64,000 nt of DNA, from the NCBI RefSeq assembly GCF_014270065.1, contig NZ_JACNME010000003.1:248001-312000 (forward strand). Direction: 5' to 3'. Positions within the stretch are counted from its first letter, which is position 1. Each line of letters opens with the position of its first letter. Below, in pieces: positions 1-64,000 of this stretch. The stretch comes from Quadrisphaera sp. RL12-1S. GTDB taxonomy: Bacteria; Actinomycetota; Actinomycetes; Actinomycetales; Quadrisphaeraceae. Both the position numbers and the translations under genes were made by a program. Below the pieces are notes generated by a model. The model ran no database searches and was not told the origin of the DNA. It saw only the letters and a list, made by a program, of their open reading frames with translations.

Positions 1-415
1 CCTGGACGAGGTGTCTCACGCCCACGAGCAGGTCACCCCCCGGCCCAGAGCGCAGCAGGTCGAGCTGGCCGGCCACGTCCGCGGTGAGGTCCACCCACCC
101 GACGACGCCGGCCAGCAGCGGGTCGGCGGCGGCCGTGGCGAGCAGCGCACGGCTCTCCTGGAGGGTGCACACGGACTGCACCACCACGGCGGCGCCCAGC
201 GGCCTGCCGTCCACGCCGCCGCCGGCGGCCTCGCGCAGGTCGGCGGCGGTGAAGGTCCTGTCGATGGCCGCGTGCTCGGGAGCCGCCAGCCAGTCCTGGC
301 CGGGGTCGGCCGGGTCCCACAGGTGGTGGTGGGCGTCCACGGCGGGGGTCTGCGGGAGCCGCTGGAAGCTGCCGCCCTCGCCGCCGCGGACGCCCGCCGG
401 CTCAGCGGGCGCCAC
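1..415 (-). CDS. Amidohydrolase family protein, L-fuconolactonase-like (3' part outside window)
   Basis: Reading the complement from the GTG at 415 gives a protein whose early motif [10 protein letters not shown] is typical of amidohydrolase-2 lactonases: the HxH pair binds the catalytic metal. Only about 138 codons lie in the window. The start is set by GGAGG about 6 nt upstream and by a 14-base overlap with the end of the fuconate dehydratase gene; a second GTG at 340 directly precedes the DAHHH motif. Translational coupling to L-fuconate dehydratase and nearby fucosidases points to hydrolysis of L-fucono-lactone in the non-phosphorylating fucose pathway. That substrate is inferred from context; the family also acts on other sugar lactones and on dicarboxylates. 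Confidence 0.75.
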
Positions 416-1736
416 GCGCCCTCCACTGGGGGCCGCCGGGGAAGGTGTAGTCCGCCACCGAGGCGGCGTGCATCTGCCCGCCGCCACCGGGGGCCAGCGG
501 AGCGCGGTAGCGCCCGCGCTCCAGGCGGACGGGCGTGACGAAGTGCTCGTGCAGGTGGTCGACGTGCTCCACCACGCGGTCGGTCCAGGTGCCGGAGACG
601 GACACGAAGTCGAGCATCGACAGGTGCTGGACCATCTCGCACAGCCCGACCCCGCCCGCGTGCGGGCAGACGGGGACGCCGTGGTGGGCGGCCATGAGCA
701 GGATCGCGAGGTTCTCGTTGACCCCGGCCACGCGGGCGGCGTCGATCTGGACCACGTCCACCGCGCGCAGCTGCAGCAGCTGCTTGAAGACCACGCGGTT
801 GGCGACGTGCTCGCCGGTGGCCACCTTGGTCGGGTGCACCGCCCGCCGCACCGTGGCGTGGCCCAGCACGTCGTCCGGGCTGGTCGGCTCCTCGATCCAG
901 TACGGGTCGTAGGGGGCCAGGGCGTGCATCCAGGCGATGGCCTGCCCCACGTCCCAGCGCTGGTTGGCGTCCACGGCGATGCGGATGTCGTCGCCGACGG
1001 CGGCGCGGGCCACCTTCATGCGGCGCACGTCGTCGGTGAGGTCGGCGCCCACCTTGAGCTTGATCTGGGTGAACCCGTCCGCGACGGCCTCGTGGGCCAG
1101 GCGCTCCAGCTTGTCGTCGGAGTACCCCAGCCAGCCCGGGGTGGTGGTGTACGCGGGGTAGCCCTGCTCCAGCAGGAGCGCCTCGCGCTCGGCGCGGCCC
1201 GGCAGGGCGCGGTCCAGCACCGCCTTCGCCTCGGCGCGCGTCATGGCGTCCGTCAGCCAGCGGAAGTCGACGAGGTCCAGCAGCTCCTCGACGTCGAGGT
1301 GGGCCAGGTGCTGCCACAGCGGCTGGCCGGCCCGCTTGGCGCGCAGGTCCCAGGCGGCGTTGAGGACGGCGCCCACCGCCATCTGCACGACGCCCTTCTC
1401 GGGCCCGAGCCAGCGCAGCTGCGGCTCGTGGACCATCTCGCGGGAGAAGGCGCCCAGGTCGCCGAGCACCTCGTCGACGCGGCGGCCGACCACCCACTGC
1501 TCGAGCGCCCTGATGGCGGCGGACTGGATGTCGTTCCCGCGGCCGGTGGTGAAGGCCAGCGCGTGGCCCTCGTGCCCGTCACCGGCGTCGGTGTGCAGCA
1601 CCGCGTAGGCGGCAGAGTAGTCGGGCTCGGGGTTCATCGCGTCCGAGCCGTCGAGGTGCTCGGAGGTGGGGAAGCGCACGTCGTGGACCTCGAGCGCGGT
1701 GAACCGCGCGGCGGCGGGGAGCGGGTCGGACGGCAC
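402..1736 (-). CDS. L-fuconate dehydratase (enolase superfamily)
   Basis: About 444 residues, the usual length for the family, which dehydrates L-fuconate to 2-keto-3-deoxy-L-fuconate. Enolase-superfamily residues are visible: the KxK of QIKLKVG, metal ligands in [17 protein letters not shown] and ATGEH, and the basic region CPHAGGVGL. The GTG at 1736 is preferred over the upstream ATG at 1784 because AGGAGG precedes it at the right spacing. The gene is divergent from a GntR regulator; a candidate operator lies at 1887-1900. Other acid-sugar dehydratases are possible in principle, but the neighbouring fucosidases support fuconate. Confidence 0.88.
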
Positions 1737-1886
1737 GGGGACCTCCTGGGCGGTCGGGTGGGCGCGGTGCTGGACCGGCTGCACGGCGGGTGCGGTGCGG
1801 GCGCAGGTCGTCGAGGTCCTCGCACCTGCCGGTCCCCGCGGGGGCGGCTCGGCGTCGCCCTCGACGCACCAGTGACGCTAGCGAGT

Positions 1887-1900
1887 CAGTCATCCGATGT
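1887..1900. promoter_or_regulatory. Candidate GntR (FadR-type) operator, copy 1
   Basis: CAGTCATCCGATGT holds the short palindrome CATC-C-GATG. A 13/14 identical copy lies at 2717-2730, before the sugar-binding protein gene. Two near-identical sites bracketing the regulator gene and facing both catabolic operons suggest the operator of the GntR protein. Confidence 0.55.
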
Positions 1901-1985
1901 CTAGACGCAGCAAACATCAGACGTGCATGGTGGGGGGACCGGGCACCCGTCCGGGAGACACGACCCCAGCCCCGGAGGTGACGAG

Positions 1986-2687
1986 GTGGCAGCTCCGCTC
2001 ACGGAGGCCGCGATCGAGAAGGTGCGCGACCTCATCCGCAGCGGCGACCTGGGCCCCGGCCAGCGGCTGCCCGCGGAGGCGGCGCTCTCGGCCCAGCTCG
2101 GGGTGAGCCGGTCCAGCCTGCGCGAGGCCGTGCGGGCACTGGCCACGGCCGGGGTGCTGGACGTCAGGCGCGGCGACGGCACGTTCGTCACGGCGCTGCG
2201 GCCGGAGCAGCTGTTCACCGGCATCGGCGAGGCCGTCGACCTCATGCGCGACGAGTCGCTGCTGGAGCTCATGGAGTGCCGTCGCGTCGTGGAACCGCAG
2301 GTCACAGCCCTGGCCGCGACGCGCTGCGAGGACGAGGACCTCGCCGAGATCCACCGGCACCTCGAGCTCATGGAGGCGGCCAGCGACGAGCAGGACCTCA
2401 TCGCGCACGACGCCGACTTCCACGCGGCCATCGCCGCGGCCAGCGGCAACGCAGCCCTCGCCGCCATCCTGCGGGGCATCTCCGGGGTGACCCTGCGCGC
2501 CCGGGTGTGGCGCGCCCTCACCGAGGCGGACTCCTCGCGCCACACCATCGACGAGCACCGGGCCATCTACGACGCCGTGCGCGACGGCGACGCGCCGCGC
2601 GCGGAGGCGGCGGCGCTGCTGCACGTGGCGAACGTCGAGACGTGGATGCGGCGCACCCTCGCGCCACAACACCCGCGAAACCCTTGA
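1986..2687 (+). CDS. GntR-family transcriptional regulator with FCD domain (FadR subfamily)
   Basis: About 233 residues. The N-terminal winged helix is recognisable (LGPGQRLPAEAALSAQLGVS followed by SRSSLREAVRAL), then an all-helical FCD ligand domain with the usual metal-binding pattern (HDADFHAAIAAASGN and a later DEHRAIYDAV). The GTG at 1986 is chosen because GGAGG lies 7 nt upstream; the ATG at 1923 lacks such a site. The gene sits between the fuconate genes and the sugar transporter, so it is the likely local repressor responding to a fucose-derived sugar acid. The effector is inferred. Confidence 0.85.
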   Translation: MAAPLTEAAIEKVRDLIRSGDLGPGQRLPAEAALSAQLGVSRSSLREAVRALATAGVLDVRRGDGTFVTALRPEQLFTGIGEAVDLMRDESLLELMECRRVVEPQVTALAATRCEDEDLAEIHRHLELMEAASDEQDLIAHDADFHAAIAAASGNAALAAILRGISGVTLRARVWRALTEADSSRHTIDEHRAIYDAVRDGDAPRAEAAALLHVANVETWMRRTLAPQHPRNP

Positions 2688-2712
2688 CAGGCCAGTCGAG
2701 TCCAGACAAGAG
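2684..2712 (+). promoter_or_regulatory. Candidate promoter for the fucoside transporter operon
   Basis: TTGACA at 2684-2689 overlaps the stop codon of the GntR gene. A weak -10-like AAGAGT follows after an 18-nt spacer. The operator copy at 2717-2730 would sit at or just after the start site, a position suited to repression. Confidence 0.4.
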
Positions 2713-2716
2713 TGCG

Positions 2717-2730
2717 CAGTCATCGGATGT
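2717..2730. promoter_or_regulatory. Candidate GntR (FadR-type) operator, copy 2
   Basis: CAGTCATCGGATGT differs from the site at 1887-1900 only at the centre of the CATC-N-GATG palindrome. It lies about 95 bp before the binding-protein start codon. Confidence 0.55.
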
Positions 2731-2824
2731 ATGGCCCTGCGGAGCGCTGGTGCTCCGCAGCGTGCGCATCCGGTGCAGCACCATCCCCCGTCAAGGCTCG
2801 ACGACGACGTCACGGAGGCCCCCG

Positions 2825-4078
2825 ATGGCACCCACCCTCTCGCGCCGGCAGCTGCTCGGCCTCGGTGGCGGCGCTGCCGCCGCGCTCGCCCTGTCCGCCT
2901 GCGGCGGCGGTTCGTCCGGCTCCGGCTCGGGCGGTTCGGGCGGCACCGACCTGACCTGGCAGATGTGGAGCGCCTCCACCGCCGAGGTGGACGCCTGGAA
3001 GAAGGTCGCCGACATCGCCGGCAAGGCCTCCGGCTCCACCATCGCCTTCCAGACCGCCGCCTGGAACGACTACTGGACCAAGCTGACCTCGCAGGCCGCC
3101 AGCGGCCAGACCGCTGACATCGTCAGCGTGCAGTCGCTGCGCGCCCCGCAGTTCGCCCAGCTGTTCACCGACCTCACCCCGAAGCTGTCGGCGATGGGCG
3201 TCACCGAGTCCGACTTCGACTCCAGCATCCTGGACGCCCTCAAGGTGGACGGGAAGCTGCTGGCGCTGCCCTACGACTTCGGCCCCCTGGTGGTCTTCTA
3301 CAACAAGACCGCCTTCCAGCAGGCGGGGCTGCCGATGCCCGCCATCGGGTGGACCCAGGACGACTTCCTGGCCGCGGCCAAGAAGCTGACCAGCGGCAAC
3401 ACCTACGGCTTCTTCGCCGGCGCCGTGCCGGACAGCGTCATCCCGTGGGCCATGAGCCAGCACGGGGTGCAGGCCGTCACCTCCGACGGCAAGCTCGACA
3501 TCGACACCAGCGAGTGGCGCGACACGCTCACCTGGTACCGGAGCCTCATCACCACCGAGAAGGTCGCCTCACCGCTGCCCTCGGCCGGCTCCCAGGCCGC
3601 CTCCACCAACCAGTTCCTCGCCGGCAACGCCGCCATGAACATCGACGGGCCCTGGAGCCTCATCAACGCCAAGGCGACGGCGAAGTTCGAGGTGGGCATC
3701 GCCCCGATGCCCGTCGGTGGGAGCGGCTCCAAGACCGTCACCGCCGGCTCCGGCTTCGGCGTCTCCGCGAAGGCGAAGAACCAGGACCTGGCCGCCAAGG
3801 CCACGGCGGGCCTGGTCAACGTGGAGTCCGAGACCTACCTGGGCCAGTCCGGGCGCGCCTTCCCGGCCCGCACCGCCCAGCAGAGCGCCTGGTACGAGGG
3901 CAACAAGCTCCAGGACGCCCAGGAGGTCATGGACGCCATGATCAAGGCCGCTGAGGGGTACCGCACCACCGCCAAGTGGACCCAGGTCAACAACGAGTGG
4001 AACAAGTACGCCGTGCCGTGCTTCAACGGCGACTCGGACGTCGACTCCTTCATCCAGCAGGTCATGGCCCAGGCCTGA
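2825..4078 (+). CDS. Sugar ABC transporter substrate-binding lipoprotein
   Basis: About 417 residues of the family-1 extracellular solute-binding type. The N-terminus has RRQLLGLGGG followed by a hydrophobic stretch and a lipobox-like LALSAC, so it is probably a Tat-exported lipoprotein anchored outside the membrane. A Gly/Ser-rich linker follows. The ATG at 2825 has GGAGG upstream; upstream codons in this frame run through the GntR gene and are not used. Two permease genes follow. With the fucosidases downstream, the likely ligands are fucosylated oligosaccharides or fucose, by inference. Confidence 0.88.
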   Translation: MAPTLSRRQLLGLGGGAAAALALSACGGGSSGSGSGGSGGTDLTWQMWSASTAEVDAWKKVADIAGKASGSTIAFQTAAWNDYWTKLTSQAASGQTADIVSVQSLRAPQFAQLFTDLTPKLSAMGVTESDFDSSILDALKVDGKLLALPYDFGPLVVFYNKTAFQQAGLPMPAIGWTQDDFLAAAKKLTSGNTYGFFAGAVPDSVIPWAMSQHGVQAVTSDGKLDIDTSEWRDTLTWYRSLITTEKVASPLPSAGSQAASTNQFLAGNAAMNIDGPWSLINAKATAKFEVGIAPMPVGGSGSKTVTAGSGFGVSAKAKNQDLAAKATAGLVNVESETYLGQSGRAFPARTAQQSAWYEGNKLQDAQEVMDAMIKAAEGYRTTAKWTQVNNEWNKYAVPCFNGDSDVDSFIQQVMAQA

Positions 4079-4127
4079 CGGCCCCGACGGCGCAGCCCCC
4101 CGCGATGTCACGGCCCGAGGAGGTCCC

Positions 4128-5075
4128 ATGGCGCTGACCGGCGCCGTCCGCGTCACCGACGCCACCGACCCGACAGCGTCCCCCGCGCCGCCGCGAGGGA
4201 CGAGGCGGGGCGACGGTCGAGCCGCCTCGGCCTTCCTGCTGCCGGGCGCGATCGGGTTCGTCGCCTTCACGGCGTTCCCGATCGTCGCCTCGCTGGTGAT
4301 GAGCTTCTTCGACTGGCCCGTGCTGGGAGACCCCAGCTTCGTCGGCTTCCAGAACTTCGTCGAGCTCTTCACCACCGACCCGGTCTTCAAGACCGCGCTG
4401 CTCAACACGGCCGTGTTCGTGCTGCTCTACGTGCCGATCAACATCGTGGTGTCGATGGGCCTGGCGGTCTGGATCTCGCCGCGCATCATCGGTCGGCGGT
4501 ACTACCGCGTGCTGTTCTTCGTGCCCGCGGTGACCCCGATGGTGGGCAACGCGGTGGTCTTCGGGCTGCTGTACACCCCGCGCGGGCTCATCGACAGCAC
4601 CTTCCAGACCCTCTTCGGGGTCAGCGCGCCGAACTTCCTGGGGTCGAGCTCGTGGGCGCTGCCCGCCGTCGTCCTCATGTCGGTCTGGCAGGGCTTCGGG
4701 TACAACCTCCTCGTCTTCTCCGCCGCGCTGGACGCGGTGCCGCCCTCGCTCACCGAGGCGGCCGCCATCGACGGCGCCGGCCCGGTGCGGCAGTTCTTCT
4801 CGGTGGTGCTGCCGCTGATGAGCCCGTCCCTGTTCTTCGCGACCGTGCTGACGCTCATCAGCTCGTTCCAGGTCTTCGTGCAGCCCTACATCCTCACCGG
4901 CGGGGGTCCGGGCAACAGCACCACCACGCTGGTCATGTACCTGTACCAGTCCGGCTTCCAGAACTTCCGGCTCGGGTTCGCGTCAGCGATCGCGTGGGTG
5001 CTGTTCGTGATCATCATGGCGCTCACGGCGATCCAGTTCCTCGGCCAGAAGAAGTGGGTGCACTATGACCAGTGA
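4128..5075 (+). CDS. Sugar ABC transporter permease (MalF-type)
   Basis: About 315 residues with roughly six membrane helices. The cytoplasmic EAA loop that docks the ATPase is clear (TEAAAIDGAGPVRQFFSVVL). The start is preceded by GAGGAGG. The gene follows the binding protein by about 50 bp and its end overlaps the next permease start by 11 bases. No ATP-binding subunit is encoded nearby; in actinomycetes a shared MsiK-type ATPase often powers such importers. Confidence 0.88.
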   Translation: MALTGAVRVTDATDPTASPAPPRGTRRGDGRAASAFLLPGAIGFVAFTAFPIVASLVMSFFDWPVLGDPSFVGFQNFVELFTTDPVFKTALLNTAVFVLLYVPINIVVSMGLAVWISPRIIGRRYYRVLFFVPAVTPMVGNAVVFGLLYTPRGLIDSTFQTLFGVSAPNFLGSSSWALPAVVLMSVWQGFGYNLLVFSAALDAVPPSLTEAAAIDGAGPVRQFFSVVLPLMSPSLFFATVLTLISSFQVFVQPYILTGGGPGNSTTTLVMYLYQSGFQNFRLGFASAIAWVLFVIIMALTAIQFLGQKKWVHYDQ

Positions 5076-6000
5076 GGCCCTCGGGTCCCGGCGCGACGCC
5101 CTGTCGGCGTCCGACACCACCGGCTCCGCCGGGGGGTCCGCAGCCGCCGGCGGGACCGGCGGGGTGGTCACGCAGCGGCGCCGCAAGGGCCCGCCGGTGG
5201 TCTCCCAGCTGCTGCTGACCCTGGCGCTGCTGCTGTTCTTGGCGCCGCTGGCGTGGATGGTGCTGTCCAGCCTCAAGAGCGCCGGGGAGATCTTCACCAC
5301 GCCCCCGAAGCTGTTCGGGGAGAGCCTGCTCTTCAGCAACTACAGCGACGCTCTCGACTTCCTGCCGTTCGGCCGGTTCATGATCAACACGGCCTTCGTG
5401 GCCGTCACGGGCACCGTCATCACGCTGGTGACCTCGGCACTGTCGGCCTACGCCTTCGCCCGCCTCCGGTTCAAGGGGCGCGACTCGCTCTTCCTCGTCT
5501 ACCTGGGCACGCTCATGGTGCCGCAGGAGGTCGTCGTCGTCCCGATGTTCCTGATCATGAACCAGCTGGGGTGGATCAACACCTTCCAGGCGCTGATCCT
5601 CCCCTGGGCGTTCACCGCTTTCGGCACGTTCCTGCTGCGCCAGTTCTTCCTCACCATCCCCAAGGAGCTGGAGGAGTCGGCGCGCATCGACGGCGCCGGG
5701 CACTGGCGCATCCTCACGCAGATCATCGTGCCGATCGCCGCACCGGCGTTCGCGGTGCTCGCCGTGTTCACGTTCATCACCTACTGGAACAGCTTCCTGT
5801 GGCCGCTGATCGTCACCAACGACGTCAGCACCACCACGGTGCCGTTGGGCCTGAACCTCTTCCTCGGCCAGAACGGGCAGGCCTGGAACCTGCTCATGGC
5901 CGCGGCCACCATCTCCATGGCCCCCACGGCCCTGCTGGTGCTGCTGCTGCAGCGCTACCTCGTCAAGGGCATCGCCCTGTCGGGGCTCGGCGGCCGCTGA
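5065..6000 (+). CDS. Sugar ABC transporter permease (MalG-type)
   Basis: About 311 residues with six predicted membrane segments and the EAA loop EESARIDGAGHWRILTQIIV. The start overlaps the previous gene, indicating coupled translation of the two halves of the membrane channel. The first ~45 residues are a Gly/Ala/Ser-rich cytoplasmic leader. Confidence 0.88.
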   Translation: MTSEALGSRRDALSASDTTGSAGGSAAAGGTGGVVTQRRRKGPPVVSQLLLTLALLLFLAPLAWMVLSSLKSAGEIFTTPPKLFGESLLFSNYSDALDFLPFGRFMINTAFVAVTGTVITLVTSALSAYAFARLRFKGRDSLFLVYLGTLMVPQEVVVVPMFLIMNQLGWINTFQALILPWAFTAFGTFLLRQFFLTIPKELEESARIDGAGHWRILTQIIVPIAAPAFAVLAVFTFITYWNSFLWPLIVTNDVSTTTVPLGLNLFLGQNGQAWNLLMAAATISMAPTALLVLLLQRYLVKGIALSGLGGR

Positions 6001-6090
6001 CCGCCCTCGCAGCCCCCGCGGCTCCGGGCCCGCGGCACCTCGCCCGATGACCAGACCGGATCCCGCACCACCACCCGGAGGTTCCACCCC

Positions 6091-7485
6091 GTGTTCTCCG
6101 ACGACGCCCGCACGGAGCTCTACCAGCGCTTCGAGCGGCCCGTTCCCGCCTGGTTCTCCGAGGCCAAGCTCGGCATCTTCATCCACTGGGGCGCCTACTC
6201 GGTGCCCGCCTGGGCCGAGCCCATCGGCGAGCTGGGCACCATCGAGCGCACCACCTGGATGAAGCACAACCCGTACGCCGAGTGGTACTACAACACCATC
6301 CGCATCGAGGGCTCCCCCGCGGCGGAGCACCACCGCGAGACCTACGGCGGCGCCCCCTACGACGACTTCCTCGACGCCTGGAAGGCCGAGGAGTTCGACC
6401 CCGACGCGTGGGCCTCGCTGTTCGCCCGCGCCGGCGCGCGGTACGTGGTGCCCACCACCAAGCACCACGACGGCATCTGCCTGTGGGACGCCCCCGGCAC
6501 CCCCCGCAACACCGTGGCACGCGGCCCGCAGCGCGACCTGGTCGGAGACCTCGCCGCCGCCACGCGCCGCGCCGGGATGCGCTTCGGCACCTACTACTCC
6601 GGCGGTCTCGACTGGGACGTGGCCGACTTCGGTCCGATCACCTCCGACATCGGCGAGGAGAAGCGGCCCCAGGACGAGGGGTACACGGCCTACGCCAACG
6701 CCCACGTGCGCGACCTCATCACCCGCTACGCCCCCGACCTGCTGTGGGGTGACATCAACTGGCCCGACGCGGGCAAGCCCGACGGGCCGCTGTCCTTCGC
6801 CCACGTGCTGGACGAGTACTACGCGGCCGTGCCCGACGGCGTGGTCAACGACAGGTTCGGGCAGACCCACTGGGACTTCCGCACCAGCGAGTACCAGCAG
6901 GGCCGCGACCTGGAGTCCGGCGCGTGGGAGAACTGCCGCGGCATCGGCTACTCCTTCGGCTACAACCAGGTCGAGGGGCCCGAGCACCACCTCACCGGCC
7001 CGCAGGCCGTGAAGCACCTGCTCGACGTCGTCGCCCGCGGGGGCAACCTGCTGCTGGACGTCGGGCCCACAGCGTCGGGGCAGGTCCCCGAGCTGCAGCG
7101 CCGCTGCCTGGAGGGGCTGGCGGACTGGATGTCCGTGAACGGCGCGGCGGTCCACGGCACCACGACGGTCGACGCCTCCGTCGCACGCCCCAGCGGGCAC
7201 CAGGGCCACGACGACGACGGCAGCGGCGCGACGTGGGTGCGCTGGACGCGCGCCGGCGACGTCGTCCACGCCGTGGTCGACGCCTCCGGGGAGGTGGCGC
7301 TGCCGCTCACCGCCGCCGCCGTGGACACCTCCAGCGCCCGCCTGCTCGACGGCACGCCCGTGACGGTGCGCGAGGGCTCCGGTGACGGCGCCTCCGTCGT
7401 CGTCGACGTCCCCCGGACCGCCGCGCAGCACGGACCCGCCGTCGTCGCCTTCGACCTGACCACCGACCGAGGAGCACGCGCATGA
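6091..7485 (+). CDS. Alpha-L-fucosidase, GH29 (first copy)
   Basis: About 464 residues. GH29 signatures are clear: KLGIFIHWGAYSVPAW near the N-terminus, TTKHHDGICLWD, and DLLWGDINW, whose Asp (about residue 221) is the expected catalytic nucleophile. The GTG at 6091 has an AGGAGG-like site upstream. There is no signal peptide, so it probably acts in the cytoplasm on imported fucosides, releasing L-fucose by a retaining mechanism. The stop overlaps the start of a second GH29 gene (ATGA). Confidence 0.88.
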   Translation: MFSDDARTELYQRFERPVPAWFSEAKLGIFIHWGAYSVPAWAEPIGELGTIERTTWMKHNPYAEWYYNTIRIEGSPAAEHHRETYGGAPYDDFLDAWKAEEFDPDAWASLFARAGARYVVPTTKHHDGICLWDAPGTPRNTVARGPQRDLVGDLAAATRRAGMRFGTYYSGGLDWDVADFGPITSDIGEEKRPQDEGYTAYANAHVRDLITRYAPDLLWGDINWPDAGKPDGPLSFAHVLDEYYAAVPDGVVNDRFGQTHWDFRTSEYQQGRDLESGAWENCRGIGYSFGYNQVEGPEHHLTGPQAVKHLLDVVARGGNLLLDVGPTASGQVPELQRRCLEGLADWMSVNGAAVHGTTTVDASVARPSGHQGHDDDGSGATWVRWTRAGDVVHAVVDASGEVALPLTAAAVDTSSARLLDGTPVTVREGSGDGASVVVDVPRTAAQHGPAVVAFDLTTDRGARA

Positions 7486-9044
7486 CCACCGACCGCAGCT
7501 GGGTCCCCGAGCCCGTCGAGGTCCCCGACACGCAGGCGGCGCTGGCCGCGGTGCGGGAGGTGATCGACGCCGGTCCGTTCACCGACACCTGGGAGTCGCT
7601 GGCCGCCTACGAGGTGCCGGACTGGTTCCGCGACGCCAAGTTCGGGATCTTCATGCACTGGGGCGCGTACTCGGTGCCCGCCTTCGGCAACGAGTGGTAC
7701 CCGCGGCGCATGTACCAGCAGGGCACGCCCGAGCACGCCCACCACCGCGAGGTCCACGGCGACCACGCCGAGGTCGGGTACAAGGACTTCCTGCCCCGCT
7801 TCACCATGGACGCCTTCGACCCGGCGGGCATGGCGCAGCTGTTCCGGCGGGCGGGCGCGCAGTTCGTGGTCCCGGTGGCCGAGCACCACGACGGCTTCCC
7901 GATGTACGACGAGCCGCGCACCCGGTGGAACGCCACGAAGGTGGGGCCGAAGCGCGACGTGCTGGGCGACGTCCTGGGCGCGTGCGACGACCAGTGGATC
8001 GTCCGCGGAGCCTCCAGCCACCGCGCGGAGCACTGGTTCTTCTTCCACCCGGGGCGCGCGTTCGCCTCCGACGTCCGCGACGACGCCGAGTTCGCCGACC
8101 TGTACGGCCCGGCGATGCCGCAGGCCACCGGGCCCACCGAGGCCTACCTCGAGGACTGGCTGCTGCGCACGGTGCGGATCATCGACGGCTACCGGCCGCA
8201 GGTGCTGTGGTTCGACTGGTGGATCGAGCACCCGGCGTTCGAGCCGTACCGGCGGATGCTCGCGGCGTACTACTACAACCGCGCAGCGCAGTGGGGCCGC
8301 GGTGTGGTGGTCCAGTACAAGTGGGAGGCGTTCAGGCCGGGCACCGCGGTGCTCGACGTGGAGCGCGGCGGCATGGCCGACGTGCAGGAGCGCCCCTGGC
8401 AGAACGACACCTCGGTCTCGCGCACCTCGTGGGGGTGGATCGAGGGCCACGAGTGGAAGAGCCCCGTCGACCTGGTGGGCGAGCTCGTCGACGTCGTCGC
8501 CAAGAACGGCTGCCTGCTCCTCAACATCGGGCCCAAGCCCGACGGCACCATCCCGCCGGAGGAGGCGGCGCTGCTGGAGGGCCTGGGCGCGTGGCTGACG
8601 CTCAACGGCGAGGCCGTGTACGGCACCCGCCCGTGGCGCGTGCCCGGCGAGGGGCCGACGGCGGTGCCGGAGGGCTCCTTCACCGATGCCGCCTCGCTGC
8701 CGTTCACCTCCGCGGACCTGCGCTTCACCCAGCGCGAGGAGGTGGGCCAGACGTCGCTGTACGCCATGGGCATGGTGCGCCCCGAGGACGGCGTGGTCCG
8801 GATCCGCTCCCTGGGCGGGGCGTCGTCGCTGGCCGTGCGCGACCTGGGGGACGTCACGCTGCTGGGACACGCGGGGGCGCTGGAGGTGCGCCGCACCGAC
8901 GACGCCCTCGAGGTGGTGCTGCCCTCGCCCCTGCCGGCGGCGGTGGAGGCGGTCCCGGGCTTCGCGCTGAAGCTCGTGCTGCCCGACCCTGCGGCCCCGG
9001 CGCCCCGCGCCCTGCTGCTGCCGGAGGGCGAGGGCGGCGGCTGA
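7482..9044 (+). CDS. Alpha-L-fucosidase, GH29 (second copy)
   Basis: About 520 residues, translationally coupled to the first GH29 gene. It repeats the family motifs KFGIFMHWGAYSVPAF, VAEHHDGFPMYD and QVLWFDWWIE, with nucleophile Asp near residue 245, but diverges elsewhere, which suggests different linkage preference rather than a recent duplicate. It also lacks a signal peptide. The last ~100 residues resemble the beta-rich C-terminal domain of GH29 enzymes. Confidence 0.87.
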   Translation: MTTDRSWVPEPVEVPDTQAALAAVREVIDAGPFTDTWESLAAYEVPDWFRDAKFGIFMHWGAYSVPAFGNEWYPRRMYQQGTPEHAHHREVHGDHAEVGYKDFLPRFTMDAFDPAGMAQLFRRAGAQFVVPVAEHHDGFPMYDEPRTRWNATKVGPKRDVLGDVLGACDDQWIVRGASSHRAEHWFFFHPGRAFASDVRDDAEFADLYGPAMPQATGPTEAYLEDWLLRTVRIIDGYRPQVLWFDWWIEHPAFEPYRRMLAAYYYNRAAQWGRGVVVQYKWEAFRPGTAVLDVERGGMADVQERPWQNDTSVSRTSWGWIEGHEWKSPVDLVGELVDVVAKNGCLLLNIGPKPDGTIPPEEAALLEGLGAWLTLNGEAVYGTRPWRVPGEGPTAVPEGSFTDAASLPFTSADLRFTQREEVGQTSLYAMGMVRPEDGVVRIRSLGGASSLAVRDLGDVTLLGHAGALEVRRTDDALEVVLPSPLPAAVEAVPGFALKLVLPDPAAPAPRALLLPEGEGGG

Positions 9045-9058
9045 CGGCTCCCCCGACG

Positions 9059-9112
9059 CCAGGTGGCCGATCGCCCGTGATCACGGTGATCATGGGCGAT
9101 CGGCCACCTGGG
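9059..9112. terminator. Long inverted repeat between convergent genes (bidirectional terminator candidate)
   Basis: A 17-bp perfect inverted repeat (arm CAGGTGGCCGATCGCCC and its complement) encloses a loop that itself contains TGATCAC/GTGATCA. It lies between the convergent GH29 and GH51 genes and fits a two-way terminator, though no T-tract follows on either side. Confidence 0.6.
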
Positions 9113-9128
9113 CGAGGGGCGGGCCCCG

Positions 9129-10730
9129 TCAGACCAGGGGCAGGGAGACGGTCGCGAAGGAGTGCGGCGGCAGCTCGACGGTGAGCACCCCGTCCGAGAC
9201 CGTCGCGCCGTCGAAGGCCCGCGGCGCCACGGCGTCGCCCTGCTGGGGCGTGTTGTGCGCCTGCAGTGCGTCCGCGGTGAGCAGACGGGCCGTCGGCTCC
9301 CCCACCGCGGCACCGCGCAGGTCCAGCCGGACCGTGACGGGCGCCTCGGCGTCGAGGTTGGTCAGCGAGACCAGCGCCGCGCCGCCGGAGGTGCTCGCGG
9401 AGACCGACACCGTGGTCAGGTCGACGGAGCTGCGGTCGAGGGCGTGGCCACCGATGCCGACGACGTCGGCGACCGTGCGGCTGGGCACCGCGCCGCGCAG
9501 GTGCACCGGCAGGTGCGCGGCGTCCTGGTGGGCCTTGTTCATCTCGAAGACGTGGTAGCTCGGCGTGAGCACCAGCGCCCCGGTCTCCTCGTCGGTGAGG
9601 ATCATCGCCTGCAGCACGTTGACCGTCTGCGCGATGTTCGCCATCACCAGGCGGTCCGCGTGGCGGTGGAAGCCGTCGAAGTGGACCGACGCCACGAGCG
9701 CGTCGCGCAGGGCGTTCTGCTGGTACAGGAAGCCCGGGTTGGTGCCCGGCTCGACGTCGAACCACGTGCCCCACTCGTCCAGCACCAGGCCGACGCGCTT
9801 GTCGGGGTCGTACGCGTCCATGACCTTCGCGTGCCCCGCCAGCACGGCCTCCACGCGCTGGGCCTGCGCCATCGTCGCGTAGTACTCGTCGGTGTCGAAC
9901 TCGGTGGCGCTGCCCTTGTGCTCCCAGGGGCCGGCCACCGTGTAGCAGTGGAAGGAGATCGCCTGGAAGCTGGAGTTGCCGTGCCCGAGCACCTCGCCGT
10001 CGCCGAGGGCCCGGCCGAGGGCCTTCATGAGCACCTCGGTCCAGCGGTAGTCGGCGTTGGTGGCCCCGGCGGCGATCCGGTAGAGCTTGTTGTCCCCCAT
10101 GTCGCGGCTGTACGTCGCGAACTGGCGGGCCAGCGCGGCGTAGGCCTCCGCGCTCATGTTGCCGCCGCAGCCCCACGGCTCGTTGCCCAGGCCCCAGTAG
10201 GTGACCTTCCACGGCTCGTCGCGGCCGTTGGCGCGGCGCAGCGCCGCCATCGGCGAGTCGTCGGCGCGGGTGAGGTACTGCACCCAGTCGCTGGACTCGG
10301 CTACGGTGCCGGAGCCGACGTTGGCGGAGATGTACGGCTCGGTGCCGAGCAGCTCGCACAGGTGCATGAACTCGTGGGTGCCGAAGGAGTTGTCCTCCAC
10401 CACGTCGCCCCAGTGGCTGTTGACCATGCGCGGGCGCTGCTCGCGCGGGCCGATGCCGTCCTTCCAGTGGTAGTCGTCGGCGAAGCAGCCGCCCGGCCAG
10501 CGCAGGTTGGGGATGTCGAGCGCGCGCAGCGCCTCCACCACGTCGAGGCGGATGCCGCCCTCGTTGGGGAGGTCGGAGTCCTCCCCCACGTAGAAGCCGC
10601 CGTAGATGCAGCGCCCCAGGTGCTCGGCGAAGTGGCCGTAGACGTGCCGGCTGATGGTGTGGCCCGGCAGGTCGAGGTCGATGACGCCCTCGACGGTGGT
10701 GGACGCGGACGTGCTGGGGGTGGCGCTCAC
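9129..10730 (-). CDS. Alpha-L-arabinofuranosidase, GH51
   Basis: About 533 residues. GH51 hallmarks include NLRWPGGCFADDYHWKDG, WGLGNEPWGCGG (Glu is the acid/base) and LVLDEWGTWFD (Glu is the nucleophile). GTG at 10730 is chosen because AGGAG precedes it at 5-6 nt; the ATG at 10781 lies inside the operator region. There is no signal peptide, so the enzyme is probably cytoplasmic and acts on imported arabino-oligosaccharides. It is divergent from a LacI regulator, with a palindromic operator between them. Confidence 0.92.
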   Translation of the reverse strand: MSATPSTSASTTVEGVIDLDLPGHTISRHVYGHFAEHLGRCIYGGFYVGEDSDLPNEGGIRLDVVEALRALDIPNLRWPGGCFADDYHWKDGIGPREQRPRMVNSHWGDVVEDNSFGTHEFMHLCELLGTEPYISANVGSGTVAESSDWVQYLTRADDSPMAALRRANGRDEPWKVTYWGLGNEPWGCGGNMSAEAYAALARQFATYSRDMGDNKLYRIAAGATNADYRWTEVLMKALGRALGDGEVLGHGNSSFQAISFHCYTVAGPWEHKGSATEFDTDEYYATMAQAQRVEAVLAGHAKVMDAYDPDKRVGLVLDEWGTWFDVEPGTNPGFLYQQNALRDALVASVHFDGFHRHADRLVMANIAQTVNVLQAMILTDEETGALVLTPSYHVFEMNKAHQDAAHLPVHLRGAVPSRTVADVVGIGGHALDRSSVDLTTVSVSASTSGGAALVSLTNLDAEAPVTVRLDLRGAAVGEPTARLLTADALQAHNTPQQGDAVAPRAFDGATVSDGVLTVELPPHSFATVSLPLV

Positions 10731-10761
10731 GGGACTCCTCGGGGCGGCGTTGCACGGGAAG

Positions 10762-10780
10762 TGGTTTATCGATACAACCA
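10762..10780. promoter_or_regulatory. LacI-family operator candidate
   Basis: TGGTTTATCGATACAACCA is an imperfect palindrome centred on ATCGAT, the usual LacI/GalR operator architecture. It sits between the divergent GH51 and lacI-type genes, so it may control both. Confidence 0.65.
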
Positions 10781-10840
10781 AGGGGTGCGCGGGCTGTCAA
10801 GGCAGGCCGCGGGCAGACTCGACGGACCAGGAGGTGGCGG

Positions 10841-11926
10841 ATGACGACGATGCGCGACGTCGCGGCGGCGGCCGGCGTCTCGCCCATGACCGTCTCCAAC
10901 GTGCTCGCCGGCCGCAGCAACGTCAGCGAGGAGACGCGCCGCCGCGTGCTCGACGTCGTCGAGCGCACCGGGTACCGCGTCAACACCGCGGCGCAGAGCC
11001 TGCGGCGCGGCCGCACGGGCATCGTGGGGCTCGCCGTGCCCGAGGTCCACAGCCACTACTTCGGCCTGCTGGCCGCGCGCCTCATCGCCCGCCTCGCCCC
11101 CGAGGGCCTGCGGGTGGTGGTCGAGCAGACCGGCGCCAGCCGCGAGGGCGAGCTGGCGGCCATCACCGCCTCGCGGGTCAGCGCCTACGACGGCCTGGTG
11201 CTCTCGGCGGTCGGCCTCGACCCCGACGACGTGCTGGCCATCGCCGGGGACCTGCCCGTCGTCGTCCTCGGCGAACGGCAGGACGTCCGCCGCTTCGACC
11301 ACGTGGAGATGGCCAACACCGAGGGCGCCGCCGCGGCGACCCGTCTGCTGCTGGACCGGGGCTGCCGCCACCTGGTGGCCCTCGGGATGCCGGACCTCAC
11401 CTCCCTGGACTCCCTGCACCTCCCGGACGACGACGCGCGGCCGCGCCCGCAGGGCCCCGGCCACCACGGTGACGCCTTCCGGCTGCGGGCGCTGGGGGTG
11501 AGGGACGCCGTGGCGGCGGTCCCGGGCGCCCGCGCCGTGGCCGTGCACGGCGGAGCGAGCACGCTGGCCAGCGGCGCGGCGCTCACGCGGGAGGCGCTGG
11601 TCCGGGAGCCGCGGCTGGACGGCCTCGTCTGCGCCACCGACACCCTGGCCATCGGGGCGCTGCGCGCCCTGGCGGACGCGGGCCGGCGCGTGCCGGACGA
11701 CGTGCTGGTGGCCGGGTTCGACGACGTCGCCGACGGCGCCTTCACGGTGCCGTCCCTGACCACGGTCACCCCCGGGCACGACGTCATGGTCGAGGAGACC
11801 GCGCGCCTGCTGCTGCGCCGCATCGCCGACCCCACCGCCGCGCCGGAGCGCTTCGTGAGCCCGTTCGCGGTGGTGGAACGGGAGTCGACCCGCCGCACGC
11901 CGGGCCCCGGAGGCCACGGCAGCTGA
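10841..11926 (+). CDS. LacI-family transcriptional regulator
   Basis: About 361 residues. The N-terminal LacI helix-turn-helix is plain (MRDVAAAAGVSPMTVSNVLA, then SEETRRRVLDVVERTGYRVN), followed by a periplasmic-binding-protein-like effector domain (DGLVLSAVGLD, DNLAIGALRAL-type segment, and VAGFDDV near the end). GGAGG precedes the ATG. It probably represses the divergent arabinofuranosidase gene and itself. Confidence 0.9.
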   Translation: MTTMRDVAAAAGVSPMTVSNVLAGRSNVSEETRRRVLDVVERTGYRVNTAAQSLRRGRTGIVGLAVPEVHSHYFGLLAARLIARLAPEGLRVVVEQTGASREGELAAITASRVSAYDGLVLSAVGLDPDDVLAIAGDLPVVVLGERQDVRRFDHVEMANTEGAAAATRLLLDRGCRHLVALGMPDLTSLDSLHLPDDDARPRPQGPGHHGDAFRLRALGVRDAVAAVPGARAVAVHGGASTLASGAALTREALVREPRLDGLVCATDTLAIGALRALADAGRRVPDDVLVAGFDDVADGAFTVPSLTTVTPGHDVMVEETARLLLRRIADPTAAPERFVSPFAVVERESTRRTPGPGGHGS

Positions 11927-12073
11927 CCGCGGTCACCTCCGGGACCGACCGAGGTCACCTGCGGCACTGACCGCGGTCACCTCCAGCACTGACCGCGGTC
12001 ACCTGCGGCGGCGTCGCCCCAGGAACGCCCCACCACACCTGACCGCGGTCACCCCCGGGACTGACCGCGGTCA
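11924..12073. repeat. Tandem array of 12-bp palindromes, phased at 22 bp
   Basis: TGACCGCGGTCA occurs at 11924, 11968, 11990, 12040 and 12062, with a degenerate copy CGACCGAGGTCA at 11946. Spacings are 22, 22, 22, 50 and 22 bp; each is followed by CCTGCGG/CCTCC-type spacer. The first copy overlaps the lacI-type stop codon. No gene is present between 11927 and 12192. It could be a regulator-binding array or an intergenic palindromic repeat family. Confidence 0.8.
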
Positions 12074-12149
12074 CCTGCGGCAGCGCCCACCACGGGGGTC
12101 CCGGCCCGGCTGGAGCCCGCTCGCAGCAGCCGCGCCACTATCGGTAGCA

Positions 12150-12165
12150 ACACTATCGACAGTGT
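12150..12165. promoter_or_regulatory. MerR-type operator candidate
   Basis: ACACTATCGACAGTGT is a 14/16 palindrome just upstream of the probable -10 box TAGCGT at 12179-12184, a position typical of MerR-family operators within a promoter. Confidence 0.5.
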
Positions 12166-12192
12166 CGCTCTCCATCGGCTAGCGTCTCCGCC

Positions 12193-12876
12193 GTGCGCAT
12201 CTCCGAGCTGGCCGAGCGCAGCGGCACCGCGCCGGCCACCATCAAGTTCTACGTGCGGGAGGGACTGCTCCCGTCCGCCGAGAAGACCGGCTACAACCAG
12301 GTCTCCTACGGCGAGGAGCACGTGCGCCGCCTGCACCTCGTGCGGGCCCTGGTCGAGGTCGGCGGGCTGCCGATCGCCCGCGTGCGCGCCGTCGTCGCCG
12401 CCGTCGACGACCCCGCCGTCGACCTGCGGGAGGTGATGGGCGCCGCCCAGCGGGCCCTGCCCGGCAGGGACGCGGCGTCGCCGCCGTCGGCGTCCTCCCT
12501 CGCGGCCGTCGCCGAGGTGGCGCAGGCGCAGGGCTGGGTGGTGGAGGACGGCAACCCCGGCGTGCACCAGGCCGCCGCGGTGCTCGACAGCTGGGTGGGC
12601 CTCGGCCGCAAGGACCTCTTCGACGGCCTGCCCGAGTACGCCCGCGCCGCCGACACCATCGCCCGCGCCGACCTGGCGCGGGTCTGGCCCGACGCCGCGG
12701 ACCGGGACCGCAGCGCCGAGACCGTGGTGGTCGGGACCGTCCTGGGAGACGCCCTGGTGGCGGGGCTGCGCCGCATCGCCCAGGAGCACGTCGCACGCAC
12801 CACCCGCCCGACCGACCTCAGCCGCCCGGCCAGCCCGCCCGACCCGACCAGCCCGCCCACCGAGGAGCCGTCATGA
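12193..12876 (+). CDS. MerR-family transcriptional regulator
   Basis: About 227 residues. The N-terminal MerR DNA-binding domain reads RISELAERSGTAPATIKFYV with the following EEHVRRLHLVRAL segment. The rest is a helical domain of unknown ligand and a Pro/Thr-rich tail. The TAGCGT box ends 8 nt before the GTG, so the mRNA is probably leaderless. The end overlaps the next gene by 4 bases (ATGA), giving a three-gene operon with a membrane protein and an SRPBCC protein. Confidence 0.85.
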   Translation: MRISELAERSGTAPATIKFYVREGLLPSAEKTGYNQVSYGEEHVRRLHLVRALVEVGGLPIARVRAVVAAVDDPAVDLREVMGAAQRALPGRDAASPPSASSLAAVAEVAQAQGWVVEDGNPGVHQAAAVLDSWVGLGRKDLFDGLPEYARAADTIARADLARVWPDAADRDRSAETVVVGTVLGDALVAGLRRIAQEHVARTTRPTDLSRPASPPDPTSPPTEEPS

Positions 12877-13844
12877 CCGCGTCCGACCTGCGCCGCTCTC
12901 CCCTGCTCTGGGTGGGCGCGGCGACGCTCGTGCTGGTGGTCCCCACCACCGTCCTCGCCGCGGCCGACCCGGTCCGCATCACCGGGGTGGACGGCTGGCT
13001 CAAGCCGCTGAAGTTCGAGCTGTCGATCGCGCTCTACGCGGTGACGCTCGCGTGGCTGCTGACCCGGCTGCGCCGCGGGCGGCGCCTCGCGGGCGCCCTG
13101 GGAGCGGTGGCCGGAGCGCTGCTGGTGGTCGAGATGGTCATCATCCTGGGCGCGGCGGCGCTGGGGACCACGAGCCACTTCAACGTCTCCACCCCCGGCC
13201 ACGCGGCGGCGTTCGCCGTGATGGGCCTGAGCATCGCCGTCGTCTGGGTCATCACGGCCGTGGTGGGCGTGCTGCTGTGGCGCAGCCCGTCCGGGGACGC
13301 GGCGTTCGACCTCTCGGTGCGCGCCGGGGTGGTCCTCGCACTGGCGGGCATGGCGGTGGCCTTCCTCATGACCTCCCCCACGCCCGCGCAGCTGGCCGAC
13401 TTCCGCGGCATCGCCGGCGCCCACACGGTCGGTGCCGCCGATGGCGGTCCCGGCCTGCCGCTGCTCGGCTGGAGCACCGCGGCCGGCGACCTGCGCGTCC
13501 CGCACTTCGTGGGCATGCACGCCCTGCAGGGCCTCCCGCTGCTCGTGCTCGCGCTGCAGCTGGTGGCGCGTCGCTGGCCCGCGGCGGCCGCCCTCCTGAC
13601 CCCGCGGGTCCGGCTGCAGCTGGTGGCCCTCGCCAGCGCGGGCTGGGCAGCGGCGCTGGCGCTGCTGACGTGGCAGGCGCTGGCCGGGCAGTCCGTGGTG
13701 GCGCCCGCCGGCGCGGTGCTCGGCGCCGGCGCCGCGGTGGCCGTGGCCGGCGCGGCCGCCACCGCCGTCGTCCTCCTGCGAGCCCGTCGGGCGGCTCGGT
13801 CTCCGCTGGCGGGTGACGCCCGAGGGGCCAGGCTGGTCGGGTGA
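12873..13844 (+). CDS. Polytopic membrane protein of unknown function
   Basis: About 323 residues with roughly eight hydrophobic helices. A conserved-looking segment GWLKPLKFELSIALYAVTLAW follows the first helix. No catalytic motif or Pfam family is recognised. It is translationally coupled to the MerR gene before it and to the SRPBCC gene after it, so the three products likely act together, perhaps in a membrane or small-molecule stress response. Confidence 0.7.
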   Translation: MTASDLRRSPLLWVGAATLVLVVPTTVLAAADPVRITGVDGWLKPLKFELSIALYAVTLAWLLTRLRRGRRLAGALGAVAGALLVVEMVIILGAAALGTTSHFNVSTPGHAAAFAVMGLSIAVVWVITAVVGVLLWRSPSGDAAFDLSVRAGVVLALAGMAVAFLMTSPTPAQLADFRGIAGAHTVGAADGGPGLPLLGWSTAAGDLRVPHFVGMHALQGLPLLVLALQLVARRWPAAAALLTPRVRLQLVALASAGWAAALALLTWQALAGQSVVAPAGAVLGAGAAVAVAGAAATAVVLLRARRAARSPLAGDARGARLVG

Positions 13845-14329
13845 GCACGCGGCACCACTGGGTCCCGGTCCCCTCCCCGCTGGTCTGGGAGGTGCTGAGC
13901 GACCCGTGGAACTACCCGGTCTTCGTGGTGGGGACGGCCCACATGCGCGCCGTGGAGGGCGACTGGCCCACGGTCGGCGCCGTGCTGCACCACTCCTTCG
14001 GCTCCTGGCCGCTCATGCGGCGCGGCACGTCGACCCTGGACGCCGTGGAGCCCGGGAGGAGCCTGCGCCTGACGGCGAAGGGCTGGCCGCTGGGCGAGGC
14101 GAGCGTGGTGATCTCCCTGCGGGGGCAGCGGGACGGCACGGTGGTGACCATCGAGGAGGACGCCGTCTCGGGTCCGGGCAGCTGGGTGCCGAAGCCGCTG
14201 CGCAGCGTGGTCATCGGGCTGCGCAACAAGGAGCTGCTCGCCCGCCTCGAGGACCTCGCCGTCGGGCAGCTCGACGCCTCCCCCGCCGCCGAGCGCGCCG
14301 CGGGAGAGGCCTCCGAGACCGCCGGCTGA
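13841..14329 (+). CDS. SRPBCC-family protein (polyketide cyclase/dehydrase-like)
   Basis: About 162 residues. The opening WVPVPSPLVWEVLSDPWNYPVFVVG matches the start-like START/SRPBCC fold used for binding small hydrophobic ligands. The GTG start overlaps the stop of the membrane protein gene. No enzymatic residues can be assigned, so ligand binding or a coenzyme-Q/polyketide-cyclase-like role are both open. Confidence 0.7.
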   Translation: MSTRHHWVPVPSPLVWEVLSDPWNYPVFVVGTAHMRAVEGDWPTVGAVLHHSFGSWPLMRRGTSTLDAVEPGRSLRLTAKGWPLGEASVVISLRGQRDGTVVTIEEDAVSGPGSWVPKPLRSVVIGLRNKELLARLEDLAVGQLDASPAAERAAGEASETAG

Positions 14330-14369
14330 CCCGGACGCAGCCAGCGGGAGCCGGAGGAGCCGGCGGGAG

Positions 14370-14818
14370 TCAGCGGAGCGCGGCGCGCAGCGCCGTCACC
14401 ACGGGCATGTCCGCGGGCAGCCAGGCGACCCCGCCCACCCAGTCGTCGAGGTCGAGCCAGCGCAAGGCGTCGTGGTCCTCCAGGGGTGCCGGCTCGCCGG
14501 AGAGCACGCGGGCCCACCAGACCCGCAGGACGCCGACGCCGGGCAGCGGCCAGACGCCGTCCTCGGCGTACGGACCGCCGCCGCCCTCACCGCGGTGGGG
14601 CACCAGCTCGCCGCCGAGCTCCGCCTCCACGCCGAGCTCCTCGCGCAGCTCCCGCCGCAGCGCCTCCTGCGGGGTCTCGCCCGGCTCGACCTTGCCGCCG
14701 GGCAGCTCCCACCCGCCGGCCAGCGCCGAGGGGCTGCTGCGGCGGGCGGCCAGCAGCCGGGTGGGCGCCGCGAGGTCGTCGACCAGCGCGGCGCCCACCA
14801 CGAGCAGCGGGGCGGGCG

Positions 14819-14822
<4 letters not shown>
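14370..14822 (-). CDS. Nudix hydrolase (MutT-like)
   Basis: About 143-150 residues. The Nudix box is intact ([20 protein letters not shown] followed by ELGV), placing Mg2+-dependent hydrolysis of a nucleoside diphosphate derivative; the overall shape is like 8-oxo-dGTP diphosphatases. The start is uncertain: a CTG at 14822 has GGAGAGG 5 nt upstream and overlaps the DppF stop (CTGA), while GTG codons at 14801 and 14798 lack a ribosome site. It is the last gene of the peptide-transporter transcription unit by position. Confidence 0.82.
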
Positions 14823-15933
<1,111 letters not shown>

Positions 15934-15937
<4 letters not shown>

Positions 15938-17034
15938 GAGGAGACCTCGCTCTCAGCGCGGAAGAAGCGGGTGGGGTCCTCGGCGGCCAGCAGCTCGTCG
16001 CTGTGGTGGCACGCCGCGAGGTGGTCGGGGCTGACCACCGGCAGCTGCAGGCCGCCCGTCGCCGTGGCGCCGGCGGCGGGGCTGCGGTGGCGCAGGTCCG
16101 GCTCCTGGGCGCGGCAGTCGTCGCGGACCAGCGGGCAGCGCGGCCCGAAGGGGCAGCCCCGAGGCAGCGAGATGAGCGACGGCGGCGCCCCGGAGATCGG
16201 CCGCAGCCGCTCCCCCGCGCGCGTGCCCTCGGCCGAGGGCGTCGAGCCCAGCAGGCCCACCGTGTAGGGCATCAGCGGCTTGCTGAAGACCTCGGCGGTG
16301 GTGCCGATCTCCACCGGCTTGCCCGCGTACATCACCAGCACCCGGTCGGCGACCTGCGCGATGACGCCCAGGTCGTGGGTGATGAAGACGATGGCGGCGC
16401 CCACGGCGTCCTTGACCGACATGAGGGTGTCGAGCACCTGCGCCTGGACGGTCACGTCCAGGGCGGTGGTCGGCTCGTCGGCGATGATGACGTCGGGGTC
16501 GTTGATGATCGCCATCGCGATCATCGCCCGCTGGCGCATGCCGCCGGAGAACTCGTGCGGGTACGCGCGCAGCCGCGCCTCGGCCTGGGGGATGCCGACC
16601 AGGTCGAGCATCTCCTTGGCCCGCTTCATGGCCACCTTCTGCGGCACCGCGCTGTGGGAGCGCACCGCCTCGGCCAGCTGGTCGCCGACGGTGAAGACGG
16701 GGTTCATCGCCGTCATCGGATCCTGGAAGATCATGCTGACGCGCCGGCCGCGCAGACCGCGCTGCTGGCGCGCGCTCATGGTCAGCACGTCCTCACCGCG
16801 GAAGAGGATCCGCCCGGTGATCCGCGCGCTGCGCGGCAGCAGGCCCATGACGGCCATGGACGACACCGACTTGCCCGAGCCCGACTCGCCGACGATGCCG
16901 AGCACCTCGCGCGGCGCCACGGAGTAGTCCATGCCGCGCACGGCGCGCACCAGGCCGTCCTCCGTGGGGAAGGCGACGGTGAGGTCCTGGACCTGCAGGA
17001 CCGGCTGCTCGGCCGCCCGCTGGTCGGCGCTCAC
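15934..17034 (-). CDS. Peptide ABC transporter ATP-binding protein (DppD/OppD-type)
   Basis: About 366 residues. Walker A GESGSGKS, signature SGGMRQR, Walker [13 protein letters not shown] and the C-terminal [15 protein letters not shown] motif are visible. GTG at 17034 overlaps the stop of the permease gene by 4 bases; the longer open frame upstream is a shadow of the permease. Confidence 0.93.
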
Positions 17035-18038
17035 GAGCGCACCCTCGCCTGGCGCGGGTCGAACGCGTCGCGCAGGCCGTCGCCGATGAAGTTGACGCTC
17101 AGCGCGATGAGCACGATGAAGATGCCGGGCCACCAGAACAGCCAGGGCCGGGTGCTGAACGCTGACTCGTAGTTGCTGATGAGCAGGCCGAGGGAGGTCT
17201 CCGGCGGCCGCACTCCGAGGCCGAGGTAGCTCAAGGCGCTCTCCGTGAGGATCGCGACGGCGATGGTCAGCGTGGCGGACACGATGATGACGCCGAGGCT
17301 GTTGGGCAGGATGTGCTTGAAGATGATGCGGCTGCTCGAGGCGCCCATGGCGCGCGCGGCCTCCACGAACTCCTTCTCGCGCAGCGACAGGAAGCTGCCG
17401 CGGACCAGGCGGGCCAGAGAGGTCCACAGGACCAGTCCCAGCACCGCGCTGAAGAGGAAGATGTTGATGGCGCCGAACTTCCGTCCGAGCACCGCGCCGA
17501 TGACGATCACCGGGATGGTGATGAAGACGTCGGTGATGCGCATGAGCACCGCGTCGACCCAGCCGCGGTAGAAGCCGGCCAGCGCGCCGACGAGGGTGCC
17601 GATGGCGGTGGCGACGATCCCGACCACGAAGGCGATGATCAGCGAGCGCTGCGCTCCGCGCATGGTCAGCGCGAAGTAGTCGACGCCGATGTTGTCCTGC
17701 CCGAACGGGTGGTCGCCCAGCGACAGCCCGTCGCCGTCGAGCCACGGGAGGAGGTCGAGCGTGGGCCGTCCGCCGTTCTCGATCGGCGCCGGCTGCGTGT
17801 ACGTGTAGTGCCACCACCCCGGGATCCCGGCGAAGCCGATCGAGGTGAACGACAGCACGATGACGATGAGCAGCACGGCCATGCCGGCCAGGGCGCCGCG
17901 GTGGCGGAAGAACCGCCGGCGGACCAGCTGCCCCTGGGACAGGGCGACGACGGCGAGGCCGGAGGCGTCCCCGGAGTCTCCGCTGGCGCCGGGACCGCCG
18001 GGCTCACCGGCGGTGGTGCGGGGGTCGGTGGTGGTCAT
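17031..18038 (-). CDS. Peptide ABC transporter permease (DppC/OppC-type)
   Basis: About 335 residues. A short variable cytoplasmic head is followed by one helix, a periplasmic loop and five more helices. The EAA-like loop reads EFVEAARAMGASSSRIIFKHILPN. ATG at 18038 overlaps the DppB-type stop (ATGA). It forms the channel with the upstream permease. Confidence 0.92.
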   Translation of the reverse strand: MTTTDPRTTAGEPGGPGASGDSGDASGLAVVALSQGQLVRRRFFRHRGALAGMAVLLIVIVLSFTSIGFAGIPGWWHYTYTQPAPIENGGRPTLDLLPWLDGDGLSLGDHPFGQDNIGVDYFALTMRGAQRSLIIAFVVGIVATAIGTLVGALAGFYRGWVDAVLMRITDVFITIPVIVIGAVLGRKFGAINIFLFSAVLGLVLWTSLARLVRGSFLSLREKEFVEAARAMGASSSRIIFKHILPNSLGVIIVSATLTIAVAILTESALSYLGLGVRPPETSLGLLISNYESAFSTRPWLFWWPGIFIVLIALSVNFIGDGLRDAFDPRQARVRS

Positions 18039-19564
18039 GAGAGGCGGATCCTCGGGTCGAGGTAGGCGTAGACGAGGTCGGCCACGATGTTCAGCAGGAG
18101 CACCGCGGCGGCTGCGACGACGAAGAAGGCCATGACCGGCGGCGGGTCGGTGGTGTTGACGCCGGAGAGGAAGAGGGTCCCCATGCCCTGCCAGCCGAAG
18201 ATGCGCTCGGTGATGACCGCGCCGCCCACGACGGCCGCGAAGTCGAGCGCCACGAGCGTGGTCACCGGGATGAGCGCGTTGCGGAACGCGTGGCGCATGA
18301 TCACCGTGCGCTCGGTGAGGCCCTTGGCCCGCGCCGTGCGCACGTAGTCCTGGTTCATCGTCTCGAGCATGCTCGAGCGCGTGTAGCGCGTGTACTGGGC
18401 GAACGAGATGAGGACCAGCGTGATGCTCGGCAGCACCAGGTGCGTGAGCGTGTCGAGCGTCGTTTGCCAGAGGGTGCCCGTGTAGTTCGGCGTGTTGGAG
18501 CCGATGGTGGCGATGGGGCGCCCGAAGGTGCCGGCCACGTAGTCGGGCCAGGCGTACATGAGCCAGTCGACGAACCCGAGCGCGGCCACGACGGCGGCCG
18601 ACAGCACCGCGGCGCGGGCGGCGCGGCTCCTGTCGATGCCCCCGATGCCCGCCCCGGCTCCCCCGGCCACGACCAGGGTCACCAGGAAGAGGCCGATGAG
18701 CAGCGGCCAGGTCGGCTCCACGAGCACGCTGAGCGTGGCCACGTAGATGACGATCCCGACCACGGCGCCGACCAGCGAGGCGATGAGCACGCGGCGGGCG
18801 GCGAGCCCGGACACCAGCGCGGTGATGCCCACGGCGGCGGCCAGGCCCAGCACGGAGACGCCGGCGGGCCCCAGCGAGGGGCGCGCGAGGAAGTCCGTCT
18901 GCGAGACCACCAGCAGCAGGGCCGCGACGACGACGAACCCGACGGCGAAGGCCGCGCCGCGCCGCAGCCACGTGCGGCCCCCCACGAGGCTGATCGCGAA
19001 GAGACCGCCGATCACGGCGAGGACCAGCAGCACCGGCAGCGGGACCACGGGGTCTCCGAGCCACGTGTTGAAGGCGATGGCGCCGAACTGCTTGAGCAGC
19101 ACCGCTGCCCAGAAGATGGGCAGCGAGTAGAAGACGAACGAGAAGAACGTCAGCGTGTAGTCGAAGCTCGAGTACTGGCGCAGCGCCGAGACGATGCCCA
19201 CGGCGATGCCGGTGACGATGGCGAGCACCGTCGACAGCAGCACCAGGCGCAGCGTGCTCCCGAGCGCGAGGCCGAGCAGCGGCGCCACGGCCTGGCCGGT
19301 GCGGTTCACGCCCAGGCTGCCGTGCCCCCAGAGGTAGCCGGCGAGCTGGCCGAGCCAGTCGAAGTAGCGCAGCACCACAGGGGTGTTGAGCTGCATGATC
19401 TCCGTCCGCGCGGCGATGCGCGACGCCCGGTCACCGGGGTTGGAGATGTTGTACAGATCCTCGAGGGGGTCGCCGGAGTTGGCGACCAGCATGTACATGA
19501 GGAACGTGGCGACGAAGAAGACGCCGATCGAGATCAGCAGGCGCCTCAGGACGAAAGCGACCAC
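18035..19564 (-). CDS. Peptide ABC transporter permease (DppB/OppB-type) with internal insertion
   Basis: About 509 residues, against about 310-340 for most DppB proteins. The ends are canonical: N-terminal RRLLISIGVFFVATFLMYML and C-terminal EAA loop DYVRTARAKGLTERTVIMRHAFRN (shown in two parts at about residues 395-420). An extra block of about 150 residues, rich in hydrophobic helices, separates the second or third helix from the conserved C-terminal half. It is the first gene of the permease-ATPase operon, separated from the binding-protein gene by two hairpins. Confidence 0.88.
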   Translation of the reverse strand: MVAFVLRRLLISIGVFFVATFLMYMLVANSGDPLEDLYNISNPGDRASRIAARTEIMQLNTPVVLRYFDWLGQLAGYLWGHGSLGVNRTGQAVAPLLGLALGSTLRLVLLSTVLAIVTGIAVGIVSALRQYSSFDYTLTFFSFVFYSLPIFWAAVLLKQFGAIAFNTWLGDPVVPLPVLLVLAVIGGLFAISLVGGRTWLRRGAAFAVGFVVVAALLLVVSQTDFLARPSLGPAGVSVLGLAAAVGITALVSGLAARRVLIASLVGAVVGIVIYVATLSVLVEPTWPLLIGLFLVTLVVAGGAGAGIGGIDRSRAARAAVLSAAVVAALGFVDWLMYAWPDYVAGTFGRPIATIGSNTPNYTGTLWQTTLDTLTHLVLPSITLVLISFAQYTRYTRSSMLETMNQDYVRTARAKGLTERTVIMRHAFRNALIPVTTLVALDFAAVVGGAVITERIFGWQGMGTLFLSGVNTTDPPPVMAFFVVAAAAVLLLNIVADLVYAYLDPRIRLS

Positions 19565-19636
19565 GGGTGGAAACCCCTTTGCGGACGGACGGTCCGGACG
19601 AGCACTCTGGCGGTCCCGGCGCAGGGCCAGGTCAGC

Positions 19637-19666
19637 CCGAGGGGCGCGCAGGTGCGCGCCCCTCGG
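19637..19666 (-). terminator. Hairpin between binding-protein and permease genes (distal)
   Basis: A 13-bp perfect stem (CCGAGGGGCGCGC and complement) with an AGGT loop. Read on the minus strand it follows the lipoprotein gene and precedes dppB. Confidence 0.65.
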
Positions 19667-19758
19667 CGACCTAGGTTGCTCCTGCCCTGCGCGGTGCGCG
19701 AGGGCGGGGGTGGTCGGAAGCCCCTCGGTGCCCGTCTGACGCGGACGGGGACGGCCGT

Positions 19759-19791
19759 CGGCCGGCCCCCCGACGAGGAAGGGGCCGGCCG
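19759..19791 (-). terminator. Hairpin just after the binding-protein stop
   Basis: An 11-bp perfect stem (arm CGGCCGGCCCC) directly downstream of the binding-protein gene. With the hairpin at 19637-19666 it probably attenuates readthrough, giving more binding protein than permease. Confidence 0.65.
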
Positions 19792-19801
19792 GCGGGAGGG
19801 G

Positions 19802-21553
19802 TCAGGAGGCCTTCGCGACCGCCCACTCGTTGTCGTTCCACGTCTGCTGGCTCTGCGCCGGCTGGAACTGGGGTCCGGTGACCTTGGTGTCGTTCGCCTG
19901 GATGCCCGGGAAGGTGAACAGCGGCACGGTCGCCACGTCGTCCCAGAGGATCTTCTCGATCTGGCCGATCGTCTGGTCCTGCTTCGACGCGTCCGTCTCG
20001 GACAGCAGGGTGGCGGTCAGCTGGTCGACCTGGGGGTTGGAGTACTTGCCGTTGTTGTTGCCGCCGCCGGTGACGTAGGTCGAGGCGGAGGAGGAGACCA
20101 GCGGCGAGCCGGACCAGGCGAACAGGGCGACGTCGAAGTTGCCGTTGGCCAGGCCGTTGCCGAAGAAGTCGGACTGCCCGGCGTCCTGCACGTTGAAGCC
20201 GGCCTGGTCGCACGAGGCCTTGATGAGGGAGACCTCGTCGGTGCGGCGCTGGTTCGGGGTCTTGTACCCGATGCGCACCGTGATGCCGGTCTTGCCGCCC
20301 AGCAGCTGCTTGGCCTGGTCGATGTTCGCCTGGTCGTACTGGCCGGCGTAGGAGGCCTGGACCACCTGCTGGTAACCCTGCTGGAACTGCAGCTTCCAGC
20401 GCGAGTTCAGCACGGTGGCGTTCTGGTTGACCGGCTTGATGAGCTTGTCGACGATCTGCTGGCGCGGCATGCACAGGGCGAAGGCCTTGCGCAGGTTCGC
20501 GTCCTTGAACTCGCCCTGGAAGTTGAAGTCCGCGTGCTCGAACGTGTACTCGTCGCCCTGGTCGATCTTGACCGAGCTGCCGATGGCCTGCAGCTGCTTG
20601 AGGATGTCAGCGGCGGGCTGGGGCTTGGCCACCTGGATCTCGCCGTTGGCGAGCGCCTGCGCCTGGGCGGTGGCGTCGATGAAGCGGATGACGATGGTGC
20701 CCGTCTTGGCCGGCGTGCCCCACCACTTGGGGTTGGCCTTCAGGGTGATCGACTGCCCGGCCTGCCAGGAGTCGATCATGTACGGACCGGCAGAGAGCCA
20801 GTTGTCCTTGTCCACCGTGCCCGGCTTGCCGATGAAGCCGGTGTTGTAGAACTTCGCGAGCGCGTTGACCTGGTCGGTGGTGTTGTTCTTGATGGCGCTG
20901 ATGACGTCGGAGACGCCCGCGTTCTTGCCGACGATGTGCGCCGGGAGGATCGACCCGGCGGCGAACAGCGAGTTCCAGTCGGCGAAGGTCTTGTTGTAGG
21001 TGACCGTCACCGTCTTGTCCCCGGCGTTGCACTGGGGGATGTTCGCGTCCTCGTAGCCGGTGGTGCCGGCCGAGGAGAAGCCCGTCAGCGGGTTCCCGTT
21101 CTCGTCGGTCTCCTTGCTGGCGAACTTGCCCGAGTTGGCGGCCCACGTGAGGACCATGTCGGAGCACTCGATCGGCGTGCCGTCGGACCAGACGGCCTTG
21201 TCGTTGATCGTGTACTTCACGGTCAGCGGGTTGTCGCTGGTCTTCTCGTAGGTGCCGAACTCGGTGGTGGGTCGCACCCCGCCGTCCTGCCCGTAGTCCC
21301 AGAAGCCGTCGAGCACGTTGTTGAGCACGACGGCGTTCTGCACGGCGTTCTGGTCGGCCGTGTTGTTGTTGTACGAGTTGAACTCCGCCTCGTGCGCCAC
21401 GGTGATGGTGGCGTTGCTCGTGGCAGCCGAGCTGGTGCCGCTCCCGCTGGCACTGGCGCCACCGCCACCGCGGTCCGCGGAGCAGCCGGAGATGAGCAGG
21501 GCGCCGCCGGCCAGGACGGCGAGAGCAGCAGAGGCTCTGCGAGAGGTGATCAC
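19802..21553 (-). CDS. Peptide ABC transporter substrate-binding lipoprotein (family 5)
   Basis: About 583 residues. From the GTG at 21553 the product starts with a signal peptide ending in the lipobox LLISGC, then a Ser/Gly linker. The family-5 solute-binding fold is supported by segments such as NVLDGFWDYG, VKYTINDKAVWSDGTPI and AFALCMPRQQIVDKLI. It captures oligopeptides or similar solutes outside the membrane. The ATG at 21655 in frame would put a charged leader before the signal peptide, so the GTG is preferred although its ribosome site is weak. Confidence 0.88.
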   Translation of the reverse strand: MITSRRASAALAVLAGGALLISGCSADRGGGGASASGSGTSSAATSNATITVAHEAEFNSYNNNTADQNAVQNAVVLNNVLDGFWDYGQDGGVRPTTEFGTYEKTSDNPLTVKYTINDKAVWSDGTPIECSDMVLTWAANSGKFASKETDENGNPLTGFSSAGTTGYEDANIPQCNAGDKTVTVTYNKTFADWNSLFAAGSILPAHIVGKNAGVSDVISAIKNNTTDQVNALAKFYNTGFIGKPGTVDKDNWLSAGPYMIDSWQAGQSITLKANPKWWGTPAKTGTIVIRFIDATAQAQALANGEIQVAKPQPAADILKQLQAIGSSVKIDQGDEYTFEHADFNFQGEFKDANLRKAFALCMPRQQIVDKLIKPVNQNATVLNSRWKLQFQQGYQQVVQASYAGQYDQANIDQAKQLLGGKTGITVRIGYKTPNQRRTDEVSLIKASCDQAGFNVQDAGQSDFFGNGLANGNFDVALFAWSGSPLVSSSASTYVTGGGNNNGKYSNPQVDQLTATLLSETDASKQDQTIGQIEKILWDDVATVPLFTFPGIQANDTKVTGPQFQPAQSQQTWNDNEWAVAKAS

Positions 21554-21742
21554 GCGGGGAGGACCCTTCGTCGGGCGTCTCGGTTCGGGCAGCGCGGCAG
21601 GTCGTGCCGCCCGGCCCGTTGGACGGCTCACTCCACCCCGCCGAAGGACGATCACGCAAGCGGGTGGGTGCCTCGAGCACGTGGCCGTTACCGATTCGCA
21701 ACCAGACGGGTCAGCGCGTCACACCCGCCGTTCACCGCATGA

Positions 21743-22420
21743 TCACGCGCGGTGAGCGCCTCTGCCGCGCGATCGACCTGCGGGAACAGCCTCCGACCGG
21801 GGACGCCGCCGCGCCCGGAGGACCTCCACCAGCACCGGCAGCACCGAGACGAGCACGATGAGGATGAGGATGACCTCGATGTTGTCCCGCACGAACGAGA
21901 TGCCGCCCAGCAGGTAGCCCAGGGTGGTGACACCGGCTCCCCAGAGCACCCCGCCCAGCACGTTCCAGGCGGCGAAGTGGCGGTAGTCCATCCGCCCGAC
22001 GCCCGCGACGACCGGCACGAAGGTGCGCACGACCGGCACGAACCGCGCCAGCAGCACGGCGCGCCCCCCGTACTTCTCGAAGAAGGCGAAGGCGTCCTCG
22101 ACGTACCGGGGCTTGAAGAACCGGGCGTCCGCCCGCTTGAAGACCGCGGGCCCGAGGCGCCGGCCGATGAGGTAGCCGCACTGGTCACCCAGCACCGCCG
22201 CCAGCGGCACCAGCACCAGCGCGAGCCACAGCGGCACGTGGAGCACCCCGGTCGCGATGAGCAGGCCGCCGGTGAACAGCAGCGAGTCACCGGGCAGGAA
22301 GAAGCCCACCAGCAGGCCCGACTCGATGAAGACGATGGCCAGCAGCCCGGGGAAGCCCAGCGTGTCGAGCAGCGTGCCGGGGTCGAGCCACGACGGGCCG
22401 AGCGCGAGGACGGGGGTCAC
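21743..22420 (-). CDS. DedA-family membrane protein
   Basis: About 225 residues. SNARE-associated/DedA features are present: FIESGLLVGFFLPGDSLLF, the F-x-R-x3-P segment ARFVPVVRTFVPVVAG, and GGVLWGAGVTTLGYLLG. These proteins are implicated in flipping polyprenyl-phosphate or phospholipid carriers. A TAGCCT box lies 7 nt before the GTG, so the message is probably leaderless. Confidence 0.9.
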   Translation of the reverse strand: MTPVLALGPSWLDPGTLLDTLGFPGLLAIVFIESGLLVGFFLPGDSLLFTGGLLIATGVLHVPLWLALVLVPLAAVLGDQCGYLIGRRLGPAVFKRADARFFKPRYVEDAFAFFEKYGGRAVLLARFVPVVRTFVPVVAGVGRMDYRHFAAWNVLGGVLWGAGVTTLGYLLGGISFVRDNIEVILILIVLVSVLPVLVEVLRARRRPRSEAVPAGRSRGRGAHRA

Positions 22421-22430
22421 GGCAGCCAGG

Positions 22431-24725
22431 CTAGGGGCCGCTGACGTGCTCCGGAGCCGCTTCGTAGGCGGCGGTGGCCGGGCCGTGGGCGAGCGGCACC
22501 CCCGCGCGGCGCAGCCAGGCGAGGTCGTCGGCGGAGGCGGGACCGCGTGCCAGCAGCTGCGCCCCGAGGGTGGCGGTGAAGCCCAGCAGTCCGTTGACCA
22601 GCGCCTGCTGGGAGCGGCTGCTCGCCACCCCCACCACCACGCGCCGGTGCACCCCGACGAGCTCGGGTTCGAGGGCCAGCAGGTGCTCCCCGCCGTTGCG
22701 GGCCGTGCCGGCGGCCGCGACGGCCAGCCGCAGGCCCTCGCGGCGCAGCGGGGCCAGCGCGGCGCGCAGCACGCGCAGCTCGAGCGGGTCGACGTCGCCG
22801 AGCACCTGCAGGACCAGGCGGGACGGGTCGGCGGCTGCCAGGCGCCGGGCGAAGGCCGGGGCGGCGACCGTGGGGGCGCTGGCGCCCACGAGCAGCCAGC
22901 CGTCGCGCGGCTCGAGGTCCGGTGAGGCCTCCAGCGCGTGGTGCAGCGCCGCCGTCTCCAGCGGTGCGGAGGCGCCCACGGCCCGCGCCTCGGAGAACCA
23001 CGTGGCCCGCGGTGCGGTGCCCCGGGGGAAGTGCGTCTCGGCGTCGTGCCCCACCCGGGCGCCGTCGGCCAGGGACACCACCGGGCGGAACGCGGTCCGC
23101 AGGCCCCCCTGGGCGTCCAGCCCCTCCAGGCGCGCCCGCACCGCCCGCGCCGTCGCCTCGGCCGCGTCCTCGGTCTCCACCAGCCGCATGACGGCCCGGC
23201 CGAGGGCTGCCAGCGCCTCGGCGTCCCGGGGGCGCAGGTGCGGGTCGGGGCGCTGGGAGTACGCGCACAGCGTCCCGTAGGTGGTCCCGTCGGCGCGCCG
23301 CAGCACCACGCCGACGTGGCTGCCGATCGCCAGCGCGCGCACGTCGGGGTGGTCGGCCACGGCCGAGACCGCGGCGTCGGGGACCACCGGGGGCAGCTCG
23401 CCGCGCACCAGCAGCTCGCAGACCGTGCCGTCCCGCGGCTCCGCGGTGCCGACGGCGAACGGGACCCGCACGCGAGCGACCACGTTGCGGAACCGGCGCT
23501 GCCCACCCTCGACCACGCTGATGAAGGCCACGTCGGCGCCCACCTGGGCCCGCGCCACCTCCAGCAGCGCGTCCACCCCGCGCTCGGCCGCCGCCGCTGG
23601 TGCTGCGGGTGCTGCGGGTGCTGCGGGTGCCGGCACGACAGGCGCCGGGGCGACCGGCGGCGGCCCCGAGGACCACGCCCCCGTCCTCGCCACCGGCGCG
23701 CTGCGCCGGCCCCGGCGGGCGCGCTTGTCCGCGTACATGGCCTCGTCCGCGGCGCGCCAGGCGCCCAGGAGCCCGTCCCGGTCGGTCCGGGTGGCCACGC
23801 CGCAGGAGACGCCGATGCCGGCCTGCGCCAGCGCGGCGCGCACGCGGGCGGCGACCGCGACGGCGACCGCGCGCTCGGTGTCCGGCAGCAGCAGACCGAA
23901 CTCGTCGCCGCCCAGGCGCACCACGGCGTCCTGCCCGCGGACCTGCGCGCGCAGCGCGGCGCCCGCCTGGCGGAGCACGTCGTCGCCGGCGTCGTGACCG
24001 GCGCTGTCGTTGAGCTGCTTGAGCCCGTCGAGGTCGAGCACCACCACGGCGGTGGGGGTGCCGTGCCGGGCGGCCCGGTCCTCCTCCGCGGCGACCGCGG
24101 CGTCCCAGGCGCGGCGGTTGCCCAGGCCCGTCAGCGGGTCGGTCTGCGCCGCGGCCTCGGCGTGCTCGGCGCGCCGCACCACGTCGTCCAGGAGCAGGGC
24201 CTGCTCGAGCAGCAGGCCCAGCAGCTCCGCGGCCGCGCGGGCACCGGGCAGGTGGGCGGCGACGTCGGGGTGGGGCAGCTCGCTGGCGCCGCACAGCGCA
24301 CCGACGACCACCCCGTCGGCGCTGCGGACCGGGACGACGAGCAGGGAGGCCACCTCCACCCCGCTGGCCGCGCACGCGGCGGCGTAGGCGGGGACGTCCG
24401 CGACGCGGACCACCGCCGGTGGTGCACCGTGGTCGAGGGCCGCGGCGGGCACGCCGGAACGCCACGGGACCGCGGCGCTGCGCGCTCCGGCACCGGCGAG
24501 GTCGGCCAGCACCACCTGCTCGTCACCGCGGCGCCGCACCAGCCACCACTGGCCGAGCCCGGTGCGCGCGGCGAGGTCGGCGAAGGCGCCGCGGGCCGCT
24601 GCGGAGACGTCGAGCGCGCCGGAGGGGACGGCGGCCCTGCCGGCCGGCGTCGTCGCGCGTGCTCCTCCCACACCTCCAGCATCGGCGGCTCCGGCACGGA
24701 CTTGCGTCCCCACCGCGCGGGTCAC
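22431..24725 (-). CDS. GAF-GGDEF-GAF protein with degenerate EAL-like C-terminus
   Basis: About 764 residues. A GAF-like sensor covers about 30-200, then a GGDEF domain at about 210-370 with intact active site RLGGDEFGLLLP and an intact inhibitory RxxD five residues before it (RGQD). A Pro/Ala linker leads to a second GAF (about 405-535) and an EAL-like domain (about 560-760) in which the EAL motif reads AETHF and the later DDFGTG loop is lost. It should make c-di-GMP but not degrade it; the EAL region may only bind. The start is uncertain: GTG at 24725 or 24707 are both possible. Confidence 0.82.
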   Translation of the reverse strand: MTRAVGTQVRAGAADAGGVGGARATTPAGRAAVPSGALDVSAAARGAFADLAARTGLGQWWLVRRRGDEQVVLADLAGAGARSAAVPWRSGVPAAALDHGAPPAVVRVADVPAYAAACAASGVEVASLLVVPVRSADGVVVGALCGASELPHPDVAAHLPGARAAAELLGLLLEQALLLDDVVRRAEHAEAAAQTDPLTGLGNRRAWDAAVAAEEDRAARHGTPTAVVVLDLDGLKQLNDSAGHDAGDDVLRQAGAALRAQVRGQDAVVRLGGDEFGLLLPDTERAVAVAVAARVRAALAQAGIGVSCGVATRTDRDGLLGAWRAADEAMYADKRARRGRRSAPVARTGAWSSGPPPVAPAPVVPAPAAPAAPAAPAAAAERGVDALLEVARAQVGADVAFISVVEGGQRRFRNVVARVRVPFAVGTAEPRDGTVCELLVRGELPPVVPDAAVSAVADHPDVRALAIGSHVGVVLRRADGTTYGTLCAYSQRPDPHLRPRDAEALAALGRAVMRLVETEDAAEATARAVRARLEGLDAQGGLRTAFRPVVSLADGARVGHDAETHFPRGTAPRATWFSEARAVGASAPLETAALHHALEASPDLEPRDGWLLVGASAPTVAAPAFARRLAAADPSRLVLQVLGDVDPLELRVLRAALAPLRREGLRLAVAAAGTARNGGEHLLALEPELVGVHRRVVVGVASSRSQQALVNGLLGFTATLGAQLLARGPASADDLAWLRRAGVPLAHGPATAAYEAAPEHVSGP

Positions 24726-24852
24726 CTGCCCGCCGTAAGTGGCGGGAGATGACGGGAGGTGTCCGCTGTGCCCGCTGTGGCCGGTGGTGGGAAGTTCCTG
24801 AGGTTCTGCGATTTCCCGGACGGTGACGAGACGATCACCTAGCGTCGCTGCC

Positions 24853-25635
24853 GTGGCTCGAACTGCACGACACCGCGCACCGGTGCGCCCCCTCGTCGAC
24901 GTCAGCGCCGTGACCCGCGCCGTGGTCACCACCGGAGCGCTGGCGGCCGTCCCCGTGGTGGCAACGGCGGGCGCGGCCTCCGCCCACGTCCCCGGCACCT
25001 CCCACGCGGGCACGCCCGCGGTGAAGGCCGCCGCCCACCTGTCGGTGGCGGCCTCGCCCGTGCCCGCCAGCGCGGCGGCGGCCGGCGGCAGGGTCACCGT
25101 CCGGGCCGGGGACACCGTCTCGGCGATCGCGCGGGCGGCGGGGGTCAGCACCCAGGCGGTGCTGGCGGCCAACGGGCTGGCCTGGAGCTCCACCATCTAC
25201 CCCGGGCAGGTCCTGTCCATCCCCAGCGGCGGCAGCGCCCGCACGGCCTCCTCGCCGGCCGCCCCGGCGGCAGCACCGGCGCCCGCGCGCCGGTCGAGCG
25301 CCGCCGAGAGCGCGCTGGCCGAGGCCGAGAAGCACGTGGGGCTCGCCTACCGGTACGGCGGCACGAGCCCGACCAGCGGCTTCGACTGCTCCGGCCTGGT
25401 GCAGTACGCCTACGCCAAGGTGGGCGTGGCGCTGCCGCGCACCGCCGAGGCGATGCGCTCGTCCGGCTACTCCGTGTCCCAGCCGCAGGTCGGGGACCTC
25501 GTCGTCTTCAACTCCTACGGCCACGTGGCGCTCTACGCCGGCAACGGCAAGATCATCGACTCGCCGCGCACCGGCGAGAGCGTCTCCGTCCGCACCCTGT
25601 GGACCGACGACGTGCAGTTCCGCCGCGTCGTCTGA
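24853..25635 (+). CDS. LysM and NlpC/P60 domain cell-wall endopeptidase
   Basis: About 260 residues. An N-terminal export signal is followed by a LysM domain (VRAGDTVSAIARAAGVS... to YPGQVLSIP, about residues 80-125) that binds peptidoglycan, a Pro/Ala linker, and a C-terminal NlpC/P60 domain with catalytic Cys in FDCSGLVQYAY and His in YGHVALYAG. It cleaves peptidoglycan stem peptides outside the cell. TAGCGT ends 8 nt before the GTG, so translation is probably leaderless; the ATG-like start at 24823 is upstream of that promoter. Confidence 0.92.
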   Translation: MARTARHRAPVRPLVDVSAVTRAVVTTGALAAVPVVATAGAASAHVPGTSHAGTPAVKAAAHLSVAASPVPASAAAAGGRVTVRAGDTVSAIARAAGVSTQAVLAANGLAWSSTIYPGQVLSIPSGGSARTASSPAAPAAAPAPARRSSAAESALAEAEKHVGLAYRYGGTSPTSGFDCSGLVQYAYAKVGVALPRTAEAMRSSGYSVSQPQVGDLVVFNSYGHVALYAGNGKIIDSPRTGESVSVRTLWTDDVQFRRVV

Positions 25636-25755
25636 CGGGCGCTGCACTGTGCACTGCCTCGGCCCGCGACCCGTGCACGTCGCCCACTGACGACCTCCCG
25701 AGCGCGACCCTACGGTCACGCCCCATCGCTCGTCGGTGGAGAAGGAGGCAGGGAC

Positions 25756-27132
25756 GTGGCCGGTGGATCGCACGGTGCAGACGACTTCGCGATGGGGCGG
25801 GTGCCGCTGGAGGCCCGCTACTCGTGGTTCTCGGTGGCGGTGCAGCGCTTCGGGCAGGTGTCCGCGCTGAGCCAGTTCCTCCTGGGGGCCGCGCTCGGCT
25901 TCGGCATGGGCTTCTGGCAGGCGTTCCTCGCCTTCACGCTCGGAGCCGTCATCCTCGAGGTGGTCTCGATCTTCGTCGGGGTCATCGGCTGCCGCGAGGG
26001 CATGTCGACGTCGCTGGTCGCCCGCTGGCTCGGGTTCGGCCGGGGCGGCTCCGCCCTCATGGGCCTGGCCATCGGCATGAGCCTCATCGGCTGGTTCGGC
26101 GTGCAGTCGGCGGTGTCCGCCCAGGGCCTGGCCTCGACGGTCGGCGTCCTGCCGGTGTGGGGCTGGTCCATCGTCTTCGGCCTCGTGGTGACGGCCATCT
26201 GCGTCTTCGGCTTCGGGTCGATGGCCTGGACCGCGTACATCACCGTGCCGTCGTTCCTCGTGCTCGTCGGCTGGGCGATCATCTCCGAGCTGTCGAAGAC
26301 CGACGTCACCGCACTCATGGCCTCGGCGCCGCCCGGCCCGCAGATCGACCTGGCCACCGGCACCACCCTCGTGGCCGGCGGGTTCATCGTGGGCGCCGTC
26401 ATCACGCCGGACATGTCCCGCTACAACCGCACCGGCGCCGACGTCGTCAAGCAGACCGTGGTCGGCTTCACCGTCGGCGAGTACCTCATCGGGATGTCCG
26501 GCGTGCTGCTCGCCCACGCCGTCGGCTCCAGCGACATCACCGCCATCCTCACCTCCTCGGTGGGCTGGGTGGCCGTGCTCGTCGTCCTGCTCGGCACCGT
26601 GAAGATCAACGACTGGAACCTGTACTCCGCGGGCCTCGCGGTGGTGAACTTCATCGGCACCGTCACCGGCCGCACCGTGAACCGCGCGCTGGTCACCGGG
26701 CTCCTCGGCCTGGCCGGCAGCCTGCTCGCCGCGGCGGGCATCCTCACCCGGTTCACCGACTTCCTCATCATCCTGGGCGTCGTCTTCCCGCCGGTCGCCG
26801 GGATCATGGTGGCCGAGTACTTCGTGGTGAAGCGCTGGCGCGGTGAGCTGGAGGCCTCCCGCGCCGACGGCGGCGCCGTGCCCGCCAGCTCCCCCACCTG
26901 GGTGCCGGCCACCCTCGCGGTCTGGGCCGTGGCCTCGGTGAGCGGCTACTTCCTCACCGTGGGCCTGGGCTCCATCAACTCCCTGGTCATCGCCTTCGTC
27001 CTCTACGTCGTGGCCGGCAAGGCGGGCCTGCTCAAGGAGTTCGGCCTCTCCCGGACCACCGACGCCTCCGCCGACGTCGTGGACGTGACCGGCGCCGACA
27101 GCAGCGCCCCCGCCCCGACCGCGGCGCGCTGA
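25756..27132 (+). CDS. NCS1-family nucleobase/hydantoin permease
   Basis: About 458 residues with twelve predicted membrane helices. The layout resembles cytosine/purine permeases (VPLEARYSWFSVAVQRFGQ; later PDMSRYNRTGADVVKQ; KINDWNLYSAGLAVVNF). GAAGGAGG precedes the GTG. It is the first gene of a block with a hydantoinase and DUF917 proteins, so the likely substrate is a hydantoin, purine breakdown product or similar heterocycle. Confidence 0.87.
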   Translation: MAGGSHGADDFAMGRVPLEARYSWFSVAVQRFGQVSALSQFLLGAALGFGMGFWQAFLAFTLGAVILEVVSIFVGVIGCREGMSTSLVARWLGFGRGGSALMGLAIGMSLIGWFGVQSAVSAQGLASTVGVLPVWGWSIVFGLVVTAICVFGFGSMAWTAYITVPSFLVLVGWAIISELSKTDVTALMASAPPGPQIDLATGTTLVAGGFIVGAVITPDMSRYNRTGADVVKQTVVGFTVGEYLIGMSGVLLAHAVGSSDITAILTSSVGWVAVLVVLLGTVKINDWNLYSAGLAVVNFIGTVTGRTVNRALVTGLLGLAGSLLAAAGILTRFTDFLIILGVVFPPVAGIMVAEYFVVKRWRGELEASRADGGAVPASSPTWVPATLAVWAVASVSGYFLTVGLGSINSLVIAFVLYVVAGKAGLLKEFGLSRTTDASADVVDVTGADSSAPAPTAAR

Positions 27133-27165
27133 GCACCCCCACCGACGAGAACGAGGAGAGACTCC

Positions 27166-28767
27166 GTGCGCATCGGCATCGACGTGGGCGGCACCAACAC
27201 CGACGCCGTCCTCCTGGGCGACGACGACGCGGTGCTGGCGGCCGTCAAGAGCCCCACCACCTCCGACGTCTCCAGCGGCATCACCGCCTCGCTGGCGGCC
27301 CTGCAGGGCGTGCGCGCCTTCGACCCCAGCGGGGTGCGGGCCGTGATGATCGGCACCACCCACTTCATCAACGCCCTCGTCGAGGCGAACCGCCTCGCCC
27401 CGACGGCGGCGCTGCGGCTGGGCCTGCCGGCCACCGCGGCGCTGCCGCCGATGGTCGACTGGCCGCAGCGCCTGGTGACCGCGGTCTCCGGACGCGCCTA
27501 CCTGGCGCACGGCGGCCACGAGTTCGACGGCCGCACCATCTCCGCCCTCGACCCCGACGAGCTGCGCCGCCACGCGGCCGACATGGCCGCCCACGGCGTG
27601 CGCAGCGTGGCCATCACCTCGGTGTTCTCCCCCGTCAACACCGAGTTCGAGCTGCGGGCGGCGGAGGTGCTCGCGCAGGAGCTGCCCGACGTCGCGATCT
27701 CCCTGTCCCACCAGATCGGCCGGATCGGGCTGCTGGAGCGCGAGAACGCCACCATCGTCAACGCGGCGCTGCGCGAGCTGGCCTCCGACATCGTGGGCGG
27801 CCTCTTCGCCGCGGTGGCCGGCGCCGGGATCGACGCGCCGATCTACCTCAGCCAGAACGACGGCACGCTCATGGACGTCGAGCACGCCCGCCGCTACCCC
27901 GTCTCCACGTTCGCCTCCGGGCCCACCAACTCCATGCGCGGGGCCGCGGTGCTCTCCGGGGTCACCACGTGCGCCGTGGTGGACGTGGGCGGGACGACGT
28001 CGGACGTCGGCGTCCTCACCCGCGGGTTCCCCCGGGAGGCGACCACGGAGGTGTCCGTGGCCGGCATCCGCACCAACTTCCGCATGCCCGACGTGCTCTC
28101 CATCGGCATCGGCGGCGGCTCCCTGGTCCGCGGCGGCGGCTCCTCGGTGACCGTGGGACCGGACTCCGTCGGCTACCGCCTCACCGAGCGCGCGCTCGTC
28201 TTCGGAGGCGACACCGTCACCGCCACCGACATCGCCGTGGCCGCCGGACGTGCGGACATCGGTGACGCCTCGCTCGTGGCCCACCTGGACCCGTCCGTGG
28301 TGAAGGCGGCGCTGGCCCGCATCGCGGCGGACGTCGCAGACGCCGTGGACCGGATGCGCACCTCCTCCCAGCCGCTGCCCGTGGTCGCGGTGGGTGGCGG
28401 GTCGGTGCTGCTGCCGGACCACCTCGCGGGCAGCGGGGAGGTGCTGCGGCCGGAGAACTTCGCCGTCGCCAACGCCATCGGCGCCGCCATCGCCCAGGTC
28501 GGCGGCGAGGTGGACCGGGTCTTCACCATCGAGCCCGGCCGCCGCGGCGACGTGCTCGAGGCTGCCCGCGCCGAGGCCGTCGAGCGCGCCGTCGCCAACG
28601 GTGCGGTCCCCTCCAGCGTGGAGGTGCTCGAGATCGACGAGGTGCCGCTGCCCTACCTGCCCGGCGGCGCCACCCGCATCCGCGTCAAGGCCGTCGGGGA
28701 CCTGTCGCTGGCCCCCGGGGCCGCGTCGGACCGGCGCGAGCCGGCCGCGGTCGGGACCCGGGGATGA
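27166..28767 (+). CDS. Hydantoinase/oxoprolinase family protein, HyuA-type
   Basis: About 533 residues. The N-terminal ATP-binding fold starts RIGIDVGGTNTDAVLLG and the family A domain continues with CAVVDVGGTTSDVGVLTRGF and IGIGGGSLV. HyuA-type subunits hydrolyse cyclic amides such as hydantoins or 5-oxoproline with ATP. No HyuB partner is encoded nearby; instead two DUF917 genes follow directly, the first overlapping by 4 bases. Confidence 0.88.
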   Translation: MRIGIDVGGTNTDAVLLGDDDAVLAAVKSPTTSDVSSGITASLAALQGVRAFDPSGVRAVMIGTTHFINALVEANRLAPTAALRLGLPATAALPPMVDWPQRLVTAVSGRAYLAHGGHEFDGRTISALDPDELRRHAADMAAHGVRSVAITSVFSPVNTEFELRAAEVLAQELPDVAISLSHQIGRIGLLERENATIVNAALRELASDIVGGLFAAVAGAGIDAPIYLSQNDGTLMDVEHARRYPVSTFASGPTNSMRGAAVLSGVTTCAVVDVGGTTSDVGVLTRGFPREATTEVSVAGIRTNFRMPDVLSIGIGGGSLVRGGGSSVTVGPDSVGYRLTERALVFGGDTVTATDIAVAAGRADIGDASLVAHLDPSVVKAALARIAADVADAVDRMRTSSQPLPVVAVGGGSVLLPDHLAGSGEVLRPENFAVANAIGAAIAQVGGEVDRVFTIEPGRRGDVLEAARAEAVERAVANGAVPSSVEVLEIDEVPLPYLPGGATRIRVKAVGDLSLAPGAASDRREPAAVGTRG

Positions 28768-29867
28768 GCTCGGCCGTCGCCTCGCGCCAGCTGCGGGAGG
28801 TGGGGCTGGACGAGGTCCGCGCCATCTCCCGCGGCGCGGCGGTGCTGGGGACCGGCGGCGGCGGCGACCCGCACATCGGCGCCCTCATGGCCGCCGCGGC
28901 CGTCAGGGCGCACGGGCCGGTGGCGCTCACCCCGCTGGCCGAGCTGCCCGACGACGCCGTGGTGCTGCCCGTGGCGATGATGGGCGCCCCCACCGTCATG
29001 GTGGAGAAGATCCCCTCGGCCGACCAGGTCGGCCGGGCCGTCGACGTCCTCACCCGCCACCTGGGCCTGCGCGTCACGCACGTCGCGTGCATCGAGGCCG
29101 GCGGGGTCAACTCCCTCGTGCCGGTGGCCGCGGCGGCCGAGCTGGGGCTGCCGCTGGTGGACGGCGACGGCATGGGCCGCGCCTTCCCCGAGCTCCAGCA
29201 GGTGCTCCTCACCCTCACCGGGGTCCGGGCGACCCCCATGGCCGTGGTGGACGAGAAGGGCAACTGCGCCGTCCTCGACACGGTGGACAACCGGTGGGCG
29301 GAGCGGCTGGCCCGCTCGGTGACCATCGACATGGGCTGCTCGGCGATGATCTCCAACTACGCCATGGACGGCGCGGCGGCCCGCCGCGGACTCGTGCCGG
29401 GGACCATCTCGCTGGCGGCCTCCCTCGGCGCGCTGCTGGAGCCCGGCGCCGCCGGTGACGACCCCGCCGGGGCCGTCGCGGAGCACCTCGGCGGGCGCGT
29501 GCTGGCGACGGCCAAGGTGGTGGACGTCGAGCGGCGCACCACCACGGGCTTCGCCCGCGGCACCGCGGTGCTGGAGGGCTCCGGCGAGCACGCGGGGAGC
29601 ACCATGACCGTCGACTTCCAGAACGAGAACCTGGTCCTGCGCGCGGGCGGGCGCGTGCTCGCCACCGCCCCGGACCTCATCTGCCTGCTCGACACCGCCA
29701 CCGGCGCGGCCATCACCACCGAGCAGCTCCGCTTCGGCCACCGCGTCAGCGCGGTGGTGGCGCCCTGCGACCCCCGCTGGCGCACCCCCGAGGGCCTGGC
29801 GCTGGCCGGGCCCGCCGCCTTCGGCTACCCCGACGACGCCGTCCTCCTCGAAGGAGTCCCCGCATGA
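28764..29867 (+). CDS. DUF917 family protein (copy 1)
   Basis: About 367 residues. Conserved blocks include GTGGGGDPHIG, MMGAPTVMVEKIP, and GDGMGRAFPELQ. As I recall, Pfam has renamed DUF917 as S-methyl-thiohydantoin desulfurase domains, which would fit the hydantoinase partner, but the reaction is not proven here. The ATG overlaps the hyuA-type stop and the gene ends overlapping copy 2. Confidence 0.85.
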   Translation: MSSAVASRQLREVGLDEVRAISRGAAVLGTGGGGDPHIGALMAAAAVRAHGPVALTPLAELPDDAVVLPVAMMGAPTVMVEKIPSADQVGRAVDVLTRHLGLRVTHVACIEAGGVNSLVPVAAAAELGLPLVDGDGMGRAFPELQQVLLTLTGVRATPMAVVDEKGNCAVLDTVDNRWAERLARSVTIDMGCSAMISNYAMDGAAARRGLVPGTISLAASLGALLEPGAAGDDPAGAVAEHLGGRVLATAKVVDVERRTTTGFARGTAVLEGSGEHAGSTMTVDFQNENLVLRAGGRVLATAPDLICLLDTATGAAITTEQLRFGHRVSAVVAPCDPRWRTPEGLALAGPAAFGYPDDAVLLEGVPA

Positions 29868-30985
29868 GCTGGTTGCTCGACGAGTCCCACCTGGCCGACC
29901 TCGCCCGCGGCGCCACCCTGCTGGGCACCGGCGGCGGCGGCGACCCCTACATCGGGCGCCTGCTGGTGGCCGAGGCCATCAAGGAGCACGGGCCCATCAC
30001 CGTGCTGGACCCCGAGGAGGTGGACGACGACCTCTTCGTCATCCCCACCGCGATGATGGGCGCCCCCACGGTCATGGTGGAGAAGGTGCCGCGCGGCACC
30101 GAGCCGGTCGTGGCGCTGCGCACCCTCGAGCAGCGCCTCGGCCGCACCGCCCAGGCCACGATGCCCATCGAGTGCGGCGGGCTGAACTCGATGATCCCGC
30201 TGCTCGTGGCCGCCCGCGCGGGCCTGCCGATCATCGACGCGGACGGCATGGGCCGCGCCTTTCCCGAGCTCCAGATGGAGACCTTCGGGGTCTACGGGGT
30301 GCACGCCTCCCCCATGGTGGTGGCCGGCGACCGCCACGAGACCGTCGTCGTCGACACCGGCGACGACGACGTGCGCATGGAGCGCCTCGCGCGCGCCTGC
30401 GCCATCCAGTTCGGCGGAGCGGCGCTCATCGCCGAGTACGCCATGACCGGGGCCGACGTGAAGCGGGTCGCCATCCCCCGCACCCTGTCCCTCGGCATCG
30501 GCGCGGGCCGGACCATCCGCGAGGCCCGCGAGGACCACCGCGACCCGTTCGCGGCGCTCGCCGAGTACTTCGCCGGGACCATCTACCGCAACGTCCGCCC
30601 GCTGTTCCGCGGGAAGGTCACCGACGTGGAGCGGCGCACCGAGGGCGGCTTCACCCGCGGCGGGTGCGCGGTGGCGGGCTTCGACGACGGCGTGCTGGAG
30701 CTGCGGTTCCAGAACGAGCACCTGCTCGCCCTGCGCGACGGGGTGCCGGTCTGCGTGGTGCCCGACCTCATCTGCGTGGTCGACGACACCACCGCCGAGC
30801 CCATCACCACCGAGGGCCTGCGCTACGGGCAGCGCGTGGTGGTGCTCGGCATCTCCACCCCGGACATCATGCGCACGCCGGAGGCCCTGGCCGTCTTCGG
30901 TCCGGCGGCCTTCGGGCTGGACCAGCCGTTCGTGCCGGTCGAGGAGCTGGTCACCGAGCGCCTCGACGTGCCCGCGGCGGTCTGA
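29864..30985 (+). CDS. DUF917 family protein (copy 2)
   Basis: About 373 residues, with the same blocks as copy 1 (GTGGGGDPYIG, MMGAPTVMVEKVP, ADGMGRAFPELQ). AAGGAG precedes the ATG. The two copies may form a hetero-oligomer, since adjacent DUF917 pairs occur beside hydantoinases. A strong hairpin follows at 31016-31062. Confidence 0.85.
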   Translation: MSWLLDESHLADLARGATLLGTGGGGDPYIGRLLVAEAIKEHGPITVLDPEEVDDDLFVIPTAMMGAPTVMVEKVPRGTEPVVALRTLEQRLGRTAQATMPIECGGLNSMIPLLVAARAGLPIIDADGMGRAFPELQMETFGVYGVHASPMVVAGDRHETVVVDTGDDDVRMERLARACAIQFGGAALIAEYAMTGADVKRVAIPRTLSLGIGAGRTIREAREDHRDPFAALAEYFAGTIYRNVRPLFRGKVTDVERRTEGGFTRGGCAVAGFDDGVLELRFQNEHLLALRDGVPVCVVPDLICVVDDTTAEPITTEGLRYGQRVVVLGISTPDIMRTPEALAVFGPAAFGLDQPFVPVEELVTERLDVPAAV

Positions 30986-31015
30986 GCACGACGCCACCTG
31001 CCACCTCCTGCCGCT

Positions 31016-31062
31016 CCCTGGCACCGCCCGCCCCTCCACAGGGGGCGCGGGCGGTGCCAGGG
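31016..31062 (+). terminator. Strong hairpin after DUF917 copy 2
   Basis: A 16-bp perfect stem (arm CCCTGGCACCGCCCGC). It would end the permease-hydantoinase-DUF917 message and separate it from the third DUF917 and the PucR gene. Confidence 0.75.
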
Positions 31063-31070
31063 TGTGCGTC

Positions 31071-32177
31071 GTGCCCGACACGATCGACGACGACGACGGC
31101 TGGGCCGTGCGGGCCGTGAGCGCGGCTGACGCGCCCGCGCTCGTGCGCGGGGCCGACGTCCTCGGCTCCGGTGGCGGCGGCGACGCGCGCCCCGCGGGCC
31201 TCCTGTTCGCCCACGCCGTCGGCGCGGGTGCGGTGCAGCTGCTCGACCCCGACGGCGCCACGGACCACGCCGTCTCCTTCGTGGGCATGGTGGGGGCTGC
31301 GAGCGCCTTCACCGAGGAGCTGCCCGGCGGTGGGGAGTTCGCACGGGCGCTGCGCGCGGTGGAGCGGTGGACCGGTGCGCGGGCCACCGCGCTGGCCTCC
31401 CTCGAGGCCGCTGGGCTCAACGGCCTGACGGCGCTGGCCACCGCCGTCTCCTGCGCGCTGCCGGTGGTGGACGTCGACCTGTGCGGCCGCGCGCTGCCGC
31501 GGCTGGAGCAGTTCTCGCTGGCCGTGGTCGACGGCGCGCTGCCGCCGCTGGCCCTGGCGCTGCCGGGCGGCCACGTGCTGGTGGTGGAGGGCGGGGACGG
31601 CCCGCGCTGCGAGCGCGTGGTGCGCGCGGTGCTCGCCGCCGAGGGCGGGTGGGCGGCCATGGCCACCGCGCCGGTGCGGCGCGCTGACTGGGCGCGGGTC
31701 GGCCCGGTGCGGACCACCCGGCGGTGCCTGGAGCTCGGGGCGCGCCTGGAGGCGCTCGGCGCCTCGGTGAGCAACGACGACGTCACCGCCGCCCTGGGGG
31801 CGAGGCTGCTCGGTGCGGGCCGCGTGGTGGAGGTGGCCCGGCGCGCGGGGGCCGGGTTCGGGCGCGGCTCAGCGTGCGTGCGGGACCAGCGGACCAGCGC
31901 GCTGCTGCGGCTGGAGATGGAGAACGAGTACCTCGTGGCCTTCGAGGACGGCGCGCCGGTCGCCACCACACCGGACCTGCTCGTGGTGCTGGAGCGGCGC
32001 ACCGCGCGCGTGGTGGCCTGCGACAGGATCCGACGCGGCGACGACGTGGTGGTGCTGCAGCTGCCCGCTGCAGCCTTCTGGGGCCACCCCGAGCACGCTG
32101 CTCAGGTCGCGCCGCGGGCGTTCGGGCTCGACGTGGACCCCGTGCTCGCGCTGCAGCCCGCGGGGTCCCCGTGGTGA
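31071..32177 (+). CDS. Divergent DUF917 family protein (copy 3)
   Basis: About 368 residues. Overall it aligns with the other copies (GSGGGGDARPAG at the start, FGLDVDPVL at the end), but conserved blocks have decayed: MMGAPTVMVEK is VGMVGAASAFTEE and DGMGRAFPELQ is DLCGRALPRLE. The start is uncertain: GTG at 31062 lies in the terminator stem, GTG at 31071 just after it. It overlaps the PucR gene by 4 bases, suggesting a regulatory or accessory role rather than catalysis. Confidence 0.78.
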   Translation: MPDTIDDDDGWAVRAVSAADAPALVRGADVLGSGGGGDARPAGLLFAHAVGAGAVQLLDPDGATDHAVSFVGMVGAASAFTEELPGGGEFARALRAVERWTGARATALASLEAAGLNGLTALATAVSCALPVVDVDLCGRALPRLEQFSLAVVDGALPPLALALPGGHVLVVEGGDGPRCERVVRAVLAAEGGWAAMATAPVRRADWARVGPVRTTRRCLELGARLEALGASVSNDDVTAALGARLLGAGRVVEVARRAGAGFGRGSACVRDQRTSALLRLEMENEYLVAFEDGAPVATTPDLLVVLERRTARVVACDRIRRGDDVVVLQLPAAAFWGHPEHAAQVAPRAFGLDVDPVLALQPAGSPW

Positions 32178-33727
32178 CCGGGCTGGGAGGGCTGCTCGCG
32201 CTGCCGGCGTGGCGCGGCACCGCGGTGCTGGCCGGCGAGCCCGGCGGGGTCTCGCTGCGCACCGTCGTCCTCCTCGACGCGCCGGACCAGCTCGGCGCGA
32301 GCGGGGCGCGGGAGGCCCTGGTCGTGCTGGCGGGCCCGTCCTGGCGGTCGGCCCCGGCCTGGCAGCTCGACGCGCTGCTGCGTCGCGCCGCCGACGCCGG
32401 TGCCCGCGCCGTGCTGCTGGCCGGCACCGACCCGCTGCCGGGGCCCACGCGCCTGCTGTGCACGCGCCTCGAGCTGTGCGTGCTCGGTGGGGAGGCGGCG
32501 CTGCTCGACCTGGCGACCGCCGCGGCGGTGCACCTGGCCGCGCCGGAGGTCGCGTCCGCCCGGGCCGTGCTCGACGTCTCGCGCGCCGTCGCCGACGGGC
32601 GGGTCAGCGGACCCGGACCGCTGGTGGCCCTGTGCGCGCGGCTGCTGGGTGCGCCGGTGGCGCTGGCGGACGCGTCGGGCTCGGTGCTCCACGGCGACCT
32701 CGCGCTGGTGGTGCCCCGGCCCGCGGAGCCGGTGGTGCAGCGCGACCGCACGGCGGCGGGCGCGGTGACGGCGCGCCCCGTGCTGCTGCCGGGCCTGCGC
32801 AGCGTGCAGCGCTGGCTCGTGGCGCGGGTGCCCGCAGACTCCGGGCCGGTGGCGGTCGGGGCCGCGGAGGACCTGCTCTGCGCCGCGAGCACCGCCGTGG
32901 CCGGGTGGCTGGCCGCCGAGCGGACGGCGGTGGAGCGGGACGCGCGCGGACGGGCGGCGCTGCTCACCGACGTCCTGCGCCTCACCGGGGAGCCCAGCCC
33001 CGAGCTGCGCCAGCGGGCCGCGGCGGCGGGGTGGCCGCTGGCGGGGTGGCACGTGGGGGTGCGGGTGCGCACCGGTGGCGCCACCGACGTGGCGGGGCTG
33101 CGGGCTGAGGCGCTGCGCCGCTCCGCGGAAGCGGGGCTGCAGCTCGTGCTGGCCGAGCACGGCGACGGCTGGAGCGGCTGGTGGAGCACCGACCGCTCCC
33201 CCAGCGCCGTGGAGGTGCGGCACCTGGCCGAGCGGTTCCGCCGCCTCCACGAGGGGCTGCGGCAGCTGACGGGCTGCGCCACCGGCGTCGGCCGCCCGCA
33301 CCAGGGACCTGCGGGCGTGGCCAGGACGCTGTCGGAGGCGGCGGACGCGGCGCTGCTGGCCGCGGGCCGGCCCGAGCAGGGCCGGTTCCTGCACGTCGAC
33401 CAGCTGGGGGTGGCCCAGACGCTGCTGGCGTGGACCCGCACCGAGACGTTCGAGCCGGCGGCGCGCAGCCTGCTGGAGCCGCTGCTCGCCGACCCCTCGC
33501 TCGTGCAGACGCTGGGGGTCTACCTGGACGCCGAGTCGTCGCTGTCGGAGACCGCCACCACCCTCGGCATCCACCGCAACACGGTGGCGCAGCGCGTGGC
33601 CCGCATCGAGCGGCTGCTGGAGGTCAGCCTGGGCGACCACGAGCAGCGCCTCGCGCTGCAGCTCGCCTGCCGCGCCGTCGGGCCGGGCGGGCCAGGCGGC
33701 CCGGGCGGGTCCGGCGGGAGGACCTAG
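32174..33727 (+). CDS. PucR-family transcriptional regulator
   Basis: About 517 residues. The C-terminus has the PucR helix-turn-helix ([20 protein letters not shown]) after a GGDEF-like variable domain; the N-terminal ~130 residues match PucR-type ligand domains. The start is the GTG overlapping the DUF917 copy 3 stop. PucR proteins often control purine or ureide breakdown genes, so this is the probable activator of the permease-hydantoinase operon. Its stop codon shares a CTAG palindrome with the convergent chemoreceptor gene. Confidence 0.87.
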
Positions 33728-35307
33728 AAGCGGAAGGCCGCCACCTCGCGGCGCAGGGCCGCGGCCCGGCCCGCGAGGTCGTCCACGGCGGAGCTGGCCT
33801 CACCGAGCGCCTGGCTCGTGGACGCGGCCGTGGCCGACATCGTCGACGCCGTGGCCGCGATCCTGCCGGCGCCGCCGGCGGCCTCCGCCGCCGAGCGGGA
33901 CATCTCCTGCGTGGTGGCGGTCTGCTCCTCCACCGCCGAGGCGATGGTGCTCTGGTGGGCGGAGATCTGGGCGATGACGTCGGAGATCCCGGCGATGGCC
34001 TCGACGGCGCCGCCGGCCCCCTGCTGGATGGTCTGCACGCGGCGCGCCACGTCCTCCGTGGCCGCCGCCGTCTCCCGTGCCAGCTCCTTGACCTCGGCCG
34101 CCACCACCGCGAAGCCCTTGCCGGCCTCCCCGGCGCGAGCCGCCTCGATGGTTGCGTTGAGGGCCAGCAGGTTGGTCTGCTCGGCGATGGAGGTGATGAC
34201 CTTGACGACGTCGCCGATCTGCCGGCTCGCCTCCCCCAGCCCCGTGACGGTCTCGGTGGCGGTGGTGGCCGCCTGCACGGCCGTGCCCGCCACCCGGCTC
34301 GCCTCCTCGGTGGACCTGGCGATCTCACGGATGGCGTCCCCCATCTCCCCGGCGCCCGCGGCGACGGTCTGGACGCCGGCGGAGACCTCGTCCACCACGC
34401 CGGACACCACGCGGGACTGCGCGCTGGTCTCCTCGGAGGCGGCGGCGATCTGCGCCGTGGTGCCGCGCAGCTGCTCGGAGGCGCTGGCCACCGCGTCGGC
34501 CTCCGCCACCACGCCGGACAGCACGCGGCGCAGCGCCACCAGGGCCCGGTCGAGGGCAGCCGCGGTCACGCCCAGCTCGTCGCGGCGCTCGAGGTCACAG
34601 CTGGCGGTGAGGTCGCCGTCGGCGAGGGCCGTGACGACGTCGGTGACCCGGCGCAGGGGGCGCGTCACCGAGCGGGTGACCGCCGCGCCGAGGACGGCGA
34701 GCAGCGCCAGGCCGACCGCGCCGCTGGCGGCGAGGAGGGCCGTCGTGGAGCGGCGCTCGGCGGCCACGTCGGCCGCGGCGGCCGTGACGCGCTCGTCGAC
34801 GGCCTGCCCCACGGTCGGCATCGACTCCTCGAGGGCGGAGAACGCCTCCTGGAAGTCGCCGTACCGGGCCAGCGCGGCCTGCGGGTCCGCGAGAGCGAGC
34901 TGCGAGGCGCTCGCGGCCGCGGCCAGGTAGGCGTCGACATCGGGCTGGACCCGCTGCAGCGCGGTGGTGACGCCCGGGCCGAGGTCGCGGGAGCGGACGC
35001 CGGCGAGGGCGTCGGTGAGGGCCTTCTGGTGCTGGGCCATCTCCTGCGCGGCCGAGGCCCGCTCCGCCGCGTCAGCGGTGACGATCATGCGGAGCAGGTC
35101 GCCGCGGACGGCGTCGTGCATCATGTCGGCCTGCAGCGCCTGCTGCGTGGCGGCGTTGGTGGTGGTCAGCTGGTCGACCTGCGCGCCGACGTTCGCCAGC
35201 GACGACAGCGCGAGGCCGCCCGTCGTCAGCGTCACGGCAGCGCCGACCGCGACCAGCGCCGACAGCTTGGTGCCCAGGCGGAGGTCCGCCCACCTCGTCC
35301 TCGCCAC
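33724..35307 (-). CDS. Methyl-accepting chemotaxis protein
   Basis: About 527 residues. One helix near the N-terminus, an extracellular helical sensor of about 150 residues, a second helix, a HAMP segment ([20 protein letters not shown]) and a cytoplasmic signalling coil with tip [20 protein letters not shown]. The GTG at 35307 has GAGGGGG upstream; the ATG at 35358 sits beside the GH26 terminator hairpin and is less likely. No other chemotaxis gene is present in the window. Confidence 0.88.
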
Positions 35308-35362
35308 GTCCGAGCCCCCTCGACCACGAGCGCCCTCTGCACCCGTCATCGAGGTCATCGGA

Positions 35363-35401
35363 GCGCGGAGCGTCTGTCTTGAGGGCGACAGCGCTCCGCG
35401 C
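35363..35401 (-). terminator. Hairpin after the GH26 gene
   Basis: A stem of GCGCGGAGCG plus CTGTC with one bulged base closes an 8-nt loop. It lies just after the GH26 stop on the minus strand. Confidence 0.65.
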
Positions 35402-35412
35402 CGGTGGGGCCG

Positions 35413-36603
35413 TCAGGCGGAGGGGTTCCCCCAGCGCAGGCTGGTGTAGGCCTTCTCCGACTCGGGCATCCGCGTCTGGGGGCTGATGAGCAGGAACTTG
35501 CCGTTGGCACCCTGCATGTCCACGTTGAACTGCACCTCGTAGAGGACCTCGCCAGGCCCGGTGCCGCCGTTGCGGGAGAAGAACTCGTGCATCTTCTGCA
35601 CGAACACGGGGTGGTCGCCCTCGTCCGCGTTCCCGGACCACTCGGACACGGCCAGGGGCAGGCCCACCTCCTTGGCGAAGTCGAGGTGGCCCTGCAGGCC
35701 CTTGGGACCGCCGAACGGGTCCTTGAGGGTCATCGCGGCGTCCCACTCCTCGGCGGTGTCGACCGCCGGGAACTGGTTGTAGTAGTCGACGCCCATGACG
35801 TCCACCTGCCCCTGGCCGGGGTAGAGGTCTCGCCAGTCGTACCCGCTCTGCACCGACTCGCGGTTGAAGCAGAGCACGAGCTTGGACGCGGGGAACACCT
35901 GCTGCTGGATCGCCCGGTAGCGGCCCCAGGCGGTCTTGAACGCGTCGACGTCGCTGGCGACCACCTTCCAGCGGTACCAGTTGCCGTTCATCTCGTGGGC
36001 GAACCGGATGTAGCAGGTGGCCTGCCTGCTCCCCCAGACGTCCCGCAGCAGGGTGAGGGACTGCCGCCAGCGGTCGTCGTAGGCGCCGGCGGCGGCCTCG
36101 GCCCAGCTCTCGCCCTCGTCGTCCATGTCGATGGCACCAAGGGAGACGTCCAGCGGCTTGTCCCAGCCGTCGAACTCCTCGCCGGGCTGGAGCGTGTACA
36201 GCTTCAGCATCGCCTCGTTGTTGTCGAACCAGGTGGCCGAGACCCCCACCTCGGTGCCGCGGGCCGCCGCGTACGAGCCGTCGGCCACGCCCTCCCCGGA
36301 GGCACCGGAGATCCACTGGCGCGGCGTGAAGGCCGTCGTGGCGCTCGTCGACGGCGCGGTCGACGGCGTGCCGCCACCACCGGGTGACGCCGCCCCACCG
36401 CCCGTGCGCAGGGCTACCCAGGTGGCCAGGCCGCCGGCGGCGACCACGCCCGCAGCGGTGCCCAGGACGGTGCGCCGGCTCGGCCCGGTGCGCTTCGGCG
36501 CAGCGTGCTGCGGGCCCTCGGCGCCCGGCTCCTGGTCCGGCTCCTGGACCTGCTGCGACGCGGAGGCCCTCGGCCCCTGCGGTGCTGACGGCTGATCGGC
36601 CAT
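35413..36603 (-). CDS. Glycoside hydrolase family 26-like (mannanase-type)
   Basis: About 396 residues. A cytoplasmic Pro/Gln-rich head leads to a twin-arginine stretch (SRRTVLGTAAGVVAAGG), so export by Tat as an anchored or secreted protein is likely. The catalytic domain has RFAHEMNGNWYRWK (Glu is the expected acid/base) and VSEWSGN (Glu as nucleophile), the GH26 pattern for beta-mannanases and related glucanases. GAGGGGGG precedes the ATG. Substrate is not determined. Confidence 0.82.
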   Translation of the reverse strand: MADQPSAPQGPRASASQQVQEPDQEPGAEGPQHAAPKRTGPSRRTVLGTAAGVVAAGGLATWVALRTGGGAASPGGGGTPSTAPSTSATTAFTPRQWISGASGEGVADGSYAAARGTEVGVSATWFDNNEAMLKLYTLQPGEEFDGWDKPLDVSLGAIDMDDEGESWAEAAAGAYDDRWRQSLTLLRDVWGSRQATCYIRFAHEMNGNWYRWKVVASDVDAFKTAWGRYRAIQQQVFPASKLVLCFNRESVQSGYDWRDLYPGQGQVDVMGVDYYNQFPAVDTAEEWDAAMTLKDPFGGPKGLQGHLDFAKEVGLPLAVSEWSGNADEGDHPVFVQKMHEFFSRNGGTGPGEVLYEVQFNVDMQGANGKFLLISPQTRMPESEKAYTSLRWGNPSA

Positions 36604-36710
36604 CGATGACCCCCCTCGGATCGTGAGATCAGGTGACCACACGGACCTGGGAGCGGCAACGCCGCAGGTGGGGGTCACCCCCCGCACGGGCGATCCGGTG
36701 CCCCCGACCG

Positions 36711-36737
36711 GCCCCGGCGGAGTCTCCGCCGGGGCCG
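36711..36737 (-). terminator. Hairpin after the SDR gene
   Basis: A perfect 12-bp stem (GGCCCCGGCGGA) with a 3-nt loop. On the minus strand it follows the SDR gene and would end the DUF3556-FAD oxidoreductase-SDR message. The rest of 36604-36893 holds no gene I can support. Confidence 0.65.
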
Positions 36738-36893
36738 CCGGGCACCCGCGAGGCGGCTGCCTGACGCCGACGCTGCTCAGGAGGCCTCAGCCGCGAGCGA
36801 CCGCGCCGGCACCTGCACCGGCACCGCAGCGGCAGCGCTGGTCGGGACGACGGCCGCCGCGCCCGTGGGACACCCGGGCGGTGCGGCCACGGG

Positions 36894-37664
36894 TCACAGC
36901 AGGGAGCTCGTCAGGCCACCGTCCAGGACGAGGCCGGCGCCGGTGACCCATGACGCGTCGGCGTCCGAGGACAGGTAGACGGCGGCCGACACGAGGTCCT
37001 CCACAGCTCCCATCCGTCCCTGCTTCTGCTCGAGCACCGAGTGGAAGCCCCCCTCGGGAAGGCCGAGGAGCTCCTCGAACTCCGGCGCTGCGCGGGTGAC
37101 CAGCTCGGTGCCGATGAAGCCGGGGACCAGCGCGTTGACGCGGACGCCGTGGGAGCGGAGCTCCACGGCTGCGGTCTTGGTCAGGTTCAGCACCCCGGCC
37201 TTGGCAGCGGCGTAGTGGGCGATGAGGGGAGACCCCGTGGTCGCCGTCACGGAGGACAGCGTGAGCACCGACCCGCCGCCGGAGGCGGCCACCGCCTCGC
37301 CTCCGTACCTGACGGTGAGGAACACCCCGTCCAGGTTGACGCTGGTCACGGCGCGCCACGCCGCGAGGTCCATGCCGAGCAGGGGCACCGGAGCTCCGAC
37401 CCCGGCGTTGGCGACCACGACGTGCACTCCTCCGTGGCGCTGGGCGACCGTGGCGAAGAGCGAGCGCACCTGCTCCTCGTCGCGCACGTCGGCGCCGAGG
37501 GCGTCGACGGCTCCGATGCGGTCGGCGGTGGCGCGAGCGGCGGTCTCGTCGAGGTCGGAGACCACGACCCTCGCGCCCTCGGCGACGAACCGCTCGGCGA
37601 TGGCGGCTCCGATGCCTCGGGCGGATCCGGTGATGACGGCGACGCGGTCGGACAGCACAGCCAC
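36894..37664 (-). CDS. Short-chain dehydrogenase/reductase
   Basis: About 256 residues. Rossmann motif TGSARGIG, NAG-type motif (VVANAGVG), catalytic Ser in TLSSVT and YxxxK in HYAAAK identify a classical SDR that uses NAD(P)H. GAGGAG precedes the GTG. It is the last of three minus-strand genes with a CrtI-like oxidoreductase and a DUF3556 protein; it may oxidise an alcohol on the same substrate. Confidence 0.88.
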   Translation of the reverse strand: MAVLSDRVAVITGSARGIGAAIAERFVAEGARVVVSDLDETAARATADRIGAVDALGADVRDEEQVRSLFATVAQRHGGVHVVVANAGVGAPVPLLGMDLAAWRAVTSVNLDGVFLTVRYGGEAVAASGGGSVLTLSSVTATTGSPLIAHYAAAKAGVLNLTKTAAVELRSHGVRVNALVPGFIGTELVTRAAPEFEELLGLPEGGFHSVLEQKQGRMGAVEDLVSAAVYLSSDADASWVTGAGLVLDGGLTSSLL

Positions 37665-37739
37665 GGTGGTGCTCCTCGGTGTGGTGGGACGGGGCGTGGG
37701 GTGGGGTGGGTGGTCGAGGGCTGGGCCGGCACCGGCGCT

Positions 37740-39149
37740 TCAGAGGCGCGACAGGGCTCTCAGCGCTGCGAGGTGGCCTCCGACGCCGTGGGCGCCAGGA
37801 CCCGGGGGGACGGCGGCCGAGCACAGGTAGATGCCGCGCGCGCCGGTGTCGTACGGGCTCGAGCCGGCCCGGGGTCCCAGCAGCAGCTGGTCGGCCCGCT
37901 TGTGGCCGGTGACGATGTCGCCGCCCACGAAGTTGGGGTTGTCGGCGGCGATCTGGCGCGTAGGGCGCGAGACGACCGCCAGGAGCCGCTCCCGCAGCCC
38001 CGGCGCGTAGCGCTCGAGCTGGGCGAGCACCGCCTCGGTGGCGTCGCCGTCGTACCCGGCCGGGACGTGGGCGTAGCAGTCGATCGGGACCACGCTCCCC
38101 TTCGCCCGGCCGGGGTCGGCCAGGTGCTGCTGGCCCAGCAGCACGAACGGGCGCCGCGGCATGCGCCCGCGCGCGACCTCGCGCTCCGCAGCGGCGGTCT
38201 GCTCGAAGCTGCCCGAGACGTGCACCGTGCCGGCGCGCCTGGCGGGCTCGTAGCTCCACGGGATGCCGCCGTCGACGGCGAGGGCCAGCTGGAACGCTGC
38301 TGCGCCGTGGCGGAACCGGCGGTAGGCGCGGACAGTGCGCTCCGGCAGCAGGCTGCCCGCGATGTCAGCGGCCCCGCCGGGCGAGGTGTCGAGCAGCAGC
38401 GCGTCGAACCGGCCCAGGTCGCGCACGTCCCGGACGCGGGTGCCGGTGACCACCGTCCCACCGCGCTGCTCCAGCAGCCGGACGAGGGCCGCCGTGATCT
38501 GCCCCGACCCTCCCACGGCCACGGGCCAGCCGAACCGGTGGGCGGCTGCCCCCAGCGAGACGCCGATCGCTGACGACAGCGGCAGGGAGAACGCGGTGAA
38601 GCCGTGGGCGGCCAGGCCGCCCCACAGCGCCCGGGCCTCGCGGGTGCGGAACAGGTGCGCGGTGAGCGCCGCGGGCGCTGGGGCGCGCAGGCCCAGGCGA
38701 GCCAGGTGCAGGGGGTGCCGGGGCAGGTGCAGCAGGGGCTGGAGGAACTCCTCGCTGATGGTGTCGAAGTCCTCCACCACCGGGCCGAGGAACCGCTGCC
38801 AGCGGCGGGCGTCGTCCCCCAGCCCCGCGGCGGTCTCCGGCACGGAGCGCACAGCGGCCGCTCCTGATCCGCCGTCCAGCGGGTGGGCGTACTGCACCTG
38901 CGGCCAGGCCCACCGCAGCCCCGCCGCCTGGAGGTCGAAGGCCTTGGCGAAGACCGAGGAGGTGGCGAAGGGGTGGAACCCGGAGCACTCGTCGTGCAGC
39001 AGCCCGGGCAGGGTCAGCTCCGCTGACCGCGCCCCGCCGCCGGGGGTGTCGGCGGCCTCGTAGACCACGACCTCCACCCCCGCATCGGCCAGGGTGAGGG
39101 CGGCAGCGAGCCCGTTGGGCCCGCTGCCCACCACCACGGCTCTGCTCAT
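37740..39149 (-). CDS. FAD-dependent oxidoreductase, phytoene-desaturase-like
   Basis: About 469 residues. The FAD-binding motif VVVGSGPNGLAAALTLADAG opens the protein and the C-terminal flavin segment (LCSAAVPPGPGAHGVGG) closes it, as in CrtI-type desaturases and related amine/retinol oxidoreductases. The ATG overlaps the DUF3556 stop (ATGA). No carotenoid genes are present, so a role in oxidising another polyprenoid or lipid is more likely. Confidence 0.85.
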   Translation of the reverse strand: MSRAVVVGSGPNGLAAALTLADAGVEVVVYEAADTPGGGARSAELTLPGLLHDECSGFHPFATSSVFAKAFDLQAAGLRWAWPQVQYAHPLDGGSGAAAVRSVPETAAGLGDDARRWQRFLGPVVEDFDTISEEFLQPLLHLPRHPLHLARLGLRAPAPAALTAHLFRTREARALWGGLAAHGFTAFSLPLSSAIGVSLGAAAHRFGWPVAVGGSGQITAALVRLLEQRGGTVVTGTRVRDVRDLGRFDALLLDTSPGGAADIAGSLLPERTVRAYRRFRHGAAAFQLALAVDGGIPWSYEPARRAGTVHVSGSFEQTAAAEREVARGRMPRRPFVLLGQQHLADPGRAKGSVVPIDCYAHVPAGYDGDATEAVLAQLERYAPGLRERLLAVVSRPTRQIAADNPNFVGGDIVTGHKRADQLLLGPRAGSSPYDTGARGIYLCSAAVPPGPGAHGVGGHLAALRALSRL

Positions 39150-41020
39150 GCGCTGGCCTTGCGCCTCTCGCGCTGCTCCGGCTGGCGCACGTCGAGCGTC
39201 CGGGGGGTCTGCCGGGGCGCCGGGCCCGGCTCGGGCTGCTCCCGCCGCCACGTCACCTGGGTGGGGATGGGGCCGTCGGGCAGCCAGGGCTGGGTGGTCA
39301 CCGCGTCCTGGACGCGCCAGGTGCCTTCCTCGATGACGCCGAGTGCGGCGTCGATGACCTTGTACTGCTGCGTCCCGCGGTGGATCGGCTGGGACTCCAC
39401 CCACGCCACGACCAGCTCACCGGGTGCGAAGCTGCAGCGGCGCTGCACCGCCTCGATGAGCCGGTGGTTGTGGAGGTGGCCGTCACCGAAGTTGAAGCCG
39501 ATGATCGAGTTGCAGGTGAACTCCCCCTCGCGGACGGTCGCGCGGTCGACGTCAGGGACGTGCCGGAGCAGCAGGGAGAACAGCCCGCGGCCCTGGCTGT
39601 GCATCGAGCGCCAGGCGATCGTCTGCTGCATGGTGATCTCGGCGACGGCGGAGGGGTAGCCGAGGGACTCCAGCTGGCGCACCTGGTTGCGGGTGGGGCG
39701 CACCAGGGCGTCCAGCTTGTCCTCGCAGCCGGGCGCGAACGCCCACAGCGAGGCCGCCCAGTTGCCGGCGTACTGGCGCATCGCGGGGGTGAAGGCGACC
39801 AGGTCAGGGCGCAGGTTGCCCAGCACGGGGAAGAAGAAGAGGCAGGCCAGGGCGCCGACCACCAGCCACGGGCTGCTGGCGTCGCCCAGGCCGAAGCCCT
39901 GCCACGCCGGGAACCCGAGGAAGAGCACGACGGCCGCCCAGCCGAACAGCAGGTTCCACTCCAGGGGGACCGCCAGCGGGAACATCGAGATGATCACGGA
40001 GTGCAGGCCCACCAGGACGATGACGCCCAGGAGGGTGAGCAACGGGTCGTGGGAGAGCAGCAGCACCACGGGCACGCCGATCTCGACCACCGTTCCCAGC
40101 CCGTGGGCGATCGACCTGGCCAGCCAGGACGGGCGCAGGTCGTGAGGTGCGTCGCGGTAGTGCAGCCGCTTGACCGCCGTGCCGGGGATGCAGGGGTTGT
40201 TGGAGACCATCGGAGGGATGACGTTCTCGAAGTGGCGGCCGAGCTTGGAGCAGCCGGCGGCGATCCACACCGAGGCCACCGCCAGCTTCAGCAGGACGAC
40301 CAGGTCGACGACGGCGTTCCCTCCGCTCCCCCCGAGGACGGGCACCAGCGCGAAGGCGACCAGAGCCGGTGCGTACTGCTCGGTCCGTGCGGCGATGAAG
40401 ATCGTCTTGTCGCGCAGGCCCAGCAGGGCCACGAGCACCAGCGGCGGCACCGCGAGGGCCGGGTCGACCAGGCCGGAGGTGTTCCCCGGCAGGGCGGCGT
40501 CCAGTCCGGGCACCGGCACCCCGGGCAGCACCACGGGCACCAGCAGGGAGACCAGCAGCGCGGCGTACAGGACGACGTCGAGCACGGTGCGCTCATCACC
40601 CGCGGTCCCGGGAACCCGGTGCGGCCACGGGGGCATCCGCACCGTGCGGGGGCGGAGCCAGAAGAGGATCCCGCCGGTCATGGGCTTGAACTTGCCCGCG
40701 ATCGGACCCCAGGACCCGGCGACGCCCACCGCCTCCAGCAGCATGGTCCAGAAGATGAGCTTCTGGTACACGACCAGCTCGTCCCACCACGAGGTCACGG
40801 CCCAGGGGGCGCCCACGCCCGAGGTGAGCGTCACGAGGGTCAGCCCGACCCCGAGGTAGAGCACCGCGAGCTTCACCACGTAGGTGGCGGGGATGATCTT
40901 GGGTGAGCCGAAGCCGTGGTCGACCCAGTGGAGCGCCAGGGCGCGGACGCGCTCCATGAGGGGACGGTCGAGGAAGGTCTCGACGTCCACGGGAGGGAAG
41001 TTCCCAGTCTTGAACCCCAT
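39146..41020 (-). CDS. DUF3556-family membrane protein
   Basis: About 624 residues. The opening GNFPPVDVETFLDRPLMERV and the following LALHWVDHGFGSPK match my memory of DUF3556 proteins of mycobacteria and rhodococci. Around ten hydrophobic segments lie in residues 45-420; the C-terminal third is soluble. GAGAGG precedes the ATG at 41020. The function is unknown; the tight operon with an SDR and a FAD oxidoreductase suggests it acts on the same hydrophobic substrate. Confidence 0.75.
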   Translation of the reverse strand: MGFKTGNFPPVDVETFLDRPLMERVRALALHWVDHGFGSPKIIPATYVVKLAVLYLGVGLTLVTLTSGVGAPWAVTSWWDELVVYQKLIFWTMLLEAVGVAGSWGPIAGKFKPMTGGILFWLRPRTVRMPPWPHRVPGTAGDERTVLDVVLYAALLVSLLVPVVLPGVPVPGLDAALPGNTSGLVDPALAVPPLVLVALLGLRDKTIFIAARTEQYAPALVAFALVPVLGGSGGNAVVDLVVLLKLAVASVWIAAGCSKLGRHFENVIPPMVSNNPCIPGTAVKRLHYRDAPHDLRPSWLARSIAHGLGTVVEIGVPVVLLLSHDPLLTLLGVIVLVGLHSVIISMFPLAVPLEWNLLFGWAAVVLFLGFPAWQGFGLGDASSPWLVVGALACLFFFPVLGNLRPDLVAFTPAMRQYAGNWAASLWAFAPGCEDKLDALVRPTRNQVRQLESLGYPSAVAEITMQQTIAWRSMHSQGRGLFSLLLRHVPDVDRATVREGEFTCNSIIGFNFGDGHLHNHRLIEAVQRRCSFAPGELVVAWVESQPIHRGTQQYKVIDAALGVIEEGTWRVQDAVTTQPWLPDGPIPTQVTWRREQPEPGPAPRQTPRTLDVRQPEQRERRKASA

Positions 41021-41407
41021 CGTCGCGGTTCCTCTCTCGCTCTCCGTGGTCGCCTTCCGGACTTCCGTCCTCCGTGCGACGGCTTTTCTCACCCTGAAGA
41101 AGTCGGCGAATTCCCCGGGGGGTCACCACGACCCGTTCCGGGAATTCGCGTGAGCTGATGACGCCACCACCACGGTGCGCCTCAGCGGAATTCGCAGCAG
41201 TGCGTGGGACCGGCGCGCTCCGTGACATCCGCGGACTTCTCGGAGAGCGACGGCGCACATCCGGGTCGACCGAGCCCACCCCGCTGCTTCGACGGGTGGT
41301 GGCCTCGTGGGGAGGACGCTACGGGCGCTCCACCTCCGCGCCCTACGTCGGCGGAAGCCGAACATCCGCGTCGCCTTCGTCCTGGGAGGACGAAGGCGGC
41401 GTGCGCG
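41021..41407. promoter_or_regulatory. Intergenic region with GAATTC-centred inverted repeats
   Basis: No gene is seen. GCGAATTCCC at 41106-41115 is the inverted match of GGGAATTCGC at 41140-41149, and GCGGAATTCGC lies at 41185-41195. These fit regulator-binding sites controlling the downstream minus-strand DUF3556 operon, perhaps by the neighbouring PucR protein. Confidence 0.5.
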
Positions 41408-42679
41408 TCAGGGAGCTTCCGGTGCCCCGTCGTCCAGCACCGCGGCTCCCATCATCGAGGCCAGGACGAGCGCCACCTCCAGGTCGAAGCGGCCGTCCGT
41501 GACCGGCCGGCCCAGCGCCCGCTCCGCCGAGGCGACCCGGTACTTGATCGAGTTGGGGTGCATCGAGGTGCTCTGGGCGGTGGCCGTGAAGGACCTGTCG
41601 TGCTGCAGGAAGACCAGGAGCGCGTCTCGGTGGCGCTGGGTGGCCTCACCGGGGCCGGCGAGCCCCCCGAGCTGGTGCCGCACCCAGGACCGAGCCGCGG
41701 GCACGTCCGCCGCGAGCAGACCCGCGAGGGCCGCCCCGGGCTGGTCGTGGGCGACCACCTGCCTGCCCGGCCGTCGGCGCAGCTGGGCCAGGCGCTGCAG
41801 GGCCCGCGCCTCGAGGTGGCTGGTGCGGAAGCCATCGAGCCCCCGGTGCACCCCGCCCAGGGCCAGCGAGAGCCCCTCCGGGGCGGCCGAGAGGAGCTCC
41901 CGCCACCACTCCCGCGGGCGCGGTGGGCCGTCCGGCAGGTGGAACCACACCCAGGACGTCGTCTCGTCGTGCTCCACCACCAGGGGCGGCTGGGAGGAGC
42001 GGAAGCGTCCGGCCAGGCGCCTGAGCTGGGGCGACGCCGACAGCAGGACGTCGTGGCGGTCGGCCCACACGACGGCGGCGACGTGGTCCCCCCGCAGGCG
42101 GTAGCCCAGGGCGGCCTCGGCCGCTGCGGCGTCGACCTCCTGCTCCGCCAGCAGCCGTCGCACCACCGACTCCCTGCCCGTGCGCTGGGAGGTCAGCCAC
42201 GCGTCGCGCTCGGCCTCGTAGACGGTGGTCACCCGTTCGGAGATCCAGTCGATGTAGGTGAACATCCGCTCGGTGAGCACCTCGTAGGCCCGGTCGCGGG
42301 TCCCCGGCGACCCCTCGGCGTTGCCCACCTGGAACGCGCGGCGCAGGAGCAGCTGGTGCCCGAGGCGGTACGCCCGCAGCAGCGCGCTGATGGGCACGCC
42401 CCGCTGGGCCAGGCGGCGGGCGTACTCGACGGCGGCCGTCGGAGGCTCGAAGCCGTCGCGTCCGATGTCGTGCACCAGCGCGTGGAGGATCGTGTCGACG
42501 TTGCCCTCGATGCTGGCGCCCAGGAGGTCGACGAGCACCGGGTCGCCGTCCAGCCCCTGGACCTGCTCGACCAGGGCCGTGCGCATCTGGCGGACGAGGT
42601 CCGCCAGTTGTCCGTTGAGGACGGTACCGATGCGGACGACGAGGTCGTGGCTCGACGTCGCGGCGCTGCTCTCGGACAC
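41408..42679 (-). CDS. PucR/CdaR-type helix-turn-helix regulator
   Basis: About 423 residues. The C-terminus has the PucR helix-turn-helix (FTATAQSTSMHPNSIKYRVA); the N-terminal ~190 residues form a helical sensor like the RsbRD-type domains seen in this class. TACCCT lies 6 nt before the GTG at 42679, so a leaderless start is likely; the ATG at 42862 is upstream of that box. It is divergent from the acyl-CoA ligase and upstream of the DUF3556 operon, so it may control both. Confidence 0.84.
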   Translation of the reverse strand: MSESSAATSSHDLVVRIGTVLNGQLADLVRQMRTALVEQVQGLDGDPVLVDLLGASIEGNVDTILHALVHDIGRDGFEPPTAAVEYARRLAQRGVPISALLRAYRLGHQLLLRRAFQVGNAEGSPGTRDRAYEVLTERMFTYIDWISERVTTVYEAERDAWLTSQRTGRESVVRRLLAEQEVDAAAAEAALGYRLRGDHVAAVVWADRHDVLLSASPQLRRLAGRFRSSQPPLVVEHDETTSWVWFHLPDGPPRPREWWRELLSAAPEGLSLALGGVHRGLDGFRTSHLEARALQRLAQLRRRPGRQVVAHDQPGAALAGLLAADVPAARSWVRHQLGGLAGPGEATQRHRDALLVFLQHDRSFTATAQSTSMHPNSIKYRVASAERALGRPVTDGRFDLEVALVLASMMGAAVLDDGAPEAP

Positions 42680-42888
42680 CGTCGAAGGGTAGGTGCCGCG
42701 CACGAGCCCCCCGTGGCGGCACACCGGTGCCGGTCCGGCTCCCGGTGTCGCCGTGGAGTCGGCGCGCGCACGCGGCACTTCCGGCGCGGAGCCGGTCTCG
42801 ACTTCCTCGGGGCCTTTTATCCGCCGAAATCCGGGGAGGCCGAGAAGGGGGTTTGACAACAAGGCCCCGATGGCCCGAACCTCTGCCC

Positions 42889-44418
42889 GTGAGCACCGAA
42901 GGCGCTGCCTCGACGACGTTCATCCGCACTGCCGCCGACATCCCGGCGGCACGGGCTTTCGACGACCCGGGCGGCGCGTGCCTGGTCGACAGCGAGCGTC
43001 GTCTCGACAACCGCGCCCTCGCCGCAGCCGTGGCCCACACCTCGGGTCACCTCTCACGTCTGGGCGTCGGTCCCGGTGACGTGGTGGCGGTCGCCCTGCA
43101 CAACCGCATCGAGCTGGTGGTGACGATGTTCGCCGCGTGGTGGTGCGGGGCCGCCCTGACACCCGTCAACCCGGTGCTCACCGACACGGAGGTGGCGCAC
43201 CAGCTGCAGGACTCACGAGCGCGGGTGCTCGTCGGCGACGAGCGGGGCGCTGCCCTCGCCAGCGCCAGCGGCATCGACTTCCTCAGCGTGGCTGACGTCA
43301 TCCCTGCTGGTGACCCCGGGGCCAGCGCCTGGGCTGACGCCCCCGGCGGAGAGGGGGCGGCGGAGCAGGACGCGGCGTTCGTCATCTACACCTCCGGGAC
43401 GACGGGACGCCCCAAGGGCTGCGTGCTGACGCACGCCAACGTCGACGCCATGGCCACCGCCATCGTCAGGCACCTGCGGCTGGACCCGACCGACCGCAGC
43501 CTGCTCGTGCTCCCCCTCTTCCACGTGAACGGCCTCCTGGTGGGCGTGCTGTCGCCACTGCTCGCGGGAGGCAGCGTGGTGGTGGCCCCCCGCTTCCAGC
43601 CGACGACGTTCTGGGACCTGGTGGAGTGGGAGCGCCCCACCTACTTCTCGGCCGTCCCCACGATGTACGCCCTGGTGGAGGCGCACACCACGCGTCCCGT
43701 CGACACCTCCTCGCTGCGCTTCGCGATCTGCGGTGCCGCGCCCGCACCGGCCGAGCTCATCACCAGGTTCGAGGAGCGGTTCGGCGTGGTGCTGCTCGAG
43801 GGCTACGGCCTGTCGGAGTGCAGCGTCGCCGCGACCATCAACCCCCTGGACGGTCCCCGCAAGCCCGGCACCGTGGGACCGGCGCTGCCCGGTGTCGAGG
43901 TCGTCGTGGCGGCGCCTGACGGCACGCACCTGCCTCCGGGTGAGGTCGGGCAGGTGCTCGTCCGAGGGGCCACGGTGATGCGCGGCTACCTGGGCCGCCC
44001 GGAGGAGACCGCCGAGGTGCTCGTGGACGGCTGGCTGCAGACCGGGGACGTGGGACGGCTCGACGACGACGGCTACCTGACGCTGGTCGACAGGCTCAAG
44101 GACATGATCATCAGGGGTGGGGAGAACATCTACCCCAAGGAGATCGAGCAGGTGCTCTACGAGCACCCTGCGGTGCTCGAGGCAGCGGTGGTCGGGGTTC
44201 AGGACGCGACCTACGGCGAGGTGCCGGTGGCGCACGTCGCCCTGCGCCCCGGGAACGAGGACGTCGACGGCGAGGTGCTCCGCCAGCACTGCGCCGAGCA
44301 CCTCGCCAGGTACAAGGTGCCCACCGAGGTGCTCCTGCACCCCAGCCTCCCCAAGAACTCCGTGGGCAAGCTCGTCAAGGGGACCCTGCGCTCCGGTCCG
44401 CACCAGCCGCTCCGCTGA
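42889..44418 (+). CDS. AMP-dependent acyl-CoA synthetase/ligase
   Basis: About 509 residues. The phosphate loop YTSGTTGRPKG, the adenylate motif YGLSE, the hinge region around LQTGDVGRLDDDGYL and the catalytic Lys in PKNSVGKLVK are all present. It activates a carboxylic acid as acyl-AMP, then acyl-CoA. TTGACA at 42853-42858 may be the -35. It likely works with the nearby acyl-CoA dehydrogenase. Confidence 0.88.
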   Translation: MSTEGAASTTFIRTAADIPAARAFDDPGGACLVDSERRLDNRALAAAVAHTSGHLSRLGVGPGDVVAVALHNRIELVVTMFAAWWCGAALTPVNPVLTDTEVAHQLQDSRARVLVGDERGAALASASGIDFLSVADVIPAGDPGASAWADAPGGEGAAEQDAAFVIYTSGTTGRPKGCVLTHANVDAMATAIVRHLRLDPTDRSLLVLPLFHVNGLLVGVLSPLLAGGSVVVAPRFQPTTFWDLVEWERPTYFSAVPTMYALVEAHTTRPVDTSSLRFAICGAAPAPAELITRFEERFGVVLLEGYGLSECSVAATINPLDGPRKPGTVGPALPGVEVVVAAPDGTHLPPGEVGQVLVRGATVMRGYLGRPEETAEVLVDGWLQTGDVGRLDDDGYLTLVDRLKDMIIRGGENIYPKEIEQVLYEHPAVLEAAVVGVQDATYGEVPVAHVALRPGNEDVDGEVLRQHCAEHLARYKVPTEVLLHPSLPKNSVGKLVKGTLRSGPHQPLR

Positions 44419-44482
44419 GGAGCGGGCGGTCGCGGGGCTCGCGCCCGACTGCCCCGCGCTCCCGGCGCCGTAGCCTCACCTG

Positions 44483-45142
44483 GTGTCGTCCGAGGTCGAG
44501 CCCACCCCCTCGCCCATGGCGGCGGCCGTCGCCGTCTTCGCCCGGCGCGGTTACGACGAGGCCTCCGTGGAGGACATCGCCGAGGCGGCGGGCATCAGCC
44601 GCAGCACCTTCTTCCGCAGGTACCGGTCCAAGGAGGAGGTCGTCTTCTCCGACCACGAGCTGCTCCTGCAGCAGGTGCAGGAGCAGCTCGCGGCCTCCGC
44701 CGCCTCCCGTGCCGACGCGGTGGAGGCGGTCTGCGCGGCAGCGGTCGCGGTCTTCGACCACCACGTCGGGCTGGGCGAGGTCTCGCGGGCCAGGTACCGC
44801 CTGGTGCGCGCCCATCCGGTGCTGCGCGACCGGGAGCTGGTCATGGCCCACCGCTACGAGGTGCTCTTCGCGCGCCACCTGGCGGGTGCGGTCGAGGACC
44901 GCGACGTCGCGCGGAGCTGCGCGGCCGCGGTCGTGACGGTGCACAACCTGGCGCTGCGCACCTGGCTGGAGGACGGCGCCGGCGCGCACGCCGATCCGGC
45001 CTCGCTGCTGGAGCGGCTGCGACGGGTGAGCGGACTGCTGACGGTCCCCCGGTCCGGGCGCAGGCGCGTGGTGGTCCTCGGCGTGGAGGGCGAGGAGAGC
45101 GCCGACCAGATCGCCGAGGTCGTGCGCCGCGCGCTGCGGTGA
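44483..45142 (+). CDS. TetR-family transcriptional regulator
   Basis: About 219 residues. The helix-turn-helix is clear (ASVEDIAEAAGISRSTFFRR followed by YRSKEEVV). TAGCCT lies 6 nt before the GTG, so translation is probably leaderless. The perfect inverted repeat 13 nt after its stop, ahead of the acyl-CoA dehydrogenase, is its likely operator; an acyl-CoA effector is plausible. Confidence 0.87.
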   Translation: MSSEVEPTPSPMAAAVAVFARRGYDEASVEDIAEAAGISRSTFFRRYRSKEEVVFSDHELLLQQVQEQLAASAASRADAVEAVCAAAVAVFDHHVGLGEVSRARYRLVRAHPVLRDRELVMAHRYEVLFARHLAGAVEDRDVARSCAAAVVTVHNLALRTWLEDGAGAHADPASLLERLRRVSGLLTVPRSGRRRVVVLGVEGEESADQIAEVVRRALR

Positions 45143-45155
45143 CGCCACCCCTGGA

Positions 45156-45183
45156 ACTGAGTACCATCGGTCTGGTACTCAGT
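45156..45183. promoter_or_regulatory. TetR operator candidate, perfect 11-bp inverted repeat
   Basis: ACTGAGTACCA and TGGTACTCAGT are separated by TCGGTC. The site lies 16 nt before the acyl-CoA dehydrogenase start and just after the TetR gene, so the regulator probably represses the dehydrogenase. Confidence 0.75.
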
Positions 45184-45199
45184 CCCACGAGGGGAGCCA

Positions 45200-46417
45200 G
45201 TGGTGGAGATGACGACGACGACGCGGTCTTCCGAGGGCGACTACGGACTGCGCGAGCCGCTGGACCCCGACTTCGCGGGGGTGCTCACCCACCTGCCCGA
45301 GGCTGACGAGGCCCACCGGCGCAGGGCGCGCACCTTCGTCCAGGACGAGGTCCTCCCCGTCATCGATGACTTCTGGGACCGCGCCGACTACCCCCTCCAC
45401 CTCCTGCGACGCCTCGGCGAGCTGGACCTGCTGCGTGACGGTCTCGGCGTCCCCGGCGCGCCGCCGGTGTCGGACCTGGCCGCCGGGCTCGTCCACCTGG
45501 AGCTGGCACGCGGGGACGGGTCGGTCGCGACGATGCTCGCGGTGCAGGGTGGTCTCGCGATGCGCTCGATCGCCCTGCTGGGCTCGGACGAGCAGCGCGA
45601 GCGCTGGCTCGGGCCCCTGGCGCGCGGAGAGCTCCTGGGCGCCTTCGCCCTGACCGAGCCCGCCCACGGGTCGGACTCGGTGTCCCTGGAGACCCGGGCC
45701 ACCCGCGTGCCCGGCGGGTACCTGCTCGACGGGGAGAAGAAGTGGATCGGCAACGGCTCCGCCGGTGGCGTCACCGTCGTGTGGGCCCGCGGGGACGACG
45801 ACCAGGTCCACGGCTACGTCGTCCCGCAGGAGTCTCCCGGGTACGAGGCCACCACGATCACGGGCAAGGTCTCCCAGCGCGCCATCTGGCAGGCCCACAT
45901 CCACCTCGACGGCGTGTTCGTCCCCAACGAGTGCGCGCTGCCCGGAGCCCGCAGCTTCCGGGACACCTCCCGGGTGCTGCAGGCCACCCGGCTGGGCGTG
46001 GCGTGGGACGCGCTGGGTCACGCCACCGCCTGCTACGAGGCGTCGGTGCACTACGCCAGGACCCGCACCCAGTTCGGCCGTCCGCTGGGCGCCTCGCAGC
46101 TGGTGCAGGAGCGCCTGGCCCGGGCTGCCTCCGACCTCACGTCCCTGCAGTCGCTGCTGGTCGCCTTCACAGCGCTCCAGGCCAGTGGCCAGCTGACCGG
46201 CCCGCAGGCCTCGATGGCCAAGTACACCGCCACGCGCACCGCGCGCCGGATGGCTGCTGACGCCCGTGACCTCCTGGGCGGCAACGGCATCCTCCTCGAG
46301 CACCGGGTGGCGCGGCACTTCGCCGACGTCGAGGCGATCCACACCTACGAGGGCACCGAGTCGGTGCAGGCGCTGATCCTCGGACGCGCGATCACAGGCC
46401 TGTCCGCCTTCGCCTGA
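45200..46417 (+). CDS. Acyl-CoA dehydrogenase (glutaryl-CoA dehydrogenase-like)
   Basis: About 405 residues. Acyl-CoA dehydrogenase motifs include FALTEPAHGSDS, KKWIGNGS and the C-terminal THTYEGTESVQALILGRAITG-type end (here IHTYEGTESVQ), in which the Glu is the expected catalytic base. It uses FAD to introduce a 2,3-double bond into an acyl-CoA. It ends the ligase-TetR-dehydrogenase group. Confidence 0.88.
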   Translation: MVEMTTTTRSSEGDYGLREPLDPDFAGVLTHLPEADEAHRRRARTFVQDEVLPVIDDFWDRADYPLHLLRRLGELDLLRDGLGVPGAPPVSDLAAGLVHLELARGDGSVATMLAVQGGLAMRSIALLGSDEQRERWLGPLARGELLGAFALTEPAHGSDSVSLETRATRVPGGYLLDGEKKWIGNGSAGGVTVVWARGDDDQVHGYVVPQESPGYEATTITGKVSQRAIWQAHIHLDGVFVPNECALPGARSFRDTSRVLQATRLGVAWDALGHATACYEASVHYARTRTQFGRPLGASQLVQERLARAASDLTSLQSLLVAFTALQASGQLTGPQASMAKYTATRTARRMAADARDLLGGNGILLEHRVARHFADVEAIHTYEGTESVQALILGRAITGLSAFA

Positions 46418-46593
46418 CGCCGGCCCGAGGCCGCTGCCGGGGAGGCGCGCAGGCCGCCCCCCGGTCCACGGGGTCCGCACGTGGTCCGCGGGACAGCCGG
46501 GAGGCGGCCGACGCCACCCGCCGTCACGGATCGGTGACGCCCCCGCAGCTCAGCGACCTGCCGGACCACCACGCCGCCGGTCGAGGACCCCCG

Positions 46594-46613
46594 CTAGACG
46601 TTGAAGCGGAACT
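46594..46613. repeat. Left direct repeat of the ychF island (attL candidate)
   Basis: CTAGACGTTGAAGCGGAACT matches the 3' end of ychF at 52854-52873 at 19 of 20 bases. Read on the minus strand it encodes the same FRFNV-stop ending of YchF with a synonymous Val codon, as expected for a displaced gene end. Confidence 0.75.
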
Positions 46614-46950
46614 TCGATGGCCTCACAGCCTGCCAGCAGAGATCCCGCCTGCTGGCTACCTGACTTGAAGGATCGTCCAGTGAAGGCTGATGAAGGTTGA
46701 TGAGCCGAAGTGCCTGCGACGAGGACTCCGTGAGGACACGACAAGGACACGGCCTCGCGTTACAAGACACGACCGACGGTGAGTGCGTCTCGCGCTCGAG
46801 GGCGGTGATGCCCCCTCCCCCAGGGGCTGCGCCAGCCCGTGGAGGACGCGCCGGTCGGACACAGGCCTCTCGACTAGCACGGCAGGTCCCTAACCAGCAA
46901 GCAGCCCTCCCGCAGTGCGTCGCACAGAGCCGAGGTCACGTGACTACGGG
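46614..46950. other. Island left end, no gene recognised
   Basis: About 340 bp between the left repeat and the promoter of the first island gene. Base composition is more balanced than the surroundings. I see no convincing coding frame or RNA structure. Confidence 0.5.
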
Positions 46951-46963
46951 TAATCTGGCCCGG

Positions 46964-48262
46964 ATGGGCACGGAGTGGCTGATGAATCCCGTCGTGCCGG
47001 TCGTTCTAACGCTGATTTTTCCAGTATTTGCGGCAGTGGCCATTGTTTTTGCATTCTACATCTTCGGCTTGCCTATCGTAGAGCATCCCTTTCGAACGGC
47101 TGCCATTACCACACTGGTTCTCAGTGCTTTGCTCATAACCATCGGAGGGCTGACAGGATTCACCCTGGAGGCTTTATATGGAAATGCTCTTGCGGTGGCG
47201 GGTTTCGGATCCGCTGCCGCATACCAGGTGAGAAGAGGTCGTCATTTTGGGGAGCGCGCAAAGTGGCGCGCCTCATTGTGCGTAGCTTGCGGCCTCTCGG
47301 TACTGATGGGGGTGTGGCTATGGCTATCCACAAGCACCCCCTGGTTACCTCACGGAGGCATAATCGTCGCCACTTCGTCAGTGACTCTCGGGTCGTCCGT
47401 GCTATTGGCTAGGCGCGCCATCAATCGCGATGTCTCCAGGCTTATGGAGCTGGAGGCCGAGAGACTCATAAAGGAAGCCGACGCCACCAAACGGGCACAA
47501 GCGGCAGCTGCTGAAGCAGCGCGTAAGGAAGCTGAAGCAGCCGCATCCCTCGCAGCGCACAATGAACGGGTGCAAGCGCAGCAGAAGCGCCATGCGCAGA
47601 TTGTTGCACTAGAAGAAACCGAGGAAGCCGCGGTGAGATCAGCCGAGCTTCGAGTCGATCCACAGACCTTGGTCAAATTGGACAGCGTAACCTTAGACCA
47701 ACTATGGAGTCAGAGCAATGGGATACCCGAGCATCGCGTCCACCTAGCAGAGATGGCCAGCCGTCGCGGCATGGACCCCGCGGAACTGATGCCAAGCGTC
47801 CGCCGATTGCAAGCTGCGGACTATCTTCGACTCATCGACCGCAAGGCCCTGGAGGGTCCATACAAGAAGGAAGCATGGGACTATGAGGTGGCACTGACGC
47901 GCAAGGGGCGCAAGAAGGTCGAAAAGCGACACAGTCAGCGAGAGGTGCGTGAGGAGCCGGTGAATTACTTTTATGGAGATGTTTACGGCAGTGCAGGAAC
48001 CAATAATAATCCAATCAATATCAATCTAGGCGAAGGCCGAGTACCTAAGCAGCTAATCCAAGCTATCCGAAACCTACAGGTCGACGTTCCAAGCGCGGAT
48101 GTCGAAAAGCTGGATCAGGGATTAGAGGTGCTAAGTAATCAAGAAGCAGTGGTCGATCGCCGGAGAGGCCTCGACAAAATTCTCGATGTCGCTGAACGGG
48201 CTGGAAAGGTGGGTGAACCGCTCGCCCGCATCGTCACAGATATAATCAAGAGCATGACCTAA
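46964..48262 (+). CDS. Membrane protein with coiled coil and winged-helix-like region, island gene
   Basis: About 432 residues and visibly AT-richer than the rest of the window, with codons such as TTA, ATA and AAT. Four hydrophobic helices cover about residues 8-150, a long Ala/Glu-rich coiled coil about 155-225, then a helical region with AEMASRRGMDPAELMPSVRRL and LTRKGRKKVEKR that looks like a winged helix, and a C-terminal tail. TAATCT at 46951-46956 lies 7 nt before the ATG, so it is probably leaderless. The family is not recognised. Its setting fits an accessory or defence gene. Confidence 0.7.
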   Translation: MGTEWLMNPVVPVVLTLIFPVFAAVAIVFAFYIFGLPIVEHPFRTAAITTLVLSALLITIGGLTGFTLEALYGNALAVAGFGSAAAYQVRRGRHFGERAKWRASLCVACGLSVLMGVWLWLSTSTPWLPHGGIIVATSSVTLGSSVLLARRAINRDVSRLMELEAERLIKEADATKRAQAAAAEAARKEAEAAASLAAHNERVQAQQKRHAQIVALEETEEAAVRSAELRVDPQTLVKLDSVTLDQLWSQSNGIPEHRVHLAEMASRRGMDPAELMPSVRRLQAADYLRLIDRKALEGPYKKEAWDYEVALTRKGRKKVEKRHSQREVREEPVNYFYGDVYGSAGTNNNPININLGEGRVPKQLIQAIRNLQVDVPSADVEKLDQGLEVLSNQEAVVDRRRGLDKILDVAERAGKVGEPLARIVTDIIKSMT

Positions 48263-48548
48263 TTTATGTCTTTTCGCGGCGCATCCTGTCGACCTCCTGA
48301 CGCGGTCCGCCTCGATCCTCTGCCTCACTAAGGAGACACCTCAGCCTTCGAGCCAGCTAGTCCGCCGCATCCGCCGTGGTGACTCGCTGGACGATGAGTC
48401 TTCGTCGCATCTCAGTAACCTCACTGACTCGCGGTTCCAGGACAACACAAGCGGGACGACTTATGAGACAACTGCGAGCGACTGTCCGGCGACATAGATG
48501 GGGCAGTGGCCCTTGTCTCACATACACATGATTCTCGACACTGTGTCC
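48263..48548. other. Intergenic spacer within the island
   Basis: About 286 bp between the membrane protein and the recombinase remnant, of mixed composition. No gene, RNA or clear terminator is evident. Confidence 0.4.
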
Positions 48549-48686
48549 ATGGCACTCCTGGGGTACGCCCGGACCAGCACCGACCGCCAGACGACAGCGC
48601 TTCAGCTCGACGCGCTCAACGCGGCGGGCTGCATCCGGATCTGGGAAGACACTGGACTGTCGGGGTCGACTACCTCGCGACCGCAA

Positions 48687-49406
48687 CTAGGGCGTGTCTG
48701 ACGGATCTCGCCTAGCGAGGTCCCTCAGCCAGATCCTCAGCGCTGCCACCGCGACCGTGCCGGCGAAGATGTACCCGCGCTTGTCCGTCCGCATCGCGAA
48801 CGCCCGGTTGTCCTTGAGCTTGCTGAAGGTCCGCTCCACCACGTTGCGGCCCTTGTAGCGCTCGGCATCGAAGACGTACGGACGACCACCACGTGAGCCC
48901 CGCTTCCTGCGGTGCCCGGCCTGGTCATCAGAAACCGGGATCGTTGCGGTGATGTGACGACGGCGCAGGTCAGCACGCAGCGGCCGGCTGGAGTAGGCCT
49001 TGTCACCCAGCACCCGGTCCGGCCTGGTCCGTGGGCGTCCGCACCCGCGCCGGGCGATGCGAAGCCGGCCCATCAACACCGGGTACGCCAGGGTGTCCCC
49101 GCGCTGCCCCGGACTGACCGCAGCGACCAGCGGCCGGCATCGGGCGTCGGCGAGCAGGTGCACCTTGCTGCTCAGACCGCCGCGGGAGCGGCCCAGCCCT
49201 TCGCGGTCGCGGCTGGCTTGGCGCCGGGCGCCGTCAAGGTCGAGGTGACCGTTGTTGACCCCCCGATCGCCCCCGTTCTCGGGGGCTGGGTGGGACCTGC
49301 GCGGCCAGGCGCTCGGGTGGGACGTCGCGGGGTGGCTCACCGCGAGCACCTGCGGCGTCGTGGTGGGCACGCATGATCGAGGAGTCGATGGACACCGCCC
49401 ACTCAC
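48687..49406 (-). CDS. IS5-like transposase, C-terminal part (ORF B)
   Basis: Contains the catalytic second Asp (VLGDKAYSS) and the Glu (VVERTFSKLKDNRAFAMR) of the DDE domain. The genuine part begins around RGVNNGHLDLDGARRQ; residues before that are frame noise. Its TAG stop is made by the target-site bases at 48687-48689, outside the element. Joining to ORF A needs a +1 shift, possibly at a run of six G near 49260, or there is an inactivating indel. Confidence 0.8.
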   Translation of the reverse strand: MSGRCPSTPRSCVPTTTPQVLAVSHPATSHPSAWPRRSHPAPENGGDRGVNNGHLDLDGARRQASRDREGLGRSRGGLSSKVHLLADARCRPLVAAVSPGQRGDTLAYPVLMGRLRIARRGCGRPRTRPDRVLGDKAYSSRPLRADLRRRHITATIPVSDDQAGHRRKRGSRGGRPYVFDAERYKGRNVVERTFSKLKDNRAFAMRTDKRGYIFAGTVAVAALRIWLRDLARRDPSDTP

Positions 49407-49740
49407 CTTCTTCGGCGGTGAGGTCCAGGTCGCACTCGGTGCGCAGCGCGTCCAGGAATTTATCCCAGGTGCCGTCGGCTGACCAGCGTCGATGGCGGTC
49501 GTAGACGGTCTGCCAGGGGCCGTAGGCGGCGGGTAGGTCCCGCCAGGGACGGCCGGTGCGCACCCGCCAGATCACTCCGTCGATGACGGGGCGGTGGTCG
49601 GCCCAGAGGCCACCGCGGCGTGGGGTGCGGTCAGGCAGAAGTGGTTCGAGCAGGCGCCACTGGGCGTCGGGGAGGTCATGGCGGTCAGCTGCCATGCCCG
49701 GGTAGTACCCACAACGCAGCGTGATCGCTCAGACACGCCC
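48690..49740 (-). mobile_element. IS5-family insertion sequence (IS427-like), 1051 bp
   Basis: Terminal inverted repeats begin GGGCGTGTCTGA at both ends (16 of 18 positions match). The target is CTAG with TA duplicated at 48688-48689 and 49741-49742. It contains two overlapping transposase frames on the minus strand. The excised site rejoins the host recombinase codon-perfect. Confidence 0.9.
49234..49695 (-). CDS. IS5-like transposase, N-terminal part (ORF A)
   Basis: About 153 residues. Opens DLPDAQWRLLEPLLPDRTP, typical of IS427-type transposases, and carries the first catalytic Asp in AVSIDSSIMRAHHDAAGA. It runs past the overlap into noise after about residue 115. Confidence 0.8.
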   Translation of the reverse strand: MAADRHDLPDAQWRLLEPLLPDRTPRRGGLWADHRPVIDGVIWRVRTGRPWRDLPAAYGPWQTVYDRHRRWSADGTWDKFLDALRTECDLDLTAEEGEWAVSIDSSIMRAHHDAAGARGEPPRDVPPERLAAQVPPSPRERGRSGGQQRSPRP

Positions 49741-49828
49741 TAGACGCAGCACTCGATCACCTGCGTGAGGGAGACGTCCTGGTGGTCTGGCGACTCGACC
49801 GCCTGGGGGGTCCTTGCGCCACCTCATT

Positions 49829-50883
49829 GAGCCTTTCTCAGTAGCACGTCGACGGTGACGCTCGGTGAGGGCTCCCAGACAGGGTGAAGCAGGACCCCGG
49901 AAGATCACACGGCCCTCTCACAAGCCGGCTTCTTCCCCCGCAGTCCTGCCGTGGCCGATCCTGTCACCTACACCGCCACCCTCCCCATCAGCCGCCCGAC
50001 GGTGGAACGCATCGCGGTCCTCCTGCACGAGCACCGCCGCGCGCTACGCACCCGCAGCCGGCGCCGCTCGCTGGGCTGCTTCACACAGGCCGTGCTCTTC
50101 TGCCGATGGATGCTGCACGCCACCCGCGTCCGCCAGCTCGCCGCCGACCACCACCTGTCCCTGAGCACTGCCTATCGCTACCTCGCTGAAGTCCTCGACG
50201 TCCTCGCCGAGCAGGCGCCAGGTCTGCGCGGGGCCCTGCTGGCCGCGAAGATCGCCGGCTACCCGTACGTGATGCTCGACGGCACCCTCATCCCCACCGG
50301 CCGCTGCTCCGCGCCGTCGACAGCCCGGCCCCACCCAGGGTGTCGATCTGTGGTGGTCCGGCAAGCACCACCGCCCGGTCGATGGCACGGCGGGAACATC
50401 CAGGTCCTCAGTTGATCGACACCGCTCCTGATGGGTGGCCGATCTGGGTCTCACCGGTGCGCCCGGGTCGCGAGCATGACGTCACCTGCGCGCGCACCCA
50501 CCCCGACCTGCTCGACGCCGTCGACGCCTTCAGCGTCGACGGGAGGTTCGTCCTGGCGGATCTGGGCTACGAAGGCGAGGACATCCGGCTGGCCACGCCG
50601 TACAAACAGAAGACCGTCCCCAAGCGGAAGGGCTCGACCAAACGCAAGAAGCTGCCGCTGAGCGAGGCGCAGAAGGTCATCAACACCCTGCACGCCCGGT
50701 TGCGGTCACGCGCCGAGCAGGGCAACGCCCGGTTGAAGGTGACCTTCGAGGCGCTGCGTCACGTCAGCGTGGACCCCTGGCGCATTGGGGCCATCGCGGC
50801 CGCTGCTCTCGTGCTGCTGCACTGGGAGCACAACCGCACCACGTGACCGAACGTCACCGCCGAGTCGCTACTGAGAAGGGCTC
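49829..50883 (+). mobile_element. Second IS5-like insertion sequence, 1055 bp
   Basis: Inverted repeats start GAGCC(T/C)TTCTCAGTAGC at both ends. The target ATT is duplicated at 49826-49828 and 50884-50886. It is unrelated in sequence to the first element. Its transposase is frameshifted. Confidence 0.87.
49951..50846 (+). pseudogene. DDE transposase (DDE_Tnp_4-like), frameshifted
   Basis: The first frame (49951 on) has a helix-turn-helix head (HATRVRQLAADHHLSLSTAY) and the first Asp in VMLDGTLIPTG; then the reading is broken in the region 50300-50420, where fragments LWWSGKHHRP, GGNIQVLS and APDGWPIWVS lie in different frames. The last frame has Asp in VLADLGYEGEDIR and Glu in RAEQGNARLK. 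At least two indels are needed, so it is probably inactive. Confidence 0.8.
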
Positions 50884-51288
50884 ATTGACGTAGTGCAGGA
50901 GCTTGAGAGTCGCGGTGTTGGGTTCCGGTCGCTGACGGAGAACATCGACACCACCACGGCCGGCGGCCGCTTGGTCGTCCACATGTTCGGCGCCATCGGA
51001 GATTTCGAGCGCGACCTCATCCGAGATCGCGTGAACGCGGGTCTCGCCGCAGCCCGAGCCCGTGGACGAGTAGGTGGCCGTCCGGCGGCCTTGACGGAGG
51101 CGCAAGCGCGCCAGGCGCGCGATCTCAAGGCTGCAGGCGAGTCGGTGGCATCCATCGCGACCACCCTCAAGGTGGGCCGCTCCACCCTGTACCGCTACCT
51201 GACGGTCGAGTGAGCTGGTGGGCGCCCCACGGTCAGCGGCCGTCGTCGTTGGCGACCTGCTGTCAGTGGTCGCTGCTCTAATCATCTT

Positions 51289-52086
51289 GTGCTGCGAAAC
51301 TTCCTGTACCTGAACACTGCCACCTTGGATGGCTACGTCAGTGCCATCGAGGACGGCCTCAGATCTGAGATCGAGCGGGAGAGCGGTAGATCGCGGGACC
51401 GGAAGGCCGGCGCCGACGTCAAGGTCGTCACTGGGGAGCTGGGGAGCGGAACGAGCGAGTCGAACCGCACTAGGGGTGCCGACACACCCGCCGCACGCTT
51501 CTCGCGTCTTCTCGCAGCCGCAGCCGATCGACCCGAGGAACTGGGGTGGATCGAAGTCGTGCAGCCCGAGGTAGATCTCGATGAGGTGGGGCTGGGAGCC
51601 ATGCTGCACGGCGAGGCCGATTTCTACATCCCTCAACTTGTGCAGCTCATGTCACAGTCGCAAGGAGGTATCGCCGATGCCCTGGACCAGCTGGAGTCGC
51701 TGGAGCCCTTCGCGGAGGCTTTCGGGCTCGACACGGCCGACCTGCCAAGCAAGAAGCAGCGGAAAGGTATGCGCGCCTTCACCGCTGCCATGAAGACCGA
51801 TCTCGTGACCGTCGGTGAGTTCGACGACTCTGCGTGGAAAGTGGCGGGCCAACTCGTCGCAGCACATCAGCAGTCGCCCATCGATGGTCCAGCACGCTTC
51901 GTCGGGAAGGTTTCCAAGATCTGGCCGGCTGGCGAGGGCCGTCCGCTCCTCGCTCTGCCGGGCAGCACGCTGTTGCCGCGGGCCAAGAGGCGCGAACTGG
52001 AGCGTCAGCGCCCGAGCGATCCTGACGATGACTCTTTCCTGATGGGGCCCGCGGTCATGCTGGACATGCTCGCGATCTGGCGGTGA
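51289..52086 (+). CDS. Hypothetical protein, island gene
   Basis: About 265 residues. The start RNFLYLNTATLDGYVSAIEDG loosely recalls the DUF6414 type, but this is uncertain. No membrane segment or catalytic motif is visible. A TAATCA sequence lies just before the GTG at 51289. It is the last intact-looking gene of the island and may be cargo such as a defence component. Confidence 0.6.
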   Translation: MLRNFLYLNTATLDGYVSAIEDGLRSEIERESGRSRDRKAGADVKVVTGELGSGTSESNRTRGADTPAARFSRLLAAAADRPEELGWIEVVQPEVDLDEVGLGAMLHGEADFYIPQLVQLMSQSQGGIADALDQLESLEPFAEAFGLDTADLPSKKQRKGMRAFTAAMKTDLVTVGEFDDSAWKVAGQLVAAHQQSPIDGPARFVGKVSKIWPAGEGRPLLALPGSTLLPRAKRRELERQRPSDPDDDSFLMGPAVMLDMLAIWR

Positions 52087-52446
52087 AGCACGTCAGCACT
52101 CTCTCGATGGAGCTTAAGGGTCCATACCCAAGGCGGTGGCCTGTTGGCGCGCTCTGCGAGGCTGATGTCGTGAACGGTAGGTGGCGATCCCGGCGCTACG
52201 GCTAGTCAAACGCACCCCAGTGCGCCGCTTGTCCAGCGTGTCCGATGGCCCTGTGCCCATCTCGCAACCCAGCCATCAACGCCTGCTGCGGAGTGACGCC
52301 CATGCGATGACCGGGAAACCTGGCGAAAGGCCTGCCTCAGGGTGAGCAACCGCTGATGCTGTTGAGGTGCGCCTGTTCCAGATGTCAACTCAGAGCGGCG
52401 ATGCCGTGCGCAACGCCCAGCTCGCATTGGACTCCCCACGCAGAGC
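52087..52446. other. Island spacer, no gene recognised
   Basis: About 360 bp. A 22-codon frame starting MSTQSGDAVRNAQLALDSPR lies at 52382-52450 and may be the broken head of the next reading frame; otherwise nothing is supported. Confidence 0.4.
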
Positions 52447-53103
52447 TTGACTCCTGCGGTAAGCGATCTCGCGGCTTCGGGCGTCGTCGCGCCCCCACGT
52501 CTTCTGGGACATGCATGGGGCTTCAAGGACGGAACCGTCTTCACTCTCCAGGAGGCGCCCCAGCGGGGCGACATCGCGCTGCGCGTGGAACCTGGGCGGG
52601 TCCTGCGCCGCTTGTACGTCGTGCTCGCGGCGTTCCGCGACCGTCCCGACTTGGCCACCCGCGTGAACGGACAGCCTTGGCGTGCACCGAGCCCGGACGA
52701 CTTTCGGCACACCGTCCTCTTCGAGGAGTTCAGCTTGATCAAGGAGCGCGACTACGACGATGCCATGCGCTCCTTCAAGTCGGACTTCAAGCACGGGACT
52801 CCTCAAGGACACGTCGAGCCCTCTCGCCCTCTGAGCTGCATCAACGTGCCCGACTACACGTTGAAGCGGAACTCCACCACGTCGCCGTCGGCCATGACGT
52901 ACTCCTTGCCCTCGATGCGGGCCTTGCCGCTCTTGCGGGCCTCGGCCACCGAGCCGGCCTGGACGAGGTCGTCGAAGCCGATGACCTCGGCCTTGATGAA
53001 CCCCTTCTGGAAGTCGGTGTGGATGACGCCGGCCGCCTCGGGCGCGGTGGCGCCGCGGCGGATGGTCCACGCGCGTGACTCCTTGGGCCCCGCCGTCAGG
53101 TAG
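52447..53103 (+). pseudogene. Possible remnant gene running across the island right boundary
   Basis: The first ~136 codons (52447-52853), lying in the island, read like protein (LLGHAWGFKDGTVFTLQEAP, RVEPGRVLRRLYVVLAAFRD), but the rest is antisense to ychF. It starts with TTG, and a different frame just before looks like its N-terminus. I take it as a gene truncated and frameshifted at the island junction. Confidence 0.35.
52854..52873. repeat. Right direct repeat of the island (attR candidate, in ychF 3' end)
   Basis: CTACACGTTGAAGCGGAACT includes the ychF stop and its last codons. It pairs with 46594-46613. Confidence 0.75.
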
Positions 53104-53939
53104 GTCTGCAGGCCGAGGGTCTCGAAGCCGGCGCGCGCGAGGATGTCGAGCCCGGGCTCCTCCTGGCCGACGCTGGCCAGCAGCTCGGCGGCCTCGTCGT
53201 CGTCCAGCTCGGCCAGGTCTGCCTCGAGCTGGGCGTCGAGGAAGACGGCCTCGGCGGGGGCCACGAGGGCGGCCAGCTCGGCGCGGCGCGCCTCGTCGAC
53301 GAGGCCGGCCTCGTCGACGTTGAAGACGAAGAGGAACGGCTTGGTGGTGAGCAGGCCGAGGGTGCGCAGCTGCTCGACGTCCACCCCGGCGGCCGCGGCG
53401 CCCGCGAAGAGGGTGGTCCCGGTGTCCAGCACGCCCTGGGCGGCGACCGCGGCGGCGAGCACCGCGGGGTCGGTCTTCTTGCCCTTGACCTCCTTCTCGA
53501 GGCGCGGCACCGCGCGCTCGAGGGTCTGCAGGTCGGCGAGCACCAGCTCGGTGGCGATGGTCTCGACGTCGGCCGCCGGGTCCACCTTCCCGTCGACGTG
53601 GACCACGTCGGGGTCGGCGAAGGCGCGGACCACCTGGCAGATCGCGTCGGCCTCGCGGATGTTGGCGAGGAACTTGTTGCCCAGGCCCTCCCCCTCGGAC
53701 GCGCCGCGGACGATGCCGGCGATGTCGACGAAGGTCACCGTGGCGGGCACCGTGCGCTCGCTGCTGAAGACCTCCGCGAGCCGGTCCAGGCGCGGGTCGT
53801 TGAGCGGGACGACGCCCGTGTTGGGCTCGATGGTCGCGAACGGGTAGTTGGCCGCCAGCACCGAGTTCTTCGTGAGGGCGTTAAAGAGGGTGGACTTGCC
53901 GACGTTGGGCAGGCCGACGATGCCGATGGTGAGCGCCAC
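52854..53939 (-). CDS. ychF: Redox-regulated ATPase/GTPase YchF (Obg family)
   Basis: About 361 residues, normal length. G1 reads GLPNVGKST, the G3 area VDIAG, and the G4-equivalent NVDE (instead of NKxD) explains the ATP preference of the family. The C-terminal TGS domain (LQTYLTAGPKESRAW) is intact, ending FRFNV. Its 3' end is the insertion site of the island; the final Val codon is GTG, while the displaced copy has GTC. Confidence 0.95.
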   Translation of the reverse strand: MALTIGIVGLPNVGKSTLFNALTKNSVLAANYPFATIEPNTGVVPLNDPRLDRLAEVFSSERTVPATVTFVDIAGIVRGASEGEGLGNKFLANIREADAICQVVRAFADPDVVHVDGKVDPAADVETIATELVLADLQTLERAVPRLEKEVKGKKTDPAVLAAAVAAQGVLDTGTTLFAGAAAAGVDVEQLRTLGLLTTKPFLFVFNVDEAGLVDEARRAELAALVAPAEAVFLDAQLEADLAELDDDEAAELLASVGQEEPGLDILARAGFETLGLQTYLTAGPKESRAWTIRRGATAPEAAGVIHTDFQKGFIKAEVIGFDDLVQAGSVAEARKSGKARIEGKEYVMADGDVVEFRFNV

Positions 53940-54078
53940 GGGCAGGTGAGCCTACGCGAGCGCGGGCCCCGGTCCTGACCGCCCGCCCCGACCGGTCAGC
54001 GCCGCGGCGGGCTCCGCGACGCGCCGGGCCGGGCCGATCACCCACCGGCTGTCGGTGGTGCGTGGCACCTTCGGGGCC

Positions 54079-55326
54079 GTGGACGCGCTCTCGCTCGTGG
54101 TGGTGCTGCTCGCCCTGGTGGCCGGCGCGGCGATCGGTGCTGCCGGCGCCTGGCAGGTGGTCACCTCGCGGGAGCGGCTGGCGTCGGCGCAGGTCGCCGC
54201 CGAGCGCGACCTCCTGGCCGCCCGGGTGGCGGTGCTGGAGGAGCAGAGGACCGCTGAGCTCGAGGAGGAGCGCGAGCTCGCGGCGGTGCTCGCGCCGGTG
54301 AGCAGCTCGGTGGCGCGCATCGAGCGGCAGGTGCAGCAGCTCGAGCGCGAGCGCGCCGAGCAGTACGGGCGCCTCGGCGCGCAGCTGCAGCAGGTCGCCG
54401 CCTCGGGCGAGGCGCTGCGCCACCAGACGGAGTCGCTGGCGGGCGCGCTGCGCTCGCCCAACGTGCGCGGCGCCTGGGGCGAGGTGCAGCTGCGACGGGT
54501 CGTCGAGCACGCGGGGATGCTCGAGCGGGTCGACTTCGACGTGCAGGCCGTCGGCGTCAACGGCGACGGCGAGGCGGTCAGGCCCGACGCCGTCGTCCAC
54601 CTGCCCGGTGGCAAGCACGTGGTGGTGGACGCCAAGGCCCCGCTGGCCGCCTTCCTCAACGCGCGCGACGGCCTCGCGCCCGGAGCCGTGCTCGGCGAGC
54701 GGCGCGCCGCGGCGGCCGCCACCGAGCACGCTCGCGCCCTGCGCGGCCACGTCGAGGCCCTCGCCGGCAAGCAGTACTGGACGGCGTTCCAGCCGGCCCC
54801 AGAGATCGTCATCTGCTTCGTCCCCGGCGAGGCGTTCCTCGCCTCCGCCTGCGAGGCCGACCCGGCGCTCCTGGAGCACGCCATGGCCCGCAAGGTGGTG
54901 CTCGCCACGCCCACCACGCTGCTGGCGCTGCTGCGCACGGTGGCCATCACCTGGCAGCAGGCCGCCCTGTCCGACGGCGCGCGCGAGCTGTTCACCATCG
55001 GCCGTGAGCTGCACGGGCGCCTCGCCACGCTCGGGGAGCACACGGGCAAGCTCGGCCGCACGCTGGCGCGCGCCGTGGACGACTACAACAAGGTGGTGGG
55101 CACCCTCGAGACGCGCGTGCTCGTCTCCGCGCGGCGGATGGGCGCCCTGGACCTCACCGACGTCACCGTCCCCGACGTCCCCGTGGTCGAGACGCTGCCG
55201 CGCCCGCTGACCGCGCCCGAGCTCGTGGTGCCGCTGCCGCACGGGCGCTCCGCGGACCACCACGAGGACGACGACCGGGTGGCGGACCTCACCGGGTGGT
55301 CGCTGCACGCCCAGCGGAACCCGTGA
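54079..55326 (+). CDS. rmuC: DNA recombination protein RmuC-like
   Basis: About 415 residues. One N-terminal membrane helix (LSLVVVLLALVAGAAIG), a coiled coil of about residues 35-110, then the RmuC nuclease-like domain with RGAWGEVQLRRVVEHAGM and KHVVVDAKAPLAAF, and FVPGEAFLASA. It is associated with DNA recombination in other bacteria. GTG at 54079 puts the helix at the start; a GTG at 54055 is an alternative. Confidence 0.88.
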   Translation: MDALSLVVVLLALVAGAAIGAAGAWQVVTSRERLASAQVAAERDLLAARVAVLEEQRTAELEEERELAAVLAPVSSSVARIERQVQQLERERAEQYGRLGAQLQQVAASGEALRHQTESLAGALRSPNVRGAWGEVQLRRVVEHAGMLERVDFDVQAVGVNGDGEAVRPDAVVHLPGGKHVVVDAKAPLAAFLNARDGLAPGAVLGERRAAAAATEHARALRGHVEALAGKQYWTAFQPAPEIVICFVPGEAFLASACEADPALLEHAMARKVVLATPTTLLALLRTVAITWQQAALSDGARELFTIGRELHGRLATLGEHTGKLGRTLARAVDDYNKVVGTLETRVLVSARRMGALDLTDVTVPDVPVVETLPRPLTAPELVVPLPHGRSADHHEDDDRVADLTGWSLHAQRNP

Positions 55327-55348
55327 TCGGTCACTAGGGTCGGGGGAC

Positions 55349-57163
55349 GTGCCTGAGCGCGAGCGCTACCTGCCGATCGAGGAGCACGGGATCATCGGCG
55401 ACCTGCGCACCACAGCGCTCGTCGGCACCGACGGCACCGTCGACTGGTACTGCCCGGCGCGCTTCGACGCGCCCTCGCTGTTCGCGTCCCTGCTCGACGC
55501 CGAGCGCGGCGGCTCGTTCCGCCTCAGCGCGCGCACCGCGTCGCGCCCCAAGCAGCTGTACCTGCCCGACACGAACATCCTGCTGACCCGGTTCCTCGGC
55601 AAGGACGCCGTCGGCGAGGTCATCGACTTCATGGTCCCGGAGACCTCCAGCGTCGCCGCCCCGCGCGACCTGCTGGTCCGCCGGGCCAGGGCCGTGCGCG
55701 GCCGCGCGGTGTTCAGCCTGGACTGCTCCCCCGCCTTCGACTACGGCCGCGCTCGGCACGAGGTGCAGCTGGTCGAGGGCGTCGGCGCGGTCTTCGCCTC
55801 CCCAGCCGGGCGCTTCGTGCTGCGCGTGCACCCCCCGGTGCAGCTGCGCGTCACCGACGGCGGTCAGGGCGGCCCCGGTGTCGTCGCCGAGTTCGCCCTC
55901 GAGGACGGCGAGCAGGTCGACGTCGTCCTGGAGTGGCGGGGCGAGGTGCGCCCGCTCACCGACGGCGAGGTGGACGAGCTCTTCGACACCACCAGCGACT
56001 ACTGGCAGCGCTGGTCGGCGACGTCGCGCTACCGGGGGCGGTGGCGCGAGGTGGTCCAGCGCTCCGCGCTGACGCTCAAGCTGCTCGTCTACCACCCCAC
56101 CGGTGCGCTGGTCGCGGCGCCGACCACGTCCCTGCCGGAGGCGCTCGGCGGTTCGCGCAACTGGGACTACCGCTACGCGTGGCTGCGCGACGCCGCCTTC
56201 ACCACCTACGGGCTCATGCGCCTGGGGTACCTGGACGAAGCGGCGGCCTTCATGGACTGGGTTCAGCGGCGCTGCGAGGCCGCTGACGCCGAGCGCGACG
56301 TCATGATCATGTACGCGGTGGACGGCAGCGAGCACATCCCCGAGCAGGTGCTCGACCACCTCGAGGGCTACCGCGGCTCACGCCCCGTGCGCATCGGCAA
56401 CAACGCCGTCGGACAGCGCCAGCTCGACGTCTACGGCGAGCTCATGGACTCGGTGTACCTCTTCAACCGCGAGGTGCCCATCTCGTGGGACCTGTGGTCC
56501 ACGCTGTCACGCCGGCTCGACTGGCTGGCCGACAACTGGGACACCCCTGACGAGGGCGTCTGGGAGGTCCGCGGCCCCCGGCAGCGGTTCACCTACTCCG
56601 CGCTGATGACGTGGGTCGCCTACGACCGCGCCGTCCGCCTGGCCCGCTCCCGCGGCCTGCCGGCGCCCACCGAGCGGTGGCGCCGCCTGGGCGCCAAGGC
56701 CTACCGGTTCGTGCAGGAGGAGTGCTGGGACCCGGAGCTCGGCGCCTACACGATGTACCCCGGCAGCCGCACTCTCGACGCGTCGCTGCTGGTCATGCCG
56801 CTGGTGAAGTTCTCCGGCCCCACCGACCCGCGCTTCCTGTCCACGTTGGACAGGATCAGCGACACGCTCGTGGCGGACAGCCTGGTCTCCCGCTACGCCA
56901 TCGACGGCCACGACGGTCTCGACGACGACGAGGGCACCTTCAACCTCTGCTCGTTCTGGTACGTCGAGGCGCTCACCCGGGCCGGACGCCTGCGCGAGGC
57001 GCGCCTGACCTTCGAGAAGATGCTCACCTACGCCAACCACCTGGGGCTGTACGCCGAGGAGATCGGCCCGGCGGGCGAGGCGCTGGGCAACTTCCCGCAG
57101 GCGTTCACGCACCTGGCGCTCATCAGCGCCGCCGTGAACCTCGACCGCGCCCTCGGCGGCTGA
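55349..57163 (+). CDS. Glycoside hydrolase family 15 protein (glucoamylase/trehalase-like)
   Basis: About 604 residues. The start PIEEHGIIGDLRTTALVGTDG and the core LPEALGGSRNWDYRYAWLRDA are typical of bacterial GH15 enzymes. Expected catalytic acids lie in DEGVWEVRG (about residue 400) and YAEEIGP (about 570). Trehalase activity is common in actinomycete members but glucoamylase is also possible. TAGGGT lies 8 nt before the GTG, so a leaderless start is likely. Confidence 0.88.
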   Translation: MPERERYLPIEEHGIIGDLRTTALVGTDGTVDWYCPARFDAPSLFASLLDAERGGSFRLSARTASRPKQLYLPDTNILLTRFLGKDAVGEVIDFMVPETSSVAAPRDLLVRRARAVRGRAVFSLDCSPAFDYGRARHEVQLVEGVGAVFASPAGRFVLRVHPPVQLRVTDGGQGGPGVVAEFALEDGEQVDVVLEWRGEVRPLTDGEVDELFDTTSDYWQRWSATSRYRGRWREVVQRSALTLKLLVYHPTGALVAAPTTSLPEALGGSRNWDYRYAWLRDAAFTTYGLMRLGYLDEAAAFMDWVQRRCEAADAERDVMIMYAVDGSEHIPEQVLDHLEGYRGSRPVRIGNNAVGQRQLDVYGELMDSVYLFNREVPISWDLWSTLSRRLDWLADNWDTPDEGVWEVRGPRQRFTYSALMTWVAYDRAVRLARSRGLPAPTERWRRLGAKAYRFVQEECWDPELGAYTMYPGSRTLDASLLVMPLVKFSGPTDPRFLSTLDRISDTLVADSLVSRYAIDGHDGLDDDEGTFNLCSFWYVEALTRAGRLREARLTFEKMLTYANHLGLYAEEIGPAGEALGNFPQAFTHLALISAAVNLDRALGG

Positions 57164-57190
57164 CCCCCAGCGCTCCTGCCCCGCCCCCTC

Positions 57191-57318
57191 CCCGCGACGA
57201 TCACGCACCAACACGCCACCACCCCGCGACGATCACGCACCTGCGCGTCACTTCCCCGCGACGATCACGCACTTGCGCGTCACTTCCCCGCGACGATCAC
57301 GCACCTGCGCGTCACCAC
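57191..57318. repeat. Four tandem 32-bp repeats, forward orientation
   Basis: CCCGCGACGATCACGCAC starts at 57191, 57223, 57255 and 57287, exactly 32 bp apart; the last copy runs into the 3' end of the next gene. The same unit appears inverted after that gene. Confidence 0.85.
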
Positions 57319-58256
57319 GTGCGCCGCTTGATCCGCGGCTCCATGCTCAGCAGCTCTCCCACCGCGCGTTCGACCTTCATGTCCCAGCCGAGGACGTCGC
57401 CCTTGCGCACCGGCCACACCGTCCAGCCGTGGTCGCGCCGGAGCCTGTCGCGGCGGTCGACGTCGTGGGCGCGGTCGTCGTCCTCGGTGTGGTCCTCCTC
57501 ACCGTCGAACTCGATCGCGCGGCGCAGCTCTCGCCACCCCATGTCGAGGCGGAACGCCCCCGGCCGCTCCTCCGGCACCCAGATCTGCGGCTCAGGACGC
57601 GGGAAGCCGGCGTCGACGATGCGCAGCCGCGTCCACGACTCCCCGTAGGACTCCGTCTTCGGCTCGCACAGGTCGAGGGTGCGCTTGCCGCGTCCCATCC
57701 AGCGCTGGCGCTCGGGCCACTCCTCGTAGCGCAGCCGCAGCGAGAGCGGGTCGACAAGGCCGGCGTGCGCCATCGCGTCCACCACCGCGAGCCCCATGTG
57801 CGGTGCGAGGAACCTCGCGACGTCCAGAGCGGTCCGGTCGACGCTGGTCACCGGCACGCCGGCGACGACGGTGGCGTCACCGTCCGGGATGCGGTCGAGG
57901 TGGGTGACGAGACCTCGACGGCGCGGCACCAGGAGGCCGCTCGACCTGTCCACGACGCACTCCAGCCGCAGGGGCGACCCCCGCTCGTGGGGCGCCCGCG
58001 GGTCGAAGCCGTGGAGCCAGGCGGCCGTGCCCCTCGTGACGAGCGCCCCCTCGGGCAGCGCCAGCGCCAGCACGCGGGTGCGCACCTCGTCGTCGTCGAC
58101 GGTGCGGGAGTCCGCGTACACCCCGCTGATCGGTTCGTGGAGCAGACCGGCGGCGAGGTACCTGTCGACGGTGCGCTGGCTGGTGCCGACCGCTGACAAG
58201 TCGCGGCGGGCGAAGGGCGGCACGGGCTCGGGAGGCAGCATCCGTCGGCGGGGCAT
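57312..58256 (-). CDS. AbiEi-like N-terminus with DUF559/Vsr-type endonuclease-like C-terminus
   Basis: About 314 residues. The N-terminal half resembles transcriptional-regulator/antitoxin AbiEi-type winged helices (ARRDLSAVGTSQRTVDRYLA, ISGVYADSR). The C-terminal half has the endonuclease-like core MGWRELRRAIEFDGEEDH and LRRDHGWTVWPVRKGDVL, as in DUF559/Vsr-type proteins. Nuclease activity is inferred from the motif only. The gene stands alone and is bracketed by 32-bp tandem repeats in opposite orientations. Confidence 0.7.
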   Translation of the reverse strand: MPRRRMLPPEPVPPFARRDLSAVGTSQRTVDRYLAAGLLHEPISGVYADSRTVDDDEVRTRVLALALPEGALVTRGTAAWLHGFDPRAPHERGSPLRLECVVDRSSGLLVPRRRGLVTHLDRIPDGDATVVAGVPVTSVDRTALDVARFLAPHMGLAVVDAMAHAGLVDPLSLRLRYEEWPERQRWMGRGKRTLDLCEPKTESYGESWTRLRIVDAGFPRPEPQIWVPEERPGAFRLDMGWRELRRAIEFDGEEDHTEDDDRAHDVDRRDRLRRDHGWTVWPVRKGDVLGWDMKVERAVGELLSMEPRIKRRTW

Positions 58257-58330
58257 GCCCGCACACTGGCCGGTCAGCGGAGGTGCTCGCTCCGGCTGTC
58301 CACAGGCAGGGCCGAGGTCTGTGGACGGTG

Positions 58331-58426
58331 GTGGCGCGCAGGCGCGTGATCGTCGCGGGGAAGTGGCGCGCAGGCGCGTGATCGTCGCGGGGAAGTGGCG
58401 CGCAGGCGCGTGATCGTCGCGGGGAG
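58331..58426. repeat. Three tandem 32-bp repeats, reverse orientation
   Basis: GTGGCGCGCAGGCGCGTGAT starts at 58331, 58363 and 58395. The complement matches the 57191-57318 unit with about two differences in 32. Confidence 0.85.
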
Positions 58427-58439
58427 GGAGAGGGCGCGG

Positions 58440-58772
58440 TCAGCGGGCGCCGTAGGCGCGCACGGCGGCGCGCACGGCGGTCAGGGCCGCCTCGTCGACG
58501 CGGTCGGCCGGCTCGTCCGAGGACCCCAGGCGGGAGCCGACCACGTCCTCGGGGACGTCGGCGGGGGCGCACCCCCGCAGCGCCGCCTCCTCGCGCAGCA
58601 CCGCCCAGACGCGGACCACCGCCTCCCGGGCGCGCTCGTGGGAGGCGTCCGGCACGGCCTCGCGGACCACCGGGACCAGCCAGTCGGCGTCGAAGGTGCC
58701 GGCCGGGGGCCCGAAGACCCGCTCGCCCGAGACCCAGTCCCCTCCCAGCGGGCCTGCGCCGCCAGCAGCCAC
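58440..58772 (-). CDS. Small hypothetical protein downstream of ispH
   Basis: About 110 residues. The frame reads VAAGGAGPLGGDWVSGERVF, FDADWLVPVVREAV and ends VRAAVRAYGAR, with acidic helical content. The GTG at 58772 slightly overlaps the ispH end. No family is recognised. Confidence 0.65.
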   Translation of the reverse strand: MAAGGAGPLGGDWVSGERVFGPPAGTFDADWLVPVVREAVPDASHERAREAVVRVWAVLREEAALRGCAPADVPEDVVGSRLGSSDEPADRVDEAALTAVRAAVRAYGAR

Positions 58773-58777
58773 GGCGG

Positions 58778-59827
58778 TCAGCTGGTGGAGCAGGACGACG
58801 ACGCCGCGCCACCGCGGCCCGAGCCGCCCGTGGGCGTCAGGCCGAGGTTGGTGCGCAGCTCGCGCGGCAGCGAGAAGACGAGGTCCTCCGTGGCGGTGCG
58901 GACCTCCTCCGGCTCCCCGTAGCCGCGCTCGGCGAGGGAGGCCAGCACGTCGTCGACGAGGATCTCCGGCACCGAGGCGCCCGAGGTCACGCCCACCACG
59001 TCCACGCCGTCGAACCAGGCGTCCTGCAGCTCGGCGGCGGAGTCGACGCGGTAGGACGACGTCGCCCCGTTCTGGAGGGCCACCTCGACGAGGCGCACGG
59101 AGTTGGAGGAGTTGGCGGAGCCGACCACGATGACCAGCTCGGCGCGGGCGGCCACCTTCTTCACCGCCACCTGGCGGTTCTGGGTGGCGTAGCAGATGTC
59201 GTCCGAGGGCGGGTCGGCCAGCTGCGGGAACTTCTCGCGCAAGCGGCGGACCGTGTCCATGGTCTCGTCCACGCTGAGCGTGGTCTGCGACAGCCAGACC
59301 ACCTTGGAGGGGTCGGGGACCTCGACGGCGTCCACGGCGTCCGGTCCGTCGACGAGCGTGACGTGGTCCGGGGCCTCGCCCGCGGTGCCCTCGACCTCCT
59401 CGTGCCCCTCGTGGCCGACCAGGAGGATGGAGTACCCGTCGCGCGCGAAGCGCACGGCCTCGCGGTGCACCTTGGTGACCAGCGGGCAGGTGGCGTCCAG
59501 CGTCTCCAGCGAGCGGGCCGCGGCGGCCTCGCGCACCGCCGGGGAGACGCCGTGCGCGGAGAACACCAGGCGGGAGCCCTCGGGCACCTGGTCGGTCTCG
59601 TCCACGAAGACGGCGCCGCGGCGGCTGAGCACCTCGACGACGTGCTTGTTGTGGACGATCTCCTTGCGGACGTAGACGGGGGCGCCGTAGTGCTCCAGGG
59701 CCTTCTCCACCGTCTCGACGGCCCTGTCGACGCCGGCGCAGTAGCCGCGGGGCGCGGCGAGCAGCACCTGCTTGCGGCGGGTGGCTGCGCCGTCCACAGG
59801 GGCGGCGTTCGTCTCCAGCGCTGTCAC
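58778..59827 (-). CDS. ispH: 4-hydroxy-3-methylbut-2-enyl diphosphate reductase
   Basis: About 349 residues. The three iron-sulfur cysteines lie in [21 protein letters not shown] and [11 protein letters not shown]; substrate-binding SSNS is in [11 protein letters not shown]. It makes isopentenyl and dimethylallyl diphosphate in the MEP pathway. The GTG at 59827 is chosen because TACGAT lies 6 nt upstream; the longer frame to 59992 crosses xseA. Confidence 0.96.
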
Positions 59828-59833
59828 ACCCCC

Positions 59834-59843
59834 ATCGTAAGGT
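59834..59843. promoter_or_regulatory. Divergent promoters with overlapping -10 boxes (ispH / xseA)
   Basis: Forward TAAGGT occupies 59838-59843 and reverse TACGAT occupies 59839-59834, sharing two bases. Each box ends 6 nt before the GTG it serves, with the start codons only 22 nt apart. Both messages are probably leaderless. Confidence 0.65.
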
Positions 59844-59849
59844 CGCACC

Positions 59850-61196
59850 GTGGTGGAAGCCGGAGCGCAGACGGCCGAGCGGGGGGCTCGCGAGCCGTCG
59901 TCGCCCCCGTCGTCGGCCTCCCCGCAGGCCCTCCCGCCGACCGCCGGGCAGACCAGCGCCGAGCACCCGTGGCCGGTGCGCCTGCTGACCATGAAGATCA
60001 GCGACTACGTGGCGAAGATGCCGCAGGTCTGGGTGGAGGGCCAGGTGGTCCAGGCCACCCGGCGCCCGGGGACGACGACGGCGTACCTCACCCTGCGCGA
60101 CACCGACGTGGACATGTCCCTGCCGGTGAGCGCGCACGTGCGGCTGCTCGACGCGCTGCCCGGGGGCCTCGCCGAGGGCGCCCGCGTGGTGGTGCGGGCC
60201 AGCCCCGAGTTCTGGACCAAGCGCGGCGTGCTGCAGCTGCAGGCCACCGACATCCGCCCGGTCGGCGTGGGCGAGCTCCTGGCCCGCATCGAGCACCTCA
60301 AGCGCGTGCTGGCCTCCGAGGGCCTCCTCGACGAGCACCGCAAGAAGCCGCTGCCGTTCCTGCCGCGCTGCGTGGGCCTGGTGTGCGGGCGCGCCAGCGC
60401 CGCCGAGCGCGACGTGGTGCGCACCGCCAGCGACCGCTGGCCCGGCGTGCGCTTCGAGGTCCGCCAGGTCGCGGTGCAGGGCACCGGCGCGGTCTCCGAG
60501 GTGAGCGCCGCGGTCGCGGAGCTGGACGACCACCCCGACGTCGACGTCATCGTCGTCGCCCGCGGCGGCGGGTCGCTGGAGGACCTGCTGCCCTTCAGCA
60601 ACGAGGCCCTGTGCCGCGCGGTGGCCGCCTGCGCCACGCCCGTGGTGAGCGCCATCGGCCACGAGGTCGACAACGTCCTGCTCGACCTCGTGGCCGACGT
60701 GCGCGCCTCCACCCCCACCGACGCCGGCCGGCGCGTGGTCCCGGCGGTCGCCGAGGAGCTCTCGGGGCTCGAGGCGGCCCGCTCCCGGCTGCGCCGCACT
60801 GTGCTGCGCCTGGTCGACTCCGAGCAGGCCCACCTCGCCCAGCTGCGCTCCCGCCCGGTGCTCGCGGACCCCCGGGCGCTGCTCGCCGAGCCCACCCGCA
60901 CGGTGGCCGAGGCGCGCGAGCGCGGCCGGCGGGCGCTGGAGGGGCGGCTGCGCGAGCAGGCCGGCGTGCTGGCAGGACTGGCGGCGAGCGTGCGGGCGCT
61001 GAGCCCCGCGGCGGTGCTGGAGCGCGGGTACGCGGTGCTGCAGACCGACGAGGGGCAGGTGGTCCGCTCCCCCGAGGACGCCCCCACCGGCGAGTGGCTG
61101 CGGGCGCGGCTGGCGCGCGGGTCGATCGTCGTGGAGGTGGTCGACTCAGAGGACGAGGACGACGACGAGGGCTTCGGAGAGGACGAGGATGGCTGA
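59850..61196 (+). CDS. xseA: Exodeoxyribonuclease VII large subunit
   Basis: About 448 residues. The N-terminal OB-fold ([20 protein letters not shown]) and the catalytic domain ([20 protein letters not shown] and ISAIGHEVD-type segment) are clear. It cuts single-stranded DNA from both ends with XseB. The end overlaps xseB by 8 bases. Confidence 0.95.
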
Positions 61197-61407
61197 CGCA
61201 CCGGCACTGCCCGAGGAGGTCGCGCAGCTCGGCTACGAGCAGGCGCGGGACCAGCTGGTGGAGGTGGTCCGCCGCCTGGAGACCGGCGGCGCGAGCCTGG
61301 AGGAGTCGCTGCGCCTGTGGGAGCGCGGCGAGGCCCTCGCCACCCGCTGCCAGCAGTGGCTGGATGGCGCCCGCGAGCGCCTGGAGGCCGCCCGCGCCCA
61401 GGGCTGA
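61189..61407 (+). CDS. xseB: Exodeoxyribonuclease VII small subunit
   Basis: 72 residues, normal size, with the family segment [20 protein letters not shown] and [19 protein letters not shown]. The start overlaps xseA, so they are made together. Confidence 0.93.
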
Positions 61408-61436
61408 GGCCCGGGGCGCCGGCCCTCAGCCCTGGG
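61397..61436. terminator. Bidirectional hairpin overlapping two stop codons
   Basis: A 13-bp stem (CCCAGGGCTGAGG and complement). It covers the xseB stop on one arm and the DUF4245 stop on the other, so it serves both converging genes. Confidence 0.7.
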
Positions 61437-62091
61437 TGGGAGCGCTGCTGGCGCTGGCGGTGGGGCTGCCGGCCAGGCTGCTGGTGGGGCTGCTCGACGT
61501 GCCAGCGGGGGTGACCGCGTCGACGGCGGCCTGGGCGAGGGTCGCCAGCGCGGCGGCGTCGCCGCGGCTGGTGACGGCGACGGTGGGTCCGTTCCCGCTG
61601 CCGGCGGACCGGCTCACCAGCGTGGTGGCGCTCGGGTCGGTGGTGGTCCACACGTCCCAGGTGCGTCCGGCCAGCTCGCGGGTGCCGCCGGAGGCGGCGT
61701 CCTTCCCGGCCACGCCCCGCACCCACTCCGGGGTGGCCGCGGCGGTGGTGCTGATGCCGCCGTAGGCGCCGGCGGGGTCGAGGTAGCCGACGTGGAAGGT
61801 GGGCAGGCCCTCGCCGGCGTCCGGGCCGAAGCGGGCGTTGGAGGGCTTCCAGCCCTGCGGCAGCGAGGGGGCCGCCGTGAGCAGCCCGGCGGCGCTGGCC
61901 TGCGCCGCGGTGGCGGTGACGTCGGCGGGCGGCCGCTGGTCCCCCTGGGGCCGGGCGGTGAGGAAGACGACCACCAGCACCAGCGCCAGGACGAACAGCA
62001 CCGTGCGCAGCATGTCGCCGGGGGTCTCGAAGCCGCGGGGCCGCTTGCCCGTCGACGGCGCGGGGCTCGGTGCCGCCACGTGCTCGCTCAC
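61426..62091 (-). CDS. DUF4245-like membrane-anchored protein
   Basis: About 221 residues. A short cytoplasmic head is followed by one helix (RTVLFVLALVLVVVFLTA) and an extracellular domain with WKPSNARFGPD, TFHVGYLDP and TWDVWTT, then a Ser/Thr-rich tail. The family often lies near xseAB and central-carbon genes in actinomycetes. Function unknown. Confidence 0.83.
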   Translation of the reverse strand: MSEHVAAPSPAPSTGKRPRGFETPGDMLRTVLFVLALVLVVVFLTARPQGDQRPPADVTATAAQASAAGLLTAAPSLPQGWKPSNARFGPDAGEGLPTFHVGYLDPAGAYGGISTTAAATPEWVRGVAGKDAASGGTRELAGRTWDVWTTTDPSATTLVSRSAGSGNGPTVAVTSRGDAAALATLAQAAVDAVTPAGTSSSPTSSLAGSPTASASSAPTQG

Positions 62092-62192
62092 GCTCCCATG
62101 GTCGCACTCGGCGCGGAGGGGCCTCGGTGCTCAGCCGCTACAGTCCGCTCCCAGCGCTCGCAGGTGCGGGTGCCGGACAGGAGGGTCACCCC

Positions 62193-63122
62193 GTGAGCTC
62201 GGTGCTCGTGATCGGCGAGGCGCTGGTCGACGTCGTCCACTCCTCGGACGGCGGGGTCCAGGAGTACCCGGGCGGCAGCCCGCTCAACGTCGCCATCGGC
62301 CTGTCGCGGCTGGGCCGGTCCACGCAGCTGCTGGCGCACCTCGGCGACGACGCGCGCGGTGAGGCGGTGCTGGCGCACCTGCGGGCCTCCGGCGTGGAGG
62401 TGGTCGAGGGCACCGTGCGCCCCGGCAGCACCTCCACCGCGCAGGCGACGCTGGCCGCCGACGGCTCGGCCTCCTACGTGTTCGACCTCACGTGGGAGCT
62501 TCCCGAGGGCCCCGCGCTCGACGCCGCGCTGCCGCAGGACCCCGCGGCCGTGCACACGGGCTCCATCGGCTCCTGGTACGAGCCCGGCGCGGGGGCGGTG
62601 AGCCGGCTGCTGCAGCGCTACCGCGCCACGGCCACCACCTCGTTCGACCCGAACGTGCGCCCGTCGCTCATGGCCGACCCGGCGCTGGTGCGGGAGCGCA
62701 TCGACGCGCTGGTGGGGCACTGCGACGTGGTGAAGCTGTCCGACGAGGACGCCGAGTGGCTCCAGCCCGGTGGTGACCACGAGGCGCTGCTGGCGTCCTG
62801 GCTGGAGCGCGGCGCGTCCCTGGCCGTCATGACGCGCGGCGCGCAGGGCCTCGTGGCCGTGGCCCGCAGCGGCCGCGCCGAGGTGCGCGCGCAGCGGGTG
62901 CAGGTGGCGGACACCGTCGGTGCCGGCGACTCGGTGATGGCGGCGCTCATCGACGGCCTGGCCGAGCACGACCTGCTGGGCGCCGACCGGCGCGACGCGC
63001 TGCGCGCGATCTCCACCGACGACGTGCAGACGCTGCTCGCGCACGCCGCGCGCGTCGGGGCGATCACCGTCTCGCGCCCGGGCGCCGACCCGCCGTGGCG
63101 CCGCGAGCTGCTCGGCGTCTGA
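62193..63122 (+). CDS. PfkB-family carbohydrate kinase (fructokinase-like)
   Basis: About 309 residues. The start VLVIGEALVDVV and GGSPLNVAIGLSRLG, plus the C-terminal DTVGAGDSVMAALIDGL with the catalytic Asp, define ribokinase/fructokinase-type kinases. AGGAGGG precedes the GTG, and TACAGT about 50 nt upstream may be its -10. Substrate not determined. Confidence 0.87.
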   Translation: MSSVLVIGEALVDVVHSSDGGVQEYPGGSPLNVAIGLSRLGRSTQLLAHLGDDARGEAVLAHLRASGVEVVEGTVRPGSTSTAQATLAADGSASYVFDLTWELPEGPALDAALPQDPAAVHTGSIGSWYEPGAGAVSRLLQRYRATATTSFDPNVRPSLMADPALVRERIDALVGHCDVVKLSDEDAEWLQPGGDHEALLASWLERGASLAVMTRGAQGLVAVARSGRAEVRAQRVQVADTVGAGDSVMAALIDGLAEHDLLGADRRDALRAISTDDVQTLLAHAARVGAITVSRPGADPPWRRELLGV

Positions 63123-63146
63123 GGACGACGGCGGCGCAGGGCCGCA

Positions 63147-63182
63147 CCAGGGGCGTCCGTCGGTCACGACGGGCGCCCCTGG
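63147..63182 (+). terminator. Hairpin after the PfkB kinase
   Basis: A 16-bp stem starting CCAGGGGCG with one G-T pair and a GTCA loop, 24 bp after the stop. Confidence 0.7.
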
Positions 63183-63206
63183 TCGCACCTGGTGCATCAT
63201 GCGGCC

Positions 63207-63893
63207 GTGCCCGTGCTGCCCCCCTCCGTGCGCCCCGACAGCCCGCCGCCCTCCGCGGGGCGGCCCTCCACCCCCGCGCAGGCGTGGACCGCCCTCGCCG
63301 AGGGCAACGAGCGGTTCGCGGTGGAGCGCAGCTCCGGCGCCGGCAGCGCCTCGCGCCGCGCCGAGCTGGTCACCGAGCAGCGGCCGTTCGCGCTGGTGGT
63401 GGGCTGCTCCGACTCGCGGGTCCCCGCGGAGTTCGTCTTCGACGCCGACCTGGGCGACCTGTTCGTGGTCCGCACGGCCGGGCACGTGGTGGACGCGGCC
63501 GTGCTGGGCTCGGTGGAGTACGGCGTGGAGGTGCTGGGCGTGCCGCTCGTCGTCGTCCTCGGCCACGAGCGGTGCGGCGCGGTGGCGGCGGCCCTCGACG
63601 CGCTGGACGGCGGGTCGGTGCCCGGCGGGTACGTGCGCGACATCGTGGAGCGCGTGGCCCCGAGCATCCTCGTGGCGCGCCAGGGCCGCGCTCGCGACGA
63701 CGACCCGGCCGCCGAGGCCGCCATCGTCGGCGCCTCGCACGTGCGCGCCACCGCGAGCCTGCTGTCGGAGCGCTCCGCGGTGCTGTCGCGGGCGGTGGCC
63801 GAGGGCCGCGCCGCCGTGGTCGGGGCGGCCTACGAGCTGGCCACCGGCCGGGTGAGCCTGCTCGAGGGCGCTGACGCCGTCTCCGCCTCCTGA
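63207..63893 (+). CDS. Beta-carbonic anhydrase
   Basis: About 228 residues. Zinc ligands lie in CSDSRVP and HERCGAVAA, and GHVVDAAVLGSVEYGVEVL is typical. It interconverts CO2 and bicarbonate in the cytoplasm. The GTG at 63207 is preferred; CATCAT ends 6 nt upstream, a weak -10, so a leaderless start is possible. The ATG at 63192 is an alternative. Confidence 0.92.
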   Translation: MPVLPPSVRPDSPPPSAGRPSTPAQAWTALAEGNERFAVERSSGAGSASRRAELVTEQRPFALVVGCSDSRVPAEFVFDADLGDLFVVRTAGHVVDAAVLGSVEYGVEVLGVPLVVVLGHERCGAVAAALDALDGGSVPGGYVRDIVERVAPSILVARQGRARDDDPAAEAAIVGASHVRATASLLSERSAVLSRAVAEGRAAVVGAAYELATGRVSLLEGADAVSAS

Positions 63894-63925
63894 CCAGCGC
63901 GCCCCGCGGGGGCGCAGCGCGCGCA

Positions 63926-63961
63926 GCCGCGCCGGGAGCCGCTGACGGCACCCGGCGCGGC
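63926..63961 (+). terminator. Hairpin after the carbonic anhydrase
   Basis: An 11-bp perfect stem (GCCGCGCCGGG and complement) with a 14-nt loop. Confidence 0.65.
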
Positions 63962-63979
63962 TCTGCGACGATCGGTGCC

Positions 63980-64000
63980 ATGGCTGACGAGAAGGTCACG
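63980..64000 (+). CDS. Start of a gene cut by the window edge
   Basis: ATG at 63980 opens MADEKVT and runs off the end. In related genomes fumarate hydratase is often near carbonic anhydrase and xseAB, but seven codons cannot identify it. Confidence 0.45.

Follow-up and report, generated by a model that had tools for sequence, protein, structure and literature searches.

Small extragenic repeats are common in bacteria. The locus described here raises the question of whether such repeats can belong to a gene. In a stretch of 64,000 nucleotides from Quadrisphaera sp. RL12-1S (the window, to which positions refer unless a locus is named; the genome carrying it is 4.62 Mb), a lone nuclease-type gene stands between two arrays of a 32-bp repeat, one array the mirror image of the other. 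Do gene and repeats form a cassette, as a preliminary description of this DNA had suggested, or did the gene land among elements of the host? The locus contains the following features.

57169..58437, no strand assigned: the whole cassette (repeat array, gene, inverted array), delimited by blastn against two congeners, G001 and G005
57182..57316, plus strand: left array of about four direct 32-bp units with core CCCCGCGACGATCACGCAC; cores at 57194, 57226, 57258 and 57290
57312..58256, minus strand: nuclease-type gene, 314 aa, with an AbiEi-like N-terminal region and a C-terminal Vsr/DUF559-like PD-(D/E)XK nuclease-type domain
58296..58326, no strand assigned: two DnaA-box-like motifs 5' of the gene, CTGTCCACAG and TCTGTGGAC; TCCACA at 58299, TGTGGA at 58320
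58331..58425, minus strand: right array of three identical inverted 32-bp units; cores at 58344, 58376 and 58408

Tandem Repeats Finder and flank alignment reproduce the layout first described: four direct 32-bp units, a lone AbiEi-like/Vsr-DUF559-like gene, and three inverted units. The left array has a period of 32, 4.2 copies and 89% matches; the right array has the same period, 3.0 copies and 100% matches. The two are inverted with respect to each other, forming 100-nt arms that are 92% complementary, and the stop codon of the 314-aa gene falls within the end of the left array. Only 2 of 618 one-kb intervals of the window have an inverted flank alignment above 17, and both are this locus (71.5 and 22.5; the 99% quantile is 16). 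The core GCGACGATCACGC has seven exact copies at the locus. With up to two mismatches it is matched 19 times in the window, where 8.75 matches are expected and 0 of 100 shuffles reach 19. The motif shuffles and the inverted-flank nulls (618 and 776 intervals) rule out chance or a plain tandem repeat. A CRISPR-like array is unlikely as well, with the units mirrored about the gene and 0 of 4 scanned neighbouring proteins cas-like. A separate array at 11917-12082 of the window contains TGACCGCGGTCA five times without mismatch, some of the copies at a spacing of 22 bp; a similar motif occurs between repeats in another locus, L149.

The layout is not peculiar to this gene. The window's genome holds six homologues (the profile search lists at least seven). 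Homologues occur at E<=1e-10 in 31 of 59 genomes, the window's own and its relatives, and by profile at E<=1e-20 in 205 of 296 sampled Actinomycetes genomes. All six same-genome copies have inverted flanks, and the sequences of these flanks differ between copies. The repeats are, copy by copy, GCGACGATCACGC; GACGATCAAGGAAG; GTGATCATGGAC with AAGCACTTTCC; GTGATCATGGGCGTTGTGCGCAC; a 55-bp near-palindrome; and CCCGCACTCGCGCACCCCAGTGC.

How general is this arrangement? Two sets of homologues were scored for inverted flanks. The first consists of 40 loci, hand-picked from the ranked profile list, one per genome, and not random. A null of 776 intervals taken from these stretches has its 99% quantile at 16.5, and 28 of the 40, all of them counted, lie above it, where 0.4 would be expected. 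The second consists of 92 full-length unique homologues (110 loci minus nine duplicate proteins, giving 101 unique, minus nine partial ones), with some genomes contributing several. Inverted flanks exceed 16.5 in 73 of the 92 and reach 21, the largest null value, in 67, these cut-offs being taken from the 776-interval null, whose flank lengths differed slightly. Among the 67, the flanks are palindromic in 33, tandem arrays (period 22-40 bp) in 17, both in 3 and neither in 20, for tested tandem periods of 22 to 41 bp only. In most members examined, the repeats mirrored on the two sides of the gene are tandem units, 22-40 bp long, or palindromes, which mostly measure 53-75 bp.

These counts, together with the empty sites described below, strengthen the reading of the locus as a cassette. 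The preliminary description had added that homologues lacking the repeat would speak against a connection with the gene. In one sense such homologues are found: relatives carry other repeats, and 19 of the 92 have no inverted flanks above the cut-off. Most of the homologues (73 of 92) have inverted flanks of their own. Two further loci resemble cassettes without a nuclease gene. At 5358-5849 of L159, a small ORF with no Pfam match, and with hydrophobic stretches by eye, lies between two mirrored pairs of 31-bp units. At 9518-9874 of L149, a direct pair and, on the other side, three 32-bp units in inverted orientation enclose about 350 bp that lack the nuclease gene.

If each gene has its own repeat, do the two change together? 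Repeat similarity tracks protein identity in the 67 of 92 homologues that score at least 21, the set used for the tree and for the Mantel test (r 0.61, reached in 0 of 2000 permutations, which carry no correction for relatedness). Between families, a common repeat motif is found in 0.348 of the 66 pairs at 40-50% protein identity and in 0.004 of the 1021 pairs below 30%. Within genera, a common motif is shared by 0 of 21 gene pairs below 35% identity, by 0.075 of the 40 pairs at 40-50%, and by 20 of 20 pairs above 70%. Repeats of the GATC type, present in 32 of the 67, require seven changes on the protein tree, against a mean of 22.5 and a minimum of 17 in 300 shuffles. Gene subfamilies hold their own repeats, and these co-diverge with the protein.

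The repeats are also dispersed. A search for the 32-bp unit beyond the locus, as the preliminary description had advised, finds copies elsewhere too, nearly all of them intergenic in the 464 kb of the window's genome that were sampled. Copy number, which it also advised comparing among strains, separates the congeners by gene content. The window core motif, CCGCGACGATCA, has 35, 47 and 60 copies in G000, G003 and G004, the genus members with a gene of subfamily A, compared with 6, 7 and 3 in the three genus members without subfamily A. It has 1-13 copies in 14 more distant genomes, and reversed controls have 0-1. A sister motif, CCGTGATCATGG, occurs 106-264 times in every one of the six genus members and 0-6 times in 14 other genomes. 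A third, CGAGTCCGACGTC, is modestly enriched, with 13, 24, 8 and 21 copies in four g2 genomes and 0-9 in 16 others. A further case is L108, in another family. Allowing up to one mismatch, its genome contains 286 copies of the unit at the L108 gene, whereas 25 further genomes of that family contain 0-2.

Repeat and gene do not always coincide. The only matches at E<=1e-10 in G004 are two pieces of one frameshifted subfamily-A gene, yet this genome has 60 copies of CCGCGACGATCA and 109 of CCGTGATCATGG despite the lack of any intact cognate gene among those matches. G003 has only partial matches for the other subfamily, despite 264 copies of CCGTGATCATGG. The repeats mostly follow the gene, with G003 and G004 as the exceptions. 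Nor is wide dispersal of the repeats universal, since in 180 kb of G204 (genus g68), inspected by eye, the only palindromes of the gene's type are the two at the gene.

Where do the dispersed copies lie? The 464-kb sample is 10% of the window's genome, and called ORFs cover 90% of it. Sites of the window core motif (P1) fall inside called ORFs in 0 of 30 cases and sites of the sister motif (P2) in 4 of 41. The sampled stretches were partly picked around known P1 matches and nuclease genes, which biases P1 density; the genic/intergenic split is no density. The sites lie mostly near the 3' side of genes: a 3' end is the gene end closest to 28 of 30 P1 sites and to 25 of 37 intergenic P2 sites, whereas among random intergenic positions this holds for 187 of 426. 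Dispersed copies in this genome form direct pairs with 31/32-bp spacing and inverted plus/minus pairs whose starts are 39-71 bp apart. Six such inverted pairs, when folded, give strong hairpins (z -5.7 to -10 against plain shuffles).

These last observations fit an explanation in which the gene has no part: the repeats would be host hairpins, either terminators or elements of mRNA 3' ends, that owe their spread to ordinary recombination or an unrelated transposase, and the gene would be a passenger with a tendency to land between them. The preference for 3' gene ends and the strong folding speak for it, as does the abundance of repeats in G004, given that the one cognate gene found there is frameshifted. 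A passenger gene, however, fails to explain why repeats are specific to subfamilies and co-diverge with the protein, why comparable scores are so rare among other one-kb intervals, and why one species should hold 286 copies of its own unit and 25 relatives 0-2. We consider this explanation unlikely, although it deserves to be taken seriously. Hairpin-forming transcript ends had been among the first suggestions for the repeats; they fit the dispersed inverted pairs and leave the link to the gene unexplained. The other roles proposed at that stage, recombination ends or binding sites for the protein, are plausible. The possibility that the unit is a dispersed intergenic repeat unrelated to the gene, also raised there, proves half right: copies are indeed dispersed, yet within the genus their number goes with the subfamily-A gene (three genomes against three), and the repeat type co-diverges with the protein.

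What kind of protein does the gene encode? Its N-terminal half is matched by the AbiEi models of PADLOC, and Pfam AbiEi_1 matches at 22.5 bits (cut-off 22.2). The Pfam MTES_1575 REase model, listed as a Vsr-family REase in extracts of PMC3710099, matches at 25.9 bits, below its cut-off of 38.2. Among 25 aligned homologues, 21 match MTES_1575, 12 AbiEi_1 and 7 DUF559 at E<=0.01. Besides the start, the residues invariant in 25 of 25 are D145, S203, E206, R210, D238, D251, G252 and G277; E206, D238 and D251 are conserved acidic residues of the putative PD-(D/E)XK domain. Against the PDB, the alignment profile finds weak matches to 3hrl, an endonuclease-like protein (E 0.014), to Vsr 1odg (0.067) and to the homing endonuclease 3r3p (0.087). 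Scans of the window protein with NCBIfam and PHROGs give no match, and those with Pfam and NCBIfam no transposase domain. An AlphaFold2 model built from five sequences is good for about residues 10-200, with pLDDT <50 at 200-257 and 274-313. For this model Foldseek ranks the AbiEi antitoxin 6y8q (E 2e-4) and Rv2827c 1zel (E 6e-4) first, in each case at a low TM-score. Among named organisms, Q. granulorum DSM 44889 (82% over the best segment) and Quadrisphaera sp. INWT6 (83%) have the proteins most similar to that of the window. Judged by its profile matches, a reasonable family label is AbiEi-like plus Vsr-type nuclease, with the activity predicted. That the nuclease match lies below the Pfam cut-off in the window protein, and that this domain is poorly modelled, counts against any reading based on a nuclease.

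The N-terminal matches to Pfam AbiEi_1 and PADLOC models, and the Foldseek hits, would suit a second alternative, that of an AbiEi-like gene for defence or of a toxin-antitoxin-like kind. The flanking repeats would then be operators or self-recognition sites and their dispersal secondary. No toxin partner is found among the adjacent ORFs, which encode a family-15 glycoside hydrolase (GH15) and a 110-aa product with no Pfam match, followed by LytB. Operators, moreover, need no mirrored copy downstream of the gene, nor tens to hundreds of copies elsewhere. We judge this alternative to be distinctly unlikely.

Has the cassette come and gone as a unit? Positions 57169-58437 have no counterpart at the orthologous site in G001, which has 93 bp of other sequence there, or in G005, which has 24 bp. 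Alignment of the flanks by blastn to the corresponding loci (L161 and L164) ends at 57168 on the left and starts at 58438 on the right in both; these are the ends of the alignments, from which the ends of the element may differ. The cassette is present at the window locus in G003 and in G004, where the gene is frameshifted; G002, whose contig ends there, was left out of this count. By flank identity G001 is the closest genome (93%), yet it is empty, and the more distant G003 and G004 are occupied. This patchy occupancy is compatible with insertion, with loss and with transfer. In another genus, the site of locus L103 is empty in 7 of 12 genomes. The cassette there is intact in G204, decayed in G187 and G119, and inverted in G092, and G106 has other sequence with a fragment of a palindrome. 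Orthologous empty sites are therefore seen in two genera. The inverted cassette of G092 (L179), turned as a whole at the same site, is what recombination between mirror-image ends would be expected to produce.

Smaller changes are seen as well. In G187 both palindromes that flank the gene are absent, with the junction GATC|AAC on both sides (the left one read by eye) and remnants of the gene kept; this rests on one genome pair, G204/G187, which has no further polymorphic palindrome pair in 180 kb. Over 100 kb, G000 and G001 differ by gains and losses of single 31- or 32-bp units and also by entire clusters that one has and the other lacks. Judged by eye, the core is better conserved between congeners than the spacers. 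The empty site of G005 has a sequence that, by eye, resembles a decayed unit; by eye, no such sequence is present at the empty L103 sites. Inspected by eye, the empty site of G001 (L161) has two copies of another repeat-like sequence, CCGGCACTCGC..GAGAGTGC, and one site may thus be reused by different repeat families.

One locus bears on exchange of the gene itself. The flanks of a gene in G002 match those of the L004 locus of G000 (89-95% on the left and 76-98% on the right, in 150-bp steps). The gene between these L004-type flanks is mostly closer to L003 (77-95%) than to L004 (69-87%), and L003 sits elsewhere in G000. The first 150-300 bp inside the repeats of G002 are diverged from both. 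An L003-type gene in L004-type flanks is what gene exchange within repeat borders would leave.

Mirror-image ends, empty sites and several related copies per genome are also features of a classical insertion sequence, here one with long terminal inverted repeats and miniature derivatives. But Pfam and NCBIfam find no transposase domain in the protein, copies in a single genome have different ends, and comparison of two loci with empty sites shows no clear target-site duplication by eye, the borders being C-rich/G-rich and diverged. We regard an insertion sequence of this kind as very improbable.

A further feature lies upstream of the genes. The sequence TCCACAG occurs in the 250-bp 5' window of 72 of the 92 homologues, compared with 2 of 92 at the 3' end and 25 of 1093 null windows. 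TCCACA lies within 130 bp of the profile-derived start in 78 of the 92, its two orientations being equal in number, and all six copies in the window's genome carry it. The family consensus, G[TC][TC][AG]TCCACAG, is typically about 50 bp before the profile-derived start. In the sample, TCCACA is found within 130 bp upstream of 14 of 405 called genes, and four of these 14 belong to the nuclease family; the longer motif is found at 4 of the 405, against 53 of 92 in the nuclease family. Of the 19 homologues without inverted flanks, 12 have the DnaA-box-like motif. According to extracts of PMC4285127, DnaA of Streptomyces coelicolor and Mycobacterium tuberculosis has TTGTCCACA as its high-affinity box. 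By this resemblance, the nuclease genes may be under the control of DnaA.

How could one protein and its repeat produce these patterns? We propose a selfish system that resembles a REPtron in layout and has as its enzyme an unrelated nuclease of PD-(D/E)XK type, with its own repeats as recognition sites. The AbiEi-like N-terminal region would recognize the repeat of its own cassette, and the PD-(D/E)XK-type domain would nick or cut at or beside it. During repair of the break, repeat units, and at times the entire cassette with its gene, could be copied, lost or exchanged, and the repeats would in this way spread between genes as small non-autonomous elements. The DnaA-like box may couple expression to replication, when a sister copy can serve in repair. 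From patterns in sequence we infer binding, cleavage, the route of repair, movement driven by the nuclease and control by DnaA. We hold this proposal, together with the view that the window locus belongs to a large family of selfish cassettes in actinobacteria, to be rather probable. A broader claim, to which we give about even chances, is that extragenic palindromes have a second source independent of RAYTs, in which Vsr-type nucleases linked to replication through a DnaA box keep and spread private repeats by cutting and repair.

The results suggest a family of selfish DNA not described before, whose nuclease may help it to spread. If the link between gene and repeat is causal, small extragenic repeats would have a second class of enzyme, and annotators an explanation for many orphan 'DUF559/AbiEi' genes. 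The link would also offer an enzyme-substrate pair that can be tested directly, with many natural variants in which the two co-diverge, and nucleases that read private repeats could supply new site specificities.

Which known systems come closest? REPtrons, as extracts of PMC6006769 and PMC8266576 present them, are tnpA-REP (RAYT) genes with HUH transposases, bordered by REPs. Like a REPtron, the cassette has a lone gene bordered by mirrored palindromic or inverted repeats; its repeats are dispersed, with inverted pairs among them, and specific to the gene; and in the window's genome as sampled they are intergenic and near the 3' ends of genes. Unlike the HUH/Y1 transposase of the REPtron, the window protein is AbiEi-like and of PD-(D/E)XK type, and several paralogous cassettes with different repeats occur in one genome. 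A search for PF01797 (Y1_Tnp) at E<=0.001 has no match in any of 14 genomes, the window's own included, and does find the domain in 5 of 14 named control genomes, one of which is E. coli. This agrees with the remark in the preliminary description that no standard element with this layout is known, RAYT/Y1 being the standard enzyme tested for. For the 14 genomes this search rejects a RAYT, except one that has diverged beyond the reach of PF01797. The idea of a REP/RAYT system whose tyrosine transposase escaped detection would suit the layout, the genomic habitat (like that of REPs described in extracts of PMC3733652) and the GTAG in repeats of some distant homologues; we put it aside almost entirely. 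The homologues in question are L048, L049 and L057, whose flanking repeats hold this tetranucleotide tag of RAYT-linked REPs and whose genomes lie outside the 14.

The repeats themselves invite comparison with the GTAG- and CGTC-tagged REP super-families (Di Nocera et al. 2013, PMC3733652), which extracts of that survey describe as small extragenic palindromes, also found as dimers, mostly 3' of genes. The window unit has, by eye, no GTAG on either strand, unlike RAYT-linked REPs. It has CGTC on one strand, and GTAG is present in repeats of some distant homologues; in the sense of the extracted text, either is a candidate tag. One REP super-family apparently lacks a dedicated transposase, according to the same extracts, in which no nuclease of the window type is linked to REPs; the word 'actinobacteria' does not occur in the paper.

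The two parts of the protein have relatives of their own. The C-terminal part gives weak profile matches to Vsr and to Vsr-like homing endonucleases (I-Bth0305I, PDB 3r3p). Unlike the latter, the window copy is intergenic rather than in an intron, has repeats on both sides and carries an AbiEi-like N-terminal region. That region resembles the antitoxin AbiEi of AbiE, a type IV toxin-antitoxin system; unlike AbiE, the cassette has no AbiEii-like partner among the scanned neighbours, and its AbiEi-like region is fused to a nuclease-type domain. In open-licence PubMed Central (preprints excluded), no paper treats DUF559 together with inverted repeats, and none of the matches listed, judged by titles and the starts of abstracts, joins DUF559/AbiEi nucleases to inverted or extragenic repeats. 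We count the cassettes as a new kind because the enzyme that defines the nearest kind, the Y1 transposase, was tested for in 14 genomes and not found; by layout alone, the family may be classed with the REPtrons.
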